From assembly GCF_019308285.1 (NCBI RefSeq), contig NZ_WWEM01000032.1, positions 1-64,000 on the forward strand: 64,000 nucleotides of DNA, written 5' to 3'. A model generated the notes under the pieces. It was not told where the DNA came from and did not search any database. It saw nothing but the letters and a program-made list of their open reading frames with translations. Below, in pieces: positions 1 to 64,000 of this stretch (the first letter of the stretch is position 1; the number at the start of each line of letters is the position of its first letter). The position numbers were made by a program, and so were the translations under genes. Origin of the DNA: Flavobacterium quisquiliarum. Its GTDB lineage: Bacteria; Bacteroidota; Bacteroidia; Flavobacteriales; Flavobacteriaceae.

Positions 1-26
1 AATTTCCTTTAAATCAAGTTAAATAG

Positions 27-100
27 TAGTCCCGGGCAGACTCGAACTGCCGACCCCTACATTATCAGTGTAGTACTCTAACCAGCTGAGCTACGAGACT
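27..100 (-). tRNA. tRNA-Ile (GAU anticodon)
   Basis: On the minus strand the 74 nt fold into a full cloverleaf. The seven-pair acceptor stem joins AGTCTCG and CGGGACT with discriminator A. The anticodon arm is CTACA / CTGATAA / TGTAG, so the anticodon is GAT and reads isoleucine AUC. The T arm carries the usual GTTCGAGTC motif. No CCA end is encoded. It lies 3' of the 16S gene on the same strand, the usual spacer-tRNA position in Bacteroidota rRNA operons, so tRNA-Ala and 23S are expected just beyond the left edge. Confidence 0.96.
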
Positions 101-227
101 CTGTTTTACTTAATTCTTTATCATTTTTTAAATCAACAGCAAGAGTAATACAATCTTAAAATTCCAGACCTTCTATTTTAAGCATCTTATTTCCCAATCG
201 TGCCCGAAGGCTAACAGAATGGGCTCT

Positions 228-1744
<1,517 letters not shown>

Positions 1745-1913
1745 TATTTTTATAATGTATATTCGATGCTTATTCCAGTCGGTTTCATTCGAATCTCTCG
1801 ATTCTATTACTCTTATTCTTTTATTGTTCCGATTTGCATCGGAACGGCTGTCAATTCAATATGTCTACGAACGTGTGTTTCTTCTTATCCTCGCTTGTGT
1901 TTCAAAGCGGGTG

Positions 1914-1943
1914 CAAAGGTAGACAGTTTATCGGCTTTTACAA
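1914..1943 (-). promoter_or_regulatory. rRNA operon promoter (Bacteroidota type)
   Basis: Read on the minus strand, a TTG (-33 element, 1941-1943) is followed after exactly 19 nt by TACCTTTG (1914-1921). This fits the Bacteroidota primary sigma consensus TTG-N19-TAnnTTTG perfectly. It lies about 170 nt upstream of the 16S 5' end, leaving a leader of normal length for rRNA processing. Confidence 0.82.
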
Positions 1944-2381
1944 GCCTTTTTTTTATTTTTTTTCGATTTTTAAAACAAGTATTTCTTAACTTTCTGATAA
2001 CATAATGGTTAAGAATTAAAAAACAGAAAAAATATTGAAGATTTTACCTACAATTGTAGATTTAAAACAAAAAATACATCATAATGTTTGTTGATTTTAT
2101 TAAGTTCGTAAGCATATACTGTTAATTACAGCTAATTATTAAAATTGGAAGATTATATTTCATGATAAAACACTGTGCACTTAAATTTTTAACTACCATA
2201 TTTAGAATTCATCTGTAAGACTGCTGATTATAGTACGTTTAAACTGTTTCTCTTTATGATGATTTTACAATTCTGATTTATATTCTTTTATAAGAGCTTT
2301 ATAATGCATAACTTAGTATTTAAGCATTTTTTAATGCGTGAATAATTTTTGATATTGTCTAATTCATAAGATCATAATAAA
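1944..2381. other. AT-rich intergenic region, no gene seen
   Basis: About 440 bp of very AT-rich sequence lie between the divergent rRNA promoter and the lipoprotein gene. No credible coding frame, RNA gene or strong hairpin was found. It presumably holds upstream activating DNA for the rRNA promoter and the promoter of the next gene, but no clear TAnnTTTG motif for the plus strand was found. Confidence 0.5.
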
Positions 2382-2900
2382 ATGAGATTTCCTACTTGTG
2401 TAACGGTATTTCTACTTCTGGCACTAGGCTCCTGCAAATCATCGAAGGTTGCCGATTTTAAAAAGTCGCTGGATCAATCGGAACGAAGAGCTTTTGAGAT
2501 TGTTGTTGGAAAAGAAGGTCCAGGAGAAAAAAAGCTACAATGTCTAGAGAAAGAGGATTACAAAGGCGCTTTAAAGGCTGTGAAACAACAGAGCTTAGAG
2601 TTTGATAAGCTCATTTCCCATATCAGAAAACTTTCTGCTGACGGAATCCCGAAAGGGAAACCGCTTAAAACCGCCTACCTTGAATATTACGAATCCCTTA
2701 AAGAACTTCATGCATTCGACAGAAAAGAAATAGAGCAACAGGAAGTTCTGCAAACATTAAAAGACAATGAACTGAAAAATGGACATAATACCCTTATTGT
2801 TCTGGCACGGGAGAAAAAAAAACTCTTTGCTGCGGTATATGAAAAGGAAGCCCTTCTCCATACTGCTGCTGAAGACTTCAAAACTTCAAATGGTTTTTGA
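2382..2900 (+). CDS. Small helical lipoprotein of unknown function
   Basis: The 172-residue product starts with a lipoprotein signal peptide. A short basic start is followed by hydrophobic TVFLLLALG and a lipobox ending LGSC, with the lipidated Cys at about residue 18. The mature part is highly charged and predicted to be helical, rich in Lys and Glu, without recognisable catalytic motifs. It is probably anchored in the outer membrane or the periplasmic face of the inner membrane. It stands alone: the rRNA operon points away on the left and the convergent FNT channel gene lies on the right. I do not recognise the family. The signal peptide and continuous frame make it a solid gene, but the function is open. 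Confidence 0.8.
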   Translation: MRFPTCVTVFLLLALGSCKSSKVADFKKSLDQSERRAFEIVVGKEGPGEKKLQCLEKEDYKGALKAVKQQSLEFDKLISHIRKLSADGIPKGKPLKTAYLEYYESLKELHAFDRKEIEQQEVLQTLKDNELKNGHNTLIVLAREKKKLFAAVYEKEALLHTAAEDFKTSNGF

Positions 2901-3013
2901 TACAGCTTTTCATCCGCATTTTGTCTCCCAGTCTACTGATGAAATTGATAGCGAAATGCCAAAAAGCTAAAGCATTTTATGCTGATCAACCTGAAATTCA
3001 TTAAAAAATCAAA

Positions 3014-3832
3014 TCACAATTTATCGCCAGTAACTGTTTTTGTCTTATCTACATGCGTATAATAAACAGTCATGCCCGTAAAAAGCAGTCCGCCAATTAT
3101 ATTGCCGGCAGTAACGATAAACTGGTTATACAGCCACCAGTCAGAAATACTGACTTTAGCCCCGAACATCATGCCTGCGGGAATCACAAACATATTGACT
3201 ACCGCATGTTCGTATCCCAATGCAAAAAATATAAAAATAGGAATGCCCGCCGCCAGTATTTTCCCTAATGTTGACTTTGAGGTCATTGACATAATTACCC
3301 CCATGCAGACCATCCAATTGCAAAGAATAGCCTTAACGAAAGCAGAAAACAATCCCGGAATTCCATGACCGGCGTAACCAATCGTTTTTTTCTCACTAAT
3401 TTTGATTATTGCCTGCTCAATTAAACCCAATTCCTTTATCTGTCCAGTCTCTGTACTGGCTGCCCAAAATAAAACCGCAAACAGCAGACTCCCAATTAAA
3501 TTACCTATAAATACCCAGCTTAGATTTTTAATCATTCTAAAACCTGAAATTTTCCCCTCAAGCCAAGCTAATGGTACTAGTGAAAAACTTCCAGTTACTA
3601 ATTCAAGACCTAGAATAACTATTATTACAAATCCGACAGGAAATACAAAAGCCCCTATAAGACTTAATGAAGTCTGAGTAGTTGCCATCAGGGCAAGAGC
3701 CACAGAAATTGCCAGCAGAGCTCCCGATAAAGCTCCTCTTATTAATAAATCTTTTATACGCAATTGTGATTTGCTGACTGCAGCGGCCATCATGTTTTCT
3801 GCAACCTCATGCGGTGTGATATAGTCCATCAT
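3014..3832 (-). CDS. Formate/nitrite transporter (FNT) family channel
   Basis: The 272-residue membrane protein belongs to the FocA/NirC family. These form pentameric inner-membrane channels that pass small monovalent anions such as formate, nitrite or hydrosulfide. About six hydrophobic segments are visible. The diagnostic LGLELVTGS block is at about residues 75-83, ILCNWMVCMGV near 168-178, and the late GYEHAVVNMFVIPAGMMFGA stretch near 206-225 contains the conserved pore-region His and Asn. Length is typical of the family. The substrate cannot be fixed from sequence. Its promoter holds a TATATTTG -7 element overlapping a strong palindrome (see 3882-3919), suggesting control by a dimeric regulator. 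It is monocistronic. Confidence 0.92.
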   Translation of the reverse strand: MMDYITPHEVAENMMAAAVSKSQLRIKDLLIRGALSGALLAISVALALMATTQTSLSLIGAFVFPVGFVIIVILGLELVTGSFSLVPLAWLEGKISGFRMIKNLSWVFIGNLIGSLLFAVLFWAASTETGQIKELGLIEQAIIKISEKKTIGYAGHGIPGLFSAFVKAILCNWMVCMGVIMSMTSKSTLGKILAAGIPIFIFFALGYEHAVVNMFVIPAGMMFGAKVSISDWWLYNQFIVTAGNIIGGLLFTGMTVYYTHVDKTKTVTGDKL

Positions 3833-3881
3833 ATTTTTAAGATTTAGATTAGGTTAATGCTTTCAAAAAACAATATACGTA

Positions 3882-3919
3882 CAAATATAAGTATTAATAC
3901 TTAACAAATACTTATATTT
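3882..3919 (-). promoter_or_regulatory. FNT channel promoter with nested palindromic operator
   Basis: On the minus strand TATATTTG (3882-3889) matches the -7 consensus. A TTTG (3905-3908) lies 15 nt upstream, closer than the usual 17-23. Between and over them lies a perfect palindrome AAGTATTAATACTT (3889-3902). A larger perfect 13-bp inverted repeat has arms at 3883-3895 and 3907-3919. The heptamer AATACTT thus occurs three times, once inverted and twice direct. A regulator bound here would block or contact RNA polymerase. Confidence 0.6.
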
Positions 3920-4012
3920 TTTTAATTATTTTAAAATAAAGGGCAAAAAATACATAGATCATGTTTAAGTTACCATTAGGCAATATCTAAATTATTTTTA
4001 AATAGGTTTTGT

Positions 4013-4345
<333 letters not shown>

Positions 4346-4615
4346 TAATTAAAATTTAATCTTCTTTTTCAATCAGTTAAATGGTTAAATTATAAAAACA
4401 CCTAATCTGTAACACCACCTCTTTTTTTCAATACTCACTATTTATCTAAAACAGCTTCAGGAGTCAAAAATTCACACAAAAAATACTATTATATATGAAT
4501 ATCGAATCATTTTAAGCTCTTATATTAGAAAAGTGTACAACTATCATGGATTCGTATTAATTCTGACCTATACAATCGTCTTAATTTTGTCTAATAATTT
4601 TAAACAAAATAAAAA

Positions 4616-5431
4616 ATGAAAAAGATAATCTTAATTACTGGCGCAAGTTCTGGAATGGGAAAAGAAGCAGCAAAAGCACTTATCAAACAGGGTCATACAG
4701 TTTATGCGGCGGCAAGACGAATTAATCAAATGCAGGATTTAAAAGCATTAGGAGGATATCCTATTCAAATGGATGTAACAAATGAATCTGAAATAGAAAC
4801 TACTATAAATGCAATTATTCAAAAAGAAGGAAAAATTGATGTCTTGTGGAATAACGCTGGTTTCGGTTTATATGGATCTGTTGAAGATGTTTCTTTAGAT
4901 GAAGCCAGAAGACAATTTGAAGTAAATCTTTTTGGCATTGCAGCAGTAACTCAAAAAGTAGTTCCTCACATGCGTAAAGCAAATTCAGGAACAATTATCA
5001 ACACATCTTCTATGGGAGGAAAAATGTACTTTCCTATGGGAGCCTGGTATCACGCTTCTAAACATGCAGTTGAAGGGTTAAGCGACTGCCTGCGATTAGA
5101 ATTAAAAGCATTCAATATTAAAGTCGTGGTTTTAGAACCTGGTTTTATTGCAACTGAATTTGGCTCTGTTTTACTAGACAACTTTTCAAAAATCTCCAAA
5201 AAAAGTGCTTATGCTAATTTGATGGAAAAAATAATTGAAGGAACTAAAAAATCTGCCGAAGGAAATGGTTCTTCTAGTCCAGCTATTATTTCTGACACTG
5301 TCATTAAAATTGTAAACAGCAATAATCCAAAAACACGCTATAGAGTTGGGAAATTTGCAAAACCTATGGTCTGGATGAGAACCTATCTCGGAGATAAACT
5401 ATTTGATAAAATCGTAATGAGCCAAATGTAA
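4616..5431 (+). CDS. Short-chain dehydrogenase/reductase (SDR)
   Basis: The 271-residue protein is a classical SDR, an NAD(P)-dependent oxidoreductase. The Rossmann cofactor loop TGASSGMG is at residues 7-14. The NNAG motif is near 79-82, the catalytic Ser follows in NTSSMGG near 128-134, and the YHASK (YxxxK) motif is near 143-147. Arg residues after beta-2 (AARR) favour NADP(H). The PGFIATEF segment is typical of the substrate side. The substrate is unknown. A TAATTTTG -7-like element sits at 4582-4589, 27 nt before the start. The AraC regulator downstream on the same strand is a plausible controller. Confidence 0.93.
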   Translation: MKKIILITGASSGMGKEAAKALIKQGHTVYAAARRINQMQDLKALGGYPIQMDVTNESEIETTINAIIQKEGKIDVLWNNAGFGLYGSVEDVSLDEARRQFEVNLFGIAAVTQKVVPHMRKANSGTIINTSSMGGKMYFPMGAWYHASKHAVEGLSDCLRLELKAFNIKVVVLEPGFIATEFGSVLLDNFSKISKKSAYANLMEKIIEGTKKSAEGNGSSSPAIISDTVIKIVNSNNPKTRYRVGKFAKPMVWMRTYLGDKLFDKIVMSQM

Positions 5432-5454
5432 ATTCTAATTACAAAATAAAAATC

Positions 5455-5651
5455 ATGAAAATTGTGGCCACAGTTTTTTTTCCTATTACATTACTGCTTT
5501 TCTGGTTCTCCAAAATTCCAGTTCTCCAGGGATTAGATCTTGGATTGGCACTTTTGCTTTAGCTGGATTAATTGTTGATTATTTTTCACCAGAAAGAGCC
5601 AGCACATATTGCAAAATAATCGTAAAAGAATTTGACAGTATAAAAAATTAA
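5455..5651 (+). pseudogene. Frameshifted small membrane-protein gene
   Basis: From ATG 5455 the frame encodes a hydrophobic start (IVATVFFPITLLLFWF) and stops at 5562. From about 5510 another frame continues in protein-like fashion (IGTFALAGLIVDYFSPERA, then a charged tail) to a stop at 5651. Joined by one frameshift, the two halves give a roughly 65-residue protein with two membrane segments. This is either a true frameshift mutation or a sequencing error. The family is not recognised. Confidence 0.45.
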
Positions 5652-5703
5652 AAAATTGAGCAGCAAAAAGTAAATTAGTCTTTATTTTTTTGAGAAAGAG
5701 CCT

Positions 5704-6612
5704 ATGAAACCAATAATCAATTTAAAAAGTATTTCTGAAATAAATAAGTTTGTGCAGCAAGGTAACATCAATCATCCGCTTGTAGCTGTTATCGATTTTA
5801 GTAAAGTAGATGAATATGTAGAGGAAGGTACTCGCATTTGCTGTGATTTTTATTCGATAATGTTTAAAAATTATTGTGCAAACGGATTACGATACGGTAA
5901 GCAGGCTTATGATTTTCAAGAAGGAAGCCTAATCTGCATTGCTCCTAAACAGGTAATGACAATGGATAATGAAATCGAAAAAAGAGACGACATGATGGGA
6001 TGGGGTCTTTTTTTTCATCCCGACCTTATCCGTAACACTTCTTTGGGCTTAAAAATGAAAGAGTACACCTTTTTCTCTTATGAAACATCAGAAGCTCTGC
6101 ACTTGTCCGAAAAAGAAAAACAGATATTATATGACTGCATTGTAAAAATTCAAAACGAACTTCAGGAAAACATTGACAGTCACAGCCAAACTTTAATTGT
6201 ATCCAATATCGAATTGCTTCTAAATTATTGTTCACGCTACTATGGACGACAGTTTATTACCAGAAAAAATGTGAATCGGGATATTGTCACTAAAGTGGAA
6301 AACCTTATTAAAGAATGTTTTAACAAAAATGATTTAAAAAAGAACAGTCTTCCAACAGTAAAGTATCTGGCAGATGCTGTCCATTTGTCTCCTAATTATT
6401 TAACAGACTTGTTAAAAAAAGAAACTGGAATGAATGCACAAGACCAAATTCATTATTTCCTTATTGAAGAAGCCAAGAGTATTTTAATGAATTCAGATGC
6501 GTCTGTTGGAGAAATTGCATACTCTCTCGGTTTTGAATACCCACAATATTTTAGTAAATTATTTAAAACCAAGACTGGAAAAACACCTAAAGAATATAGA
6601 AACTTAAATTGA
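5704..6612 (+). CDS. AraC family transcriptional regulator
   Basis: The 302-residue protein has a C-terminal AraC/XylS DNA-binding domain with two helix-turn-helix units over about residues 200-300. The first is around YLADAVHLSPNYLTDLLKKE. The second is around VGEIAYSLGFEYPQYFSKLF, followed by the family signature KTKTGKTPKEYR. The N-terminal 170 residues form a cupin-like effector domain without a named match. AGGA-like purines precede the ATG. SDR genes next to such regulators are common in Flavobacterium, so control of the upstream SDR gene is a reasonable inference. Confidence 0.93.
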   Translation: MKPIINLKSISEINKFVQQGNINHPLVAVIDFSKVDEYVEEGTRICCDFYSIMFKNYCANGLRYGKQAYDFQEGSLICIAPKQVMTMDNEIEKRDDMMGWGLFFHPDLIRNTSLGLKMKEYTFFSYETSEALHLSEKEKQILYDCIVKIQNELQENIDSHSQTLIVSNIELLLNYCSRYYGRQFITRKNVNRDIVTKVENLIKECFNKNDLKKNSLPTVKYLADAVHLSPNYLTDLLKKETGMNAQDQIHYFLIEEAKSILMNSDASVGEIAYSLGFEYPQYFSKLFKTKTGKTPKEYRNLN

Positions 6613-6957
6613 GGGCTTTTTATAAAAATTATATTTCACAGTTTATTGCCAATAAATTTTTTAATGCACCTATTGATCAAAATTAATATTCAAGTTTACC
6701 CTAATAACAACTAATTGTTTTTAAAAGATGTTGAAATAATCTGAACAAAGAAATTTATTTATCTATTGTAAAAATGCTTTAATTACAACAAAACACCAGT
6801 AAAAAATTTCTAATGACAAACTATTTTTAAAATTTAAATATAAAAGAAAAAACAAAGAAACTATTAAGGACAAAAATTCACTTATAGTTTCTAATTAGAT
6901 CTTCTAGCATTATGAATCTAAAAGCATAAGAATTAAATTTAGACTTAAATTCTAATT
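6613..6957. other. AT-rich intergenic region, no gene seen
   Basis: About 345 bp separate the AraC gene from the capsule phosphatase gene. I find no coding frame, strong hairpin or consensus TAnnTTTG promoter here. The last 60 bp must hold the start site of the downstream gene. Confidence 0.45.
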
Positions 6958-7692
6958 ATGTTTCCGTTCATTAAAACTAGGTACTACTTAAAAGATTTCC
7001 TTCCTGAAAACTACATTGATATCCACAATCATTTATTGCCTGGTATAGATGATGGAGCAAAAACAACTCAGGAAACTACGGAACTTATTGCCGCAATGAA
7101 AGAATTAAACATTCATAAAGGTATTGCAACACCTCACACTTTCAATTCAAAATGGAATAATACCAGTCAAACTATAAAAGCTGCTTTTGGAATCGCTACA
7201 AAAGAGAAGGCAAACAAAGAGTTTTTAAAAAATTATGCCAGTGAATATATGCTAGATTCTTCTCTGATAGCAAAAATGAAGGAAGAAGAGCTTTTATGTA
7301 TTCACGATAATTTTCTGCTGCTTGAGCTTCCACTGCTTTCAAGTCCGTTTAATTTGTATGAGATGCTTTTTGAAATCAAAATTAAAAACTATAAAATCAT
7401 TCTTGCTCATCCAGAACGCTACTTCTATCTTCATAATTCTATCGCTAAATATGAAAAATTAAAGGAATTTGGTATTTTTTTTCAACTGAATCTGCTTTCT
7501 TTAACGGGATATTATGGTAAAATAATTCAGAAAAAAGCAGTGGAATTACTTGAAAATGATTTGTATGATTTTACGGGATCTGACATCCATAGCAAAACAG
7601 AAATTAATCAATTCAAAACTGTAAAACTTCAGATTCCCAATAAAAAGAAAATGGAGCATTTACTGCTTAATAATAGTATCTTTCTTAAATAA
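6958..7692 (+). CDS. CpsB/CapC-type tyrosine-protein phosphatase (PHP fold)
   Basis: The 244-residue protein carries the metal-binding motifs of PHP-domain phosphatases: DIHNHLLPGIDDG at 21-33, ATPHTF with His60, AHPERY at 150-155 and GSDIHSK with Asp209 and His211. Enzymes of this family dephosphorylate the Tyr-rich tail of capsule tyrosine kinases and so tune polymer assembly. The partner is almost certainly the Wzc-like kinase encoded by the convergent gene at 7821-10187, which has such a tail. It ends at a terminator that separates the two convergent units. Length and motif order are normal. Confidence 0.9.
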   Translation: MFPFIKTRYYLKDFLPENYIDIHNHLLPGIDDGAKTTQETTELIAAMKELNIHKGIATPHTFNSKWNNTSQTIKAAFGIATKEKANKEFLKNYASEYMLDSSLIAKMKEEELLCIHDNFLLLELPLLSSPFNLYEMLFEIKIKNYKIILAHPERYFYLHNSIAKYEKLKEFGIFFQLNLLSLTGYYGKIIQKKAVELLENDLYDFTGSDIHSKTEINQFKTVKLQIPNKKKMEHLLLNNSIFLK

Positions 7693-7701
7693 AAAACAAA
7701 A

Positions 7702-7729
7702 AAAAGCTGTTCTTAATGGAACAGCTTTT
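7702..7729. terminator. Intrinsic terminator between convergent capsule genes
   Basis: An 11-bp stem (AAAAGCTGTTC / GAACAGCTTTT) with a short loop is flanked by A-rich sequence on the left and a T/A-rich tract on the right. It can end transcription of the phosphatase gene and probably also of the long minus-strand operon. Confidence 0.8.
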
Positions 7730-7820
7730 AAAAATTTAAACAAATTTAAATTTTATGATCGTGGTTGTTGTGGTTTAATCTTGGTTAATTATCATGACTA
7801 TCTTTAATCTAAATTCGACA

Positions 7821-10187
7821 TTAGAATATTTTTTTCTTCAGCTTCTGTAGTTTTGTTTCTTTTTTGATTTCTTTTCCGTAGCCATAGCCATATCCGTAAT
7901 TATAACTGTAACCGTAACCTGAACTAAAATCAATATCATTAATTACATAGCCCATATTGACCAATTTTTGATCTTTGTGTAATTTGTTTGAATAGGCTAT
8001 TAAATTCTTTTGTGTTACTCCAGAGCGTAGCACAAACAAAGTGGTATCTGCATATTTTGAAATCATAAGAGTGTCACTCACTAATAAGGTTGGCGGCGTA
8101 TCAAAAATAATGATGTCATATACTTTTTTTACCTGATTAATAAAGTGCTCAAAACGCTGATTGGACAATAGTAATGTTGGATTAGGTGGGATAATTCCCG
8201 AAAGCAAAATATCAAATGGAAATTCAGCATCTCCGTTACTGCACAATAAATCTTCCCATTGAATAGTGCCATCATGCAGATAATTGCTGAATCCCTTGCT
8301 CTCTTTTGTTGTATTGTTTAAATGTTTATGCAGCTGTGGATTTCTGAAATCAGCACCTATAATAATTACTTTTTTATCAAGATGCGCGTAGGCTGCTGCC
8401 AAATTATAAGAAACAAAAGTCTTTCCTTCCCCTTTTATAGATGACGTGACAAATAATACTTTTCCAAGTTGATCTTCAATATAAGGTGTAATAAAATTGG
8501 TGTTATTGGCTAGAGTTCTAAAAGCTTCCAAATTCTGCATAATAGTGTCTTTATCATCCTTTAATGAAGGAAGCTCTGCTAAAATAGGCAGTACAGTATT
8601 TGTATTTTCAACATCTGCAGCTGTATATATTTTATTATCTAATTTAAATAATGTAAATAAAATGCTGAACGGAATACAAAATCCTATAAAAAATGCAATC
8701 AATACAATCTTGTTTCTTTGAGGGGAAATAGGATGAATATCTGTTATCGCATAATCTATAATCTTAGTATTGGGTATGGTAACAGCCAAATTTATAGAAG
8801 CTTCTTCCCTTTTTTGAAGCAGCAATAAATACAAACTTTCTTTTAAATTCTGCTGGCGTTCAATACTTCGCAATACTTTTTCCTTTTCGGGAAGAGAAGC
8901 AAAACTTCCTTCTGCCTCTTTTTGGGCAGATTCACTCTGAACAAGCGTTGTTCTTAACTGCTGTTTATAGCCTTTTACAGAATTGATAATATTGTTTCTT
9001 AAATTCGTAAGCGTAGTAACCAATAACTGTACAGAAGGATTGTTATTTCCTGCACTGGTCTGAAATTTTTGATACGATAAAACCGCTGTATTATAATCAG
9101 CAACCAATTGATTGATTATTAAATTTTGTATTCCGATATCTGCGGGCAAAAGTTCGAATGCTTTTTGAGATTCTATACTATTTCTGAGTAGATCTGCTAA
9201 TAACAATTGTGATTCTATATCAAAGGAAGTCTGTTCTTTAGCCGCTTTTTGAAGAATACTTGAACCAGCATCCTCTTGAATAAAACTAAGCTTATTATTT
9301 TTTTTATAATTCTTTTTAGAACTTTCTATAGAATCAAGTTCTCTTCTCAGATATACAAATCGATCATCGACAAAATTAATAGTTCTTCTGGAGACTTCTT
9401 TTTTGTCTGTAATTCCGTCGGCTTCATAAACATAAATCAAATTGTTGATAACGGATTCTGACTGCGGTCCGTTTGTGCCTTTTAAGGAAATCGATAATAT
9501 ATCGCTGTCTTTTCCTTCAGCATCCACTTCAAAAGCATCACTTAATTCCAAAGCTGTTTTATGAAGCGTTTTTAAAGTAACATTAAAACTCTTATTGATG
9601 TTTTTTTTCATTACAGCCCCTGGAGCTGGTTTTATATTGATGGGTAAATGAGATATGTTTTTGTCTGACACATATCCTTTTACCTCAACGCTTTCTCCAG
9701 TTGCAATATCTAAAACAGTATATCCTGATGCCGTTACAGTTATGGTATAATTCAACGTGCTTCTCAGGTTGGATGCACCATCGCGATAACTCACAATAAA
9801 AGGTGGGTTAAAAATCTGTTTGGATGTTACTCTCGAATTATAGTAATACTCTACATTCAACTTCAAATTTTTGACTACCTGTTCTGAGAGATGAACTGAT
9901 TTGAGCAATGCAATCTCGTTCTCTAAGTTAATGGTGGATTTATTAAATAATTTAGAAACATCTAATGTAAAATTTGAATTTTCTTTATCATTCAACAATT
10001 TAACTTTAGCCTCAGATTTGTATACAACATTTGCATATCTTAAATAAATAAAAGCGCTGAATAAAGAAATAAGTATCGATAATACAAAGGCTGGCCAGTA
10101 CTTTAAATATTTATTGATAATTTGTTTTAAATCTACCGGGTTATTTTCTTCAATAAAATCGAAATATTCATTTTTATCCGTATTCAT
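7821..10187 (-). CDS. wzc: Wzc-like polysaccharide co-polymerase / tyrosine autokinase
   Basis: The 788-residue inner-membrane protein has an N-terminal Wzz domain with a first membrane segment near residues 30-52, a long periplasmic coiled-coil region, and a second membrane segment near 490-510. A cytoplasmic BY-kinase domain follows. Walker A is SSIKGEGKT at about 582-590, Walker A' is IIIGADFRNP near 608-617, and Walker B is IIIFDTPP near 692-699. The tail from about 757 to 771 is a Gly-Tyr cluster with seven tyrosines, the autophosphorylation site. It controls chain length and couples polymerisation to export through Wza, encoded 8 nt upstream. It is the last gene of the operon, facing its likely phosphatase. 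Confidence 0.96.
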   Translation of the reverse strand: MNTDKNEYFDFIEENNPVDLKQIINKYLKYWPAFVLSILISLFSAFIYLRYANVVYKSEAKVKLLNDKENSNFTLDVSKLFNKSTINLENEIALLKSVHLSEQVVKNLKLNVEYYYNSRVTSKQIFNPPFIVSYRDGASNLRSTLNYTITVTASGYTVLDIATGESVEVKGYVSDKNISHLPINIKPAPGAVMKKNINKSFNVTLKTLHKTALELSDAFEVDAEGKDSDILSISLKGTNGPQSESVINNLIYVYEADGITDKKEVSRRTINFVDDRFVYLRRELDSIESSKKNYKKNNKLSFIQEDAGSSILQKAAKEQTSFDIESQLLLADLLRNSIESQKAFELLPADIGIQNLIINQLVADYNTAVLSYQKFQTSAGNNNPSVQLLVTTLTNLRNNIINSVKGYKQQLRTTLVQSESAQKEAEGSFASLPEKEKVLRSIERQQNLKESLYLLLLQKREEASINLAVTIPNTKIIDYAITDIHPISPQRNKIVLIAFFIGFCIPFSILFTLFKLDNKIYTAADVENTNTVLPILAELPSLKDDKDTIMQNLEAFRTLANNTNFITPYIEDQLGKVLFVTSSIKGEGKTFVSYNLAAAYAHLDKKVIIIGADFRNPQLHKHLNNTTKESKGFSNYLHDGTIQWEDLLCSNGDAEFPFDILLSGIIPPNPTLLLSNQRFEHFINQVKKVYDIIIFDTPPTLLVSDTLMISKYADTTLFVLRSGVTQKNLIAYSNKLHKDQKLVNMGYVINDIDFSSGYGYSYNYGYGYGYGKEIKKETKLQKLKKKIF

Positions 10188-10195
10188 GAGTTGAT

Positions 10196-10960
10196 TTATC
10201 TTGTAATTAATATTATAGAGCTTAGAATTAAGGATGCAATGGTCAATATGGTGCTTGCATTTCCTATATAACCTGCCGTTTTTACTTTAGCATCATTCGG
10301 ATTAACGACTAAAATATCGTTTTGATGAACTTGATACTGTTCGTTATTCATCCAGTCTGCGGTTGTTAAATCAACATGTGTGATGGTTCTTTTTCCTTCA
10401 GATTCTCTAATCAGCAAAATGTCATTTCTTTTTCCGTTAATAGTCAAATCTCCAGCATAGCCAAGAGCCTGCGGAATAGAAATTGACTGTTCTAAAAAAG
10501 GATAAGTTCCCGGCGATTTTACTTCTCCCAAAATCGTCACTTTTGCATTCAAAATACGCACTGCTACAGAAGGATTCACTAAATGTCCTCCTTTTTCGAG
10601 TTCAGATTTAAGCTTTGTTTCCAGATCTTTTACAGACAGACCTGCAGTGTTTATTTCTCCTAAAATTGGCAGTACAATGGTTTTATCCGGAGAAACTAGA
10701 TACCCTTGCACTTTCAAAATATCTAGGGTGCTGCTTACACCAACTGTATTCGCTGTTTGAATGTTGTATGCCAGCGCCGTTTCAGGAACTAAGGCTCCGA
10801 TTCTAATACTAAGAATATCATTGGGTTCAATAGAAACAGGTTTTAAATTTGTTGCAACTGATGCATAATTACTGGCATCCTGAAAATAAATAATATCTTT
10901 TCTGGATGCACAGGAAAAAAATAAAATACTAATAAGTATTATATATAGTAATCGATTCAT
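10196..10960 (-). CDS. wza: Wza-like polysaccharide export lipoprotein
   Basis: The 254-residue outer-membrane lipoprotein has a signal peptide ending in the lipobox LFFSC (Cys17). A Poly_export domain (IEPNDILSIRIGA, VSPDKTIVLPILGEINTAG) is followed by SLBB-like repeats (VTILGEVKSPGTYPF, GDLTINGKRNDILLIRE). The protein ends with a hydrophobic helix (ILTIASLILSSIILITR). Bacteroidota Wza homologues of this short type form the outer-membrane exit channel. It directly precedes the wzc gene, the normal pairing. Confidence 0.95.
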   Translation of the reverse strand: MNRLLYIILISILFFSCASRKDIIYFQDASNYASVATNLKPVSIEPNDILSIRIGALVPETALAYNIQTANTVGVSSTLDILKVQGYLVSPDKTIVLPILGEINTAGLSVKDLETKLKSELEKGGHLVNPSVAVRILNAKVTILGEVKSPGTYPFLEQSISIPQALGYAGDLTINGKRNDILLIRESEGKRTITHVDLTTADWMNNEQYQVHQNDILVVNPNDAKVKTAGYIGNASTILTIASLILSSIILITR

Positions 10961-11036
10961 TGTATTTTGGAATAAATTTTAAAATTTAAGGCATTAAGAT
11001 TGTGCTTTATCTCAAGCACTTGAAAGTAAAAAGCAA

Positions 11037-11237
11037 TTACAAAGAATTGGACAACTCGCCTGATTCGTATTGGGCTGTTCTCTTTGCTTTCATTTTATCA
11101 TTCAGTTTAGACAATCGGTTTAACTGTTTCTTCTGAACTTTATCTTTAATGTAATAGCGGTATAATTCTTTACCAATAAAAAAACCGGCAATACAAATAC
11201 CTGAAAGAAATCCGGCAACATAATAGGTTACATTCAT
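11037..11237 (-). CDS. Small membrane-anchored protein
   Basis: The 66-residue product has one N-terminal membrane helix (VAGFLSGICIAGFFIG, about residues 6-21), then a basic and polar cytoplasmic tail rich in Lys. It lies between the initiating transferase and wza in the same direction with short gaps, so it is probably co-transcribed. I do not recognise the family. It could be an accessory of the Wza/Wzc complex, but nothing in the sequence proves it. Confidence 0.6.
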   Translation of the reverse strand: MNVTYYVAGFLSGICIAGFFIGKELYRYYIKDKVQKKQLNRLSKLNDKMKAKRTAQYESGELSNSL

Positions 11238-11255
11238 AATTATTTAGTTTTTAGG

Positions 11256-12656
11256 TTAAAATGCATTTTCATCCCCTTTAAGGGTTAATACAACTGTGAG
11301 CAGACAGATTTTTAAATCTTTTATCAGACTCCAGTTTTGTAAATAATCTATATCGGCTTTTACTCTGCGTTTCATATCAGAAACTTTTTTAGTTTCGCCT
11401 CTGTGTCCCGATATTTGGGCTAAACCCGTAATTCCAGGTTTTACAAAATGACGTACCATAAAATCATTAATCTGATTGTTATAATCTTCTGTATGTTTCA
11501 ACATATGAGGACGCGGTCCTACTACACTCATATCGCCCAACAAAACATTGAAAAATTGAGGAAGTTCATCAAGACTCGTTCTTCTTATAAACCTGCCTAT
11601 TGGCGTAACCCGCATATCTCCTTTTTTAGCCTGCAAGCTGTCGCTGTCTGTATTTACAGCCATGCTTCTAAATTTGTAGCAATAAAAAGACTGATTTTTT
11701 TTGCCTGTACGAAGCTGTTTGAACAAAACAGGCCCTTTACTTTGTTTTTTTATAATACATGCGAGAATAGGATACAACCATGAAAGAATAAAAATGATGA
11801 CCAGCAGACTGAAAACAATATCAAAAATCCTCTTTACTAATCTATTGTAAGCATTTTGAAGCGGTTCATATCTCGGTCTAATAATATGGAAGTTTTCGTA
11901 ACTGGTGCTGCTGAATGAATGTTTAGAAATGTCAGATAAATCTGGAACAAATTTTAATCGGATGCAGTATCTGTCTGCCAATTCAAAATAAGTATTCAAG
12001 TCATCTATAAACTCTGTTTTTACTACAATGTATAATTCTTGAATTCCTCTTTCAGATGATTTGTGAATTGCATTTATGAGTTCTTCGTTAAACGATGATT
12101 TATCTCTTAAATTATGATCTTCAACATCATTAATAATTCCAAGGAAATTAAAAAAATGAGAATTGCTTTCTAATTTAGATGCCAATTGGATGCTTGTTGA
12201 ATTAAACCCATAAATAGCAACAAAAAAAGGTTTTTTAACCCATTTTTTTATGTTGTTTAAAACAAAAGTGAAAATGATTCTAGATAGCAAAAGATAAAAA
12301 AGCAGAAAGGTAAATTGCAACATACTAGCTCCTATAGTCAGCTGATATCTTCTTAAACCCTCAAAAAAAACAATATAGCTTTGCCAGAATATAAACTGGC
12401 ATAAAAAAACGCGCCAGCTGTTACGGTAGAAAATTGGAAGACTAAAAACAGTATCCAGACGATATAAGTTAAAATATAAAGTGGTCAATAACCATCCTGC
12501 TGCTGCAATTAAATGACTATTATTGACAAAAGACGAAGTCCATTGCACATCTGTTTCTTTAGCAAAATAAAAGAATAATGATATACTGATAACGACTGCC
12601 GAAATATCAGATAAAATACTGCAAAAAATAAAAGTGAATTTATGTCTGTTACGCAT
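11256..12656 (-). CDS. Polyprenyl glycosylphosphotransferase (WcaJ/WbaP-like initiating enzyme)
   Basis: The 466-residue inner-membrane enzyme transfers a sugar-1-phosphate to undecaprenyl phosphate and so starts the repeat unit. The N-terminal half holds about four membrane segments and a CoA-binding-like domain. From about residue 280 comes the bacterial sugar transferase domain, a re-entrant membrane helix followed by GPVLFKQLRTGKKNQSFYCY. The KFRSM motif, RRTSLDELPQ and VGPRPHML motifs follow. The C-terminal FVKPGITGLAQISGHRGET segment is typical. The sugar cannot be told from sequence. It overlaps the VanZ-like gene by 8 nt, which indicates translational coupling. Confidence 0.94.
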   Translation of the reverse strand: MRNRHKFTFIFCSILSDISAVVISISLFFYFAKETDVQWTSSFVNNSHLIAAAGWLLTTLYFNLYRLDTVFSLPIFYRNSWRVFLCQFIFWQSYIVFFEGLRRYQLTIGASMLQFTFLLFYLLLSRIIFTFVLNNIKKWVKKPFFVAIYGFNSTSIQLASKLESNSHFFNFLGIINDVEDHNLRDKSSFNEELINAIHKSSERGIQELYIVVKTEFIDDLNTYFELADRYCIRLKFVPDLSDISKHSFSSTSYENFHIIRPRYEPLQNAYNRLVKRIFDIVFSLLVIIFILSWLYPILACIIKKQSKGPVLFKQLRTGKKNQSFYCYKFRSMAVNTDSDSLQAKKGDMRVTPIGRFIRRTSLDELPQFFNVLLGDMSVVGPRPHMLKHTEDYNNQINDFMVRHFVKPGITGLAQISGHRGETKKVSDMKRRVKADIDYLQNWSLIKDLKICLLTVVLTLKGDENAF

Positions 12657-13095
12657 TTTTATAAAAAAAATAATGATTTAACTTCTTGAATAATACAGCA
12701 GCTGCTCCGCCACAGATGCCTCCGGCTACTCCAAAAACAATATCCATAAAATCGGGATGTCTGTCTGATATAAAAAACTGTCCTGCTTCTGCCAGACAAA
12801 CGATTACTGTACAGATTAGAATAGTATTCTTCTCTACAAAAAAGAAATTCATCTCTTTGTAATCAACCGCTGATTCCTGGCCGGCTTCACATAAAAATCC
12901 TAACAGCAGAAAAGGAACTGCTGTACGCAGATTGAGATATTCATTAGTCCATTCTATTATAAATTGTGGTAAATAAGTTTCGGTTCTTAAATTGGAAGAA
13001 GGCAGCCATGAATAATAAAAAATAGCTGCTGTGCATATTAAAAATAATACTGTTATGATACCTCTTCTGTTACTTTTGTGATTACTATTTTGCAT
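12649..13095 (-). CDS. VanZ-like family membrane protein
   Basis: The 148-residue protein has four hydrophobic segments and the VanZ-like signature EAGQFFISDRHPDFMDIVFG near residues 103-122, followed by a Gly-rich helix. VanZ-like proteins are widespread in Bacteroidota polysaccharide loci and their activity is poorly defined. The coding region overlaps the start of the transferase gene, so the two are probably translated together. A role in membrane lipid-carrier handling is speculation. Confidence 0.8.
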   Translation of the reverse strand: MQNSNHKSNRRGIITVLFLICTAAIFYYSWLPSSNLRTETYLPQFIIEWTNEYLNLRTAVPFLLLGFLCEAGQESAVDYKEMNFFFVEKNTILICTVIVCLAEAGQFFISDRHPDFMDIVFGVAGGICGGAAAVLFKKLNHYFFYKNA

Positions 13096-13106
13096 TACAG
13101 AAAAAT

Positions 13107-13865
13107 CTAAGCAATAGGTTCTAAATTCAAATATTGTTTTAATGCCCGTAGCTTTTTCTTAAATACTGCAGTGAAGGCTGGAAGACCATGATATCTGTAA
13201 ATGCGGTAATCTTCGTAAAGAACTTCAAACGCCCTGCTGCGAGATGTGCTTAAACCTCCCATCTTCATTTTTACTAAGTAAGTATTAAGGTAGGCCAGTT
13301 TTATTCTGCTTTTAAATAAATAACGCAGCAGGAACTCCGTATCTGACGCTATTTTGAAATCAAGATCGTAATAGCCTAGTTTTTCAATAATACTTTTTCT
13401 GAGATATACTGTAGGATGAAGTGGCAGCCACCCAGATTTTATTTTTTTGTAATTGTAAGCCCCTCCTATTCTATTTCTTACAATTTTTTCTTCACTGTCA
13501 TTTGTCACATAAATTCCGTCACCATAAACTCCGTCACGAGAAGGAAACATTTTAAACATGGTAACAATTTTTGAGACAACCTCGTTATCGTAAAACGCAT
13601 CATCAGAATGCATCAATCCAATAACATCTCCAGTTGCGATTTTCAATCCTTTATTAATGGCATCATACATTCCCTTATCAGGTTCCGATATGTAGGTGCT
13701 TATCCTCTCTTCATAAGATTCAATGATTTCCTTTGTACCGTCAGTTGAATTTCCATCTATAATAATATATTCAATGTTGGAGTAATCTTGTGATAGAACA
13801 CTCTCTATACAATTTGTAATGGTTTCTTTTCTATTGTAACAAATAGTAATGATAGAAACTTTCAT
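13107..13865 (-). CDS. Family 2 glycosyltransferase
   Basis: The 252-residue cytoplasmic GT-A enzyme begins with VSIITICYNRKETITNCIESV. It carries the nucleotide-sugar site residues IIIDGNSTDGT, GMYDAINKGL and the metal-binding-type MHSDDAFYD near residues 84-92. Length and layout match WcaA/WcaE-like transferases that add one sugar to the growing lipid-linked repeat unit. Donor and acceptor are unknown. It is followed upstream by a 171-bp gap, the longest inside the operon's lower half. Confidence 0.92.
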   Translation of the reverse strand: MKVSIITICYNRKETITNCIESVLSQDYSNIEYIIIDGNSTDGTKEIIESYEERISTYISEPDKGMYDAINKGLKIATGDVIGLMHSDDAFYDNEVVSKIVTMFKMFPSRDGVYGDGIYVTNDSEEKIVRNRIGGAYNYKKIKSGWLPLHPTVYLRKSIIEKLGYYDLDFKIASDTEFLLRYLFKSRIKLAYLNTYLVKMKMGGLSTSRSRAFEVLYEDYRIYRYHGLPAFTAVFKKKLRALKQYLNLEPIA

Positions 13866-14036
13866 GATTATTTTTTTTAGTTAATTTGAATGTTTGAAAT
13901 AGTAACTGCTGCTGTAAAAATGGCTTGAAAAGAATGAGAAAATCTTTGTTTTCACTTTTAAGGCGACATAGAGAATCTCCATCATATTAAAAAAATGATG
14001 TTTTTTTGAATCTCAAAAAATAAAATGATGATTGAA

Positions 14037-14585
14037 TTACCAGCGTTCTTTTACCAATTGAAGCGGATTGCCACTAAAAACCCCATTTTCAGGTAATGAC
14101 TTTGTTACTATTGAACCAACTGAAACAATAGTGTTGATTCCTATTTTAACATTGGGACCAACAAATGAGGATGCGCCTACCCAGCTTCCATCTTCAATTA
14201 CTATTACCCCGTTTCTGTAAGGCATTGTAGGGTCTTTGTAATCATGATTGCCTCCGCAGACAAAAACTTTTTGACTGATGCAGACGTTATTACCGATAGT
14301 GAGTAATTCAAAATTTAGAAGAAACACCTCTTCACCAATCCAAACATTATCTCCAACAACTAACTTCCACGGAAAATGAATATTAACTCTTGGCTTAATT
14401 ACTAATCCTTTACCAACTTTTGCACCAAATGCTTTCAATAAAAACACTTTAAGTTTTGAAGGATATGGAATAGCAGAAAGAAAAAATACAACCTTTACGG
14501 CATACCACAACATCTCTTTTGCTTTAGATGCGCCTCTGTCGAGACCTAACTTGGAGTTAAATAAATCTAAACGAACTTTTTTCAT
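14037..14585 (-). CDS. WcaF-like acetyltransferase (left-handed beta-helix)
   Basis: The 182-residue protein shows hexapeptide repeats from about residue 60 to 170 (VVGDNVWIGEEVFLLN, LTIGNNVCISQKVFV, WVGASSFVGPNVKIGI). The GGNHDY segment and C-terminal GNPLQLVKERW are typical of colanic-acid WcaF-type enzymes. The N-terminal hydrophobic stretch (VVFFLSAIPYPSKLKVFLL) is also usual. It probably O-acetylates a sugar of the repeat unit with acetyl-CoA. Confidence 0.9.
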   Translation of the reverse strand: MKKVRLDLFNSKLGLDRGASKAKEMLWYAVKVVFFLSAIPYPSKLKVFLLKAFGAKVGKGLVIKPRVNIHFPWKLVVGDNVWIGEEVFLLNFELLTIGNNVCISQKVFVCGGNHDYKDPTMPYRNGVIVIEDGSWVGASSFVGPNVKIGINTIVSVGSIVTKSLPENGVFSGNPLQLVKERW

Positions 14586-14596
14586 AATAACTTAAA

Positions 14597-15682
14597 TTAA
14601 ATGTCTTTAATAACTTTAAAAACTTTAGCAGCAAATTGTTCTTCTGTAAAATAGGATTGAACATACTTGGTATTCACCCTGCTGTATTTATCAACCCATT
14701 CCTCTAATTTTTCATTAATTTCCAGTAGGGTGTTAAATATGCTTTGTGGACTTTTGGAGTGAACAAAACAGCCGTTTTCTGTACTGATAATATCAGGAAT
14801 TCCAGAAAATTTTGTTGTAACGATTATATTCCCCGTGGCCATAGCCTCTATTAGTGAAATCGGCTGTCCTTCCATACGGTAATAGGTAGGCAGAACAAAA
14901 ACATTGGACTTTTCTAGAAGATCAGTTTTACGCTGTCCTGATACAACGCCGTGATAATTAATAAATCCCTGAAGTTCTTGGAATTTATCGTTTATAATAA
15001 CCTCTGATTCGTCTTCAATTTTACCAGCAATATCGGCTTCAAAAATAATTCCCTCATTTCTTAATAGAATTAAACTATCTAAAAAGTCTAGAATTCCTTT
15101 TTCCTCCATTAGATTACTCAAATAAAGCAACCTTAATTTATCTTTTGGCTTGACTACTCCTGCTTTTTGAACTAAATTATCCTGAGCAAAATTCTCGACT
15201 ATAAAAACTTTCTTTGGATTCAGAAGTCCGTCAAAATTGTTTTTTAAAGAATCCGAAAGAACAATTCCTGCGGTAGCTCTTCGAATAAAGAATGCAAAAA
15301 TCCTTTTTCTCAATCCTTTCAAAGATTTATATTCATTCCCCAGATGATTTCCATGAATATGGATAATATAAGGTCTGCTTGTCATTAAACAGTAAAAGTA
15401 AAAAGGCATATATTTTACAATCCCAAAAAAAGTTTGTCCCGGTGTTGTATAAACTACATCTGATTTAGAAATTGTTCCTATTTTTTTATAGACCTTTAAA
15501 AATGAAAAAACTTTACCAAATGAAAAACGCCCAACATTTTCTGAAGAAATATTTTTTGAACTCGTGTTTATAATAGCTACAGAAATTTCCTTTTTCAGTT
15601 CTAGCTGCTTTAACAGAACTTGATTAGCTAACGAACAGCCGTTAATAGGTTCAGGAAATGGCCCAATAATAAGTATCTTCAT
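14597..15682 (-). CDS. Family 4 glycosyltransferase
   Basis: The 361-residue GT-B enzyme begins with a Rossmann-like LIIGPFPEPINGCSLANQVL, the Gly-rich acceptor loop. The donor-binding half carries LRLLYLSNLMEEKGILDF and YRMEGQPISLIEAMATGNIIV, with the EGQPISLIEAMA block holding the retaining-GT4 Glu motif (E-x7-E). It is a cytoplasmic enzyme that builds the polysaccharide repeat unit. The gap to the next gene upstream is 4 nt. Confidence 0.92.
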   Translation of the reverse strand: MKILIIGPFPEPINGCSLANQVLLKQLELKKEISVAIINTSSKNISSENVGRFSFGKVFSFLKVYKKIGTISKSDVVYTTPGQTFFGIVKYMPFYFYCLMTSRPYIIHIHGNHLGNEYKSLKGLRKRIFAFFIRRATAGIVLSDSLKNNFDGLLNPKKVFIVENFAQDNLVQKAGVVKPKDKLRLLYLSNLMEEKGILDFLDSLILLRNEGIIFEADIAGKIEDESEVIINDKFQELQGFINYHGVVSGQRKTDLLEKSNVFVLPTYYRMEGQPISLIEAMATGNIIVTTKFSGIPDIISTENGCFVHSKSPQSIFNTLLEINEKLEEWVDKYSRVNTKYVQSYFTEEQFAAKVFKVIKDI

Positions 15683-15686
15683 CTGT

Positions 15687-16226
15687 TTAAATTCTATCTT
15701 TCTGTATAAATGAACTCTCCATCTGCTGTTCCCATCTTAGGGCTTTCTCCGTTAATTTCCCGATTATCTGTCCCGGGTTTCCAATAACAATAGCATCAGA
15801 ATAAATGGTTCCTCTTACCACGCTTCCTGCTCCTATGACTACATTATCGTGAATAATGGTTCCAGGCATGATGATAGCCCCCATTCCTATGAATACATTT
15901 TTGCCGATATGGATTTCTTTTTTGAAAGCAAGATCTGTCGCAGGCTTTTTATTCAATGCAATAAGACCAGTAGTTAAGGAATAATCATGTGTCAGCAGAA
16001 TCACTTTTTCGGAGATGACCACACGTTCTGATAAATAGATTTTATTAAAATCATCAAATCTTACCTGAGTTGAGATATATCTTGGAAGACCATTCATTTT
16101 TACTCCGACCATTTTCAAAATGAAGTTATAGCCCTTCATATAAAACCTCGGCATTCTACCGTCAAAAGGCTTCAAAAAAGTTTTAAGAATATGAAATGCC
16201 AGCTTTAAAAATAGCCTCTTGATCAT
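15687..16226 (-). CDS. Hexapeptide-repeat acyltransferase
   Basis: The 179-residue protein has left-handed beta-helix repeats (IHIGKNVFIGMGAIIMPGTIIHDNVVIGAGSVV spans about residues 110-143, described here by position). The His-containing loop LLTHDYSLTTG is near residues 76-86. It belongs to the LbH acetyltransferase superfamily and likely acetylates a capsule sugar. Its start overlaps the flippase stop by 4 nt, showing coupling. Confidence 0.88.
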   Translation of the reverse strand: MIKRLFLKLAFHILKTFLKPFDGRMPRFYMKGYNFILKMVGVKMNGLPRYISTQVRFDDFNKIYLSERVVISEKVILLTHDYSLTTGLIALNKKPATDLAFKKEIHIGKNVFIGMGAIIMPGTIIHDNVVIGAGSVVRGTIYSDAIVIGNPGQIIGKLTEKALRWEQQMESSFIQKDRI

Positions 16227-17764
16227 AGTTTTTTATTTATAATATTTTGTATTAAAGCGATAAAATATTTCAGTTCATCTGTCTTAAAATAAACGAGAAG
16301 AATAATGATGTTTGGAATTACGAAGGCAATTACTGCCTTTCCAAAAAAACCTAAAAAATTATCCGAAAGGGGCTCCTGCAAATACTTTACTGTTACATAT
16401 GAAACAGCCAGAATAACAGTATATTTAACCAGCATAATGTAATAAGACAAGACTTTTTTTTGGAAACCATATCTAAAAACTACATAAGGTTCCCACCATA
16501 TATTTGTTGTTAGATTGCTTATTATCGTCGCAATGATTATAGATTCGATTCCCCATTTTAAGACTAATAAAAAGTAAAATGAAAGGGATAAATTGATAAC
16601 TGCTTCAAATAAAGATTTCCATTTAATGGGCCAGAATAGGCCTTTGGCATCTATAAAAATCTGAGAAGTAGTTCTCATTCTATCCAAATAGAAATTGAAG
16701 GTTATCAGAAATGTTATTAATGCAGAAAAGACATATTCTTTTCCCCAAATTAAATGTATAAAAGGATTAACCAATGTGCTCAGGGCTATAAAACAGCAGA
16801 TAGCAAAATAGGCATTGATAAAAAATAACTTTTTAAAAAAAGTATGCGATTCATCATCTGATTTTTCTGCCACATAATTTCCAACACTTGCCGTTATGGG
16901 CAGCAGCATTTGCATGAAAACAATTCTAATGGTATTAGTCAGTAATAAATAGTTGGAATAAATCCCCATTGCCACTATTCCAACAAATTTTGATATCAAC
17001 AAATCATCCACTCCGGTAATGACAACAGAACCTAATTTACTGAACGACATCGCAAAGACATTGCGTCTCAAAGCAATCTTATCTTTTTTCTCAATTTTTT
17101 TATGCTTATAATAGATCAAATAAGGAAATAACTTATCCGCTTTTTTAGATATAAAATAATTCCCTAAAAAAGTACACAGAATCTGAATGATCAGAAAACT
17201 TAAAAAATCATGGAATAAAAACAGGACTGCAATTTGTAAAGTTCCCTTGATAATATTAAAGTAAAGCTGATTTAATGAATCTATATGTCCATTCTGGCTG
17301 GCAATTATTAATGATCTTTTATAATTAAAAAAATAACTTATAGAAGTATTAAATAAATAGAGCAGATAGATAATCCATAAAGAAGGGAGTTCCTTTGGCA
17401 ATTCTGATAAATCATTGATAAAAAAATGTAAAAAAGGAATTAAAAATAGACCCGTAATAAAAATTACTGTACCAATGATTTCATAAACCTTGGCAAAATA
17501 ATTCATTAGTTTTGAAACCTGAATTACATCTTTTTCAGCGAGTGGCATATACATGGCATAAATAATTGCCGTTCCAAATCCAATTTCTGCAAAAGACAGC
17601 ACCGAAAGAATATTGGTAAATAACCCATTAATTCCTAAATAAGCCGCTCCTAATGTTTTTATAAATATAGTTCGGACGGCAAAATTTAAAATAATTGTGA
17701 TCAACTGACCCATTAAAGCCGCTGCAGAATTTTTTATAGAACTTCGGGTTCTGTTTGTTGTCAT
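16223..17764 (-). CDS. wzx: Wzx-like oligosaccharide flippase
   Basis: The 513-residue protein has about 12-14 hydrophobic helices and belongs to the MOP/PST exporter superfamily. The N-terminal IKNSAAALMGQLITIILNFA, the LGAAYLGINGLFTNILSVLSFAEIGFG stretch (about residues 38-64) and the overall layout are typical of Wzx proteins of Gram-negative capsule loci. It moves the undecaprenyl-linked repeat unit from the cytoplasmic to the periplasmic face of the inner membrane. Together with the Wzy-like polymerase and Wza/Wzc it defines a Wzx/Wzy-dependent pathway. Confidence 0.93.
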   Translation of the reverse strand: MTTNRTRSSIKNSAAALMGQLITIILNFAVRTIFIKTLGAAYLGINGLFTNILSVLSFAEIGFGTAIIYAMYMPLAEKDVIQVSKLMNYFAKVYEIIGTVIFITGLFLIPFLHFFINDLSELPKELPSLWIIYLLYLFNTSISYFFNYKRSLIIASQNGHIDSLNQLYFNIIKGTLQIAVLFLFHDFLSFLIIQILCTFLGNYFISKKADKLFPYLIYYKHKKIEKKDKIALRRNVFAMSFSKLGSVVITGVDDLLISKFVGIVAMGIYSNYLLLTNTIRIVFMQMLLPITASVGNYVAEKSDDESHTFFKKLFFINAYFAICCFIALSTLVNPFIHLIWGKEYVFSALITFLITFNFYLDRMRTTSQIFIDAKGLFWPIKWKSLFEAVINLSLSFYFLLVLKWGIESIIIATIISNLTTNIWWEPYVVFRYGFQKKVLSYYIMLVKYTVILAVSYVTVKYLQEPLSDNFLGFFGKAVIAFVIPNIIILLVYFKTDELKYFIALIQNIINKKL

Positions 17765-17788
17765 TAGAAATTATTGTTTTTTATAAGA

Positions 17789-18472
17789 TTACTTCTCCCA
17801 ACGAACATTCTTCTTAACCATTACTGCTGGTATGCCACCAATAATTATGTTAGGCTCCGAAAATGATTTTGTTACAATTGACCCTAAGGCCACTATACTG
17901 TTGTCTAGAATTGTCGCCCCTTTAAGAACAGTGGCATAACTTCCTATCCAGACTTTGCTTCCTATCGAAATTGGTCTGTTGGTATTGATGATGCTGTTAT
18001 CCTGATCAAAAATGTGGTGTCCATCGCCATCCCGAATATGGATGTTCCAGCCTGCCAGTACATTATCTCCAAAAGTTATAGTGGTATTGGTGGCACAGAA
18101 GAAATTCTGGTTTGCTGTAAAGTTTTTTCCAAAAACGATCTGTCCACCCTCATCCGCTCTTAATGATACTCCTCTTGCAAAATGAGCGCTGCCTACAAAA
18201 GCAACTTTACATTCTTTTTTAATAGTCCAGTAGCTAAAGCGATTGCACTCATTTCCAACCGCGCCTTCTCCCCAGCCTATTTTAATCATTCCAAATCTTG
18301 GGGTTTCATTTAATACAACTGTATTCCTATGTAGTGAACAAAACTTGGTTCTATAGTCTACCAAAATGGGAAGTTTAACAGCTATTTTAGGTTCAAACAA
18401 ACAGAAATTAAAATAGATCGTTTTAGGCAGGCTGAAGCTTAATCGTGCTGTTTTTTTTAACAAATGAATCAT
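17789..18472 (-). CDS. Hexapeptide-repeat acyltransferase
   Basis: The 227-residue protein has an irregular N-terminal half and hexapeptide repeats in the C-terminal half (ITFGDNVLAGWNIHIRDGDG, ISIGSKVWIGSYATVLKGAT, IIGGIPAVMVKKN). The HIRDGDGH loop carries the likely catalytic His. This is the third LbH enzyme in the operon, so the polymer is probably multiply O- or N-acylated. The start overlaps the upstream glycosyltransferase stop by 4 nt. Confidence 0.88.
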   Translation of the reverse strand: MIHLLKKTARLSFSLPKTIYFNFCLFEPKIAVKLPILVDYRTKFCSLHRNTVVLNETPRFGMIKIGWGEGAVGNECNRFSYWTIKKECKVAFVGSAHFARGVSLRADEGGQIVFGKNFTANQNFFCATNTTITFGDNVLAGWNIHIRDGDGHHIFDQDNSIINTNRPISIGSKVWIGSYATVLKGATILDNSIVALGSIVTKSFSEPNIIIGGIPAVMVKKNVRWEK

Positions 18473-19608
18473 GTCTGTTGCTTTAATATGGTATTACATA
18501 ATTTTACTAATTCTTCGCCTGAATGCGTCCAACTGTATTTTTTGGCATTTTCATAACCCGACTCAATCAGCTTTTTTCGAAAATCGGCATCTACTATAAT
18601 TCGCTCTAAAGCATCTGTAGTTTCCTCAATTTCAAATGGATCTACTAGTACTGCAGCATCACCGGCAACTTCTGGCATAGACGAAACGTTAGAAGTAATA
18701 ACAGGAGTTCCTGCAGCCATGGCTTCTATAATGGGCAGACCAAAACCTTCATAAGACGATATAAACGCCATTGCCAAAGCCAATTTATAAACCGCCGGCT
18801 TGTCTTCTTCATCGATATAAGGTGTAAAGAAAACCTGCTCTTCTATGTTAAGATTAGCTGTCAGCTTTTTCAAATCTTCATTCCCCTGAGTAATCACTAA
18901 ACTGACTTCTGCTCTTATATCTTCAGAAAGCAAAGCATAAGCACGAATCAAATTATCTACATTTTTATGTCTGCGTATTCCTCCTAGATACACCACAAAC
19001 TTATTGGGCAGTTGATATTTTTCTTTGACTTTTGTTAAGTGCTCTTGTTCTATTTCATTGTTATACAACTCAAAATCAACCCCATTAGGAATGACAAAAA
19101 TTTTATTTTTGTTGTATAAAAACTCTTCCAAAATGTCTTTTTTAGAAGCCTCAGATATTGTTATCAAATAATCAGAATGGCGGATTGCATAATCAATATC
19201 ATTTCTGTAATCTGTCTGTATTTTATCGTTTTCTGTGGCAACTCTTAAGGGAATTAAATCATGAATTGTAGTGATTACAATACCGCTGTAATTGACTCTT
19301 GGGATTTTATAAGTCAGGAACAAATTAATATCTGACTCGCCACGCATCATATTGTGGTAATAAAAAGGCAGTGCTTTTTTTATTAATCTCGAATACACAA
19401 CTTTAGCGGGAACTGATGAATATTTTACAGGGAAGGAGAATCTTTCTAATTCCTTTTTTTTGACTCCTCTCACAAAATTAAAACTGCCGAAAATTTTATA
19501 TAATTTACTTTTTTCTAATTCGGCTATTAATTTATTGGCAAACAGAGCAATTCCAGAACCTTGATTGTTTACAGGCTGCAGATTTATATTTATGGTATTT
19601 CTTTTCAT
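18469..19608 (-). CDS. Family 4 glycosyltransferase (mannosyltransferase-like)
   Basis: The 379-residue GT-B enzyme has the N-terminal NNQGSGIALFANKLIAEL acceptor loop, IHDLIPLR, and the SDYLITISEASKKDI segment typical of GT4 mannosyltransferases. In the donor domain KFVVYLGGIRRHKNVDNLIRA is followed by SSYEGFGLPIIEAMAAGTPV with the EGFGLPxxE motif. GDP-mannose made by the same operon is a plausible donor. It overlaps both neighbouring genes by 4 nt. Confidence 0.93.
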   Translation of the reverse strand: MKRNTININLQPVNNQGSGIALFANKLIAELEKSKLYKIFGSFNFVRGVKKKELERFSFPVKYSSVPAKVVYSRLIKKALPFYYHNMMRGESDINLFLTYKIPRVNYSGIVITTIHDLIPLRVATENDKIQTDYRNDIDYAIRHSDYLITISEASKKDILEEFLYNKNKIFVIPNGVDFELYNNEIEQEHLTKVKEKYQLPNKFVVYLGGIRRHKNVDNLIRAYALLSEDIRAEVSLVITQGNEDLKKLTANLNIEEQVFFTPYIDEEDKPAVYKLALAMAFISSYEGFGLPIIEAMAAGTPVITSNVSSMPEVAGDAAVLVDPFEIEETTDALERIIVDADFRKKLIESGYENAKKYSWTHSGEELVKLCNTILKQQT

Positions 19609-20894
19609 TGTACAGAATTCACTTTAAGCTGCTGATAAAATTTTTGATAATTGGCCTCTGCATTACATCTTTCTTCCCAAATTCTTCTAGACTGTCTGCA
19701 CATTTCGTTGAATTCTTCTGCTTCTAATAAAGCTATTTTGGTCAGTACCTGAACCAGTTCTTCGTTAGTAAAATCTTTATCGAGTAAAAAACCATTAACT
19801 CCATTTTCAACAATCTCTGCCGTTCCCCCAACATTGGTAGCGATTATAATTTTTCCAAAAGACATCGCTTCCATGATAGAAACAGGAACACCTTCATTTT
19901 CGCTTACGTTGATAAAAACATCATAGGTTTTACTGGCATATTCCGCAAGTACTTTTTCATTACTGTAAGCGCCCATCAATTTTACAGCTACTGAAGGATT
20001 ATTGATCTGAGCTGCCATTTTACTTATCTTTTCAAATTCTTCTCCGTCGCCATAATGCACCCATTCTATCTTTACAAAAATCTTTGAAACTGCTTCCAAA
20101 ATAGCGGATACTCTTTTAACAGGACGCATCCAGGAACAGGAAACAAGATGAAGTGTTTCGCTCTTTGGAAAAATCTTGATGCCTTTATCTAAAGAACCTA
20201 ATCTTGACAATTTTAATTTATCGCTGTATTGTGGAAACTCTTTATTTAAATAGGATACACCATCTTTTGAAATCGAATGTATTTCATCCATCTCAGACAA
20301 AATGTATTCTCTCATAGGCAGATAACGGCCTGCATCAGCATATTCGTAGAGGTCAAATCGATGACAGCGCGTGATTTTTTTTTCAAAATGGATTGTCTTT
20401 TGAAACTTCTTTTTTAATGAAATAATTACAAAAGCAGTAATGTACATCCAGTAAGAATATAATACTACATCACAATTTTGGTACTTTTCCTTAACAACTT
20501 TTTCCAAATCATTTAAAGCATTGTGCGCGATAAATAAAAAGATAAAGAGCTGCTTAATATTTCTTAATGTCAGTCTATTTGTCTGTATCAAAAGCCATAA
20601 TTCTTTATAAAATTTTGAATTAGTGCAAGTCAAAAAAAGGAGTTTTACTATTCTTGATTTGCTTTTATAAGAAAGAGCACTGTTGTAAAATGTTACGGAC
20701 TGTTTGGGTTTCTTATAAATAATATCCTCAAACGTCTTAGCTCCATAAACTAAAATCGGAAAACATACTATTTCGTCAAAACCAGTCGCGTATTCTAATT
20801 CATTGGATAAAAAATCTTCTGATTTCCCATAAGGAAACTGTGTATTGACTACTATGAGTACTCTTTTTTTACTATTTTTCATTTTTTTAGACAA
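19605..20894 (-). CDS. Family 4 glycosyltransferase
   Basis: The 429-residue GT-B enzyme has a long N-terminal domain with one hydrophobic stretch. The donor-binding half includes HLVSCSWMRPVKRVSAILEA, EWVHYGDGEEF and NVSENEGVPVSIMEAMSFGK, where the ENEGVPVSIMEA block provides the retaining-GT4 Glu residues. It acts on the cytoplasmic side in repeat-unit assembly. The sugar is not identifiable. It overlaps the upstream polymerase gene by 8 nt. Confidence 0.9.
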   Translation of the reverse strand: MSKKMKNSKKRVLIVVNTQFPYGKSEDFLSNELEYATGFDEIVCFPILVYGAKTFEDIIYKKPKQSVTFYNSALSYKSKSRIVKLLFLTCTNSKFYKELWLLIQTNRLTLRNIKQLFIFLFIAHNALNDLEKVVKEKYQNCDVVLYSYWMYITAFVIISLKKKFQKTIHFEKKITRCHRFDLYEYADAGRYLPMREYILSEMDEIHSISKDGVSYLNKEFPQYSDKLKLSRLGSLDKGIKIFPKSETLHLVSCSWMRPVKRVSAILEAVSKIFVKIEWVHYGDGEEFEKISKMAAQINNPSVAVKLMGAYSNEKVLAEYASKTYDVFINVSENEGVPVSIMEAMSFGKIIIATNVGGTAEIVENGVNGFLLDKDFTNEELVQVLTKIALLEAEEFNEMCRQSRRIWEERCNAEANYQKFYQQLKVNSVQ

Positions 20895-22374
20895 TAGACC
20901 CAGCTGTCCAGTTATAATTTAGATTCTCTACATGAGCCTCTGCTCTCCTATATTTGTTTCGTTTTAAAACTCCGATTCGATTTACCCACAAGACAAGCCA
21001 ATAAAAAAGGATGTATTTACTCCAGCAGAAAATAATGGTCTGCAGACAATAACAATGAACTAATCCCATAAGAATGGACATCCAGATGTACATGTATTTA
21101 TAGTACAAATCTTGAACGACTTTAGATGCTGCTTCCATTCTTACTAAAAGCATAATCATAATATAATTCCCTAAAATCAGCACCGGCCAGCCCAGCAGAT
21201 TGCCTCCTATAATTAAAAAGCCTCCGGAAAGCGAGAGCATCTGTCCCCTGTCATCTCTTTGTTTTAATGAATCTTTAAAAACATCCGAAGAAGAACGCAG
21301 CTCTTTCAAACTATTGGACAAAGTCTTAAATCCTGGTAAATCTGATAAACCTGAAAGTCCATCTGAAAAATCTTTAATCAAAGCCTCATTTGACTTTGCA
21401 GTGCTGATGCCTATCGAAGCTTGATAAGAACGTGCAACAGTCCATAAACCATTGGCATACTCTTCAATAAAATTGGAAACTACCACGCTGGAATCGCCAC
21501 TTTCTAAAGTACCTGCATTATCTTCTGCAAATTGTTTATTTGCATAAGACAAAACCATAATAACAATGGCAAACGGAAGTAATATTGCCAAAATCTTTGT
21601 TTTTAACTGCGGATAACTTACAATCAAAATGGTAATTGTAGCAATCGCTGTTTCGTATATCAGCGAACGGTTGCTTCCAAAATAAGATATAAAATTAAAA
21701 ATGGCCGCAATAACACCTAAACCAAAATACAACTGAAAACCAGCTTTGTTTCTCGCATATTTTTTTGCCTCAGCAAGCAATAGAATGAAAATAAAGATTT
21801 TTATACTATTAAAAATCGTAGCATCAAATACAACTGCAACTTTAGAAACTGATTCTTTTAATGCTAATATATTCAGTCCCGGCATCCACGAATTAAAACG
21901 GACTAAAAGGAATAAGAAATAAACAAGCAGCACTCGTTTTCCATAAGAATTTAGCGGTAGCTGTGTATGTGAAATATCTTTCTTCCGATATTTTTTTATG
22001 TAAATAGGAAACCATTTTTTTATAGCAATACAGGCAATAAATAATTCAATTCCATAAATAAGTACTGCCATATCATACGAAGCAGCTTTGGCTTCAGGCA
22101 TCCTAAAATTCAATTTTCCTTCAGAAAGCGTAATTAGAAAAGGCTGAATAAGATATCGAACAACAACAATGCTGTAATAAATTTTAAGTCCTATTCCCTG
22201 CTTATGATACCGAAGTATTGTACTGCCGTAAATGGATATGCATACGGTAAAAAACAAAGGAATTAAGAACAGTAATTCTAGACCTTTTCTTGCAATTGGC
22301 TGGTTATAGATATAATAACTTTCTATTATACCCAGCAGCGCTAATCCAATTGTAATATAATTATGATTTTTCAA
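20887..22374 (-). CDS. Wzy-like O-antigen/capsule polymerase
   Basis: The 495-residue integral membrane protein has about 11-12 hydrophobic helices and one large hydrophilic loop near residues 280-385, rich in Ser, Asp and Leu (SDGLSGLSDLPGFKTL). This topology is characteristic of Wzy polymerases, whose sequences diverge too far for motif assignment. In this locus, with a Wzx flippase and no ABC transporter, it is the only candidate for joining repeat units in the periplasm. The call rests on topology and context. Confidence 0.75.
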   Translation of the reverse strand: MKNHNYITIGLALLGIIESYYIYNQPIARKGLELLFLIPLFFTVCISIYGSTILRYHKQGIGLKIYYSIVVVRYLIQPFLITLSEGKLNFRMPEAKAASYDMAVLIYGIELFIACIAIKKWFPIYIKKYRKKDISHTQLPLNSYGKRVLLVYFLFLLVRFNSWMPGLNILALKESVSKVAVVFDATIFNSIKIFIFILLLAEAKKYARNKAGFQLYFGLGVIAAIFNFISYFGSNRSLIYETAIATITILIVSYPQLKTKILAILLPFAIVIMVLSYANKQFAEDNAGTLESGDSSVVVSNFIEEYANGLWTVARSYQASIGISTAKSNEALIKDFSDGLSGLSDLPGFKTLSNSLKELRSSSDVFKDSLKQRDDRGQMLSLSGGFLIIGGNLLGWPVLILGNYIMIMLLVRMEAASKVVQDLYYKYMYIWMSILMGLVHCYCLQTIIFCWSKYILFYWLVLWVNRIGVLKRNKYRRAEAHVENLNYNWTAGSIV

Positions 22375-22376
22375 AC

Positions 22377-23507
22377 TTAAACTGCTGCATTAAAATACTC
22401 AACAACACCTTGAAGCGTAACAGACATATCACATCTTTTTTGAGAGGCTGATCTGATTTCTTCCGAAATATTACGATCTGTATTCTGGTAAATTTTTTTG
22501 TAAAATTCTATAAGTCCGTAAATGTTAACAGGACTTTCATCAGGACTTATCTGATGTACATATTTTTCATTGTCTTGAATTGAAAAAGCATCCACAACAT
22601 AAGAAGAAATCATAGGCAGTCCTTTAGCGGCATATTCCTTTGATTTTATTGTACTTTCTGTCTCTAAACCAATTCGGTGTATTGCAATTGAATTTACAGC
22701 AAGATCTGCCTTTTCATAAAGAGCATCTAAATCACTTCCGCTTTTGAAACCATGAAATAAAACATGTTTTTCAATGCCGTATTTCGCCACTAATTCTTGA
22801 TACTTTTTGATTTCATCTCCTTCTCCAACTAAATGGTAGACAATATTAATATCGCCTCCAAGCTGGTAATACTCCTTTAATCCTTCTATTAACCTGTCGT
22901 AACCATGACAACTCATGGTAAGAGATACCGAAATTAAATGTATTTCATTGGCATTGTAAATTCTCTTTTCCACTGGAATAACATTTTCATAAATAACTCC
23001 ATTCATGGTATTTATGGTTTTTATACCGAAAATCTTATGATCATTTGAATACGTTACAATTCGACCAACATAAAGTCTCAGCAAAAAATTAGAAGAAGCA
23101 TCCATGAAATAACGCATTGCTCCTCCCTTCCATTTCAGCAGTTCGTGCTTGTAAGGAAACGTAGGGATTTCAATAACAATTTTGCTCTTTTTTTTACTTA
23201 AGATTCTCAGGGAATTGAGAAACAAAAAATCACACAAATGGTATCTGGTGTAAATAAAACTGTAATTGTTTACTGAAAGAGTTTTATCAATAAAAGAATA
23301 CATTTTGAGTCTTCGATTGGTATTTTCTAAAGGAATCGTTTCAAAAAAACTATTATTCAGATAATAAAGACAGTCTGGGCCATAAGAGATTAGCGTGACA
23401 TTATACGATTTACTAAAAACTTTATATTGATTTAGTATTTTTTTAGACACCCCATTTAATTTTTCAAAATCAATTATCACTGGCGCTATATACAACAACT
23501 GTTTCAT
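22377..23507 (-). CDS. Glycosyltransferase (GT4-like)
   Basis: The 376-residue protein has a GT-B layout. The N-terminal LNGVSKKILNQYKVFSK segment is the acceptor loop. The C-terminal half holds IHLISVSLTMSCHGYDRLIE, VYHLVGEGDEIKKYQ, and VLFHGFKSGSDLDALYEKAD. The usual E-x7-E block is modified to IGLETESTIKSKEYAAKGLP, so the motif is weaker than in the other transferases here. It is cytoplasmic and presumably adds a sugar to the repeat unit. Confidence 0.85.
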   Translation of the reverse strand: MKQLLYIAPVIIDFEKLNGVSKKILNQYKVFSKSYNVTLISYGPDCLYYLNNSFFETIPLENTNRRLKMYSFIDKTLSVNNYSFIYTRYHLCDFLFLNSLRILSKKKSKIVIEIPTFPYKHELLKWKGGAMRYFMDASSNFLLRLYVGRIVTYSNDHKIFGIKTINTMNGVIYENVIPVEKRIYNANEIHLISVSLTMSCHGYDRLIEGLKEYYQLGGDINIVYHLVGEGDEIKKYQELVAKYGIEKHVLFHGFKSGSDLDALYEKADLAVNSIAIHRIGLETESTIKSKEYAAKGLPMISSYVVDAFSIQDNEKYVHQISPDESPVNIYGLIEFYKKIYQNTDRNISEEIRSASQKRCDMSVTLQGVVEYFNAAV

Positions 23508-23521
23508 TCCCTTTTAAAGTA

Positions 23522-24253
23522 TTAATTTTGATTTTTAAAGTTTCTTAATTCTAAAATAAAACAGCTGCCTCTTCCTTGAGCAGACTTCACATTAATAGTA
23601 CCTTCCAAAGCTTCAACGGTTTGTTTTACGATATGCAATCCTATTCCGTATCCTTCAGAGCTATTGGATTCTCTGAAAAATTTATCAAATACTCTGTCCT
23701 GATTGATCTCTGCAATCCCAATCCCATTATCGGATACAGAAATTTTAAGTGTATTTTCGTCTGAATAACCTTCTACAACTATCACTTTATCAACAGCCTC
23801 TTTATTATGATATTTTACAGCATTGCCTATCAAGTTTTCCAATACCGTATTTAATCTGAATCTATCTGAAAAAAAGGCTTCTTGTTCGTTAATGTTTACT
23901 TGAAAATGAATTCCTAAAGTTTTGATTTCATTAGAAAAAATTTCAGCTGCGTCTGCAACCGTTTTTTCAAGTGGAATTTTTGTGATCTGAAGTTCTGGAT
24001 AATCGGCTTTTGAATTTTTTAGATTGTTTCGAATCGTCTGGTCTAGATGAACTACGCGGTCTTTTATCATTCGGATATATTCCATTGTGCTTTCTTCCTG
24101 AGTTTCTTCTTCTATTAAAGAAACCAGCATTTTTAAAGCATTAACCGGCGAAAGCAGATCATGTGATACTCTGAAAGCAAAACTTTCTAATTTTTTGTTT
24201 ACGGCTTTCAAATCACTGATGCTGATTCTCTTTCTCTCTTTTAGCTTGTTCAT
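23522..24253 (-). CDS. Sensorless histidine kinase inside the capsule operon
   Basis: The 243-residue cytoplasmic kinase lacks any sensor or membrane segment. The HisKA phosphoacceptor is FRVSHDLLSPVNAL with His31. The HATPase domain shows an N box (LENLIGNAVKYH), G1 (VSDNGIGIAE), an F box (VFDKFFRES) and G2 (GYGIGLHIVKQ). With no signal-sensing region it must receive input from a partner. The adjacent gene upstream (24295-24672) encodes a small receiver-like protein. The pair sits between the sugar-nucleotide genes and the glycosyltransferases of the operon, which is unusual. Confidence 0.9.
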   Translation of the reverse strand: MNKLKERKRISISDLKAVNKKLESFAFRVSHDLLSPVNALKMLVSLIEEETQEESTMEYIRMIKDRVVHLDQTIRNNLKNSKADYPELQITKIPLEKTVADAAEIFSNEIKTLGIHFQVNINEQEAFFSDRFRLNTVLENLIGNAVKYHNKEAVDKVIVVEGYSDENTLKISVSDNGIGIAEINQDRVFDKFFRESNSSEGYGIGLHIVKQTVEALEGTINVKSAQGRGSCFILELRNFKNQN

Positions 24254-24294
24254 TTCTTCTAATTTTTACCTAAAAAATAAAGCTGTACGCTGTT

Positions 24295-24672
24295 CTATTT
24301 ACATATTGACTGTTCATCAACCAAACTAAATTTTTCCTCAAAATGCAGTCTAAGATCATTTCTAAATCCCCTTTTTGTATCCAGACATTCTAACACTTCA
24401 ATGTTTTGTATGTTTTTAAATTTATTGAGGAACTGAGGGCAATGATTACAGACCAATACTGGAATTCCGTATGAATTAATCCTTAAAAGATCGATCAAAT
24501 CATTCTCCGAATAAAAAACAAAAACTACTAATGAAAGATCATCTGTCATTTCATGCCCATAAAGAATATCTGCTTTATGCCCGGCAACAAAATTGATATC
24601 CTTAAACTCATATTTCAAAAACCTTGAGAAATAATGAAATTTATCATAAACCATTACTCTGTTTGCATCCAT
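24295..24672 (-). CDS. Small receiver-like (pseudo-receiver) protein
   Basis: The 125-residue soluble protein has an alternating strand/helix pattern like a CheY-type receiver: a start strand RVMVYDKFHYFSRFLKYEF, a hydrophobic strand LSLVVFVFYSENDLIDLL where the phosphoacceptor Asp should follow, then YGIPVLVCN. The expected acidic pocket (paired Asp, Asp, and late Lys in a KP motif) is not clearly preserved. It may therefore be a degenerate receiver. Its gene lies 41 nt upstream of the sensorless kinase, supporting a functional pair. The family call is tentative. Confidence 0.6.
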   Translation of the reverse strand: MDANRVMVYDKFHYFSRFLKYEFKDINFVAGHKADILYGHEMTDDLSLVVFVFYSENDLIDLLRINSYGIPVLVCNHCPQFLNKFKNIQNIEVLECLDTKRGFRNDLRLHFEEKFSLVDEQSICK

Positions 24673-24841
24673 AACTTTTAATTGTTAAATTGAATTTATA
24701 CTAAAATATTCATGCGTATTCAAGTGATTTGAGGCGGTTTAAGAACGGAAAATGATTAGTTTTCACTTTTATTTTAATTCTTTATTTTAAAATGTATTCT
24801 CATATTTTATACGGGACAGCTAAACGAAACACATAATTCAA

Positions 24842-25804
24842 TTACAAGCCGATTGAAACTTCTTTTATATTTTCAGCATTGGCCAAAAACCATTCGTATG
24901 TTTTTGCAATTCCATCTTTAAGATGAATCTGTTGTTTCCAACCCAATTGCTGCATTTTTGAACTATCCATCAATTTTCGAGGTGTACCATCAGGCATAGA
25001 ATCATCCCAAGTAATTTTACCTTGATGTCCTACAATGCTTTGAATCGTCAATGCTAATTCTTTGATGCTTAAATCTTGTCCAGATCCAACATTGTATAAA
25101 TAATCCGGCAGTCTGTTTTCTAAGGCAAATACTACAGCCTTCGCCATATCGTCTGCATGAAGAAACTCTCTCATAGGATTTCCTGTTCCCCAAAGTGTTA
25201 CTGCTGCATGATTATTTTGCTTAGCTTCATGAAATTTTCTGATCATAGCTGGTAAAACATGTGAGCTTTTCAAATCAAAATTATCGTGAATCCCATACAA
25301 ATTAGTTGGCATTAGACTTACATAGTCTTTATCAAATTCTTTACGAACAGCCTGACAAGCTTTGATGCCCGAAATTTTTGCCAAGGCATACCATTCATTG
25401 GTTGGTTCCAATGCTGCAGTTAATAAATAATCTTCCTGAATAGGCTGTGGTGCCATTTTAGGATAAATACAAGAACTGCCAAGAAAAATAAATTTCTCTA
25501 TTCCTGACTTTAAAGCAGTATCAATTAAATTATTCTGAATCTGCATATTCTCCATAATAAATTGATAGGGATAATTATTGTTTGCCAGAATCCCTCCCAC
25601 TTTTGCTGCTGCATCTATAACTGCCTTCGGTTTCTCTTTTTCAAAAAATGCCTGAACCGCCTGCTGGTCACGCAGATCCAACTCACTGCTTGACTGTCCG
25701 ATTAAATTTTGATATCCTTCGTTTTCCAACGCTCTCCATACTGCAGATCCCACCATACCGCGATGACCTGCAATGTATATTTTGGAAGTTTTATCTATAT
25801 TCAT
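24842..25804 (-). CDS. fcl: GDP-L-fucose synthase
   Basis: The 320-residue NADP-dependent SDR-type epimerase/reductase converts GDP-4-keto-6-deoxymannose to GDP-L-fucose. The cofactor loop GHRGMVGSA is at residues 13-21. FLGSSCIYPKMAPQP holds the catalytic Ser and Cys, NEWYALAKISGIK holds the YxxxK pair, and MPTNLYGIHDNFD and EFLHADDMA are family hallmarks. Length is typical. It lies 1 nt after gmd, the preceding step in the pathway, so L-fucose (or a derivative) is expected in the polymer. Confidence 0.96.
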   Translation of the reverse strand: MNIDKTSKIYIAGHRGMVGSAVWRALENEGYQNLIGQSSSELDLRDQQAVQAFFEKEKPKAVIDAAAKVGGILANNNYPYQFIMENMQIQNNLIDTALKSGIEKFIFLGSSCIYPKMAPQPIQEDYLLTAALEPTNEWYALAKISGIKACQAVRKEFDKDYVSLMPTNLYGIHDNFDLKSSHVLPAMIRKFHEAKQNNHAAVTLWGTGNPMREFLHADDMAKAVVFALENRLPDYLYNVGSGQDLSIKELALTIQSIVGHQGKITWDDSMPDGTPRKLMDSSKMQQLGWKQQIHLKDGIAKTYEWFLANAENIKEVSIGL

Positions 25805-25805
25805 T

Positions 25806-26930
25806 TTACTCGTAGTAGTTCATTGTTTGATATCCTGCTTCTTCTAAATGATGATCTTTCTGCATTATTTTTATATCAGACTGCATCATATCATTTACTA
25901 AATCCTGTAAATTATATTCGGGCACCCATCCTAATTTAGTATTTGCTTTTGTAGCGTCTCCAATTAGTAATTCCACCTCTGTAGGACGGAAATAACGAGG
26001 ATTTACCGCTAAGATTTCTTTTCCGATTTCTATTTGAAAATCAGGATTATTACATGCAGCTACGTAAGCTTTTTCATCAACACCGCTACCTTTAAATTCA
26101 ATTTCCACCCCAACATAAGCAAAACTCATCTTGACAAAATCACGAACTGTTGTAGTTGTTCCTGTAGCAATTACCCAATCTTCTGGTTCATCGGCTTGAA
26201 GAATCATCCACATCATACGTACATAATCCTTCGCATGTCCCCAGTCTCTTTGGGCATCTAGATTTCCTAAATAAAATTTTTCCTGTAATCCTAACGCAAT
26301 ACGCGATACTGCACGGGTAATTTTTCTGGTTACAAAAGTTTCCCCGCGAATTGGCGATTCATGATTAAATAGAATTCCGTTGCAGGCATACATACCATAA
26401 GCTTCTCTGTAATTCACTGTAATCCAGTACGCATACATTTTTGCCACTGCATAAGGGGAACGAGGATAAAAAGGTGTTTTTTCCGTCTGTGGCACTTCTT
26501 GGACTTTTCCATACAATTCAGATGTAGAAGCCTGATAAATACGTGTCTTTTTTTCCAATCCTAATAAACGGACAGCATCTAAAATCCTTAAAGTTCCTAA
26601 TCCGTCAGCGTTACCAGTGTACTCTGGCACTTCAAAAGATACCTGAACATGGCTCATAGCCGCAAGATTGTAAATCTCATCTGGTTGTATTTCCTGAATC
26701 AGACGAATTAAATTGGTGCTGTCAGTCATCTCACCGTAATGAAGTATAAAACGCTGATTGTCTACATGCGGATCCTGGTATAAATGATCGATTCGGTCCG
26801 TATTAAATAAAGAAGAGCGTCTTTTAAGTCCGTGAACTATGTAATTTTTTTTAAGTAAAAATTCACTTAAGTAAGCGCCGTCCTGTCCTGTAACTCCGGT
26901 TATTAAAGCTATTTTTGGTGTATTGGTCAT
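25806..26930 (-). CDS. gmd: GDP-mannose 4,6-dehydratase
   Basis: The 374-residue enzyme of the extended SDR family makes GDP-4-keto-6-deoxy-D-mannose. The NADP loop [15 protein letters not shown] is at about residues 12-26. [57 protein letters not shown] (YxxxK) and [17 protein letters not shown] are all classic Gmd motifs. It acts between ManC and Fcl in GDP-fucose synthesis. The 48-nt gap to manC shows no terminator. Confidence 0.97.
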
Positions 26931-26978
26931 AATATTTTTGATGTTGTAATAATTTTGTATTTAACTGTAGCTTATACT

Positions 26979-27983
26979 TTAAAGCAGTGGAGAATTAGCC
27001 GCTTCCAATTCTTGATAAACTTGTTTTACCTCTTGCGAATTTTCTTTTTTTACTACCAAAAAAGCATCGGGAGTATGAACTAAAAGGCAGTTTTCTACCC
27101 CAATAAAAGAAGTGTGTATGGCTGATCCAATTAGAATATTTCCGTTAGCGTCAGCTTGATGCCCTTTTTTCACTAAATAATCATAAACGGATTCAAACGA
27201 TCCAAGATCTGACCAGTCAAACTGCGAAGCCACAACTTTTATATTAGAACTACGCTCCATAACAGCATAATCAATACTAATGGAAGGAATCTGCATAGAC
27301 AAATCATAATCTAAAAATCCTGAATCATTAGCTTCCCAAGCTGTTTTTGCCTTGTTGTAAACTTCTGGTTCCTGTTTTTGAAGTTCCTGCAGAAATACTC
27401 CTGCCTTAAAACAAAAAAGACCGCTGTTCCAATAAAAATTACCCTGTTCTAAAAAATCTGAAGCCTTATCTAAACTAGGTTTTTCATGAAAAGCCAATAC
27501 ATGATTTCCTTCAAACTCAATGTAACCATATCCAGTTTCAGGTTTTGATGGCTTGATGCCAAAAGTGACTAGATAATTATTCTCTGCAATTTCGATTGCT
27601 TGTTTTAGTGCTGCCAAATACTCTTCTTCTCCATTAATAATATGATCTGAAGGCGTAACAATTAAAACATCCTCTTCTTTAGACTGAAAAGCGGCAAAAG
27701 CAATCGCTGCAGCGGTATTTCTCGGCGCAGCCTCAACAATATGCGAATGCTCAAGAGAAAATTTCTCCATCACTTTACAGCTCAATGAATGGTTTTCTAC
27801 ATTGCCAACAATGATTAATCTATCAGCGATGCTTTTATTTCTATCAATTGTCATTTCCAAAAGGGAGCATCCGTCAAACAAATCAAGATACTGTTTTGGT
27901 TTTGTTTTACGAGAAAGAGGCCATAACCTGCTACCGACTCCTCCTGTTAATACAACATGAACGATATTAGCTGCTGCAATCAT
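26979..27983 (-). CDS. manC: Mannose-1-phosphate guanylyltransferase
   Basis: The 334-residue nucleotidyltransferase makes GDP-mannose from GTP and mannose-1-phosphate. The pyrophosphorylase signature VVLTGGVGSRLWPLSRKTKP is at residues 10-29, followed by the active-site region LIVTPSDHII and FHEKPSLDKA. The C-terminal phosphomannose isomerase domain of the long bifunctional type is absent. It overlaps the adjacent cytidylyltransferase-like gene by 4 nt and supplies the precursor for Gmd. Confidence 0.94.
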   Translation of the reverse strand: MIAAANIVHVVLTGGVGSRLWPLSRKTKPKQYLDLFDGCSLLEMTIDRNKSIADRLIIVGNVENHSLSCKVMEKFSLEHSHIVEAAPRNTAAAIAFAAFQSKEEDVLIVTPSDHIINGEEEYLAALKQAIEIAENNYLVTFGIKPSKPETGYGYIEFEGNHVLAFHEKPSLDKASDFLEQGNFYWNSGLFCFKAGVFLQELQKQEPEVYNKAKTAWEANDSGFLDYDLSMQIPSISIDYAVMERSSNIKVVASQFDWSDLGSFESVYDYLVKKGHQADANGNILIGSAIHTSFIGVENCLLVHTPDAFLVVKKENSQEVKQVYQELEAANSPLL

Positions 27984-28408
27984 TTATTTCCGTTTAAAAG
28001 TTCCAATTGAAAAACTTCTCTGCGAAGACCGCTGCTTGAAAAACGATGATCTCTTGTGTTAAAATAGAACTCTATTCCTTTTTCTTCACAATAAGATCTT
28101 CCTGTAAAATCTCTGTCCTTATATTCGTCTCCTAAAAAACGTACATCAATTTGAAAAGACTGTAGAATATCCTTTAAATCCTGCTCTGTTGCATAAGGAA
28201 CTATTTCATCTACAAATTTGCATCCTTTAAGCTGGATGTAACGTTCTACAACTGACTGACTCGGTTTGTTCTTCTCCGGTCGGTCAAGAGTTGGATCAGT
28301 CTGCAGTCCAACAATAAGATAATCACAATTTAATTTTGCTTCTTCCAGCATTTTAATGTGACCTGCATGAAGCAGATCAAAGGCACTAAATGTTATTCCT
28401 GTTTTCAT
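27980..28408 (-). CDS. TagD-like nucleotidyltransferase (first gene of the capsule operon)
   Basis: The 142-residue protein is a small HxGH-type cytidylyl/adenylyltransferase. TFSAFDLLHAGHIKMLEEAK at residues 6-25 gives the HxGH triphosphate-binding motif (HAGH). The C-terminal motif is RFSSSGLRR, where ISSTxLR is usual. Relatives make CDP-glycerol or activate small phosphoesters, so the polymer may carry a glycerol-phosphate-like group. The substrate is inferred only. It is the promoter-proximal gene of the minus-strand operon. Confidence 0.85.
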   Translation of the reverse strand: MKTGITFSAFDLLHAGHIKMLEEAKLNCDYLIVGLQTDPTLDRPEKNKPSQSVVERYIQLKGCKFVDEIVPYATEQDLKDILQSFQIDVRFLGDEYKDRDFTGRSYCEEKGIEFYFNTRDHRFSSSGLRREVFQLELLNGNK

Positions 28409-28952
28409 AATTGGTTTAGATTAAAATATAGAAAAACTGTTTTTGTATGAACGTAGGTAAAACATGCAGAAAACAATTAAAAAAATAAAATTGAACAAGG
28501 GTTCCCCGTAGATAGTTACATTTTAACTACCTAAAAAATATTTTAAATGACAAAATACAGAGTTGATAATTCTTGCAGAAAACACTTGAAAATAGCATTC
28601 CAAATCTCATCATTTTCTTCTTGCAAAGAATCAAAAAACTAAAACTCTACAGCAACAAAATTACTACAAACGAAAGGGCAACACAGAAACTGTAAAAGAC
28701 AATAAAACCAAATTTTGGAACATATAACTCTTTAAAGGAAGCAAAAAAAACACGGCAGAAATTACTTTTATAAGCTTTAAAATGATGCATCGTTATTACC
28801 TTGAGAATAAGAAAATCAAACGATTGATTCTTTCATAAATACAGCTGTGAAAGCTATTCATCAAAAAAACTACTCCTTATTAAAAAAATAGCACATTAAA
28901 TAATCAGGAAAATATCCTTTCAGAATAATTTAAAAATTATAAAACAGATCAA
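28409..28952. other. Divergent regulatory region between capsule operon and ugd
   Basis: The 544-bp AT-rich region has no credible gene. On the minus strand TAATTTTG (28656-28663) fits the -7 consensus, with CAA (TTG on the minus strand) at 28679-28681 only 15 nt away. A promoter there would leave a leader of about 250 nt before the operon. A small hairpin (TAGTTA / TAACTA, 28513-28529) lies inside this leader. For ugd no consensus promoter is evident in the last 150 bp. Confidence 0.4.
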
Positions 28953-30344
28953 ATGGAAATCACTAAAATATGCTGCATTGGAGCCGGATATGTCGGCGGA
29001 CCTACCATGGCAGTTATAGCACAAAAATGTCCACACCTCAAGATTACGGTAGTCGATTTAAATCAGGAACGAATTGATGCCTGGAATGATGAAAATACAG
29101 ATAATATCCCAATATTTGAACCTGGCCTAAGTAGTGTTGTCGCGGAAACAAGAGGAAAAAACTTGTTTTTTTCAAATGACGTGGAAAAGGCAATCGAAGA
29201 AGCTCAAATTATATTCATCTCTGTAAACACTCCCACAAAAACTTATGGAAAAGGAAAAGGAATGGCGGCAGATTTAAAATACATTGAATTATGTGCCAGA
29301 CAAATTGCAAAAGTGGCAAAAGACAATAAAATTGTAGTAGAAAAGTCAACACTTCCTGTACGAACTGCTGAAGCTATTAAAAGTATTCTTGACAATACAG
29401 GCAATGGTGTCCAATTCCAAATTTTATCTAATCCTGAATTCCTTGCCGAAGGAACTGCCATTTCTGATTTGTTGAATCCCGACCGCATTTTAATTGGAGG
29501 AGATCAAACACCTGAAGGGCAAAAAGCCATACAAGCCTTAGTCGATATATATGCAAACTGGGTCCCGCAGGACAAAATATTAACTACAAATGTATGGTCA
29601 TCAGAATTATCAAAATTGACTGCTAATGCATTTTTAGCACAGCGAATATCATCAATCAATGCTTTATCTGAACTCTGTGAAAAAACAGGAGCCGATATAA
29701 ACGAAGTGGCTCGGGCTATCGGAATGGATACCAGAATTGGATCAAAATTTCTTAAAGCCTCAGTTGGATTTGGTGGTTCTTGCTTCAAAAAAGACATTTT
29801 GAACTTAGTTTACATTGCTAAATCCTATGGACTGAATGAAACGGCAGATTACTGGGAACAGGTAATTATAATGAATGACCATCAGAAAAAAAGATTTGCT
29901 GACAAGATTGTAAAAACGCTTTACAACACCGTTGCTGGCAAGAAAATTACTTTTTTAGGCTGGGCCTTTAAAAAAGATACTAATGATACGAGAGAATCTG
30001 CAGCCATTTATATAGCAGATGATTTAATAAATGAGCAGGCTGGTATTTGCGTTTACGATCCTAAAGTAAACCAAAAGAAAATTTTAGCTGACTTGGATTA
30101 TTTAGAAACCAGATCAGCTGCTGAAAATGCAAAAAGTACAAAATCTTTTGAAAATCCTTATGATGCTTGCCAAGGAGCTCATGCTATAGCTGTGCTTACG
30201 GAATGGGAAGAATTTGTTGATTATGACTGGCAGAGAATCTATGACGCCATGCAGAAACCTGCTTTTGTTTTTGATGGAAGAAACATACTAAATAAAACAG
30301 AAATGCAAAAAATTGGATTTGTTTATCAAGCAATAGGATCTTAA
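28953..30344 (+). CDS. ugd: UDP-glucose 6-dehydrogenase
   Basis: The 463-residue enzyme oxidises UDP-glucose to UDP-glucuronate with two NAD. The NAD loop GAGYVGGPT is at residues 10-18. [16 protein letters not shown], the middle-domain [15 protein letters not shown], and the catalytic-Cys loop [15 protein letters not shown] near residues 269-283 are all present. The C-terminal UDP-binding domain includes [15 protein letters not shown]. It resembles the animal-like long form. It is divergent from the capsule operon and probably supplies glucuronate for it. It ends at a strong terminator. Confidence 0.96.
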
Positions 30345-30359
30345 GCCAAATGAATAAAA

Positions 30360-30391
30360 AAAGAGACTGCTCTATCATGAACAGTCTCTTT
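30360..30391. terminator. Terminator after ugd
   Basis: A 10-bp stem AAAGAGACTG / CAGTCTCTTT with a 12-nt loop follows 15 nt after the ugd stop, preceded by a run of A and ending in T. It suits termination on the plus strand and possibly also the other direction. Confidence 0.75.
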
Positions 30392-30412
30392 CATCTTCCA
30401 AATCAATAATAA

Positions 30413-30440
30413 AAAACCGCCTCATTCTTTCAGCGGTTTT
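30413..30440. terminator. Terminator between ugd and the XRE gene
   Basis: An 8-bp stem AAAACCGC / GCGGTTTT with a 12-nt loop sits 21 nt beyond the XRE stop as read on the minus strand. The A-run on the left becomes a U-tract on the minus strand, so it probably ends the XRE transcript. Confidence 0.7.
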
Positions 30441-30461
30441 CCTTAAAATTACAACTTAAAG

Positions 30462-30806
30462 TTATCCGTTATTTCTAACTTTTTTTACCTGAAAATCCAA
30501 AAGTCTACTGTTTGGCATCCTAAACGTTTTTACACCGGAATTACTGACACTTCCAGATTGTCCATCAAATTTATCTTCTGCATCATTATTAAAAAAATAC
30601 GACACGTCAAAAAATAATAAATCAGAAATTGAAATTCCAAAAATATCTGCCAGTTTGGATATTTTAGAAATTGTTATATCAATTTCACCTCTTTCAATTT
30701 TACCGTAACCACTATAAGTCATGTCCAATTCACCAGCGACAAAATCTCTGGTAAGATTTTTCATTTCCCTTATGGTTCTGATATTCTGAGAAACAATTTT
30801 GTTCAT
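30462..30806 (-). CDS. XRE-family helix-turn-helix regulator
   Basis: The 114-residue protein has an N-terminal HTH_3 domain over about residues 4-62: NIRTIREMKNLTRDFVAGEL, then the recognition-helix region MTYSGYGKIERGEIDITISK and KLADIFGISISDLL. The last 45 residues are polar and end in a basic tail. Several Flavobacteriia carry such single-domain regulators next to surface polysaccharide genes. It follows the two-component genes on the same strand with a 233-bp gap, so it probably has its own promoter. Confidence 0.88.
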   Translation of the reverse strand: MNKIVSQNIRTIREMKNLTRDFVAGELDMTYSGYGKIERGEIDITISKISKLADIFGISISDLLFFDVSYFFNNDAEDKFDGQSGSVSNSGVKTFRMPNSRLLDFQVKKVRNNG

Positions 30807-31039
30807 AATTTGATTTAATATATTTAATAATAGTAAAATTCCTCAACCGTTTATTTACAGGAACAAATAAATAAAAACACCATTTCAAAAACTAAAATAG
30901 TACGCACTGTTTAAAAAAAAATGGTATAGAATTAAAATAACACCTTTGGATATTATTTCAATAGAAAATTTAAGAATAGTAAGACTCTCTAATTCTACTA
31001 ATTTGTCCTGAAATAAATTAAATCAAGATGAGTATTTAC

Positions 31040-31474
31040 TTAACTGAGAAAGTCTTTTTTTTTAACGATCTGTAAATTATTTCTCATATTTTGATTTTTT
31101 TCAAATCTTTCAAGACCTGCGGCAACTATAAGCGTTAATTCATTTATTTTAAATGGTTTAGTTAAAAATCCATCCGCTCCATCCAGCAGACATTGCTGTA
31201 TTAAATCAATTTCATTTTTTGCCGATAAAAAAATAAAAGGAATGATACTCCAAGATTTATTGTTTCTAATATTTTCATGCAGTTCAGTCCCATTCATAAC
31301 TGGCATAACCATATCGCATAGAATTAAATCTGGCATCCAATATTCTAGCATATCCAAAGCTTCCTGCCCATTTGCTACAGTTCTAACATCATAATTTTTA
31401 AAGACCAAAAGTTCCTTTATTGTTTCTCTAACATTTGGCTCATCGTCTACAAGTAGAATTTTATTGGTGCTCAT
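31040..31474 (-). CDS. Response regulator, receiver domain only
   Basis: The 144-residue protein is a stand-alone receiver. The acidic pair is VDDEPN near residues 9-14. The phosphoacceptor Asp is in PDLILCDMVMPVMNG near residue 54, and the conserved Lys is in FLTKPFKINEL. The last 20 residues form a short basic tail without an output domain. Its start overlaps the stop of the kinase gene by 14 nt, so the two are translationally coupled and form a phosphorelay pair. Confidence 0.93.
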   Translation of the reverse strand: MSTNKILLVDDEPNVRETIKELLVFKNYDVRTVANGQEALDMLEYWMPDLILCDMVMPVMNGTELHENIRNNKSWSIIPFIFLSAKNEIDLIQQCLLDGADGFLTKPFKINELTLIVAAGLERFEKNQNMRNNLQIVKKKDFLS

Positions 31475-33473
31475 AAGGAAATGTCAATTTAATTGTTGTT
31501 CCAAAATTTTCTTTGGTTTTTAATTCTACAGTCCCGTTTAAAAATTCCGTAAACTGTTTTACAATAACTAAGCCTAATCCAGAACCAATTATTGAGCTGG
31601 TATTAGAAGCTCTGAAAAATGAAGTAAATAAATTTGGAATATCTTTTTTAGGTATTCCCATACCATAATCAATGACCTGGATCTCAATTGTATTTTCTAG
31701 GTAACTAATAATTAGCTCTGGATCTGGTTTACCCACTGAGTATTTAAATGCATTATTGATGACATTTGTGAGGATATGGACAATTAGTGACTCATCAGTA
31801 AAAAAGATTCTCTTTACTCCTTTCTTTGTTACTTTGATTTTTGCACCGCCATCCTTATTAAAATAGGTCTTTGTAAGTGTTTCAATAAACTCATTAAGAT
31901 CTATTGGCTGAATTATTTTTTCAATTTTTTTTGCTTCCTGTTTTCCAAAGACTAAAATATTATTCATTAGCTCTGTCATTCTCTCCACCTCATTTTTTAT
32001 TCTAGAAATAATAACATTGCAATCATTGGAAAGGCCTTTTTCATGATGATTTATCTTTAGCTCTAAAAGTTCAGCATTAGAATAAATAACAGTCAATGGA
32101 GTTCTGAATTGATGTGAAGCAATAGAAACAAAATTAGATTTTAATTCATTGAACTTCCTTTCTTTTAAAAAGGCCGCTTTCATTTCTTTATCAGCTTTTA
32201 TACGTTTAGTTATATCTCTGCTGGAAGTTTGAAATCCTATGATGTTTTTTTCTGAATCCAGCATCACTTTTGTTGCCGTTTCCAGCCAGACATAGGTGCC
32301 ATCATTTTTCCTAAACCGAAATGTGATGGTTTCAATTTCCTTATTTTTGACAATTGAATAATAATATTTCTTAATATTATCCAAGTCTTTTTGATGAATA
32401 AAATCCCAAGGACATTTATTAATCAACTCTTCAAAATTATACCCTATTATATCATTCGACAAACTGGAAACATAAAGTAAATTTCCTTCTTTTGAATGCT
32501 GGCAGATTAAGTCTGTGGTATTTTCGGCAATAAACCTAAATTTTGCTTCAGACAATAGCACTTGTTTCTCTTTTTCTACCAGTTCACTAATATCCATATA
32601 TGTACCTATAACTTTTTTGGGAATTCCATTTTTATTTAGTTTTAGTAAACCCGAGTATCGTGCTGAAATAGAATGTCCATTCTTATGAATAATTTGTATG
32701 TTGCCTTCAAAGCGCTCCAATTTTCCGGATACAAATTTTTTAAAATCATTAAAAATCTTGTCATGATCAGCTGCAGAAAAAACTTTTTCCCAGAAATTAG
32801 GAATTTCATGTATTTCCTCAGGAGTATATCCTATAATTCCGAACCAATTTAAACTAAAATTTGTTTTTTCAGTTTCAATATCAAACTCCCACATCGCTTG
32901 ATTTGAACTTGACATAAAAAAATTAAATTTTTCTATCGTTCTCTCTAATTTTGATACAGTTGCAGTCTGGCTAAGACGGATTCCTAAGCTTTTTATAATG
33001 GTCTGCAACACCGAGATTTCATCCTCTTCCCAAAACCGTTCATTGGTGCAGTCTTCAAGTCCAATCCAGCCCCAGAATACATTGTCAGAAAAAATTGGCG
33101 CAAAAAAATAAGATTTAACACCGCGTATTTCGAAAATCTTTTTTAATAAGTTATTATCAATATCTTTACCTATCCCAAACCTCAATTTATCTCTGGATAA
33201 AATAGTATCAAGAGAAAATAAAGCATTTATAAGACTTTTGCTCAGATCAAGATGATGAATATAAGATGTTATACCATTGTTACACCATTCGTAAGCGTAA
33301 GCATAATCAAAACCTAACAAATCGCTATTATTTTTATTTTTTAGAATGTAACATCTATCCATGTTGTGTTCTAAACCAATATCTCTAATGCACAAATTTA
33401 AAGCGTCATCTATTGTAGAGCATTCCAATAGATGATTATTGATTTTAGAAACATACGACAGTAGTTTTTTCAT
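31461..33473 (-). CDS. GAF-PAS-PAS sensor histidine kinase
   Basis: The 670-residue soluble kinase has no membrane segment. A GAF domain covers about residues 15-170 and a first PAS domain about 185-300. A second PAS/PAC covers about 310-425, ending in GFQTSSRDITKR. The HisKA domain carries SIASHQFRTPLTVI with the phosphoacceptor His454. The HATPase domain follows with an N box (LTNVINNAFKYS), G1 (VIDYGMGIPK) and G2 (GSGLGLVIVKQF). It would sense a cytoplasmic signal, ligand or redox state, and phosphorylate the overlapping receiver. It is divergent from the receiver-AraC gene at 33590 across a 116-bp region. Confidence 0.94.
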   Translation of the reverse strand: MKKLLSYVSKINNHLLECSTIDDALNLCIRDIGLEHNMDRCYILKNKNNSDLLGFDYAYAYEWCNNGITSYIHHLDLSKSLINALFSLDTILSRDKLRFGIGKDIDNNLLKKIFEIRGVKSYFFAPIFSDNVFWGWIGLEDCTNERFWEEDEISVLQTIIKSLGIRLSQTATVSKLERTIEKFNFFMSSSNQAMWEFDIETEKTNFSLNWFGIIGYTPEEIHEIPNFWEKVFSAADHDKIFNDFKKFVSGKLERFEGNIQIIHKNGHSISARYSGLLKLNKNGIPKKVIGTYMDISELVEKEKQVLLSEAKFRFIAENTTDLICQHSKEGNLLYVSSLSNDIIGYNFEELINKCPWDFIHQKDLDNIKKYYYSIVKNKEIETITFRFRKNDGTYVWLETATKVMLDSEKNIIGFQTSSRDITKRIKADKEMKAAFLKERKFNELKSNFVSIASHQFRTPLTVIYSNAELLELKINHHEKGLSNDCNVIISRIKNEVERMTELMNNILVFGKQEAKKIEKIIQPIDLNEFIETLTKTYFNKDGGAKIKVTKKGVKRIFFTDESLIVHILTNVINNAFKYSVGKPDPELIISYLENTIEIQVIDYGMGIPKKDIPNLFTSFFRASNTSSIIGSGLGLVIVKQFTEFLNGTVELKTKENFGTTIKLTFPYEHQ

Positions 33474-33507
33474 CTCTTTTTATCAATTTTTCAAATAAGA
33501 AACTAAA

Positions 33508-33544
33508 AGTATTACATTTTATGCTTTATTTTCAAAATAATACT
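33508..33544. promoter_or_regulatory. Inverted repeat in a divergent two-component promoter
   Basis: In the 116-bp space between the kinase (minus) and the receiver-AraC gene (plus) lies AGTATTA (33508-33514) facing TAATACT (33538-33544), 23 nt apart. The flanking TTTT and AAAA extend the symmetry loosely. It is a candidate binding site for the divergently encoded regulator. The same AGTATT half-site also appears in the FNT channel operator. Confidence 0.35.
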
Positions 33545-33589
33545 GATAATCTAAAAAATAACCGTAATGATTTAAAATAAATTAAACCA

Positions 33590-34360
33590 ATGACAAAACA
33601 AACAACTAAAATAACTATAATTGAAGATGATATAGTACTGGGAACTACCATCTCAGAAATATTAAAATTAAATAATTTTGATGTCCTATATTTCAAAGAC
33701 AGTGTGGAAGCTCTCTTTTATTTGAATAAAAATATACCTGATATAATCATTTGTGATATGCTGATGCCTAATCTAAATGGAGAGGAACTGTTTTTTAAAA
33801 TTCGTAAAAACAATAAATTTAATGTAATTCCATTTATTATGATTACTGCCAATATTGACGATGATTTAAAATTTAAGCAACTCAAAAATGGTGTTACTGA
33901 TTTTATTATAAAGCCCTTTAAAGTTCAAGAATTAATCTATAAAATCAACAATCTAATCTTTCTTAAAAACAACATTGAAAAAAAATTCAGTCCAGATCCT
34001 TTTTCTAAAATTACAATTAAACTCTCTGAAAAAGATTTCATTACCTCATTAAACGAAATTTTAATTCAAAAAATGAAGACCAATATTGACATGAATGAGC
34101 TTGCCAGAGATTTGGCCATCAGCAAATCAACCCTCGACAAAAGAGTACGGAAATTAACTCATAAAAATGCCAGCCAATATATCAGGGAATTTAGACTCGA
34201 TTATGCTGTTAAACTAATTCATTCTGGCGAAAGAAATATCAAATACATAGTTGACCAAACCGGATTTAGTTCATTATCTTATTTTTCAACAAGTTTTAAA
34301 TTATATCTTAATACTACTCCTCGGGATTTCATAAAATCTATAGAAACAGAAAGTGCTTAA
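33590..34360 (+). CDS. Response regulator with AraC-type output domain
   Basis: The 256-residue protein joins an N-terminal receiver (acidic pair IEDD near residues 11-14, phosphoacceptor in PDIIICDMLMPNLNG near residue 54, late Lys in FIIKPFKVQEL) to a C-terminal AraC helix-turn-helix domain (about residues 150-250). The latter shows MNELARDLAISKSTLDKRVR, then IKYIVDQTGFSSLSYFSTSF and LNTTPRDF. This is the DNA-binding half of the two-component cluster and likely a target of the kinase encoded upstream on the other strand. Confidence 0.93.
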   Translation: MTKQTTKITIIEDDIVLGTTISEILKLNNFDVLYFKDSVEALFYLNKNIPDIIICDMLMPNLNGEELFFKIRKNNKFNVIPFIMITANIDDDLKFKQLKNGVTDFIIKPFKVQELIYKINNLIFLKNNIEKKFSPDPFSKITIKLSEKDFITSLNEILIQKMKTNIDMNELARDLAISKSTLDKRVRKLTHKNASQYIREFRLDYAVKLIHSGERNIKYIVDQTGFSSLSYFSTSFKLYLNTTPRDFIKSIETESA

Positions 34361-35051
34361 CAGTTTACTTCTCCATTAAAAAAAAATTAAAAGCAGCCAA
34401 TTCAAAGCATAAATTGGAACGGTGTATTTTTGCTCCTGTTGCAATTAAAATCTATCAAGCTGATCTTAATAATTCGTTTTTAAATTTCATGATAAGAGAA
34501 ATTTTAATTTGTATCTTCTCAATTCCACACCAATCTGTATGGAATTACTATAACAAACCTTTTATTAAGATCTATAACGCTGCTTTTAAAATAAAGCATC
34601 TTATCGTCTAAAAGACCATTAGAATATTCGGTCTAATCTATTTTTCTCTTCAAAACTTATAAAAATTTAACATTTTGTAGCTATATCACAAAAAAATCAA
34701 ACAAAATTTGTGATATAATTATTACAATTGAAAAATAATATTTTAACTTTTTCTTTTGTATTTTTAAATTATTACTCTAAGTTTACGTAGCATTTAGGAA
34801 TAAACCAATATGAATTTTCAGGTATTAGTTTGTTGCTTAATGCAATTAGTTAGTATACCCCTCGTACTCCAATACTTTATAAGCTATATTTAAATTTATT
34901 AATACACTAGAAAAAAATATGTATTCTTAATTTATTAAAGGAGTTCTTTTGATTATTTGGATTTTCTATACATCCAAAAGAAGTCGTTCCTCGTATTTAA
35001 TTCACAAGTCTGCATAGAACTGAAATTACCAAAGAAAAAAATAAAAGGAAT
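34361..35051. other. Long intergenic region with one inverted repeat
   Basis: The 690-bp AT-rich region separates two response regulator genes. A 65-codon frame at 34414-34611 looks unlike protein and is not called. A perfect 11-bp inverted repeat, TATATCACAAA (34682-34692) and TTTGTGATATA (34707-34717), has a 14-nt A-rich spacer. It resembles an operator more than a terminator because no T-tract follows. No tRNA or other RNA gene is recognised. Confidence 0.45.
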
Positions 35052-35408
35052 ATGGCTAAAATATTAATCATTGATGATGAAGAAACATTACGAATTACAA
35101 TTTGCGAATTGCTTTCTTTTGTTGGACACATTGTTTGTGAAGCAGAAGACGGAAGGGACGGATTAAAGAAAGTAAAAGAATTTGAACCTGATATTATACT
35201 TTGCGATATTATGATGCCTAAACTTGATGGCTATGGTTTTATGGAGCAACATATTGAATCTGAATATGCTAGTACGCCTGTTATATTCCTTTCAGCAGAA
35301 ATAGAGTCGAAAGATAAAGTAATTGGGTTCAGTTTAGGAGTAAAGCAATTTTTAAAAAAGCCATTTGTATTTAGTGAATTAAAAGATCTTATAGAACATA
35401 ATCTTTAA
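35052..35408 (+). CDS. Single-domain response regulator (CheY-like)
   Basis: The 118-residue protein is a lone receiver with IIDDEE near residues 6-11. The phosphoacceptor is in PDIILCDIMMPKLDGYGF near residue 52, with FLSAE and a conserved Lys in LKKPFVFSEL. There is no output domain, so it acts by protein contact or phosphotransfer. It is isolated by long intergenic regions on both sides, and its kinase may be encoded elsewhere or be the GAF-PAS kinase nearby. Confidence 0.93.
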   Translation: MAKILIIDDEETLRITICELLSFVGHIVCEAEDGRDGLKKVKEFEPDIILCDIMMPKLDGYGFMEQHIESEYASTPVIFLSAEIESKDKVIGFSLGVKQFLKKPFVFSELKDLIEHNL

Positions 35409-35949
35409 TTTTTCTTTTTTAAATAACCTTTTTACCAATCTTTTTACACGATTGATTTTAGAAAATTCCATCATCATTATCACTGTCTCATCTACAAAAA
35501 ATATGTTTTTGCTGCTTTCCAATTCCATCTCCTCTTTAGATTTAATCAAAAAGACCTAACAAAACCTTTAAAAGGAAGTAATTTAACGATAAAGAACATC
35601 TTACTTCTTTATAGTTCTATAAAAACAAAAAAACATTACCAAATTTGTAACTGTTGATAAACTTTTTTGGGGGAAGTTTATGATTCCTAATTTTATTCTT
35701 CTTAGAGTAAATTGAATCATTTATCAATAATCTGAAAGCCGGTTATTACCACCAATAACCGACTAAATAAATATAGAATTCAATTACTGGCTTTTTCGCC
35801 AGTAATTGAACTATAAATGTAAATGATTTAGAAGTATTAAATAATCTTTACTATTTCAGAAAATTGATAAAATATAAAATGCTTAAAAACAGTTGCTACA
35901 AAATATTCTCCAATTTGTATAAAACTGCAGTAAAAACTAATTAAAATCA
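35409..35949. other. Intergenic region with two strong hairpins
   Basis: The 540-bp region shows no gene. Two neighbouring hairpins stand out. The first pairs 35738-35747 with 35754-35763 (10 bp, one mismatch, core GGTTATT/AATAACC). The second is a perfect 12-bp stem, 35779-35790 with 35799-35810, and an 8-nt loop CTTTTTCG. Neither is followed by a T-tract. They might form part of a small RNA or an old insertion scar. Confidence 0.5.
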
Positions 35950-36330
35950 TTGATGCAGCATATTTATCAGAACGATTTTGGAGAAATTTATAGTGATCAA
36001 ATAAGACTGATCATTTTAAATCAAAAGAAAACTATTCATTTAAAAAGCATCAATAAAATTAGATTTATTAAAAGAAAAACATACTTTTCAAATTATACCG
36101 CTTTATTATTTGCCATTGTATTTTTTAATATTCTAAAGCCTACTGAAAAATCACTAATCTTTGCTTTAATTATATTTCTACTTACGATTATCTGTTTCCA
36201 TCTGAAATTAAACCAGCATAAGATCATCATCATTAGAAAAAATGATTTCATAAAAATTGATGTAGAAAAAAAACTGAGTAAGGATGCTGAAAATTTTGTC
36301 TATCACTTGAAACAATTATACAGCCTTTGA
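35950..36330 (+). CDS. Hypothetical two-helix membrane protein
   Basis: The 126-residue protein has a polar N-terminal 40 residues (beta-rich, DFGEIYSDQIRLIILNQKKT). Two adjacent membrane helices lie at about residues 48-60 and 68-84, and a basic C-terminal tail ends KDAENFVYHLKQLYSL. The layout, a short soluble segment then a hairpin of helices then a soluble tail, is reminiscent of small PH-like bacterial membrane proteins, but I do not recognise the family. It has no close neighbours in the same direction. Confidence 0.6.
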   Translation: MMQHIYQNDFGEIYSDQIRLIILNQKKTIHLKSINKIRFIKRKTYFSNYTALLFAIVFFNILKPTEKSLIFALIIFLLTIICFHLKLNQHKIIIIRKNDFIKIDVEKKLSKDAENFVYHLKQLYSL

Positions 36331-36693
36331 GAATATTATAAATGCAGTATAAAAGCGGGATCCGACGTTTTTTCAAATCCCTTTTCTTCTACGAAAAGGC
36401 AAGAAACAAAAGAAAAAAATTATGCCAGACTCTCCAAATCTAAAAATCCGTATTTTTTTTCTTTTCAATTACTATAAACATACTTCTCAAAACCCTTATT
36501 TAATTAATTTCAAACTAAAAAAATCCTATTTCTCAGTATTAAAAGAAAACCATAAAACATTTATTACAAATAATAAATCCAGCTTTGCAAAAAACTTTTA
36601 TTTTTGTTTTAATCAAATACATATCAATACATTAAACACATACAAAACCCTGAGTAACAAATCTGAACATTAAATTTAACACCAGTTTGACAG
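36331..36693. other. Intergenic region, no convincing gene
   Basis: About 360 bp lie between the membrane protein and the hydrolase. The only open frame (36422-36673) is Lys/Asn/Phe-rich in the way random AT-rich DNA is, and I do not call it. No strong terminator or consensus promoter was found. Confidence 0.45.
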
Positions 36694-37641
36694 ATGAAAA
36701 AAATACATTTTGTAATACTTCTTATTGTTTTCGTTTCTAATAAATCATTTACACAGACTCAAACTCATTATGATACTTTGTCGGTGGGTAAAATAAAACA
36801 AGTCATCTCTTATAAAGGAAAACAGACTTCTCCTCTGATTTTATTTTTACATGGCGGACCTGGCAGTTCTCGAATGAATCAAGCGGAAAAATTTACGAAT
36901 AAACTTGAAGATCATTTTTTGGTGGTTCAGTGGGACCAAAGAGACGCAGGCAGAACTTTAGCTCTTAATAAGTCTTCGGAGCCAATCACGCTGGAACTAA
37001 TGGAAAATGATACTTATGAATTGGTAAAGCTACTTTTAAAAAAATTTAATAAACAAAAAATATATCTCGCAGGCGAATCTTGGGGAACTGTGTTAGGATT
37101 TTACATGACTCAAAAGCATCCCGATTTATTAAATGCCTATCTGGCATTCAGCCCTGTAATCGATCAATCTAACAGCGAGCGAATACTGCTGGATAAACTT
37201 AAAGCTGACGCAAAAGAAAAACATAACACTGCTGGCGAAAAAGAACTAAAAACGGTAAAAATTCCTTTTGAAAACTACCAACAAATATTTTATTCACGAA
37301 AATGGATGTTTAATTATGATGGACAGCCCTTTGCAGATAAAGATACAACTGTAGTAAAAGAATATCTTAAATCCTGGTCAGACACTTGGATGCCAACATG
37401 GAATAAAGCTATTAAACAAAATCTTTTTAAAGATCTTCCTTCTGTTAAATGCCCTGTATATTTCTTTATTGGCGAAAAAGATCTCCAAACCAACTTTACT
37501 ATTGCTGAAAAATATTTCGATAAACTAAAGGCTCCTAAGAAAAAAATATTTTTGTTTAAAGATGCTGGTCATTCTGTTCTAACTGAAAAATCAGAAGAAG
37601 TTCAAAAAATAATTATTGATGAAATTTTAAAAGGCAGTTAA
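36694..37641 (+). CDS. Secreted alpha/beta hydrolase (proline iminopeptidase-like)
   Basis: The 315-residue protein starts with a Sec signal peptide (about residues 1-20). The alpha/beta hydrolase fold shows the oxyanion motif HGGPGSS at 53-59, WDQRDAGRT at 80-88, and the nucleophile elbow GESWG at 127-131 with Ser129. The acid residue is in FIGEKD, and the catalytic His is in DAGHSV near the C-terminus. HGGPG with WDQRxxGxS is typical of peptidase family S33. It likely acts in the periplasm on peptides or small amides. It is monocistronic. Confidence 0.9.
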   Translation: MKKIHFVILLIVFVSNKSFTQTQTHYDTLSVGKIKQVISYKGKQTSPLILFLHGGPGSSRMNQAEKFTNKLEDHFLVVQWDQRDAGRTLALNKSSEPITLELMENDTYELVKLLLKKFNKQKIYLAGESWGTVLGFYMTQKHPDLLNAYLAFSPVIDQSNSERILLDKLKADAKEKHNTAGEKELKTVKIPFENYQQIFYSRKWMFNYDGQPFADKDTTVVKEYLKSWSDTWMPTWNKAIKQNLFKDLPSVKCPVYFFIGEKDLQTNFTIAEKYFDKLKAPKKKIFLFKDAGHSVLTEKSEEVQKIIIDEILKGS

Positions 37642-37712
37642 AATATAATTAGCTTTTCTATTCAACAGAAAAGTAAAGTTTTTACAAAAGAAAGAAAATT
37701 CTTTAAATTTAT

Positions 37713-37720
37713 TATATTTG
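37713..37720 (+). promoter_or_regulatory. -7 element before the restriction endonuclease gene
   Basis: TATATTTG fits TAnnTTTG exactly and lies 48 nt before the start codon at 37768. No TTG is present at the proper -33 distance, so the promoter is partial. The exact motif and its position make it a likely start region. Confidence 0.5.
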
Positions 37721-37767
37721 AAACTCGAGAGTTACAAATGATAAATAATTAAAGAAGTTTTAAAACA

Positions 37768-38538
37768 ATGAAACTGAATCATAAAATAATTGAGCAGAAA
37801 GATTATTATTATGTGAGTAACACAAAAGCATTTTTGGGCTTACCAATTTCTAAAGTTCAAATACAGCAAGTTATAGATTTTTCATTTGAAATGTGTTTTG
37901 GAAAAGGACATCATAGAAATTGCCGAACAGGCGGACAATATGAAAGAAAAAAAAGCGAGAAATTTTGCAATACTTTTCAGGGAAAACTAGCAGAGACTGT
38001 TCTTTACAATTATTTTAAAGACCAAAATCTTGAATCTAGAAAACTTGATTTTGAAATTTATGGTGAAGGTGTTTGGGATGATTCGGACTTGGAAATTAAG
38101 GGCCGAAAAATCAATGTTAAATCTGTTGCTGCTCAGTCCAATTTATTGCTTCTTGAAACAAAAGACTGGAATTACGAGGGACAATACATTCCGAACCTTT
38201 CATTAAATAACAATTCTACAATTCAATATGATTATTTTATTTTGGTTAGAATTCAGCCGGATATAAAAAAATTATTTACAGCTAAAAAGTGCTTATATAA
38301 CGATGAAATGACAAAAAATGAAATTGAAGAGTTAATATTCAATTCAGTCTGGGAGTTTGATATAGCAGGATATTGCAGCAATAAAGATTTTATAAATGCT
38401 ATTAAAGATAATAATATCCTGCCTCAAAATGCAATGCTAAATCAATATACTAAAATGGATGCCAGCAATTACTACATCCAAAGTGGCGATCTGCATCCGA
38501 TTGATAATTTAGTAAAAATATTAAGCTCTGAAATTTAA
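37768..38538 (+). CDS. Type II restriction endonuclease (PD-(D/E)XK fold)
   Basis: The 256-residue protein carries a PD-(D/E)XK-type core. A helix (FQGKLAETVLYNYF, with a conserved Glu at 76) precedes DFEIYGEGVWDDSDLEIKGRK (about residues 94-113), giving Asp104/105, Asp107 and the ExK pair Glu109-Lys111. INVKSVA follows on the next strand. An N-terminal Cys/His-rich patch (CFGKGHHRNCRTGG, 43-56) might bind a metal or DNA. The gene is convergent with a C5-cytosine methyltransferase whose stop is 36 nt away, the common layout of a Type II restriction-modification pair. The recognition sequence cannot be told here. Confidence 0.8.
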   Translation: MKLNHKIIEQKDYYYVSNTKAFLGLPISKVQIQQVIDFSFEMCFGKGHHRNCRTGGQYERKKSEKFCNTFQGKLAETVLYNYFKDQNLESRKLDFEIYGEGVWDDSDLEIKGRKINVKSVAAQSNLLLLETKDWNYEGQYIPNLSLNNNSTIQYDYFILVRIQPDIKKLFTAKKCLYNDEMTKNEIEELIFNSVWEFDIAGYCSNKDFINAIKDNNILPQNAMLNQYTKMDASNYYIQSGDLHPIDNLVKILSSEI

Positions 38539-38574
38539 TAATGTCAATTTCTACTGTAATTTTCAAGTTAAAAA

Positions 38575-39561
38575 TTATCGTATTGTATTAGTCAATACTG
38601 GTACATTTTCTAGAACCTCCAATATCTTCTTAGATAATGCTTCAATTACTGGAACGCTGACAGAGTTTCCTGCCTGCTTATACAAACTAGAATTAGCCAG
38701 TCTCGCTGGAATTTTAAATGAATCTGGAAAACCTTGAAATCTTAAGCATTCTCTTGGCGTTAACTTTCTAAATCCAAAATCTGTTTTTATTAGGGGAACA
38801 TTATGTCCGCCTGTTCCCATATTTGCAGTTAAAGTTGGACAGACATTCGATTTATTTTCTCTAACATATTGCCTTCTGAATTGATATACTGTATCTTTTG
38901 ACTTCATTGTCTCTTTCAGCATATTAAACATGTATTTATCTTCCTTATAATAGAAATTTTCTTCTACTTTTTCTTTGGTAATTACATCTTCAATTGTTCG
39001 AGTTAATTCTTCTTTTCCAGGAAATTTAAAAGTTTTTTCTGCATCAGGATATTCTAATGTATCAAATGCCACCATAAATATCCTTTCTCTATTATGAGGT
39101 ATGTTTCCGTAATCTTTCGTATTTAAAACTTGTGATTGAAATGAGTAGTTTCTTTCTCTTAACGAGGATTCTATCACTTTCATTGTTTTTCCGTTGTCAT
39201 GATTCACAAGGTTTTTTACATTTTCTAAGAATATCACTTTAGGCCTCATAGTATCTACGAAATCTAAAATTCTAAAAAAGTGATTTCCTCTATTATCATC
39301 AAAACCTTTTCTATAACCAGCTACCGAAAATGGCTGGCAAGGAAATCCGCCCGTCAAAATATCAACTTTCGGAATATTATCTAGATCCAATTCTAAAACA
39401 TCTCCCTCAATAAGTTCATGTTTAAAATTTTCTCGATATGTTATACAAGCATTTTTATCAAACTCATTGGCCCAAAGTAAGTCAAATCCAGAATTTTTAA
39501 ATCCCATACAAATTCCGCCAATACCTGCATACAAACTCCCTACCTTAAACTTTTCACTCAT
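38575..39561 (-). CDS. DNA (cytosine-5) methyltransferase
   Basis: The 328-residue enzyme holds the ordered C5-MTase motifs: I (GSLYAGIGGICMGF, 8-21), IV (TGGFPCQPFSVAG with catalytic Cys75), VI (IFLENVKNLV), VIII (NIPHNRERIFMVA), then a short target-recognition region ending in TLTANMGTGGHNV. Motifs IX and X follow (RKLTPRECLRFQGFPDSF, YKQAGNSVSVPV). It transfers methyl from SAM to a cytosine and protects host DNA against the convergent endonuclease. A palindrome covers its promoter (39585-39608), consistent with self-limiting expression. Length is normal for the compact HhaI-like group. Confidence 0.95.
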   Translation of the reverse strand: MSEKFKVGSLYAGIGGICMGFKNSGFDLLWANEFDKNACITYRENFKHELIEGDVLELDLDNIPKVDILTGGFPCQPFSVAGYRKGFDDNRGNHFFRILDFVDTMRPKVIFLENVKNLVNHDNGKTMKVIESSLRERNYSFQSQVLNTKDYGNIPHNRERIFMVAFDTLEYPDAEKTFKFPGKEELTRTIEDVITKEKVEENFYYKEDKYMFNMLKETMKSKDTVYQFRRQYVRENKSNVCPTLTANMGTGGHNVPLIKTDFGFRKLTPRECLRFQGFPDSFKIPARLANSSLYKQAGNSVSVPVIEALSKKILEVLENVPVLTNTIR

Positions 39562-39584
39562 TGCTCTTAATCTTTTTTATGCCA

Positions 39585-39608
39585 ATTTGTACTTAAGGTA
39601 CAAATATA
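39585..39608 (-). promoter_or_regulatory. Methyltransferase promoter with palindrome
   Basis: On the minus strand TATATTTG (39601-39608) is a perfect -7 element. It overlaps a perfect 8-bp inverted repeat, ATTTGTAC (39585-39592) and GTACAAAT (39598-39605), with spacer TTAAG. The site covers the expected transcription start, 24-45 nt before the methyltransferase ATG, so a protein bound there would repress. The methyltransferase itself is the natural candidate because no separate controller gene is present. Confidence 0.5.
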
Positions 39609-39801
39609 CATGTTATACCAATTATAATGTTAGACAAATATCGGCATCAATCAAATTTTAAGCAATAGTATAATCTGGCATATCTTGTAAAAAATCTATT
39701 CTTTGTGTAAGTAAAACATTTTTGATTTAATAAAAAACTTCCCTTTACAGCCAGCAAAGAGAAGTTCTCATCCAAATTTAAACGACAGAATACATTGTAT
39801 T

Positions 39802-40041
39802 CTAGCCATTACGAACAATATAAAAAAGTATTTCTTCTTCCAATTCTTTAGATAAAATTTCACATTCCTGTTCCTTTAAGAAATTTTTTTCCTTTTTCTT
39901 TCTATAGTTTTCGCCATTTACAATGTTATCACAGTAATTATCGCAAATCACCTTAAATTTTTCATCAATTAAATACATCTTACGTATTGATTCAAAATAC
40001 TCAGCAAACTTCATATTATATAATTGATCAGGTAAAGACAT
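39802..40041 (-). CDS. Small acidic helical protein, unknown
   Basis: The 79-residue soluble protein is charged and helical (MKFAEYFESIRKMYLIDEKF, then EQECEILSKELEEEILFYIV). It contains two Cys (DNYCDNI and QECEI) and no membrane segment. Composition and continuity make it look like a real protein rather than a chance frame. Family and function are unknown. It lies upstream of the methyltransferase gene on the same strand with a 240-bp gap, so it is probably a separate unit. Confidence 0.6.
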   Translation of the reverse strand: MSLPDQLYNMKFAEYFESIRKMYLIDEKFKVICDNYCDNIVNGENYRKKKEKNFLKEQECEILSKELEEEILFYIVRNG

Positions 40042-40491
40042 CTTCTTGAAATTTAAATATTATTAAAATCCATAATCCACATTGTTGCAAAAATTCTACA
40101 TTGCTCTAAATCTTTATTTTCACCATTTTACTTTTTAAAGTTTCATTTTAAGGGGTGTCAGGAGTAAAAACTGATTACACTTTCCATAATATCAAAGTTA
40201 TAACCACAATCAATTTAAAACTGTACCAAGTTTCTAAATTCGGTTTCAAATTATAATTTGAAACGAAGTTTTTGACTTATTTAAATCCATATTTCTAAAA
40301 AAAGAAATGATTTATTTGATTAAAATAAAAGTTAGATACAGAATCATTTTCGAATAAAAAGAAGTACTCAAGATAAAAGCATTCCTCTTAAAAATTAATT
40401 TTCAAACAAATAAAACCTTTAATAGCTATAATTTAGAGCAAAAACACTAATCCATATAAAAATGCCATTGTATAACTTTTAAGCAAAAAAA
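40042..40491. other. Intergenic region, no gene seen
   Basis: About 450 bp of AT-rich sequence hold no credible coding frame. The part from about 40180 to 40300 has mildly repeated AAATT-type words but no clear inverted repeat. Confidence 0.4.
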
Positions 40492-40509
40492 AAGAGCCTA
40501 TAGGCTCTT
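40492..40509 (-). terminator. Terminator of the L,D-transpeptidase gene
   Basis: A compact 7-9 bp palindromic stem (AAGAGCCTA / TAGGCTCTT) lies 27 nt beyond the stop of the minus-strand gene. The long A-run on its left becomes a U-tract in that direction. Confidence 0.75.
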
Positions 40510-40535
40510 AAATTTCATATGATAAAAATATTTTA

Positions 40536-41138
40536 TTAATAATAAACCGAAAGCATGATTTTAGAATCTGAGCCTTCAATAAACTTGTCAAGTCTTTTAA
40601 AGAATGCTTCGCTTACCATTGGACAACCGTGGCTGTTAATGATGTAATATTCCTTTTCATCATCTGGAACCTCTTTATAACAATGCAATACTATAGCTCT
40701 TTTCTGGGCATTGTTGTTTGACTCGTCCATTCCACTTAATCTATATGCTTTTCCAAAAACCCCTTTATAAGGTTTCTCTACTCCATAACGACCTAAAGAA
40801 GTACAGTTAGAATTTGGCATATTGCTGAACTGTAAAATATCTCCTTTTATACCTGTTTCAGATCCAGAACCATGAGCTACAAGCCCTTGATCTATAATTC
40901 TCTCATTTTCAAGATCGTAAACAAAAAAACGGTTTTTTCCAGATTTGATCTTCATGTCAACAAGAAAAGCAATCTTCTTGCTATAGCCACGATTAGCAGA
41001 AACATAAGTCTTAACCTCACTTACATGTTCGTTAAGTCTTGCTAATTCAATTTCATTTAAAATTTCTTTCTTGTTCGTTAAGTTGTAGGTTGTAAACGAA
41101 CTTAGAGAAAAAAGCAGTGCTACAAAAAATATTCTCAT
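40536..41138 (-). CDS. L,D-transpeptidase-like murein enzyme (YkuD_2 type)
   Basis: The 200-residue exported protein has a signal peptide over about residues 1-20. The catalytic region contains VAHGSGSETG near 87-96, VLHCYKEVP near 150-158, and the active-site INSHGCPMVS near 168-176, with His170 and Cys172. This is the Bacteroidota YkuD-2 family, related to L,D-transpeptidases that crosslink or trim peptidoglycan. It is monocistronic with its own terminator. The order and spacing of the His, Ser-His-Gly-Cys motif support activity. Confidence 0.88.
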   Translation of the reverse strand: MRIFFVALLFSLSSFTTYNLTNKKEILNEIELARLNEHVSEVKTYVSANRGYSKKIAFLVDMKIKSGKNRFFVYDLENERIIDQGLVAHGSGSETGIKGDILQFSNMPNSNCTSLGRYGVEKPYKGVFGKAYRLSGMDESNNNAQKRAIVLHCYKEVPDDEKEYYIINSHGCPMVSEAFFKRLDKFIEGSDSKIMLSVYY

Positions 41139-41356
41139 AAGCAGGCCATAAATTAAAGTTAAAAAAACAGATTTGGGTACTATGTCAAAAATAAAATCAC
41201 GGGCCTCATCTTTGACTTTGCAAAATTATGTACAAATTTTACACAATTCCCACATTTCAGATGTTAAATATATTATAAATATTTGATTAGTTGAACTTTA
41301 CAAAGGCTTTTTTTTTATCAACGAGATGTTTTTTAACATAAAACGAATTAAAAAAA

Positions 41357-41380
41357 CCATTATAACATGCATTATAATGG
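41357..41380 (-). terminator. Terminator of the S24 repressor gene
   Basis: A 9-bp stem CCATTATAA / TTATAATGG with loop CATGCA lies 27 nt after the repressor stop. Six A residues on its left give the U-tract on the minus strand. Confidence 0.75.
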
Positions 41381-41406
41381 CTTTCTTTTCTTTTTTTAAT
41401 AAAAAC

Positions 41407-42090
41407 TTACATCATTGTATTAATTCTAATACTTGCTTTTATAAGTGCTAAGGCTGAAATTTTTGAAATATGAATATCTTTTGGCTGATGGTGTGAATTT
41501 TGGCTTACCAATTTCACATACTCAACACCTTGATCTGATTTTTGAACATATTTTACTGTAATATATTCTTCCCAATCATTTAGCTTCACACTCAGAAGAT
41601 ACATTTCTCCAAAAAAGATATTTTCGAATTCTGTTTCTTTATACAAAACGATATCCCCAGATTTCAATAACGGATACATACTATCTCCCGTTACTGAAAT
41701 AGCACCATCGCATTTAGGTAGATTCGGAATTTTAATAGTATCTAAAACTCTTTGCGGTTCACCGCTATTGAACAACTCCCGTAATCCTGCAACAGCTTCC
41801 AAATCATATAATGGTATTTCCTGATTAATATGAATAGAATCTACCGTCCTTCTGTCATTATTCATGATAACCACGCTGGTATTTTCTTCCTTTATCATAG
41901 GCCCATTTCCCGTCAAAAGCCACTCCGAATTGATATCTGGATAGTGATGTAAAATTTTACACGCCTTATCAGTTCCCATATTACTGCTATTATCCAAAAA
42001 CTTATTAGAAAAACCTAAATCGTTACAAAACTTATACTTAGTAATCCCTTTATAGTCAAGGTATTCTCTCATCCTCTCAGTTGACCCCAT
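41407..42090 (-). CDS. Phage-type repressor with S24 (LexA-like) protease domain
   Basis: The 227-residue protein has an N-terminal DNA-binding domain over about residues 3-65 (YKFCNDLGFSNKFLDNSSNM, then SEWLLTGNGPM, the usual end of the phage CI-type domain). The C-terminal S24 peptidase domain shows GDSMYPLLKSGDIVLY with the catalytic Ser137, and EEYITVKYV with Lys180. A cleavage-type Ala101-Gly102 pair lies in EAVAGL. Such repressors are inactivated by RecA-stimulated self-cleavage after DNA damage. It diverges from the phage-like gene set at 42384 onward and most likely represses it, so the downstream toxin/lysis genes may be SOS-induced (inference). Confidence 0.9.
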   Translation of the reverse strand: MGSTERMREYLDYKGITKYKFCNDLGFSNKFLDNSSNMGTDKACKILHHYPDINSEWLLTGNGPMIKEENTSVVIMNNDRRTVDSIHINQEIPLYDLEAVAGLRELFNSGEPQRVLDTIKIPNLPKCDGAISVTGDSMYPLLKSGDIVLYKETEFENIFFGEMYLLSVKLNDWEEYITVKYVQKSDQGVEYVKLVSQNSHHQPKDIHISKISALALIKASIRINTMM

Positions 42091-42118
42091 AAAAAAGCGT
42101 ATTTTTTTACGTTAAAAA

Positions 42119-42151
42119 TTTGTTTTAATGTATTATTTTACATTATATTTG
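42119..42151 (+). promoter_or_regulatory. Early promoter of the phage-like operon with operator
   Basis: TTTG (42119-42122) and TATATTTG (42144-42151) are 21 nt apart, within the 17-23 allowed in Flavobacterium. Inside the spacer lies a perfect 7-bp inverted repeat, TAATGTA and TACATTA, a natural repressor site. The region is immediately upstream of the divergent S24 repressor gene. Confidence 0.65.
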
Positions 42152-42383
42152 CAAAGTAAAGAAAAATAAAATTCAAAAACAACAGAAACTTTAACAAATT
42201 CATGAAGTACATCATTAATACAAAAATCACACAAGACAAACAATAACCTAAAAACAAACAAGTTAAACATAGTTTAAGTGACTAAAAAATAAAAAAGCAA
42301 GCCACTACGCTCAATAGGAATAAAACTACGAATTAAAGGTAAAATAAATCACTAACAACAAAAACAATAGCAATTGATCCAAA

Positions 42384-42521
42384 ATGGAAACAAATCAAAT
42401 CAAAGAAAAAATTCAGGAACTAGAAAATTGGCTTGTTGAAAATCCAAGCAGTCCTGAAAGAAATTTAATAGAATCTGACATTAAAAAATTACGAACCTTA
42501 TTAGAGAAAAATCATGAGTAA
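42384..42521 (+). CDS. Very short early protein, unknown
   Basis: The 45-codon frame encodes a charged helical peptide (IQELENWLVENPSSPERNLI). Its stop overlaps the next start in ATGAGTAA, an arrangement typical of translational coupling in phage early operons. There is an A-rich leader. Function is unknown. Confidence 0.6.
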   Translation: METNQIKEKIQELENWLVENPSSPERNLIESDIKKLRTLLEKNHE

Positions 42522-42792
42522 AAATCAAATCGAAGCACGTATTGCACAATTGTATCTGGCACTTCAATATTGTTCTGAAAGATCAAGAACTTTTACTGCT
42601 GGAGAAAGAATCTGCATTAATCAGGAACGTTTTCAATGGATGCATATTCTGGACAATGAAGCTTCTGCTCCCCGTCCCGTTCCACTAAGCATAGAAAATA
42701 AATTAAAAGAGGTTTCCAGATTAATTGCCCTCCACAATTTCAAACCTTATTATGGAGATCCTTTTAAAGAAGAAATTCTATTACAAAACTAA
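42514..42792 (+). CDS. Early-region hypothetical protein
   Basis: The 92-residue soluble protein begins SKNQIEARIAQLYLALQYCS and has a helical, charged composition with two Cys. It overlaps the preceding short gene and lies 29 nt before the DUF3164 gene. No family is recognised. Its place suggests a regulator or small accessory protein of the phage-like module. Confidence 0.65.
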   Translation: MSKNQIEARIAQLYLALQYCSERSRTFTAGERICINQERFQWMHILDNEASAPRPVPLSIENKLKEVSRLIALHNFKPYYGDPFKEEILLQN

Positions 42793-42821
42793 ATCAACAT
42801 TTAAACTAAAAGCCCAATATT

Positions 42822-43538
42822 ATGAACACGCCGTTAACAAACACAATGACATCAGCTATGGATTTATCTCAATTTTCTGCACAAGAATTAAAAGAGGCTT
42901 TAAACCGAATTGAAAACAAAAAGAATGAGGAAAGAGAAGCTTATAAAAAACTAGTTGCTGAAACTATTCCAAGAGCACTTTCAAGATTACACGAAACATC
43001 CGAAATGATGCGTAATGCCAAAACGGAAACTTTTAGATTGTTTGAGACTATTTTGGATCTAAAAAATCAGGTGTATGGTTTTAAAGAAAAACAAATGTCG
43101 CATACTTTCTCTAATGATAAGGAAGAAATTACGATTGGATACCGCATTAATGAAGGTTGGGACGATACCGTAACTATTGGCATTGAAAAAGTACAGCATT
43201 ATATCTCTTCTCTTTCTACCACCAAAGAAACTGCCGCACTGGTAAAAATCGTTTTTAACCTACTCAAAAAAGACGCAAAAGGAAACCTAAAAGGTTCCAG
43301 AGTTTTAGAACTTCAAAAACTGACAAAAGAATTTAACAACGAAGAATTTACAGATGGTGTCGAAATTATCGCTTCTTCTTTTAAACCTGTGCGTTCCAGC
43401 TGGTTTATTGAGGCCAGCCGAATTGATGATAATGGCGTAAGAACCAATATTCCGTTATCCATGTCTTCTGTAGATTTTTTACAAGGATATGCTTTTGATT
43501 TCTTTAATCAGCAAAACGAACAAAATCATGCAGCCTAA
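42822..43538 (+). CDS. DUF3164 phage protein (Mu-like early region)
   Basis: The 238-residue protein matches the DUF3164 family found in the early region of Mu-like transposable phages of many phyla. It begins with a coiled-coil segment (about residues 20-75, KNEEREAYKKLVAETIPRAL). A conserved core follows (GYRINEGWDDTVTIGIEKVQ), and the C-terminal half has LVKIVFNLLKKDAKGNLKGS and SSFKPVRSSWFIEASRID. The family's function is not established. In Mu-like phages it lies near the transposase genes mu-A and mu-B, which are absent here, so the locus appears domesticated or rearranged. Confidence 0.85.
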   Translation: MNTPLTNTMTSAMDLSQFSAQELKEALNRIENKKNEEREAYKKLVAETIPRALSRLHETSEMMRNAKTETFRLFETILDLKNQVYGFKEKQMSHTFSNDKEEITIGYRINEGWDDTVTIGIEKVQHYISSLSTTKETAALVKIVFNLLKKDAKGNLKGSRVLELQKLTKEFNNEEFTDGVEIIASSFKPVRSSWFIEASRIDDNGVRTNIPLSMSSVDFLQGYAFDFFNQQNEQNHAA

Positions 43539-43713
43539 TAATGACATTTACGCATCGGTTCTATTGGCACTCTTGCTGATTGCAACCAATTTGAAACCTA
43601 TTCTAATGTTTCGCGAATGGTTTTTCTTCAGAATAAAAACAATTTTTAAACACTATTTTAATGAGCATAAAAATAAAGCCAATTACAGATCACGAAAGCT
43701 ACAAAGTAAATAA
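43528..43713 (+). CDS. Small membrane protein, unknown
   Basis: The start at 43528 gives 61 codons and overlaps the end of the DUF3164 gene by 11 nt. An in-frame earlier start at 43489 lies fully inside that gene and is less likely. The product has one hydrophobic helix (VLLALLLIATNL) and a very basic tail. It may be a membrane-anchored accessory, but function is unknown. Confidence 0.5.
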   Translation: MQPNNDIYASVLLALLLIATNLKPILMFREWFFFRIKTIFKHYFNEHKNKANYRSRKLQSK

Positions 43714-43861
43714 TAACATCGTTTTTAAAGACGGACTGGGAAACTGGAACTGTAACAACGATTTGTCTCTAAAAGAACGACAGGCTTTTAACCAGTATGA
43801 AAGCATCGTGATTAAAAACCCTCGGTTTAAAAAACACACCAAAGCCACTTACAAAGGCTAA
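43661..43861 (+). CDS. Small basic protein, unknown
   Basis: The 66-residue product (KIKPITDHESYKVNNNIVFK, then LKERQAFNQYESIVIKN) overlaps the previous gene's end by 53 nt in another frame. It looks like a compact soluble protein. Continuity of the early operon and reasonable composition support it. No family is recognised. Confidence 0.5.
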   Translation: MSIKIKPITDHESYKVNNNIVFKDGLGNWNCNNDLSLKERQAFNQYESIVIKNPRFKKHTKATYKG

Positions 43862-43905
43862 AAGTTCTTCACTACTTGCAAATGTAGAAACAAGTATAAA
43901 AAAAT

Positions 43906-43944
43906 GGTTCCTGCTTCTTCTTTCTTTAAAGAGAACCAGGAACC
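43906..43944 (+). terminator. Hairpin after the early genes (possible terminator)
   Basis: An 8-bp perfect stem GGTTCCTG / CAGGAACC encloses a 23-nt loop, 45 nt beyond the last early gene. No clear T-tract follows. Next to it CAAACGG and CCGTTTG (43948-43962) form a second short palindrome. Together they mark the end of the early operon. Confidence 0.45.
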
Positions 43945-44269
43945 GGCAAACGGGCCGTTTGAGCCCTTATTATAAGCAGCCAAAAACATTCTTTCTAATG
44001 GAATCCAAACCTCTAAAGGGTATTGGAAACGGGATTGTCATGCGGAGTCTGCAGACCTTGATTGTTAAGAAAACTTAACAAATACTACCTCAGAACGAGG
44101 TTTAAAAATGGCATTAGAAGTAAAAAACCATCACTGAGAAAAAGATCAAATGGTTTGGCTGCATTAAAATTTTATGTCATGTCTTATAATTCAAATTATT
44201 GTAATTAAAACTTCATCCTTCTTTCAAAAATCTTTCTTCATTTTCTTTCACTATAAATACCTTATCCTC
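43945..44269. other. Non-coding gap in the phage-like module
   Basis: About 325 bp between the early genes and the 44270 gene show only the small palindrome at 43948-43962. No convincing gene is seen. A possible in-frame extension of the next gene from 44174 is hydrophobic and lacks support. Confidence 0.4.
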
Positions 44270-44524
44270 ATGCCAATATCTGCAAACAGAAGTCTCGGAA
44301 TTCAAAAAAATAAATTAATGCGTTACAAACTCATCAAAGAATTGTATCAAAAACATAAAACAGAAGACATTCCTACGACCGTTGTATGGCGTAAATATGT
44401 TTATCCTGTTTACCCAATTTCACGCACTACTTTGTATGAAATTCTTTGTACGCCTATCACTTCAGAATTAAAAAAAATCGAAGAACTTATGAACAATAAG
44501 GAAAATCTTCGCAATCCATCTTAA
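44270..44524 (+). CDS. Small basic protein, possible DNA-binding
   Basis: The 84-codon frame from ATG 44270 gives PISANRSLGIQKNKLMRYKL, then VYPISRTTLYEILCTPITSE. The ISRTTLYEIL stretch has the spacing of a recognition helix but no family is recognised. The frame is open further upstream to 44174, but that part is a hydrophobic run that reads like noncoding AT-rich DNA. It lies alone between two non-coding regions. Confidence 0.55.
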   Translation: MPISANRSLGIQKNKLMRYKLIKELYQKHKTEDIPTTVVWRKYVYPVYPISRTTLYEILCTPITSELKKIEELMNNKENLRNPS

Positions 44525-44831
44525 AAAGAAAACTGCTTCTTTTTAATCTTCAAAAACATCCTTTTGTGATGCAAAGATGAGGCATTTCCTCCATCAAAAT
44601 CGAGCTTTGTTCGCTTTCCTTACAACCTTGTAAAGCCCTAGAATACAAATGTTCAAGCACCTTGCATTTGTTTTTTTTAGGGCTTTTTTCGCCCAATCTT
44701 TGCAATGTCAAAAGGAAACAACTGCACTTCAAAACTGGAAAAAATCCAGCTTAGCTTCCCTCAAAAAACAGCCTAAAAGTTGTTATCCAAAAACATTTTT
44801 AAAATCTAACATTCAACATTAAACACATTCA
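44525..44831. other. Non-coding block A, related to block B at 60950-61100
   Basis: The region holds no credible gene on the plus strand. Around 44615-44715 it aligns, by eye and with gaps, to 60985-61090: shared words include TTTC(C/T)TTACAAC, TGTAAAGC, CAATGTT/CATGTT, TTTTTT, and TGTCAAAAG. Two separated places in the same locus thus hold related non-coding DNA, each placed before a new gene group. Confidence 0.45.
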
Positions 44832-45119
44832 ATGGAGCAGTTTTTATACCCCACCCTAACCGCCTTTTTCGCCGCTTTTATTACTTGGTTTTTCTCGATG
44901 CGGAAATCATTGGCAGAAGATCGAGCAGCCGAACTTGACAATGCCGTAAGTGCTGTAAAATATTACCGCGATCTTCTAGACGACCTTACCGCCCGACTTA
45001 CAGCGGCAACAGACACCATAAAAAAAATGGAAATACAGCACAAAGAACTTATGCTTATTAACCAGCAATTGGTAGATGAGCTGCAAAAATTCAAACAGTT
45101 AAACGGAAAACACGCATGA
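44832..45119 (+). CDS. Membrane-anchored coiled-coil protein (holin position)
   Basis: The 95-residue protein has a single N-terminal membrane helix (YPTLTAFFAAFITWFFSM, residues 6-23) and a long coiled coil (about residues 30-90, AVSAVKYYRDLLDDLTARLT). Its stop overlaps the start of the peptidase gene by 4 nt. Phage lysis cassettes place a small membrane protein directly before the endolysin, so a holin-like role is plausible, but one helix and a coiled coil could equally form a tethering or spanin-like part. Confidence 0.7.
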   Translation: MEQFLYPTLTAFFAAFITWFFSMRKSLAEDRAAELDNAVSAVKYYRDLLDDLTARLTAATDTIKKMEIQHKELMLINQQLVDELQKFKQLNGKHA

Positions 45120-45568
45120 CACTTACCCAAAAAACCTTAGAAATCGCCACGGCACAAATTGGCGTCGAAGAAATTCCTAGAAACAGCAACTCTGGACCCG
45201 AAGTAGAAATTTATTTAAGAAGCGTTGGACTTGGAAAAGGATACGCTTGGTGCATGGCTTTTATTTACTGGTGCACTCAAAAAGCCGCACTTCAAATCAA
45301 CGCCAAAAATCCATTGAAGAAAACGGGAGGCGTTTTGGATCAATACAATTCAAGACCGCTTTTGGTCAAAAAACTGCCACAGCCTGGAGATGTTTTTATT
45401 ATGGATTTTAAAAACGGTACAGGCCATGCCGGATTTGTCGAAAAAGTTGCGGGAAACACCATCTACACCATCGAAGGAAATACGAATGACAGCGGAGGCC
45501 GTGAAGGCTATAAAGTCGCCAGAAGAAAACGAGATATCAAAAGCATAAAAGGCTTTCTGCGCCTGTAA
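45116..45568 (+). CDS. Peptidoglycan hydrolase, TIGR02594/CHAP type (endolysin-like)
   Basis: The 150-residue protein is a papain-like NlpC/P60-CHAP relative of the TIGR02594 family. The conserved start is EIATAQIGVEEIPRNSNSGP. The catalytic Cys46 is in YAWCMAFIYW, His104 in GTGHAGFVEK, and Glu120 in YTIEGNTN, the usual Cys-His-polar triad. No signal peptide is present, as expected for an endolysin that needs a holin to leave the cytoplasm. Overlap with the upstream membrane protein supports a lysis cassette. Confidence 0.9.
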   Translation: MTLTQKTLEIATAQIGVEEIPRNSNSGPEVEIYLRSVGLGKGYAWCMAFIYWCTQKAALQINAKNPLKKTGGVLDQYNSRPLLVKKLPQPGDVFIMDFKNGTGHAGFVEKVAGNTIYTIEGNTNDSGGREGYKVARRKRDIKSIKGFLRL

Positions 45569-45595
45569 AATTAACTTATAAACCAATTCTAAATT

Positions 45596-46093
45596 ATGAC
45601 TAAACAGCTCAAGTACTTTATTATTTCTCTTTTCATTCTGCTAATCGTGATTTCATGCCGAAGTCCGAAACCTGTGCAGAACGAGAATAAAATTCAGACC
45701 ATCACGATTACCGAAACTTTACACGACACTGTTTTTAAAATCGCAAAAGACAGCAGTTCTTATAACGCATTACTAGACTGTATAAACGGAAAAGTAGTCC
45801 TTAAAAATGTTATTCAAGCCGAACCAGGGCGTACATTAAAAAGCCCAAAGGTTCGACTGGATAACAATACACTCCAAGTAGACTGCAACCTGAAAGAACA
45901 AGAACTCTACGCACACTGGAAATCGAAACAAGTAAAAGACGTACTGGAAAAAACCATCACGATTACCAAGTTTGTCAACCATTTAACCTTTTGGCAGAAA
46001 GTACAGATTTGGTTAGGAAGACTGCTTCTTATTGTACTGCTTTTTCTGATTGGCAGATTCTTGTACAAAACCTATAAACCGCTTTGGTTTTAA
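45596..46093 (+). CDS. Lipoprotein with C-terminal membrane helix (spanin-like position)
   Basis: The 165-residue protein has a signal-like N-terminus with a lipobox (LLIVISC, Cys at about residue 21) followed by polar sequence. A single membrane helix near the end (LLLIVLLFLIGRFLY, about residues 142-156) is followed by a short basic tail. It lies 27 nt after the endolysin-like gene. Two membrane attachments in one small protein recall unimolecular spanins, which bridge outer and inner membrane in the last step of lysis. That function is inferred from position. Confidence 0.7.
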   Translation: MTKQLKYFIISLFILLIVISCRSPKPVQNENKIQTITITETLHDTVFKIAKDSSSYNALLDCINGKVVLKNVIQAEPGRTLKSPKVRLDNNTLQVDCNLKEQELYAHWKSKQVKDVLEKTITITKFVNHLTFWQKVQIWLGRLLLIVLLFLIGRFLYKTYKPLWF

Positions 46094-46123
46094 ATACATC
46101 AAAATTTTAAATAATACCTTAAT

Positions 46124-48280
46124 ATGGCAGCACAGTCTCATTTTTTTATAGAGCCTGGAGGATTTACACAAAGTGAGACACAAGCTTTTGGTCCCGTTTC
46201 GAGCACCAAGTTCAACCTCACTTCCAGATTCTCTTTAAGTTCTCCCCAAAAAGCCTATTCGATCTGTAAAGGCGTTGTTTTAGTACAACCTCAGGAAGAT
46301 CTGAATAATGGCAAAGTAAATTTAATTTTACGTCCTTACAAACAGCCCTTTCCGGGTTTAAACATCAAGTATTTTATTTATAGAGGATTGCGAAAAAGCG
46401 ATTTTTTTATAAAAGACGGCGAATACAAGGTAATAGCCGAAAGTGGTCAAACTTCTGATTTTATAACTAAGATCAATAAAGATTTTAATGCTTTTTACGA
46501 AGGAACTACAACTTTAACCAAACCAACTTTTAAAGCCAGTTTTATTGGTTACAATGAAGATCCTGTTCAACAAAATGCAGAAACTTCTCTTTCTAATCTT
46601 TTCTTTAAAGAATCTGAATTAAAAACAGTAGATAATACTACAACGGAAAATGATTCTTTTGAACTTCCGCTTATTGATAGCGGTGAAACGTTAGGTTATT
46701 TTGCGCAAGGCGAATGCGGTATTGATGTTGTCCTTAATTACGGCGACTACAAACATGAGTTTGACAACAGTGAATTTGTTTTCGATTTGGAATATGCCCG
46801 TAAACCTTTTGCAGAAATTACAGTAACTGGTGATACTGCATTTAAACAAAAATTAGAGCGTGAGCAAAGTACACAGTTTATTGATATTACTGCGTTTTAT
46901 GGCTCACATGTCGAAAATGGAGTTGTTAAAGCAACTGCTTCCGGAGTTCAAACCAACAAAAAAGGAACTGCAATTTTTAGTGATCTGCTCCATAATTTTT
47001 GGACCAAAAACCATTGGTACGTTTACATCCAGAGTGATAGAACCCGTAGTTACGATTTCTATGGAAACTACAAAATTGATGAAGGTCCAGAAAACCTAAA
47101 AACAGGTTTATTAGAAAATCCGACAACCAAAGTAGTCCCGATGACAGCGGAAATTTATGGCACTAAAGAATGGCCGGTTTTAATTAACAACCAAGAACAG
47201 GCCAATACGGTTACAACAAATAACCTCTACCTGCAATTTCCAACCGACAACAATAACAACACCGCTTTTTACGGACAGCTTGCTAAAGTGGCCAATGCGC
47301 AAAAAGACAATTTCATTAACGCAGATGGTTTACAACTGCCTCCAGATGAAGAAGGCAATTATGCCGACTTCACCTCAACAATACAATTGACAACTCCTGC
47401 AGTGGCTGGTAAAAATATTGCTTCTCTTAGTCTTTTGATGTATCAGGGAAAAGTGAATATGTATACTGCTGGAACAACATTAGATGAAAACGGAGATTTG
47501 GTCATTTTATACAGACAAGCCAACTATTTTGACAATGTTTTCAATTTAATCAAGACAAAACCTTTACTAAAATTGGGCAGTGACGAAAGTTATTCCAGAA
47601 TGACTTCTGAAAAACTAAATCTCGTTAATGAATTTTACGATAAAAAACAGCAGGGAATTTCGATTGTACAAACGCTTACAGTAAATGATAGTATTGAAAC
47701 TGGAATTGAAGAAACGCCAACAGTTGCACGAGTTACCTACATCACAGAAGCTATAGATGTTATGAACAATGCCGTTTCCGCAACTGGAAGCACTACACCA
47801 GATACTAAAACCACCGCTTCTGCCAGTGGTGCTGTAACTAAAAGTAAAACCTACCAGCTTCCTGATCCTTACTATTATAATTTAAAATTGTTTACAGACA
47901 GCACACAAACTATTACTGGTTTGGAGTTAAAAACTCTTGACGGCTCTACTCCCAATAAAATTATCCTGGGATTAACCAAAACCGAAAATGACGCCATAAA
48001 AGCATTAATTACAGATGACACAAAAAATCCTCGTTTGTTTTTGATTGATCTTTTTGAGGATGAAAACGAATTTGTTTCTCCTGAAGATGTTAAATATCAG
48101 AAATACAAAGTGGGTGTTGTGGCTGAAAATGCTGATGGTGACAATGTCTTGACAGAACCTGATGTTCCTGTTTTTGTTTACTCACTTGATAGAAGATATC
48201 ATTTTAGTAAGGAGTATAGTGAGTATATGCCTGATTTAGACATTAGCATTCCATTTTTTAATATTAATACCGTTTTATAA
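46124..48280 (+). CDS. Large beta-rich protein of the toxin locus, unknown
   Basis: The 718-residue soluble protein has no signal peptide or membrane segment. Its sequence is rich in short beta-type stretches (KVNLILRPYKQPFPGLNIKY, FAQGECGIDVVLNYGD, HWYVYIQSDRTRSYDFYG). A Thr/Ser/Ala-rich linker near residues 560-583 (SATGSTTPDTKTTASASGA) is followed by a compact tail. The stop codon directly adjoins the next start (48280/48281), so it is made together with the 1112-residue toxin. It may be a structural or carrier part that packages or delivers the toxin. No family is recognised. Confidence 0.6.
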   Translation: MAAQSHFFIEPGGFTQSETQAFGPVSSTKFNLTSRFSLSSPQKAYSICKGVVLVQPQEDLNNGKVNLILRPYKQPFPGLNIKYFIYRGLRKSDFFIKDGEYKVIAESGQTSDFITKINKDFNAFYEGTTTLTKPTFKASFIGYNEDPVQQNAETSLSNLFFKESELKTVDNTTTENDSFELPLIDSGETLGYFAQGECGIDVVLNYGDYKHEFDNSEFVFDLEYARKPFAEITVTGDTAFKQKLEREQSTQFIDITAFYGSHVENGVVKATASGVQTNKKGTAIFSDLLHNFWTKNHWYVYIQSDRTRSYDFYGNYKIDEGPENLKTGLLENPTTKVVPMTAEIYGTKEWPVLINNQEQANTVTTNNLYLQFPTDNNNNTAFYGQLAKVANAQKDNFINADGLQLPPDEEGNYADFTSTIQLTTPAVAGKNIASLSLLMYQGKVNMYTAGTTLDENGDLVILYRQANYFDNVFNLIKTKPLLKLGSDESYSRMTSEKLNLVNEFYDKKQQGISIVQTLTVNDSIETGIEETPTVARVTYITEAIDVMNNAVSATGSTTPDTKTTASASGAVTKSKTYQLPDPYYYNLKLFTDSTQTITGLELKTLDGSTPNKIILGLTKTENDAIKALITDDTKNPRLFLIDLFEDENEFVSPEDVKYQKYKVGVVAENADGDNVLTEPDVPVFVYSLDRRYHFSKEYSEYMPDLDISIPFFNINTVL

Positions 48281-51200
48281 ATGACTACTACCGCAATTCT
48301 AAAAGATGGAACTCCGGTAAGGATACATCTATTTGAAAAACCAGCTTTTGATGTCGAAGGCTTTTTAGTTGGTTTTACTTTATCCTCATTAAATTCAGAA
48401 GAATATAGATATTATCAACATTCTGAATTTAAAAGAGAGGATAGAAAAAAACCAAACCTATCGGGCTATTACGACAAAACAATGTTTTTAAAATACATTC
48501 AAAACGTTGAACCTGTTCCCACATTGGATAAATTGGTTAAATATAATTTTGAAAGGGTTCGAGCTACTGAAGGTGAAGAGATAACTGTCAGTACAATCGA
48601 TTTTGGGCAACCTTATGATTATTTCTATAACACTAAGAATTACACTTTTAATTTACAAAGTTCTCCTGACAAGAAGAGAGTTGGCAATTACTTAAAACCA
48701 ATTATAGAAAACTTTGAGGTAATTGATGAAAAAGTTAATTTAGACGGTATTGCTGGAGTCACTGTTTTGAATAATCAAGCCGGGTCACCTGGAGGAAATT
48801 TCTATAAAAAAAATCTTGGTGATTTAAATATAAATAATAGAGAAGTAAGCGACGCAATTAAAAGCAACTTTAAGAAAGTAATGTCCTTAATTATTTTCAG
48901 AATTAGAGAAATTGATAGAGATATTATTCCAATACTTGCATCACACACTCATTTTTTTGAAAAGGAAGAAAAAGTGGCTGATGGAATTATAGATTACAAT
49001 GATAATAATTCAGCTCAAGGATTTACTGATCTCGAAAAATTGCTATTTGATTTAAAAAGAGGCTGGGGTTATTACTATAATCCTAATACAGACATCCCTC
49101 TCCCTTTAAGAAATGATTTTGATGCTCAATTTTCTATCCAGTCTTCTTTTGCCGATTATGAAACATATTATTCTCACCTAACTAGCTTTTACACTAAATG
49201 TAATGCCACAAAGAATCTTGAATATTACCCTTCTGATAAAAAATTTCAATATTTACTAGAAATTTTACCTCCTTCTGCATTAAGCATTTTACCATTCAGT
49301 TATATTATTAATGCAATTAAAGGTTTATTAACAAAAAAACTAAAGCAAGACGAACAGCGTTTTTTAGTTAGACTCGTACTTTCAATAACTCCCTCACGCG
49401 CAAATGAGTTTTTAGATTTTTTATTAGAAAAAGAAAATGGTACTGAGACTAATTTTCAAGTTATCTACGATACGCTAACAGATGCAAGGCTAGAAAGATA
49501 CCCTTTTGTAAACTGGTTTGTTGATGAACAGCCTAATAGAAAATATTTTGCTTTTGCTATATACAAATTATGGAAAGTTTCTAAATATAATTTAGATTAT
49601 ATACGTCCTGGAATTGTTGTTCCTGATCTTTGGCCAAATTTCAAAGGAATTGACCCTGAAAACTATTTTTATATTAATCATAAGGAATTTAACGAAAAGA
49701 ACTGGTTAACATTTATTCCATCTACAACAGATAATGTAGTAACCACAGAACAATATTTTGAATCTAGATTGATTGATAAAAAAGTAGAAATAACTAAAAT
49801 CACAAAGTTAGATCACAATTTTGAACATGGCGGATTCCATCATGAAGATAAAAGTATATTTGGGTTATTTCATCTTTATCAACAAGTTACTTTTTCGGGA
49901 TATAAAGCTAATCTTGACCTATCAATTCCAACAACAGCGACTTTACCCGCTTTTCTTTTTCATTTTATTAAGGAATACGATGATCTGGCAGATTTTGATG
50001 CTGGAGTTGCACTAGCCATTAATATAACTGCTGATGTTTTGCTAATTTACTTTACAGGTGGCGCAAATGTATTAAGAGATCTACAGTACCTAAAATATAC
50101 TACTAAAATTGGAAGAGCTTTACAAGGAAGCTTAAATGGTGTTGAAGCTGTTGAAGTTTGGAGAGGACTAGAAGTTGGAAGTGAAATTTTTACTGTCACT
50201 ACTGGTGAATTAGCACATATTAACCAATATTTAATAACAACCGAAAATGATGAACAAAAAAGAAAAATTCTAGAAAAAAACCAGAAGGTTCTACTCAATC
50301 TTATGCTATTGGGAGTAACATCATCTATCACAGCAAGATCAAATGCTGTTAAGGAAGCTGAAGAAGCATTACGCTTAATCGATAATTTACCAGTTAATAC
50401 TCCTCATGGAATTCCTCCGCCAATGATTAATGTTTTAACAACCTTAAAAGGACAAAAAGCTGTAACACTATCTTTATTTGGAAACAAATTAAACAACCTA
50501 GAACTTGGTGGAGTCGCAAATACAATTGTGGCAAAATATAATATGCTTTTTACTGATGCTCAAAGACTAAAATTCTGGAATGATTTTCAACACATTGATG
50601 ATCCTGTATTCTGGGAATTACTAAATAGTGGTAGAGGAGCTGACGGTTTACTTAATGGCAGTTATATTAACAATTGGATTGATTTAAGCGAAAGAGGTTT
50701 ACAAGAAGCTAAATTTACTGATTATATTTGTGTTCAAAGACGAACTGATGGTCTAATTCGTTTTACTGACCAAAACAATTTAAAGCCTATTGTACAATCT
50801 TTAAATTTTGAGAAAAAAGTTTTTTTTGTAGATAAATATGGATCCATAGAAAACTTTAATGATTTTAAATTTAATAAATGTATTCAACAACCAAAAAAAT
50901 TAGAATTATTAACTGAATCAGGAAATTTTTTAAAAAGAGGACAATTAGATGAGCTGTTGGAAGAAGATATATTAAAAATTATTGAAAGCAATTTGAGTAA
51001 TGCTCATATTGATTTATTAAGAATAAAAAATAAAAATAATCTAGGACAAATCGTTTTTAACTTTGAAAAAGATATTGCAAATATCAATTTAGATTTAAAT
51101 AGGCTACGAGCGTTAAGAGATGGAACAGCCTTTTCTTTTATGCAAGATCTTAATTTAACTACAAAGCAGATTAAAGATTTTCAATCTGCAAATAAGTTAT

Positions 51201-51619
51201 TTGTCGAGACAAAAATTTATAATAATGCTAATTTAATTAATACTTTTAATGACATTTATATCTCTGGTTGGAAAAATTTTGTGGGAAGCATTTTTAACAA
51301 CAATATTCCAAATAGTATTATTGAACCTGGAAACAATGCAAACTTTAATATTTTTAAGCAAAAAGCTATTGATATTATAAATAAGAAGAAAAGATATGAT
51401 GATACTGAGCTAAAATATATATTTAATTTTTTAGAAAAACATTGGGATAAAGGTAATCGTTTTGAAATAACTATGGAAAGTACCTATTATTCATGTCAAA
51501 GTTGTCAAGGTTATATGTTATATTTAAAACAGTTAGCCAAACAGGAAGGAAAAGTTTTAAATATTACCATAAAATCAAGTACTGACGCCAAAGATTATAA
51601 GACATTAGAAAGACTATAA
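48281..51619 (+). CDS. Polymorphic toxin with C-terminal deaminase-like domain
   Basis: The 1112-residue protein lacks a signal peptide. The N-terminal 550 residues are a large delivery region of unknown family, followed by two hydrophobic stretches near residues 569-597 and 669-687. The C-terminal domain from about 1030 shows DDTELKYIFNFL (Asp1041-Thr-Glu1043) and then YYSCQSCQGYM with CxxC at Cys1072 and Cys1075. This pattern, DTE on the first helix and CxxC on the second after a strand, is that of polymorphic-toxin cytidine/adenosine deaminase domains. An Asp replaces the usual His zinc ligand. The next gene encodes a SUKH immunity protein, which fits a toxin-immunity pair. Toxin identity as deaminase is a motif-based inference. 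Confidence 0.75.
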   Translation: MTTTAILKDGTPVRIHLFEKPAFDVEGFLVGFTLSSLNSEEYRYYQHSEFKREDRKKPNLSGYYDKTMFLKYIQNVEPVPTLDKLVKYNFERVRATEGEEITVSTIDFGQPYDYFYNTKNYTFNLQSSPDKKRVGNYLKPIIENFEVIDEKVNLDGIAGVTVLNNQAGSPGGNFYKKNLGDLNINNREVSDAIKSNFKKVMSLIIFRIREIDRDIIPILASHTHFFEKEEKVADGIIDYNDNNSAQGFTDLEKLLFDLKRGWGYYYNPNTDIPLPLRNDFDAQFSIQSSFADYETYYSHLTSFYTKCNATKNLEYYPSDKKFQYLLEILPPSALSILPFSYIINAIKGLLTKKLKQDEQRFLVRLVLSITPSRANEFLDFLLEKENGTETNFQVIYDTLTDARLERYPFVNWFVDEQPNRKYFAFAIYKLWKVSKYNLDYIRPGIVVPDLWPNFKGIDPENYFYINHKEFNEKNWLTFIPSTTDNVVTTEQYFESRLIDKKVEITKITKLDHNFEHGGFHHEDKSIFGLFHLYQQVTFSGYKANLDLSIPTTATLPAFLFHFIKEYDDLADFDAGVALAINITADVLLIYFTGGANVLRDLQYLKYTTKIGRALQGSLNGVEAVEVWRGLEVGSEIFTVTTGELAHINQYLITTENDEQKRKILEKNQKVLLNLMLLGVTSSITARSNAVKEAEEALRLIDNLPVNTPHGIPPPMINVLTTLKGQKAVTLSLFGNKLNNLELGGVANTIVAKYNMLFTDAQRLKFWNDFQHIDDPVFWELLNSGRGADGLLNGSYINNWIDLSERGLQEAKFTDYICVQRRTDGLIRFTDQNNLKPIVQSLNFEKKVFFVDKYGSIENFNDFKFNKCIQQPKKLELLTESGNFLKRGQLDELLEEDILKIIESNLSNAHIDLLRIKNKNNLGQIVFNFEKDIANINLDLNRLRALRDGTAFSFMQDLNLTTKQIKDFQSANKLFVETKIYNNANLINTFNDIYISGWKNFVGSIFNNNIPNSIIEPGNNANFNIFKQKAIDIINKKKRYDDTELKYIFNFLEKHWDKGNRFEITMESTYYSCQSCQGYMLYLKQLAKQEGKVLNITIKSSTDAKDYKTLERL

Positions 51620-51633
51620 AATAATTAAACATT

Positions 51634-52113
51634 ATGACTATAAAATATTTACAACAATTAAAAAACAATCCAATCGCATATTCTAAAAATAATAAAGAAC
51701 TTCAATTTAAAATAGAAGGAATTCCTGAATCAGAAATTCAACAATTAGAATTAGTATGGAACAATGGTGATGTTTTCCCTAAGGTTTTAAAAGAACTATT
51801 GTTTTTAGCAGGTAATTTTTGTTATGTCTGTGATTATGGGCCTAATAATAATCAACAAGAAATGCAGGAATGGGTAAGAGAGCATATGAAAGATAATAAT
51901 CGTTCAATAAATCGTCCTTTTTTTGCCTTTGATGTATATGGAGGCGATACTTTTTTGTTTATCTATTTAGATGAAGGAGATAATCCTACTGTTTTTGAAG
52001 CTAAACCATATTCTGATGACAATAATTGGATTGATACATTGGCACCACAAACGATACAAAGTATTATAAATATAGGGATTAACAGAGTTAAAATAGGGCA
52101 AAATCCATATTAA
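51634..52113 (+). CDS. SUKH (SMI1/KNR4) family immunity protein
   Basis: The 159-residue soluble protein matches the SUKH pattern. An N-terminal helix (ESEIQQLELVWNNGDVFPKV) is followed by LKELLFLAGNFCYV, then RPFFAFDVYGGDTFLFIYLD and EGDNPTVFEA. SUKH proteins are the most frequent immunity proteins of polymorphic toxins and bind the cognate toxin domain. It lies 14 nt after the deaminase-like toxin and so should neutralise it. A paralogue is encoded at 53326-53799, deeper in the cassette array. Confidence 0.85.
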   Translation: MTIKYLQQLKNNPIAYSKNNKELQFKIEGIPESEIQQLELVWNNGDVFPKVLKELLFLAGNFCYVCDYGPNNNQQEMQEWVREHMKDNNRSINRPFFAFDVYGGDTFLFIYLDEGDNPTVFEAKPYSDDNNWIDTLAPQTIQSIINIGINRVKIGQNPY

Positions 52114-52524
52114 AATAATTTACCTGATCGCACAGATATACCCGATCTATTAACTTCTGACGATGTTATAGAATTTTTGAAAACAGGTCCAACCAAAAAT
52201 GATATTGGAGTTCGAATTGAGACACAAAGATTGAATTGGAGTACTTCAATGAGAATGTATCAAGAAAACATTTCATTTAAAGGAATGTCTATTCAAGAAC
52301 TTTCAGATTTTCATAGTCTTTTTAAAGATTATTTTAGAAGTGATAAAGAGAAACTTAATAGTTATCTTAAAAGTAATAGAGCGAGAATTAAAATTAACTG
52401 TTATAACAATTCCGAATTAATTGAGCCAACAATTGTAGAGTTTTATATTTCAGGAACCCCAGAATCATTTGTAGAATTATTCAAAGATGTCCCTGATGAG
52501 ATCAGTGAAATGTTTATTCAAACT
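52114..52524 (+). pseudogene. Orphan cassette fragment cut by a REP repeat
   Basis: Directly after the SUKH stop, in the same frame, a protein-like sequence runs for about 137 codons (SFVELFKDVPDEISEMFIQT near its end). It then passes into REP-repeat DNA at 52526, where the reading frame becomes repeat-derived. A TTG start at 52177 would be the only translation start. It is best read as a piece of a toxin or immunity gene truncated by the REP element. The first 30 nt resemble the second repeat family (GATCGCACAGAT). Confidence 0.55.
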
Positions 52525-52525
52525 T

Positions 52526-52560
52526 CCCCCGCTAGCGCGAGCGTCTCGCTCGTGAACGCA
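52526..52560. repeat. REP-like palindrome, solo copy
   Basis: The sequence contains CGAGCG-TCT-CGCTCG, a 6-bp stem with 3-nt loop, set in the longer consensus CCCCGCTAGCG...GTGAACGC. It matches the left boundary of the RAYT elements, but no transposase gene follows directly. It lies 66 bp before a second copy that does precede a RAYT gene. Confidence 0.85.
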
Positions 52561-52576
52561 AAGTTGTCTTATCCTA

Positions 52577-52607
52577 AAAATAGATTTACAAAAAACATAA
52601 AAACAAC
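52577..52607. repeat. 31-bp direct repeat, copy 1
   Basis: An exact 31-nt sequence found again at 58410-58440, 5.8 kb away. This copy lies between two REP palindromes at the start of the cassette array; the other lies at the end of the array just before the terminator. The pair brackets the array and suggests duplication or recombination. Confidence 0.9.
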
Positions 52608-52665
52608 CCGATCGCACAGATCTATCCCCCCCGCTGGCGCGAGCGTCCCGCTCGTGAACGTAAAG
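52607..52665. repeat. Left boundary of RAYT element 1 (two repeat types)
   Basis: A short GATCGCACAGAT motif (second repeat family) is followed by the REP palindrome CGAGCG-TCC-CGCTCG with the flanks GCTGGCG and GTGAACG. The RAYT start codon is 30 nt further on. The conserved stretch between REP and ATG contains TATTTCTTA(C/T)ATTAGCTC in all copies. Confidence 0.85.
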
Positions 52666-52694
52666 TATTTCTTATATTAGCTCAAAAATAATAA

Positions 52695-53243
52695 ATGAGC
52701 AGGAAATACAAATTTGGAGATAAAACTGGAGCATACTTTATAAGTTTTGCTACGGTTTACTGGATAGATGTTTTTACTAGAGAAGAGTATTTTGGGAGGA
52801 TTGTAGAATCATTAGATTACTGCAGAAAAAATAAAGGAATGGAGATTTATGGATATTGCATAATGCCAAGTCACGTCCATTTAATTTTCAGATCTGAAAA
52901 TGGAGACCCTTCTGGTCTAATAAGAGATTTCAAAGGTTTTACCTCGAGAAAAATGCTCAAAGCAATTGAAGAAAATCCGCAAGAAAGCAGAAAAGAATGG
53001 ATGCTCTGGATGTTTGAAAGAGCCGGAAAGAAAAACAGCAATGTAAAATTCAGGCAATTTTGGCAGCAAAACAACAAACCCATCGAAATCTGGTCTTTTA
53101 AAGTTTTTGAGCAAAAATTAAATTATATTCATAACAACCCGATCGAGAGTGGTTTTGTTACCAATCCTGTGGATTGGAAATACAGCTCTGCTAGAAATTA
53201 TGGTGATAACGATCAGACTGTCCTAGAAATTGATATTAATTGA
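52695..53243 (+). CDS. REP-associated tyrosine transposase (RAYT), copy 1
   Basis: The 182-residue protein is a single-domain Y1/HUH transposase of the IS200-related RAYT group. The metal-binding HUH motif is IMPSHVHLIF with His60 and His62. The catalytic Tyr144 is in KLNYIHNNPIESGFV. RAYTs cut and move single-stranded REP palindromes. The gene is flanked by inverted REP-like palindromes (52628-52663 and 53245-53285), a complete element. Three further copies lie downstream, over 90 percent identical by eye, showing recent spread. A RAYT protein acting in trans on all REP copies is expected. Confidence 0.93.
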   Translation: MSRKYKFGDKTGAYFISFATVYWIDVFTREEYFGRIVESLDYCRKNKGMEIYGYCIMPSHVHLIFRSENGDPSGLIRDFKGFTSRKMLKAIEENPQESRKEWMLWMFERAGKKNSNVKFRQFWQQNNKPIEIWSFKVFEQKLNYIHNNPIESGFVTNPVDWKYSSARNYGDNDQTVLEIDIN

Positions 53244-53244
53244 T

Positions 53245-53285
53245 ATGCTGTACGTGCACGAGCGAGACGCTCGCGCCAGCAGGGG
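53245..53285. repeat. Right REP boundary of RAYT element 1
   Basis: The 41-bp right end contains ACGAGCG-AGA-CGCTCGC and ends in CCAGCAGGGG. It is the inverted counterpart of the left REP. It starts 2 nt after the RAYT stop. The following 40 nt encode a toxin-like tail (IDTGIVRTLKQQL and stop) whose TGA overlaps the next immunity start in ATGA. Confidence 0.9.
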
Positions 53286-53329
53286 CAATTGACACTGGAA
53301 TAGTAAGAACTTTAAAACAACAACTATGA
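53286..53329 (+). pseudogene. Decapitated toxin tail before immunity gene 2
   Basis: Immediately right of the REP end a frame encodes a 14-residue tail (AIDTGIVRTLKQQL) and stops with TGA that overlaps the ATG of the SUKH gene (ATGA). A toxin gene whose main part was removed by the RAYT insertion would leave exactly such a remnant. The sequence is short, so the call rests on position and overlap. Confidence 0.45.
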
Positions 53330-53799
53330 ATATAGACATTTTGACCTATTTAAGAGATAATCCTATTAAATACGGTAAATCGATGAATTTTGAGATAAAA
53401 GGTATTTCTCTTAATGAAATACAACAATTAGAACAATTATATAATAATGGAGTACAATTCCCAAAGGCTTTAAGAGAGCTTCTTTACTTAGGAGGTGATT
53501 TTTGCTATGTTTTAGCAAAAGGCATTTATGATACTCAGCAAGAAATGCAAGAAATTTCCAGAGAAAAATTACTTGAATTCAATAAAAATATAGTAAGACC
53601 TTTTTTTGTCATTGACGTTTATAACTCATCTGAACAATTTTTATTTGTGTATTTAGATGAAGGTGATAATCCATATGTTTATCAAGCTTATTTACCAACA
53701 TTAGATTACCTTCCTCCTATTACAAATTTAGACAGGAAATTATCTGAATATATTAATCTCCTTATTGACAAAGTAAAAAAAGGCCATAATCCTTTCTAA
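53326..53799 (+). CDS. SUKH family immunity protein, paralogue 2
   Basis: The 157-residue protein is clearly related to the immunity protein at 51634-52113: LNEIQQLEQLYNNGVQFPKA, LRELLYLGGDFCYV and VYLDEGDNPYVYQA align with it across the full length. It lacks its own complete toxin gene; only a 14-residue toxin tail precedes it. Such orphan immunity genes are typical of cassette arrays and protect against sibling toxins. The left REP of RAYT element 2 starts 5 nt after its stop. Confidence 0.85.
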   Translation: MNIDILTYLRDNPIKYGKSMNFEIKGISLNEIQQLEQLYNNGVQFPKALRELLYLGGDFCYVLAKGIYDTQQEMQEISREKLLEFNKNIVRPFFVIDVYNSSEQFLFVYLDEGDNPYVYQAYLPTLDYLPPITNLDRKLSEYINLLIDKVKKGHNPF

Positions 53800-53804
53800 G
53801 AATT

Positions 53805-53843
53805 TCCCCTAGCTGGCCCGAGCGTCTCGCTCGCGAACGCAAA
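53805..53843. repeat. Left REP boundary of RAYT element 2
   Basis: The palindrome CGAGCG-TCT-CGCTCG in the CCCCTAGCTGGC context follows the immunity stop by 5 nt. The next conserved block and the RAYT ATG at 53874 follow. Some bases differ from the other left ends (GGCCCGAG instead of GGCGCGAG). Confidence 0.85.
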
Positions 53844-53873
53844 GTATTTCTTACATTAGCTCAGAAATAATAA

Positions 53874-54422
53874 ATGAGCAGAAAATACAAATTTGGAGAT
53901 ACAACTGGAGCTTACTTTATAAGTTTTGCTACAGTTTACTGGATAGATGTTTTTACAAGAGAAGAGTATTTTGGGAGTATAGTAGAATCATTAGACTACT
54001 GCAGAAAGAACAAGGGAATGGAGATTTATGGCTATTGTATTATGCCTAGTCATATTCATTTAATTTTCAGATCTGAAAATGGAGATCCTTCCGGTCTAAT
54101 ACGAGATTTCAAAGGTTTTACTTCTAGAAAAATGCTCAAAGCAATTGAAGAAAATCCGCAAGAAAGCAGAAAAGAATGGATGCTTTGGATGTTTGAAAGA
54201 GCTGGAAAGAAAAACAGCAATGTAAAATTCAGGCAGTTTTGGCAGCAAAACAACAAACCCATCGAAATCTGGTCTTATAAAGTTTTTGAGCAAAAATTAA
54301 ATTATATTCATAACAACCCGCTCGAGAGTGGTTTTGTTACCAATCCTGTGGATTGGAAATACAGCTCGGCTAGAAATTATGGCGATAACGATCAGACTGT
54401 TTTAGAAATTGACATTAATTAA
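53874..54422 (+). CDS. REP-associated tyrosine transposase (RAYT), copy 2
   Basis: The 182-residue copy has the same HUH (SHIHLIF) and tyrosine (KLNYIHNNPLESGFV) motifs as copy 1. Differences include T for K at position 10, S for R near 35, I for V in the HUH motif, Y for F near 135 and L for I near 150. It is intact and framed by REP ends (53805-53843, 54424-54464), so it is probably functional. Confidence 0.93.
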   Translation: MSRKYKFGDTTGAYFISFATVYWIDVFTREEYFGSIVESLDYCRKNKGMEIYGYCIMPSHIHLIFRSENGDPSGLIRDFKGFTSRKMLKAIEENPQESRKEWMLWMFERAGKKNSNVKFRQFWQQNNKPIEIWSYKVFEQKLNYIHNNPLESGFVTNPVDWKYSSARNYGDNDQTVLEIDIN

Positions 54423-54423
54423 T

Positions 54424-54464
54424 ATGCTGTACGTGCACGAGCGGGACGCTCGCGCCAGCAGGGG
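54424..54464. repeat. Right REP boundary of RAYT element 2
   Basis: The 41-bp right end has CGAGCG-GGA-CGCTCG and CCAGCAGGGG. The last G of the repeat is also the first base of the open frame of the next fragment, so the element is inserted directly at the broken edge of that coding piece. Confidence 0.9.
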
Positions 54465-54781
54465 AGTCAAAGTCAACTTCAGGCCATCCATATACTAAAG
54501 GACAAGAACTTTTAAGTTATTATTATTTATTATCATCTATATATGGCTTCAATGGTATAAAAAATGCCGTTTCCGATGCAAAAACCATAAAAGCTAAACT
54601 AAAAGTCCTATCACAATTTGAAACCATCCTTTCTGCAAAAGGTGTCAGAGACGATTTTAGATATTTTATGTCAGTTAATTATCCAGAAGAAAATATTGAT
54701 ATATTTAATAGCTTTAGTAAGGATATAGATGAAATCGAAAAAGAATTTAACCGATACAAATATTTACAAAATCAAAACTAA
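54464..54781 (+). pseudogene. Headless cassette fragment (toxin or immunity domain)
   Basis: The frame is open from the REP edge for 105 codons and looks protein-like (SGHPYTKGQELLSYYYLLSS, then SFSKDIDEIEKEFNRYKYLQ), with stop at 54779-54781. It has no plausible start codon near its beginning, so it is the C-terminal part of a larger gene whose front was lost. Composition is helical and charged. The family is not recognised. No immunity gene follows in this segment. Confidence 0.55.
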
Positions 54782-54850
54782 AATTTTTAGCTTAGTTACA
54801 AACATCAACATCATTCAAAACACTAAAGCTTTAAGAATCAAATAAATTTG

Positions 54851-55663
54851 CTATTGACATATAAATTCATTTATAACTTCAGAATAGGTACCATAGAGTT
54901 CACCACCTCTATCTTTAAAGGCTTTTATGCTTGGATGGTTGCATTTTGTAAAACTATCTATATAAAGTCTCGATAGTTTGTACGGATTGACTATAACAAC
55001 TGTATTACGTGGATTGTCTTTGCAATTAAGTTCAATTAAAGCCTTATTTTTAGTGACATCTAAAACAGTAAGTTGGTTATATGGACAATAAATTTTTCTC
55101 AGAATTTCATTTTCTCCAAACTTTAAGGTAGTGATTAAATTACAACAGCAAATAAGCTCAACCAAATTAGAATTTTTACTAACATCGAGAGTTTTAATTT
55201 GGTTATTGCTACAATCAAGTTTTATCAAATTTGTATTCTTACTGACATCAAGATTTGTAAGTTGATTATAGCTACAATAAAGATTCGTCAAAGCTTTATT
55301 TTTACTTATATCCAAAACAGCAATATGGTTATCCAAACAGTCAAGTTTTGTCAAAGAAACAAAATGTTCTATCCCAGATAAAGAAGTAATGTTTTTTTTT
55401 CTAATACTCATTATTTCATTATAAGAAGTAACAGAAGGATGATTAGAAATAAATTTACCATCAGGAGTAAAAGCCAGTGGCACTATCGTTTTTAAATAAG
55501 CTTTAAAATTTACATCTGGGATTTCAGCGTACACTGGAGGTGGGGCATTTTTTTTCAAACAACTATAACTTATATTACTGATTACAATCAATACCGAAAA
55601 GATTATTATCCTCGTTAAAACTTTATTAGCCTTCTTTTGAGCCGTAAATATGTTTTTTACCAT
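54851..55663 (-). CDS. Leucine-rich repeat protein with membrane anchor
   Basis: The 270-residue protein has an N-terminal hydrophobic segment (about residues 18-32, RIIIFSVLIVISNISYSC) that could be a lipobox-type signal or an anchor. Five or so leucine-rich repeats follow over about residues 90-220, each of the form LDVSKNxxLxxLxCxxNQLT, common in Bacteroidota surface proteins. It is the only minus-strand gene in the array and faces against the cassette genes. It might be a surface receptor or part of an inserted segment. Extra Cys residues in the repeats (LICCCNLI) are unusual. Confidence 0.75.
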   Translation of the reverse strand: MVKNIFTAQKKANKVLTRIIIFSVLIVISNISYSCLKKNAPPPVYAEIPDVNFKAYLKTIVPLAFTPDGKFISNHPSVTSYNEIMSIRKKNITSLSGIEHFVSLTKLDCLDNHIAVLDISKNKALTNLYCSYNQLTNLDVSKNTNLIKLDCSNNQIKTLDVSKNSNLVELICCCNLITTLKFGENEILRKIYCPYNQLTVLDVTKNKALIELNCKDNPRNTVVIVNPYKLSRLYIDSFTKCNHPSIKAFKDRGGELYGTYSEVINEFICQ

Positions 55664-55777
55664 TATTATTAATTGATTTTATCAGACTTAAATATCGTTT
55701 ATATTATATGCAAGTTTATAAATTAAATCATTTTAGAACAACCTATTTGTAAGTTTTTTCAAAATAAAAATGCATCA

Positions 55778-55850
55778 GCCCCGATCGCGCAGATTTATCT
55801 CTGCAACGATAGCCCCCCGCTAGCGCGAGCGTCTCGCTCGTGAACGCAAA
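55778..55850. repeat. Left boundary of RAYT element 3 (two repeat types)
   Basis: The second repeat family (GATCGCGCAGATTTATC...GCAACGATAGC) is directly joined to the REP palindrome CGAGCG-TCT-CGCTCG. The RAYT ATG follows at 55881. The combination shows how the two repeats travel together in this locus. Confidence 0.85.
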
Positions 55851-55880
55851 GTATTTCTTACATTAGCTCAAAAATAATAA

Positions 55881-56429
55881 ATGAGCAGAAAATACAAATT
55901 TGGAGATACAACTGGAGCTTACTTTATAAGTTTTGCTACAGTTTACTGGATAGATGTTTTTACAAGAGAAGAGTATTTTGGAAATATTGTAGAATCATTA
56001 GACTACTGCAGAAAGAACAAGGGAATGGAGATTTATGGCTATTGTATCATGCCTAGTCATATTCATTTAATTTTCAGATCTGAAAATGGAGATCCTTCTG
56101 GTCTAATACGAGATTTCAAAGGTTTTACTTCTAGAAAAATGCTCAAAGTAATTGAAGAAAATCCGCAAGAAAGCAGAAAAGAATGGATGCTGTGGATGTT
56201 TGAAAGAGCTGGAAAGAAAAACAGCAATGTAAAATTAAGGCAGTTTTGGCAGCAAAACAACAAACCCATTGAAATCTGGTCTTTTAAAGTTTTTGAGCAA
56301 AAATTAAATTATATTCATAATAACCCGCTCGAGAGTGGTTTTGTTACCAATCCTGTGGATTGGAAATACAGCTCGGCTAGAAATTATGGCGATAACGATC
56401 AGACTGTTTTAGAAATTGACATTAATTAA
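55881..56429 (+). CDS. REP-associated tyrosine transposase (RAYT), copy 3
   Basis: The 182-residue copy is nearly identical to copy 2, with the same HUH and tyrosine motifs. Small differences include N for S near residue 35, V for A near residue 90 and L for F near 119. It is complete and bounded by REP repeats (55778-55850, 56431-56471). Its stop and the following open frame of the toxin piece happen to be in the same frame. Confidence 0.93.
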   Translation: MSRKYKFGDTTGAYFISFATVYWIDVFTREEYFGNIVESLDYCRKNKGMEIYGYCIMPSHIHLIFRSENGDPSGLIRDFKGFTSRKMLKVIEENPQESRKEWMLWMFERAGKKNSNVKLRQFWQQNNKPIEIWSFKVFEQKLNYIHNNPLESGFVTNPVDWKYSSARNYGDNDQTVLEIDIN

Positions 56430-56430
56430 T

Positions 56431-56471
56431 ATGCTGTACGTGCACGAGCGGGACGCTCGCGCCAGCAGGGG
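56431..56471. repeat. Right REP boundary of RAYT element 3
   Basis: The 41-bp right end has CGAGCG-GGA-CGCTCG and CCAGCAGGGG, matching the right ends of elements 1 and 2. It abuts the headless toxin frame that begins at 56472. Confidence 0.9.
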
Positions 56472-56902
56472 AAAAAAATCGGAGGTACGATTCAAGAAAT
56501 TGATGGATTATTATTTAATAGCAGTACAACTAAAATCGAAAAACTAATTAGTATGAAATTAGATGCTGGAGCTCATAATGCCAAAATGGACTTTAAAAAG
56601 ATGCAAAATGTAATGAGAAACCTTCCAGATAATGGTAGTGAATTAAAAAATTACATTATTAGTACTCCACTTTTAAAAGCTGTTAAAACGAAAGTAGATG
56701 AAATTTACGAAGCAAAAATATTTTTTAAAGATTTAAGAACAGGAAAAGAATATAATGAACTTCCATCCACATTTAGACAAAAAATAAAATTATCATATGA
56801 TCAAATTAATGATTTTCAAAAAATTGATCCAGAAGTATTAAACACAAGTAAAGATGAACTAATAGAAAGTTCATATCAATCAGTTAAAAACAAACTAAAA
56901 TA
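56472..56902 (+). pseudogene. Headless toxin C-terminal module
   Basis: The frame is open from the REP edge and continues for about 143 codons to the stop at 56900-56902. The first ATG (56553) would give 116 residues. The sequence is soluble and helical (KIGGTIQEIDGLLFNSSTTK, then IDPEVLNTSKDELIESSYQS). Its stop overlaps the immunity start (TAATG). The layout, no front, a cassette-like length and tight coupling to an immunity gene, marks it as a decapitated polymorphic toxin end. A toxic activity cannot be named from sequence. Confidence 0.6.
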
Positions 56903-57394
56903 ATGGGAAATACAAGAGTCAAGATTTTTGAATTAAATGATCAAGAGTTAACATTTGATTTTGGCACATATGCCTTATTAATGTATTATGCCAAACAAAT
57001 AGATCCAATTAAAGGAAAAAAATTAATAAATGCAACAATATCTGAATGGAGTTATAGAATTGAAAATGGAATTCAATTGGATAATATTACAAATGATAAT
57101 AATATGGTACATTTTATTATTTCAGAAATCAATACTGTTATATCTTTTATTGATTCTGAATTAATTCCTAATTTAAGTAATGAACCACAAAATTTAATTA
57201 CAAAATATGGTGGAGAATCTAATTTTGTCAATTTGTATGATAACAATCTAGATTATCTAAAAGTTTTATGTTTTACTAAAGATGAATTCTTTGATGGTGA
57301 TACTCATCAACTAATATTCTTATTAAATGAACTTAAACTTTTTTTTCAATATGCTATAAATCAAAACCAACCTTTTAAAGTGTATGTATATTGA
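56903..57394 (+). CDS. Immunity-type protein, family 2, copy a
   Basis: The 163-residue soluble protein (FDFGTYALLMYYAKQIDPIK, then LITKYGGESNFVNLYDNN) immediately follows the headless toxin module, with the start overlapping its stop. It has a homologue directly downstream (57509-58000) with matching TISEWSYR/TISEWKYR and YGGESNFV/YGGKSNFV. Composition is acidic and it lacks any signal, as expected for cytoplasmic immunity. No named immunity family is recognised, so the role rests on context. Confidence 0.7.
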   Translation: MGNTRVKIFELNDQELTFDFGTYALLMYYAKQIDPIKGKKLINATISEWSYRIENGIQLDNITNDNNMVHFIISEINTVISFIDSELIPNLSNEPQNLITKYGGESNFVNLYDNNLDYLKVLCFTKDEFFDGDTHQLIFLLNELKLFFQYAINQNQPFKVYVY

Positions 57395-57422
57395 CCCGTT
57401 CTATGAAATGTTAGTAATTGCT

Positions 57423-57506
57423 GTGCGAAGTGCTCCAGAGACTCTTAATACCACTAAAGAGATATTAATAGAGAGCTCATATCAGTCAATAAAAAATAAA
57501 TTTTAA
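57423..57506 (+). pseudogene. Duplicated toxin tail before immunity copy b
   Basis: The last 25-28 codons before the second immunity gene read SAPETLNTTKEILIESSYQS and a short Lys-rich end with TAA at 57504-57506. This matches the end of the module at 56472-56902 (IDPEVLNTSKDELIESSYQS). It shows that a complete toxin-immunity cassette was once duplicated here and lost nearly all of its toxin part. Confidence 0.7.
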
Positions 57507-57508
57507 TC

Positions 57509-58000
57509 ATGAGAAAAACGAGAGCAATATATTTTGAATACAACGGTATTGTAGAGCATTTCGATTTTGGCACATTTTCATTATGTATGTATTATGCTAC
57601 ATTAATAAATTGTTTAAAGGCAAAAAAATTGTTTGAAGCTACTATTTCAGAATGGAAATATAGAGTTGAATATGATTTACCTGAAGACAATTTCACATCT
57701 GATGATGATATTGCACACTTTGAAATCTCGGAAATAACAGAAGCAATTGAATTTATTGAAGACATTTTAATTCCTTCTTTAAACAACGAAACAAAAGATA
57801 TCTTATTGAAATATGGCGGGAAATCAAATTTCGTAAAACTATATTATAATAATGCTGGGTTTCTAAAATTTAATGGAATTACTGAGAATGAGTTTTTTGA
57901 AACTAAAGGCGAATCTTTAGCATATCACATGAATAGATTAAAAATAATATTGCAATATTCTTTAGATTTTAGTCAACCATTTATGGTTTATGTAAACTAA
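57509..58000 (+). CDS. Immunity-type protein, family 2, copy b
   Basis: The 163-residue protein is a full-length paralogue of the preceding immunity gene: FDFGTFSLCMYYATLINCLK, FEATISEWKYRVEYDL and LLKYGGKSNFVKLYYNN align throughout. It is preceded only by a toxin-tail remnant. The divergence between the pair (roughly half of positions by eye) suggests they protect against different toxin variants. REP DNA begins 9 nt after the stop. Confidence 0.7.
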   Translation: MRKTRAIYFEYNGIVEHFDFGTFSLCMYYATLINCLKAKKLFEATISEWKYRVEYDLPEDNFTSDDDIAHFEISEITEAIEFIEDILIPSLNNETKDILLKYGGKSNFVKLYYNNAGFLKFNGITENEFFETKGESLAYHMNRLKIILQYSLDFSQPFMVYVN

Positions 58001-58008
58001 TATAATTC

Positions 58009-58072
58009 CCGATCGCGCAGATTTATCTCGGCATCTCCCCGCTGGCGCGAGCGTCTCGCTCGTGAACGCAAA
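58009..58072. repeat. Left boundary of truncated RAYT element 4
   Basis: The second-family motif GATCGCGCAGATTTATCTC is followed by the REP palindrome CGAGCG-TCT-CGCTCG in the CCCCGCTGGCG context, as in element 3. A RAYT start follows at 58103. Confidence 0.85.
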
Positions 58073-58102
58073 GTATTTCTTACATTAGCTCAAAAAAAAT
58101 AA

Positions 58103-58240
58103 ATGAGCAGAAAATACAAATTTAGAGAAAAAACTGGAGCCTACTTTATAAGTTTTGCTACAGTTTACTGGATAGATGTTTTTACAAGAGAAGAGTATTT
58201 TGGCAATATTGTAGAGTCATTAGATTACTGCAGAAAGAAC
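58103..58240 (+). pseudogene. Truncated RAYT, copy 4
   Basis: The first 46 codons match the RAYT start (FREKTGAYFISFATVYWIDV, then IVESLDYCRKN). At about 58240 the frame runs into second-family repeat DNA and stops. The HUH and tyrosine motifs are lost and no right REP follows. It is a dead element whose 3' part was replaced by the repeat. Confidence 0.9.
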
Positions 58241-58346
58241 CCCGATCTCTCAGATTTATCTCTGCAACGATAGCGCGGATTTGCAACCCGATCGCGCAGA
58301 TTTGTCCCCGCAACGATAGCGCGGATTTGCAATCCGTGCCCGCAAA
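58240..58346. repeat. Second interspersed repeat family (tandem remnants)
   Basis: Two tandem units share GATC(T/G)C(T/G)CAGATTT, then GCAACGATAGCGCGGATTTGCAA. The second unit ends in AATCCGTGCCCGC, so GGATT-TGC-AATCC forms a small hairpin. The same family appears at 52607, 55778 and 58009 and, weakly, at 52122. It is a separate repeat from the REP palindrome. Confidence 0.75.
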
Positions 58347-58409
58347 GATTGGAGAGTACTTTTTATAAAAGAACGGAAGCGGAGAGATTTACACAACGTG
58401 TCTTTCTCT

Positions 58410-58440
58410 AAAATAGATTTACAAAAAACATAAAAACAAC
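58410..58440. repeat. 31-bp direct repeat, copy 2
   Basis: Identical to 52577-52607. It runs into the left arm of the terminator at 58433-58467; in copy 1 the sequence after the repeat is REP DNA instead. Copy 2 therefore looks like the original position at the end of the toxin operon. Confidence 0.9.
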
Positions 58441-58467
58441 TCAAAGACAAAATCTTTGAGTTGTTTT
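58433..58467 (+). terminator. Strong terminator at the end of the cassette array
   Basis: A perfect 15-bp stem (AAAACAACTCAAAGA / TCTTTGAGTTGTTTT) with 5-nt loop CAAAA is U-rich at its 3' end. It closes the toxin-immunity array and separates it from the fibre gene. Confidence 0.88.
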
Positions 58468-58789
58468 AAATCAAACGAGAAAGTTCTCTCTTAATTACAA
58501 AAAAATAAATTTTTAAAAACTCTGGAAACTTAAGATCTTAAGTGTTCCTACTCTACTATTGGCTCCATCCAAGTCAATAGTGAAACCTTATTTCTTTGTT
58601 TTACAGCTTTGTAAAATAAAACCCTATTGTGACGCCACTAACACAATTTTTAAACATTCAGATAACTTGCAATCATCCAAAATCAAAAACTGTTTGCAAG
58701 TATCCATATATCTGAATGCATTACGGTAATCCCCTATAAGCCAATTAAAAGCCTATAAATTTTATAAACCCGTAAATAATTAATTAAAA
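58468..58789. other. Non-coding region before the fibre gene
   Basis: About 320 bp without a gene. It contains a perfect 16-bp palindrome ACTTAAGATCTTAAGT (58528-58543), extended outward by GGAA and TTCC. A small hairpin TTTTACA / TGTAAAA lies near 58598-58615. An imperfect long hairpin lies near 58660-58720 (TTCAGATA and TATCTGAA arms). It probably holds the promoter of the fibre gene, but no consensus is clear. Confidence 0.5.
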
Positions 58790-60739
58790 ATGAGTACAAA
58801 TCACAACAGAATCAAAGTGGCAGATTTAGAAAAAAATCAGCCAAACAAAATTTTAAAAACAAATCAAAATGGTGAATTAGAGTTTAGTGATGCGACCAAT
58901 CTTCAAACTGAAACTTACAATGCTCTTGATTGCACTACAGAAGGTAGAGCTTTGGATGCTAGACAAGGAAAAGTATTAAAGGAGATGATTGAAAATGTAC
59001 AACCGCAAATCATTCAAGATGCTTCAGCAAATCAGTATGGGATTATCAATACCACATCATTACAAGAGTTAGGAGGAGCAGACAAAACTATTAATGGGGT
59101 TCGAATCGGTAAAGGAGCAGGAAATGAAATAACGAATACTGTTCTAGGACATGATTCCTTATTTAATAATACAACTGAAGGATATTGCAATACAGCGATT
59201 GGTTATGCATCTTTACAATCAAATATTGATGGTTGCGAAAACACTGCTATAGGCGATAAAGCTGGATTAAATAACATATCAGGTGTTGCAAACACTTTTA
59301 TTGGCGAAGTTACAGGATGGAATAATACAATAGGAAATGATAATATCGCTTTAGGTGCAGGCGCTTTGAAAGAAAATATATCCGGATCAAATAATACTGC
59401 AATTGGTAGTTTAGCTGGCGACTCTTTAATTACGGGAAGTAATAATACTATTATAGGCAGACCGTCTGGTATAAGCTCAAACGATTCAAACTTAGTTGTT
59501 TTAGCAGACGGTGCTGGTAATTATGCTCTAAAAAAAGAAGCAGATAACAGGCTACTTGCTCCAACGCTAACAAATGATTTAATTGATGCAGGCGGAAATA
59601 AATCTTTAATAACAAAAGAATATTTAATGCCTCAACTCGCTTCAAAGCTTACTGCTTCAATTGCAACTGACGAAGAAACTCAAATTAAATCAGCAGTAAC
59701 TGAAGACAACAAAGTTGTTAGTCGATCTAAACTTTACAATTGGTGGGAGGTGATAAAATCGCAAGCCCAAACTATTTCAGGGAAATGGAATTTTACAGGT
59801 ATTCCAACTGCACCAACTGCTTTGGCGGGAACAAATACAAAACAAATCGCTACTACAGAGTTTGTAAAAACAGCTGTAAATAACATTCCGATTCCCGTTA
59901 TAAAAGATGTTTCTGAAAATCAAAGTGGAGTTGTCAATAACACAACACTACAAGAATTAGGAGGAGCAGATAAGACCATTAATGGTATTAGAATCGGTAA
60001 AGGAAATAATTCAATAATTACTAATACTGCATTAGGATATTTAACATTAAACTCGAATACTACAGGCAACCAAAATACAGCTGTAGGTATTGCATCATTA
60101 ATGTCAAACACTACGGGTAATACTAACACAGCTGTAGGTAGGTCATCATTAGGTGAGAATACTACGGGTTGTAATAATACAGCAGCAGGACATTATTCTT
60201 TGTATTTTAATACTACAGGCGAACAAAATACAGCTTTAGGAGCAAGAGCATTGTTTGTGAATAACAATGGCTGTAATAATATAGCAGTAGGTCATCAGGC
60301 AGGAAGTTATTTAACTTCTGGTAGTAATAATTTACTAATTGAAAATATCACAGGCCAAAGTATCACAACTGGTAATAATAATATTGTATTAAATCCAATT
60401 CAAAAAACTGGAATAGTTACAGGAAGTAATAATACAATTATTGGAGGATATGATGGAGTTTTTAATTCCACTGACTCCGATTTAGTAGTCTTAGGAAATG
60501 GTGCAGGTGTAGTTGCCATCAGAAAAGAATCAAACAACAGGCTCTTAGCACCAACACTTACAAATGCTCTAATTGATGCAGGCGGAAATCAATCACTAGT
60601 CACTTTGGGATATTTTAAAGCAAATTCAGCCGTAAATGTTGTAGGGATATATCCTGACAACGCCACTGCTCTTTCTAACGGGAAAAAAGTGGGAGATGTC
60701 TATAGAAAAGCTACAGGAGAATTAATGATAGTATTCTAA
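58790..60739 (+). CDS. Phage-tail-fibre-like protein with beta-roll repeats
   Basis: The 649-residue protein consists of two related halves. Each begins with QELGGADKTINGxRIGKG and then a series of repeats of the type NTTGxxNTAVGxxSL (about residues 115-215 and 400-540), as in YadA-like heads and phage fibres. Each half ends with NRLLAPTLTNxLIDAGGNxSL. A joining segment (GKWNFTGIPTAPTALAGTNT, then KQIATTEFVKTAV) is a typical phage tail-fibre motif. The C-terminal peptide (KKVGDVYRKATGELMIVF) resembles a fibre tip. It is likely a trimeric fibre that contacts a surface ligand. It has no signal peptide. Confidence 0.8.
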   Translation: MSTNHNRIKVADLEKNQPNKILKTNQNGELEFSDATNLQTETYNALDCTTEGRALDARQGKVLKEMIENVQPQIIQDASANQYGIINTTSLQELGGADKTINGVRIGKGAGNEITNTVLGHDSLFNNTTEGYCNTAIGYASLQSNIDGCENTAIGDKAGLNNISGVANTFIGEVTGWNNTIGNDNIALGAGALKENISGSNNTAIGSLAGDSLITGSNNTIIGRPSGISSNDSNLVVLADGAGNYALKKEADNRLLAPTLTNDLIDAGGNKSLITKEYLMPQLASKLTASIATDEETQIKSAVTEDNKVVSRSKLYNWWEVIKSQAQTISGKWNFTGIPTAPTALAGTNTKQIATTEFVKTAVNNIPIPVIKDVSENQSGVVNNTTLQELGGADKTINGIRIGKGNNSIITNTALGYLTLNSNTTGNQNTAVGIASLMSNTTGNTNTAVGRSSLGENTTGCNNTAAGHYSLYFNTTGEQNTALGARALFVNNNGCNNIAVGHQAGSYLTSGSNNLLIENITGQSITTGNNNIVLNPIQKTGIVTGSNNTIIGGYDGVFNSTDSDLVVLGNGAGVVAIRKESNNRLLAPTLTNALIDAGGNQSLVTLGYFKANSAVNVVGIYPDNATALSNGKKVGDVYRKATGELMIVF

Positions 60740-60867
60740 TTAAGATATTAATCTTACAACACAATGAATCGATTATAAAATCAAAAAAACTTATTAATAC
60801 CTTCCACCTACTTCATCAACATTAAGTATAAAAAATGAGCTCCTCAATAATTTTTTTAAGGAGCCAT

Positions 60868-60901
60868 AAAAGATAGGTTTCTGTAGAGAAACCTATCTTT
60901 T
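60868..60901 (+). terminator. Terminator after the fibre gene
   Basis: A perfect 15-bp stem AAAAGATAGGTTTCT / AGAAACCTATCTTTT with loop GTAG lies about 130 nt after the fibre stop and ends in a T-run. Confidence 0.88.
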
Positions 60902-61278
60902 AAAAACCGAAAACTATTTTCAGCCCAATGGTAAAACTGCCTTTCTTTTACAGAATCGTCTAAAAAATCCTTCCAAACCTCATCCACTTTCTTTACAACT
61001 CTGTAAAGCTCCAGAACATCCATGTTAAACCGCTAAGCAGCTCTTTTTTAAGCTCCAATTTTAGATTCATCTTTACGCTGTCAAAAGAAAAAAAAACATT
61101 TAAAACCTCCTGAAAAACTAAATCTTTTGAAAATTATTAAGCAGACAAATTGTTAAAACTCCTTAGAAAAATCTCTAAAAAAAACTATGCCATTACACCC
61201 CAAAGATTGGTTCGATCTAACTACAATTTAATAAGTCAAAACACGAACAAAAAATTAAAGTCAAAAACAAATTAGAAT
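60902..61278. other. Non-coding block B, related to block A
   Basis: The region before the large last gene has no convincing coding frame. About 60985-61090 aligns with 44615-44715 (shared TTTCTTTACAAC, TGTAAAGC, CATGTT, TTTTTTAAG/TTTTTTAGG, TGTCAAAAG). It may be a promoter/leader module reused for separate late units. Confidence 0.45.
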
Positions 61279-64000
61279 ATGCCAACTAATCCAATTCCTG
61301 CGGTTCCAATTCCTACAGCAAGATACTATCCCCGATTATCGGAGATTATTACTGTAGATGATTTACCTGAATTTTTATCGTTTGTTGAAGATGGTATGAA
61401 AGCCATTTTTGATAAAATTCATTATAAAAACTTACAATACTCAAAAGGATATCGCGGCGATTCTGCCTTTTATAGTCTTGATATTGTATCAAGCGAAAAA
61501 CTCGCTATTCCATTACCGTTTAATCTTGGACTTGTCCTTAATCCAGACTTGGATGGAGATTCTTCGATTTCCTCTTTTCCAATCACTTTAGAATATCAGT
61601 GGGAAATTTTAGCTTTCTTAAAAACATTCCGCTCCAGCAGTTTCTCTTTTTCTCTGGAAGACTTTTATTCTCTGGGTCTTCAGGTTTTTCGCATCAGCGA
61701 GGAACAGGTTGTGGCGCACATGATGAATATTTTTGTAGAAGCTGAAGAAGGAAAAACAAAATACGAACAGCTTTTAGAAGATATCAATACGCTTCAAAAT
61801 ACCGATCTGGAATTTCCTGCTGGTGTAGAGCAATCTATCAGCGCTATTATTAACCTTATCAATACTAGCACCGTAATTACAAAATCGATTCCAGCACTTT
61901 TATTTGCTTCTTATATCGTCTCAGATGATTTAGCAACTACTAAAAGTAAGCTTCAGGAATTTTACAACATTGTAGTTCCTGACGGAATCGAGGCTCACAT
62001 TAAAAGAATCATTACGCCAAAAGCCAAAGCTACTTTAGCTTTAAGCGCTGGTATCGAATTTCCAAGAAACATTTTAAAACCAGTCCAGCCTAATGGTTCT
62101 GATTATGGTAATGGAACTGAAAAATCAATATTTAAATTCGCTCAGGCACAATTATATGCCGACACCGAAGAAGGAATTGGTTATCAATTAGAGTTAGGCG
62201 GAACGCTAAAACCAGATTATGCCATGATTGGCAATACAGGTTTACTGCTTCAGTTAGACACTTTAAAAGTAGATTTAAGCAAGAAAACCAATATTCCAGA
62301 AGCCGATGCAGACGGTCGTCCAAATGATTTTGTCGGCGTTTATGCTCGTGCTGTTTCGGTAACTCTGCCATCGAAATGGTTTAATGAAATCCCCGAAACT
62401 CCAGGAAGCACTACTCCAACATTAAAACTAGGTGCTTCAGATTTATTAATAGGTTCTGGCGGTCTTTCTGGAAATATTTATTTGGAAACAGTTCCAAGTA
62501 AAAATGGTGCTTTTAGTTATTTCAATGATAAATTCAATTTTAATTATCCGATTACCATGTTCGAAAAAGACGAAAATGGTGTGGCCAATAAAAAAGAAAT
62601 TGCAGATTACGCCTCTTTACTTGCCTTCTTACAGGAATTAAACAGCAAAAATTTGCCTTATGCTTTTGATTATCCGTTATCGTTAACGACACTTTCTGGA
62701 ATAGTTTCAACAACTGTTGATCCTTCAACAACTTATATTTTTACGGAAGCCAAAGATTATCAAGCCTTTTTAGCAGAGCTGTATGACAATACACTTTGGA
62801 GAACAATTGGTCAAAAAGATAAAGGTTTTAAGGTTGGTTTCAACAAATTTGATATTTCCTTTAAACAGAACAAAGTAATTGGTTCTAATATCAAAGGGAA
62901 ATTAGAAATTGATAAATTTAAAATTAAGAGAGAAAATCTACCTGATGTACCATTTACTGCTTTGGTTGAAGGCCACTTGCAGGATAATGGTGATTTTAAT
63001 CTTACGGCTTCTTTCTCTAAAGAAAATGAACCGCAAGCCAACTTATTTGATCTTGTAAAATTCGATTTCCATAGTGTTGAATTAGGAAAACAAGATGATG
63101 ACTATTATTTAGGAACTTCATGTAAAGTTTCGTTTGATGATGAAAGCTTAATTGGAAAACTTTTTAAAGGTCAGAACTTTGAGGTTGAAAAACTTCGTGT
63201 TTACAGCGACGGAAATATCGAGATTGAAGGCGGCTCTATTCCAATTCCTATCAGTCTTTCTATAAATCTTGGTCCAGTTCAAATGGGTGTAACCAACATT
63301 AACTTTGGTTCTACGCAGATTAACGGCCGTAAATATAATTTCTGGGGATTTGATGGAGCTATAAGCGTTAATCCACTTGGAGTTGATGCTCGTGGAGAAG
63401 GAATAAAATTTTATTACTCTACTGATCATAATGAAAAAGGTCTTGAAAAAGATACCTTTTTAAGAATTCAAACAATAGAAGTCGATTTAATTATTCCTGG
63501 AACTGCTACCGAGGCTTCGGCTATGGCAATTATTCACGGTATGATTTCGCTTCCTGAGCCAGGGAAATCTCAAGAATTTATAGGCGAAGTTGGTTTAAAA
63601 CTTCCAAAAGCCAAAATTTCAGGAAGTGTTGGTATGCGATTTATGCCTAAGTATCCAGCCTTTTTACTAGATGCCAGTATCGAACTTCCTGTACCTATTC
63701 CGTTAGGATTTCTTGCTATTAATGCTTTTAGAGGTTTACTAGGGTTTAGATATGTAGCAACTAAAGAAGCCGCAGGACTAAAAAAAGACAATAGCTGGTA
63801 TGAATTTTACAAACATCCAAAACCTGGAATTAATATTAGAAAATTCAGCGGTCCACCGGATTCGATGAAATACAATGCACCATTTTCTATTGGAGCTGGA
63901 GCTACTTTTGGTACAGTTGCAGACGGCGGACATGTTTTGTCTTTGAGAGCGATGTTACTGCTTTCACTTCCTACCTTATTTTACATTGAAGCAGGATTGA
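61279..64000 (+). CDS. Very large beta-rich protein of the phage-like locus (partial)
   Basis: The reading frame starts at ATG 61279 and is open to the window end, at least 907 codons, with no stop. There is no signal peptide. The sequence is rich in beta-type stretches and regular amphipathic segments (TLALSAGIEFPRNILKPVQP, VKFDFHSVELGKQDDDYYLG, SIPIPISLSINLGPVQMGVT). From about residue 500 on it resembles repeated beta-sheet domains (FNKFDISFKQNKVIGSNIKG, LNLGPVQMGV-type). No family is recognised. Position after a fibre gene and before unknown downstream genes suggests a large structural or surface-exposed component. Confidence 0.7.
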   Translation, partial: MPTNPIPAVPIPTARYYPRLSEIITVDDLPEFLSFVEDGMKAIFDKIHYKNLQYSKGYRGDSAFYSLDIVSSEKLAIPLPFNLGLVLNPDLDGDSSISSFPITLEYQWEILAFLKTFRSSSFSFSLEDFYSLGLQVFRISEEQVVAHMMNIFVEAEEGKTKYEQLLEDINTLQNTDLEFPAGVEQSISAIINLINTSTVITKSIPALLFASYIVSDDLATTKSKLQEFYNIVVPDGIEAHIKRIITPKAKATLALSAGIEFPRNILKPVQPNGSDYGNGTEKSIFKFAQAQLYADTEEGIGYQLELGGTLKPDYAMIGNTGLLLQLDTLKVDLSKKTNIPEADADGRPNDFVGVYARAVSVTLPSKWFNEIPETPGSTTPTLKLGASDLLIGSGGLSGNIYLETVPSKNGAFSYFNDKFNFNYPITMFEKDENGVANKKEIADYASLLAFLQELNSKNLPYAFDYPLSLTTLSGIVSTTVDPSTTYIFTEAKDYQAFLAELYDNTLWRTIGQKDKGFKVGFNKFDISFKQNKVIGSNIKGKLEIDKFKIKRENLPDVPFTALVEGHLQDNGDFNLTASFSKENEPQANLFDLVKFDFHSVELGKQDDDYYLGTSCKVSFDDESLIGKLFKGQNFEVEKLRVYSDGNIEIEGGSIPIPISLSINLGPVQMGVTNINFGSTQINGRKYNFWGFDGAISVNPLGVDARGEGIKFYYSTDHNEKGLEKDTFLRIQTIEVDLIIPGTATEASAMAIIHGMISLPEPGKSQEFIGEVGLKLPKAKISGSVGMRFMPKYPAFLLDASIELPVPIPLGFLAINAFRGLLGFRYVATKEAAGLKKDNSWYEFYKHPKPGINIRKFSGPPDSMKYNAPFSIGAGATFGTVADGGHVLSLRAMLLLSLPTLFYIEAGL

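Follow-up and report, generated by a model that had tools for sequence, protein, structure and literature searches.

A predicted deaminase-fold toxin domain with aspartate in its first active-site motif and a SUKH-type neighbour in Flavobacterium quisquiliarum

The C-terminal 144 residues of a 1112-aa protein of Flavobacterium quisquiliarum are best read as a zinc-dependent Tox-Deaminase toxin closest to PF14424, borne on a polymorphic-toxin carrier and neutralised by the SUKH protein whose gene begins 14 nt further on. We give this reading a probability of about 0.8. The gene lies in a stretch of 64,000 nucleotides (contig NZ_WWEM01000032.1, hereafter the window), and its features and those of its neighbours are listed in Table 1. 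Our computations showed a predicted deaminase fold, conserved Asp/Glu and Cys/Cys residues, reuse of the domain on different carriers, and a fixed SUKH neighbour. On the other side stand a PF14424 match under the cut-off, 13 of 22 aligned rows without such a match, weak Foldseek E values, a profile-profile probability of 43.6%, and a modelled core of four strands.

Table 1. Coordinates in the window of the toxin gene, its motifs, and the neighbouring genes
Feature	Position	Strand	Basis or remark
1112-aa toxin protein	48281..51619	+	Open frame; carrier (about residues 1-960) and C-terminal deaminase-fold domain
Deaminase-fold toxin domain, residues 969-1112	51185..51616	+	22-row alignment, AlphaFold, Foldseek, VIA-align, weak PF14424 match
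Asp1041-Thr1042-Glu1043, first active-site motif	51401..51409	+	Position read; Asp and Glu in 22/22 rows
Cys1072-Gln-Ser-Cys1075, second active-site motif	51494..51505	+	Both Cys in 22/22 rows, Ser in 21/22
SUKH-type immunity protein, 159 aa	51634..52113	+	Homologues directly downstream of the toxin in 21/21 loci; SUKH-1 in aligned relatives
Second SUKH-type protein, 157 aa	53326..53799	+	Pfam SMI1_KNR4, E 0.00023, under cut-off
718-aa protein, probable partner	46124..48280	+	Directly upstream of the carrier; homologue likewise in 6/6 carrier-sharing loci

An earlier note on this DNA, made from the sequence, had placed a deaminase-like toxin domain at 51395-51616. That stretch holds both motifs, and they lie where the note had put them: DDTEL starts at residue 1040 (nt 51398), hence Asp1041 and Glu1043, and CQSC occupies residues 1072-1075. 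The extent had to be revised, as the stretch has 74 codons and not 75 and covers just the second half of the domain; in an alignment of 22 rows (the window domain and 21 loci, L027-L047, found by the nine-row scans described below), relatives align from about residue 969. The pattern [HCD]xE, 20-40 residues, CxxC occurred in one of the 66 frames of at least 100 codons in the window (18,500 residues), namely the 48281-51619 protein; shuffling the last 144 residues of the toxin 100,000 times produced it 49 times. A chance motif was rejected on this rarity in frames and shuffles together with the Foldseek matches.

The AlphaFold model of the domain, built with the 22-row alignment, had a pLDDT of 88.8 and a pTM of 0.83. 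Its strands are at 4-13, 16-26, 92-99, and 124-130 (domain numbering), and its helices at 30-36, 51-58, 74-85, 105-120, and 138-143. Four strands were thus modelled and the fifth of the canonical deaminase core was unseen; the protein ends 14 residues past the last strand. The zinc motifs of deaminases sit at the starts of two active-site helices. In the model, Asp73 (D1041) comes directly before helix 74-85 and Cys104 (C1072) directly before helix 105-120. The fold predicted is that of a deaminase, with the motifs at two helix starts, in agreement with what had been proposed from the sequence, and from this placement the Asp/Glu and the Cys pair would lie close to each other at a zinc site.

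Foldseek returned 584 PDB matches at E 10 or better and none at 0.001 or better; the best 50 of the 584 were all APOBEC/AID or DddB (E 0.0044-0.056, TM about 0.4-0.55). By VIA-align of the 1000 top chains, which carries its own caveat that a Z under 8 can reflect a common arrangement, seven chains had a Z of at least 8. The best was APOBEC3H (Z 8.9, 95 residues, rmsd 3.8), and values were also obtained for DddB (Z 8.1, 97 residues, rmsd 3.2) and, under that threshold, for the DYW domain (Z 7.0, 102 residues, rmsd 3.9). As far as a predicted model can tell, the weight of the VIA-align result lies in the agreement of the listed rows on one fold. Searching the PDB by sequence gave no relative with an alignment of four and nothing credible otherwise; complement C5 (hmmsearch, E 0.0029, one chain) matched in two short stretches, each weak, and was taken as chance.

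These values leave a little room for a small CxxC domain that does not have the deaminase fold and resembles it by chance, which we consider highly improbable. Such a domain would fit the modest Foldseek E values (0.0044-0.056 among the matches listed) and the sole NCBIfam match, to a thioredoxin-like CxxC family (E 0.0092, 15.7 of 65 bits). It would not explain why the best 50 of the 584 Foldseek matches all have the deaminase fold, nor the agreement of motif order, helix positions, and PF14424 likeness.

A protein search of 299 genomes of the window's family gave matches at E 0.01 in 15 genomes, of which four were true: the window's own, G195, G179, and G122. None of the 11 weak matches (L006-L016, E 3e-4 to 8e-3) was counted; the three that were opened (L006, L012, and L014) were frames without the domain, and eight were left unopened. 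With a four-row profile, eight of the 395 genomes of the window's order were matched, and six, the window's included, had both motifs. L024, from the order search, had the second half of the domain alone, without the DxE half, and was not counted, and L025 (E 4e-4, internal stop) was dropped as unrelated on inspection. Two further loci stayed outside the counts: the second copy in G195 (L017), which is broken and reads VSE with an in-frame stop after CTSC, and G864 (E 8.7e-5, four internal stops), which was unopened. The only other PF14424 "hit" in the window's genome (L026, 24.2 bits, under the cut-off) was also dropped; the printed part of its frame resembles a site-specific recombinase with a zinc ribbon. 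The family and order searches, which do not depend on the Asp, together gave nine domains with both motifs, and all nine had D[ST]E.

Scans with a nine-row alignment detected 20 loci in the species-genome collection and one in the viral collection. The peptide pattern used in these scans contained D[ST]E, so that the Asp is present in 21 of 21 loci by construction, and the set overlaps that of the family and order searches (e.g., L034/G195, L041/G179, and L046/G122 are the same genomes). D73, E75, C104, and C107 (domain numbering) were invariant in the 22 rows, 21 of which had been preselected for D[ST]E, and R70 and S106 were kept in 21 of 22. The rows span several Bacteroidota genera and different carriers; the C-terminal 170 residues of Flavobacterium sp. 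SH_e (L028) are the same as those of L023, a locus from a genome of the window's genus. No relative was found in phages and plasmids searched with the window domain, or in plasmids searched with the domain of one relative. Viral contigs gave none with the single window protein, none with the L054 domain (see below), and one with the alignment.

In Pfam, the window domain matched PF14424 best (E 0.0012), as the earlier note had suggested, with 19.4 bits and thus under the cut-off of 29.6. At E 0.1 or better, nine of the 22 rows matched this family and 13 did not; when ten rows, mostly of the second carrier types, were scanned singly against Pfam, one matched PF14424 (20.8 bits). Given this poor coverage, annotation pipelines will often miss the group. 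A true member of PF14424 is present in a genome of the window's genus (L054, 50.2 bits) and has RTGDSE and CASC. Its tblastn relatives in plasmid and phage records were six, of which five were opened. Four of these had the domain in one frame (Flammeovirga, Moraxella, Paraburkholderia, and a phage minor head protein), and the fifth, from Bergeyella, was split over two frames and had DSE. L054 and the four passed the PF14424 cut-off with scores of 52 to 114.5 bits, and the Asp was present in 5/5. The motif derived from these five members, RxxD[ST]E followed by CxSC, is present in the window domain; one of the five has DGE and not D[ST]E. When the profile of the window's group was compared with that of the five, R, D, E, C, S, and C were aligned (E 0.00024, probability 43.6%). 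From sequence, all five members end shortly past the part that corresponds to the last strand. Judged by sequence, the window's group appears to be an under-annotated Bacteroidota branch near PF14424, with a predicted activity. As a separate observation, the minor head protein of Terrisporobacter phage TVCOM_ph1 (L059 1-1213) ends in a PF14424 domain (83.1 bits, HIDGE and CESC) and is directly followed by a small gene; it is a candidate toxin on a phage head protein.

The note had pointed to Asp in place of the usual first zinc ligand. Asp1041 is indeed present, and it is not odd: it is the rule in the window's group. We regard it as the normal residue of this group because it occurs in 5/5 PF14424 members and because the 2012 polymorphic-toxin survey prints the Tox-Deaminase signature as "[HCD]xE, CxxC" (PMC3482391). 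For the sce3516-like group, the same survey has "H[occasionally D]xE" and SUKH immunity, and it names BURPS668_1122 deaminases as SUKH partners, so that the Asp, as part of a motif, has already been published. Asp is not a zinc ligand in the two characterised toxin structures described in PMC7901873, and broken copies exist, such as the one with VSE and a stop in another genome. Both would suit a domain in which the Asp does not hold zinc and catalysis has been lost; its action would then be binding, or it would be an inert module that the immunity gene maintains. We find this improbable, since dead domains would drift, whereas D, E, C, and C were found in 22/22 rows across genera and carriers and in 5/5 PF14424 members. 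The deaminase-like toxin domain of the earlier note is supported by the deaminase-fold model, the agreement of Foldseek and VIA-align, the conservation of D, E, C, and C, and the likeness to PF14424.

The gene at 51634-52113 starts 14 nt past the toxin stop. Each of the 21 loci (L027-L047) has a homologue of the 51634-52113 protein as the following same-strand frame, which overlaps the toxin or lies at most 61 nt away; this agrees with the note's view that the adjacent SUKH gene supports toxin status. This protein itself had no Pfam SUKH match. SUKH-1 was matched at E 0.1 or better by 10 of the 18 proteins in the alignment of its homologues, and two of ten relatives scanned singly were over the SUKH-1 cut-off. 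The second SUKH-type protein (53326-53799) is 50% identical to it. At E 0.001, the 6.17 Mb genome had only two members of this SUKH group, both within 2.2 kb of the toxin. Toxin deaminases have been paired with SUKH proteins in print (PMC3482391), and a deaminase-SUKH pairing also appears in PMC10469887, as a prediction only.

Between 52526 and 58334, the window has three near-identical IS200-like transposase genes (at 52695, 53874, and 55881; 97% identical), which we take to be of the RAYT type. These genes, a transposase fragment (58103-58249), and a 39-nt GC-rich repeat in five copies are interspersed with the immunity genes. The only other relative of these transposases in the genome is 46% identical (contig C4), and the transposase-immunity array is seemingly confined to this toxin locus; a relative of the transposase also occurs upstream of a toxin fragment in L022/L038. 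Two paralogous 163-aa genes of the array (56903-57394 and 57509-58000) have no Pfam match over the cut-off and are candidate immunity genes. Just after the first SUKH gene, 52162-52525 may be what is left of the C-terminus of another toxin, cut off at the start of the 39-nt repeat: a profile of the first half of the domain matched 52351-52527 (E 2e-4), but blastp to the window toxin gave E 0.11.

When 17 relatives were compared with the window protein by blastp, leaving out four loci with short frames, six shared the carrier sequence and 11 just the C-terminal part. Such sharing of one C-terminal domain by different carriers is typical of polymorphic toxins. No match to a secretion or delivery domain was found for the full 1112-aa protein in Pfam, NCBIfam, or PHROGs. 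The 718-aa protein encoded directly upstream, the probable partner, matched no Pfam family above the cut-off and nothing in PHROGs, and its structure model was unusable (pLDDT 39.1).

Near the toxin-SUKH pair are a CHAP endolysin, a DUF3164 gene, tail-fibre-like genes, and two giant frames (2482 and 2242 codons), of which the former begins inside the window. These surroundings look like a phage-derived unit. The giant frames are at about 61.3-75.5 kb of genome contig C26 (L060 1280-15470), and the second has a VWA domain; they are followed by tail-fibre and tail-assembly-chaperone-like genes, in an odd phage-like or delivery-like cluster. The sheath family PF04984 was not found in the genome and was positive in 3 of 14 control genomes. 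The search for PF06841 matched in no genome at all and was hence uninformative.

The zinc-ligand and proton-moving roles of the active-site residues follow the chemistry of the deaminase superfamily. Accepting the zinc-dependent deaminase as the best reading, Asp1041, Cys1072, and Cys1075 would hold one zinc ion, with Glu1043 serving as proton shuttle during hydrolytic deamination. The enzyme would deaminate a base in a rival cell, and the SUKH protein would bind and block the domain in the producer cell. By analogy, the most likely substrate is cytosine in nucleic acid, for which we see somewhat better than even chances. This preference has two grounds: cytosine in nucleic acid is where toxins of measured activity act (PMC7901873), and the structurally closest proteins are deaminases of that substrate. 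The same two points weigh against a domain with this fold and zinc site that acts on a free nucleotide, on adenine, or on another amino-bearing molecule: the measured toxins edit cytosine in DNA (PMC7901873), and the closest solved folds are again of the nucleic-acid cytosine type. We nevertheless hold such a substrate to be quite possible, if not the expected one. The available parts of the open-licence literature report no activity for the window's group, the Asp ligand and the short core are unlike the measured DddA/SsdA type, and adenosine deaminase activity has been guessed for a PF14424-type effector (PMC10469887).

In a wider reading, which we offer tentatively and consider rather doubtful, these Bacteroidota toxins would form a group that combines an Asp-Cys-Cys zinc site with a shortened deaminase core of four strands and that departs in chemistry or substrate from the deaminase toxins measured to date. 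The carrier, the 718-aa partner, and the phage-like lysis and fibre genes would then form an undescribed delivery unit.

The window domain leaves the known map of toxin families unchanged. Mutation of cytosines in DNA has been demonstrated for members of three interbacterial deaminase toxin types (PMC7901873), and base-editor development has started from DddA and SsdA (PMC10442228, PMC11789416). In the open-licence literature, as far as its available parts go, no measured activity was found for any toxin deaminase with DxE. Being compact (144 aa), with a conserved Asp ligand and an immunity gene next to it, the window domain would be suited to testing what the first zinc ligand does.

Among known systems, APOBEC/AID proteins are the best-ranked solved folds, but they are eukaryotic and share 9-19% identity over the matched parts among the matches listed. 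TANFOR proteins are likewise Bacteroidota polymorphic toxins, and a figure legend names Tox-deaminase and SUKH-1 (PMC7073777); the 1112-aa protein differs in having no NCBIfam match, TANFOR included. DddB (BaDTF3), DddA (BaDTF1), and SsdA (BaDTF2) are, like the window domain by its model, deaminase-fold interbacterial toxins. They are measured cytosine deaminases (PMC7901873), whereas the activity of the window domain is predicted. SsdA holds zinc by His and Cys and has an all-helical immunity protein (PMC7901873), in contrast to the Asp and the SUKH protein of the window. The Tox-Deaminase of the sce3516-like group (Zhang et al., 2012), compared by its description, shares H[occasionally D]xE, CxxC, and Imm-SUKH, but is printed for Actinobacteria and Proteobacteria and usually has HAE (PMC3482391). 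The closest system is PF14424 (the BURPS668_1122 family). The window domain reaches 19.4 of its 29.6 bits, and 13/22 of the group have no match at E 0.1, but both have RxxD[ST]E and then CxSC, both end soon after the last shared strand, and SUKH immunity is in print for the family (PMC3482391, PMC10469887).
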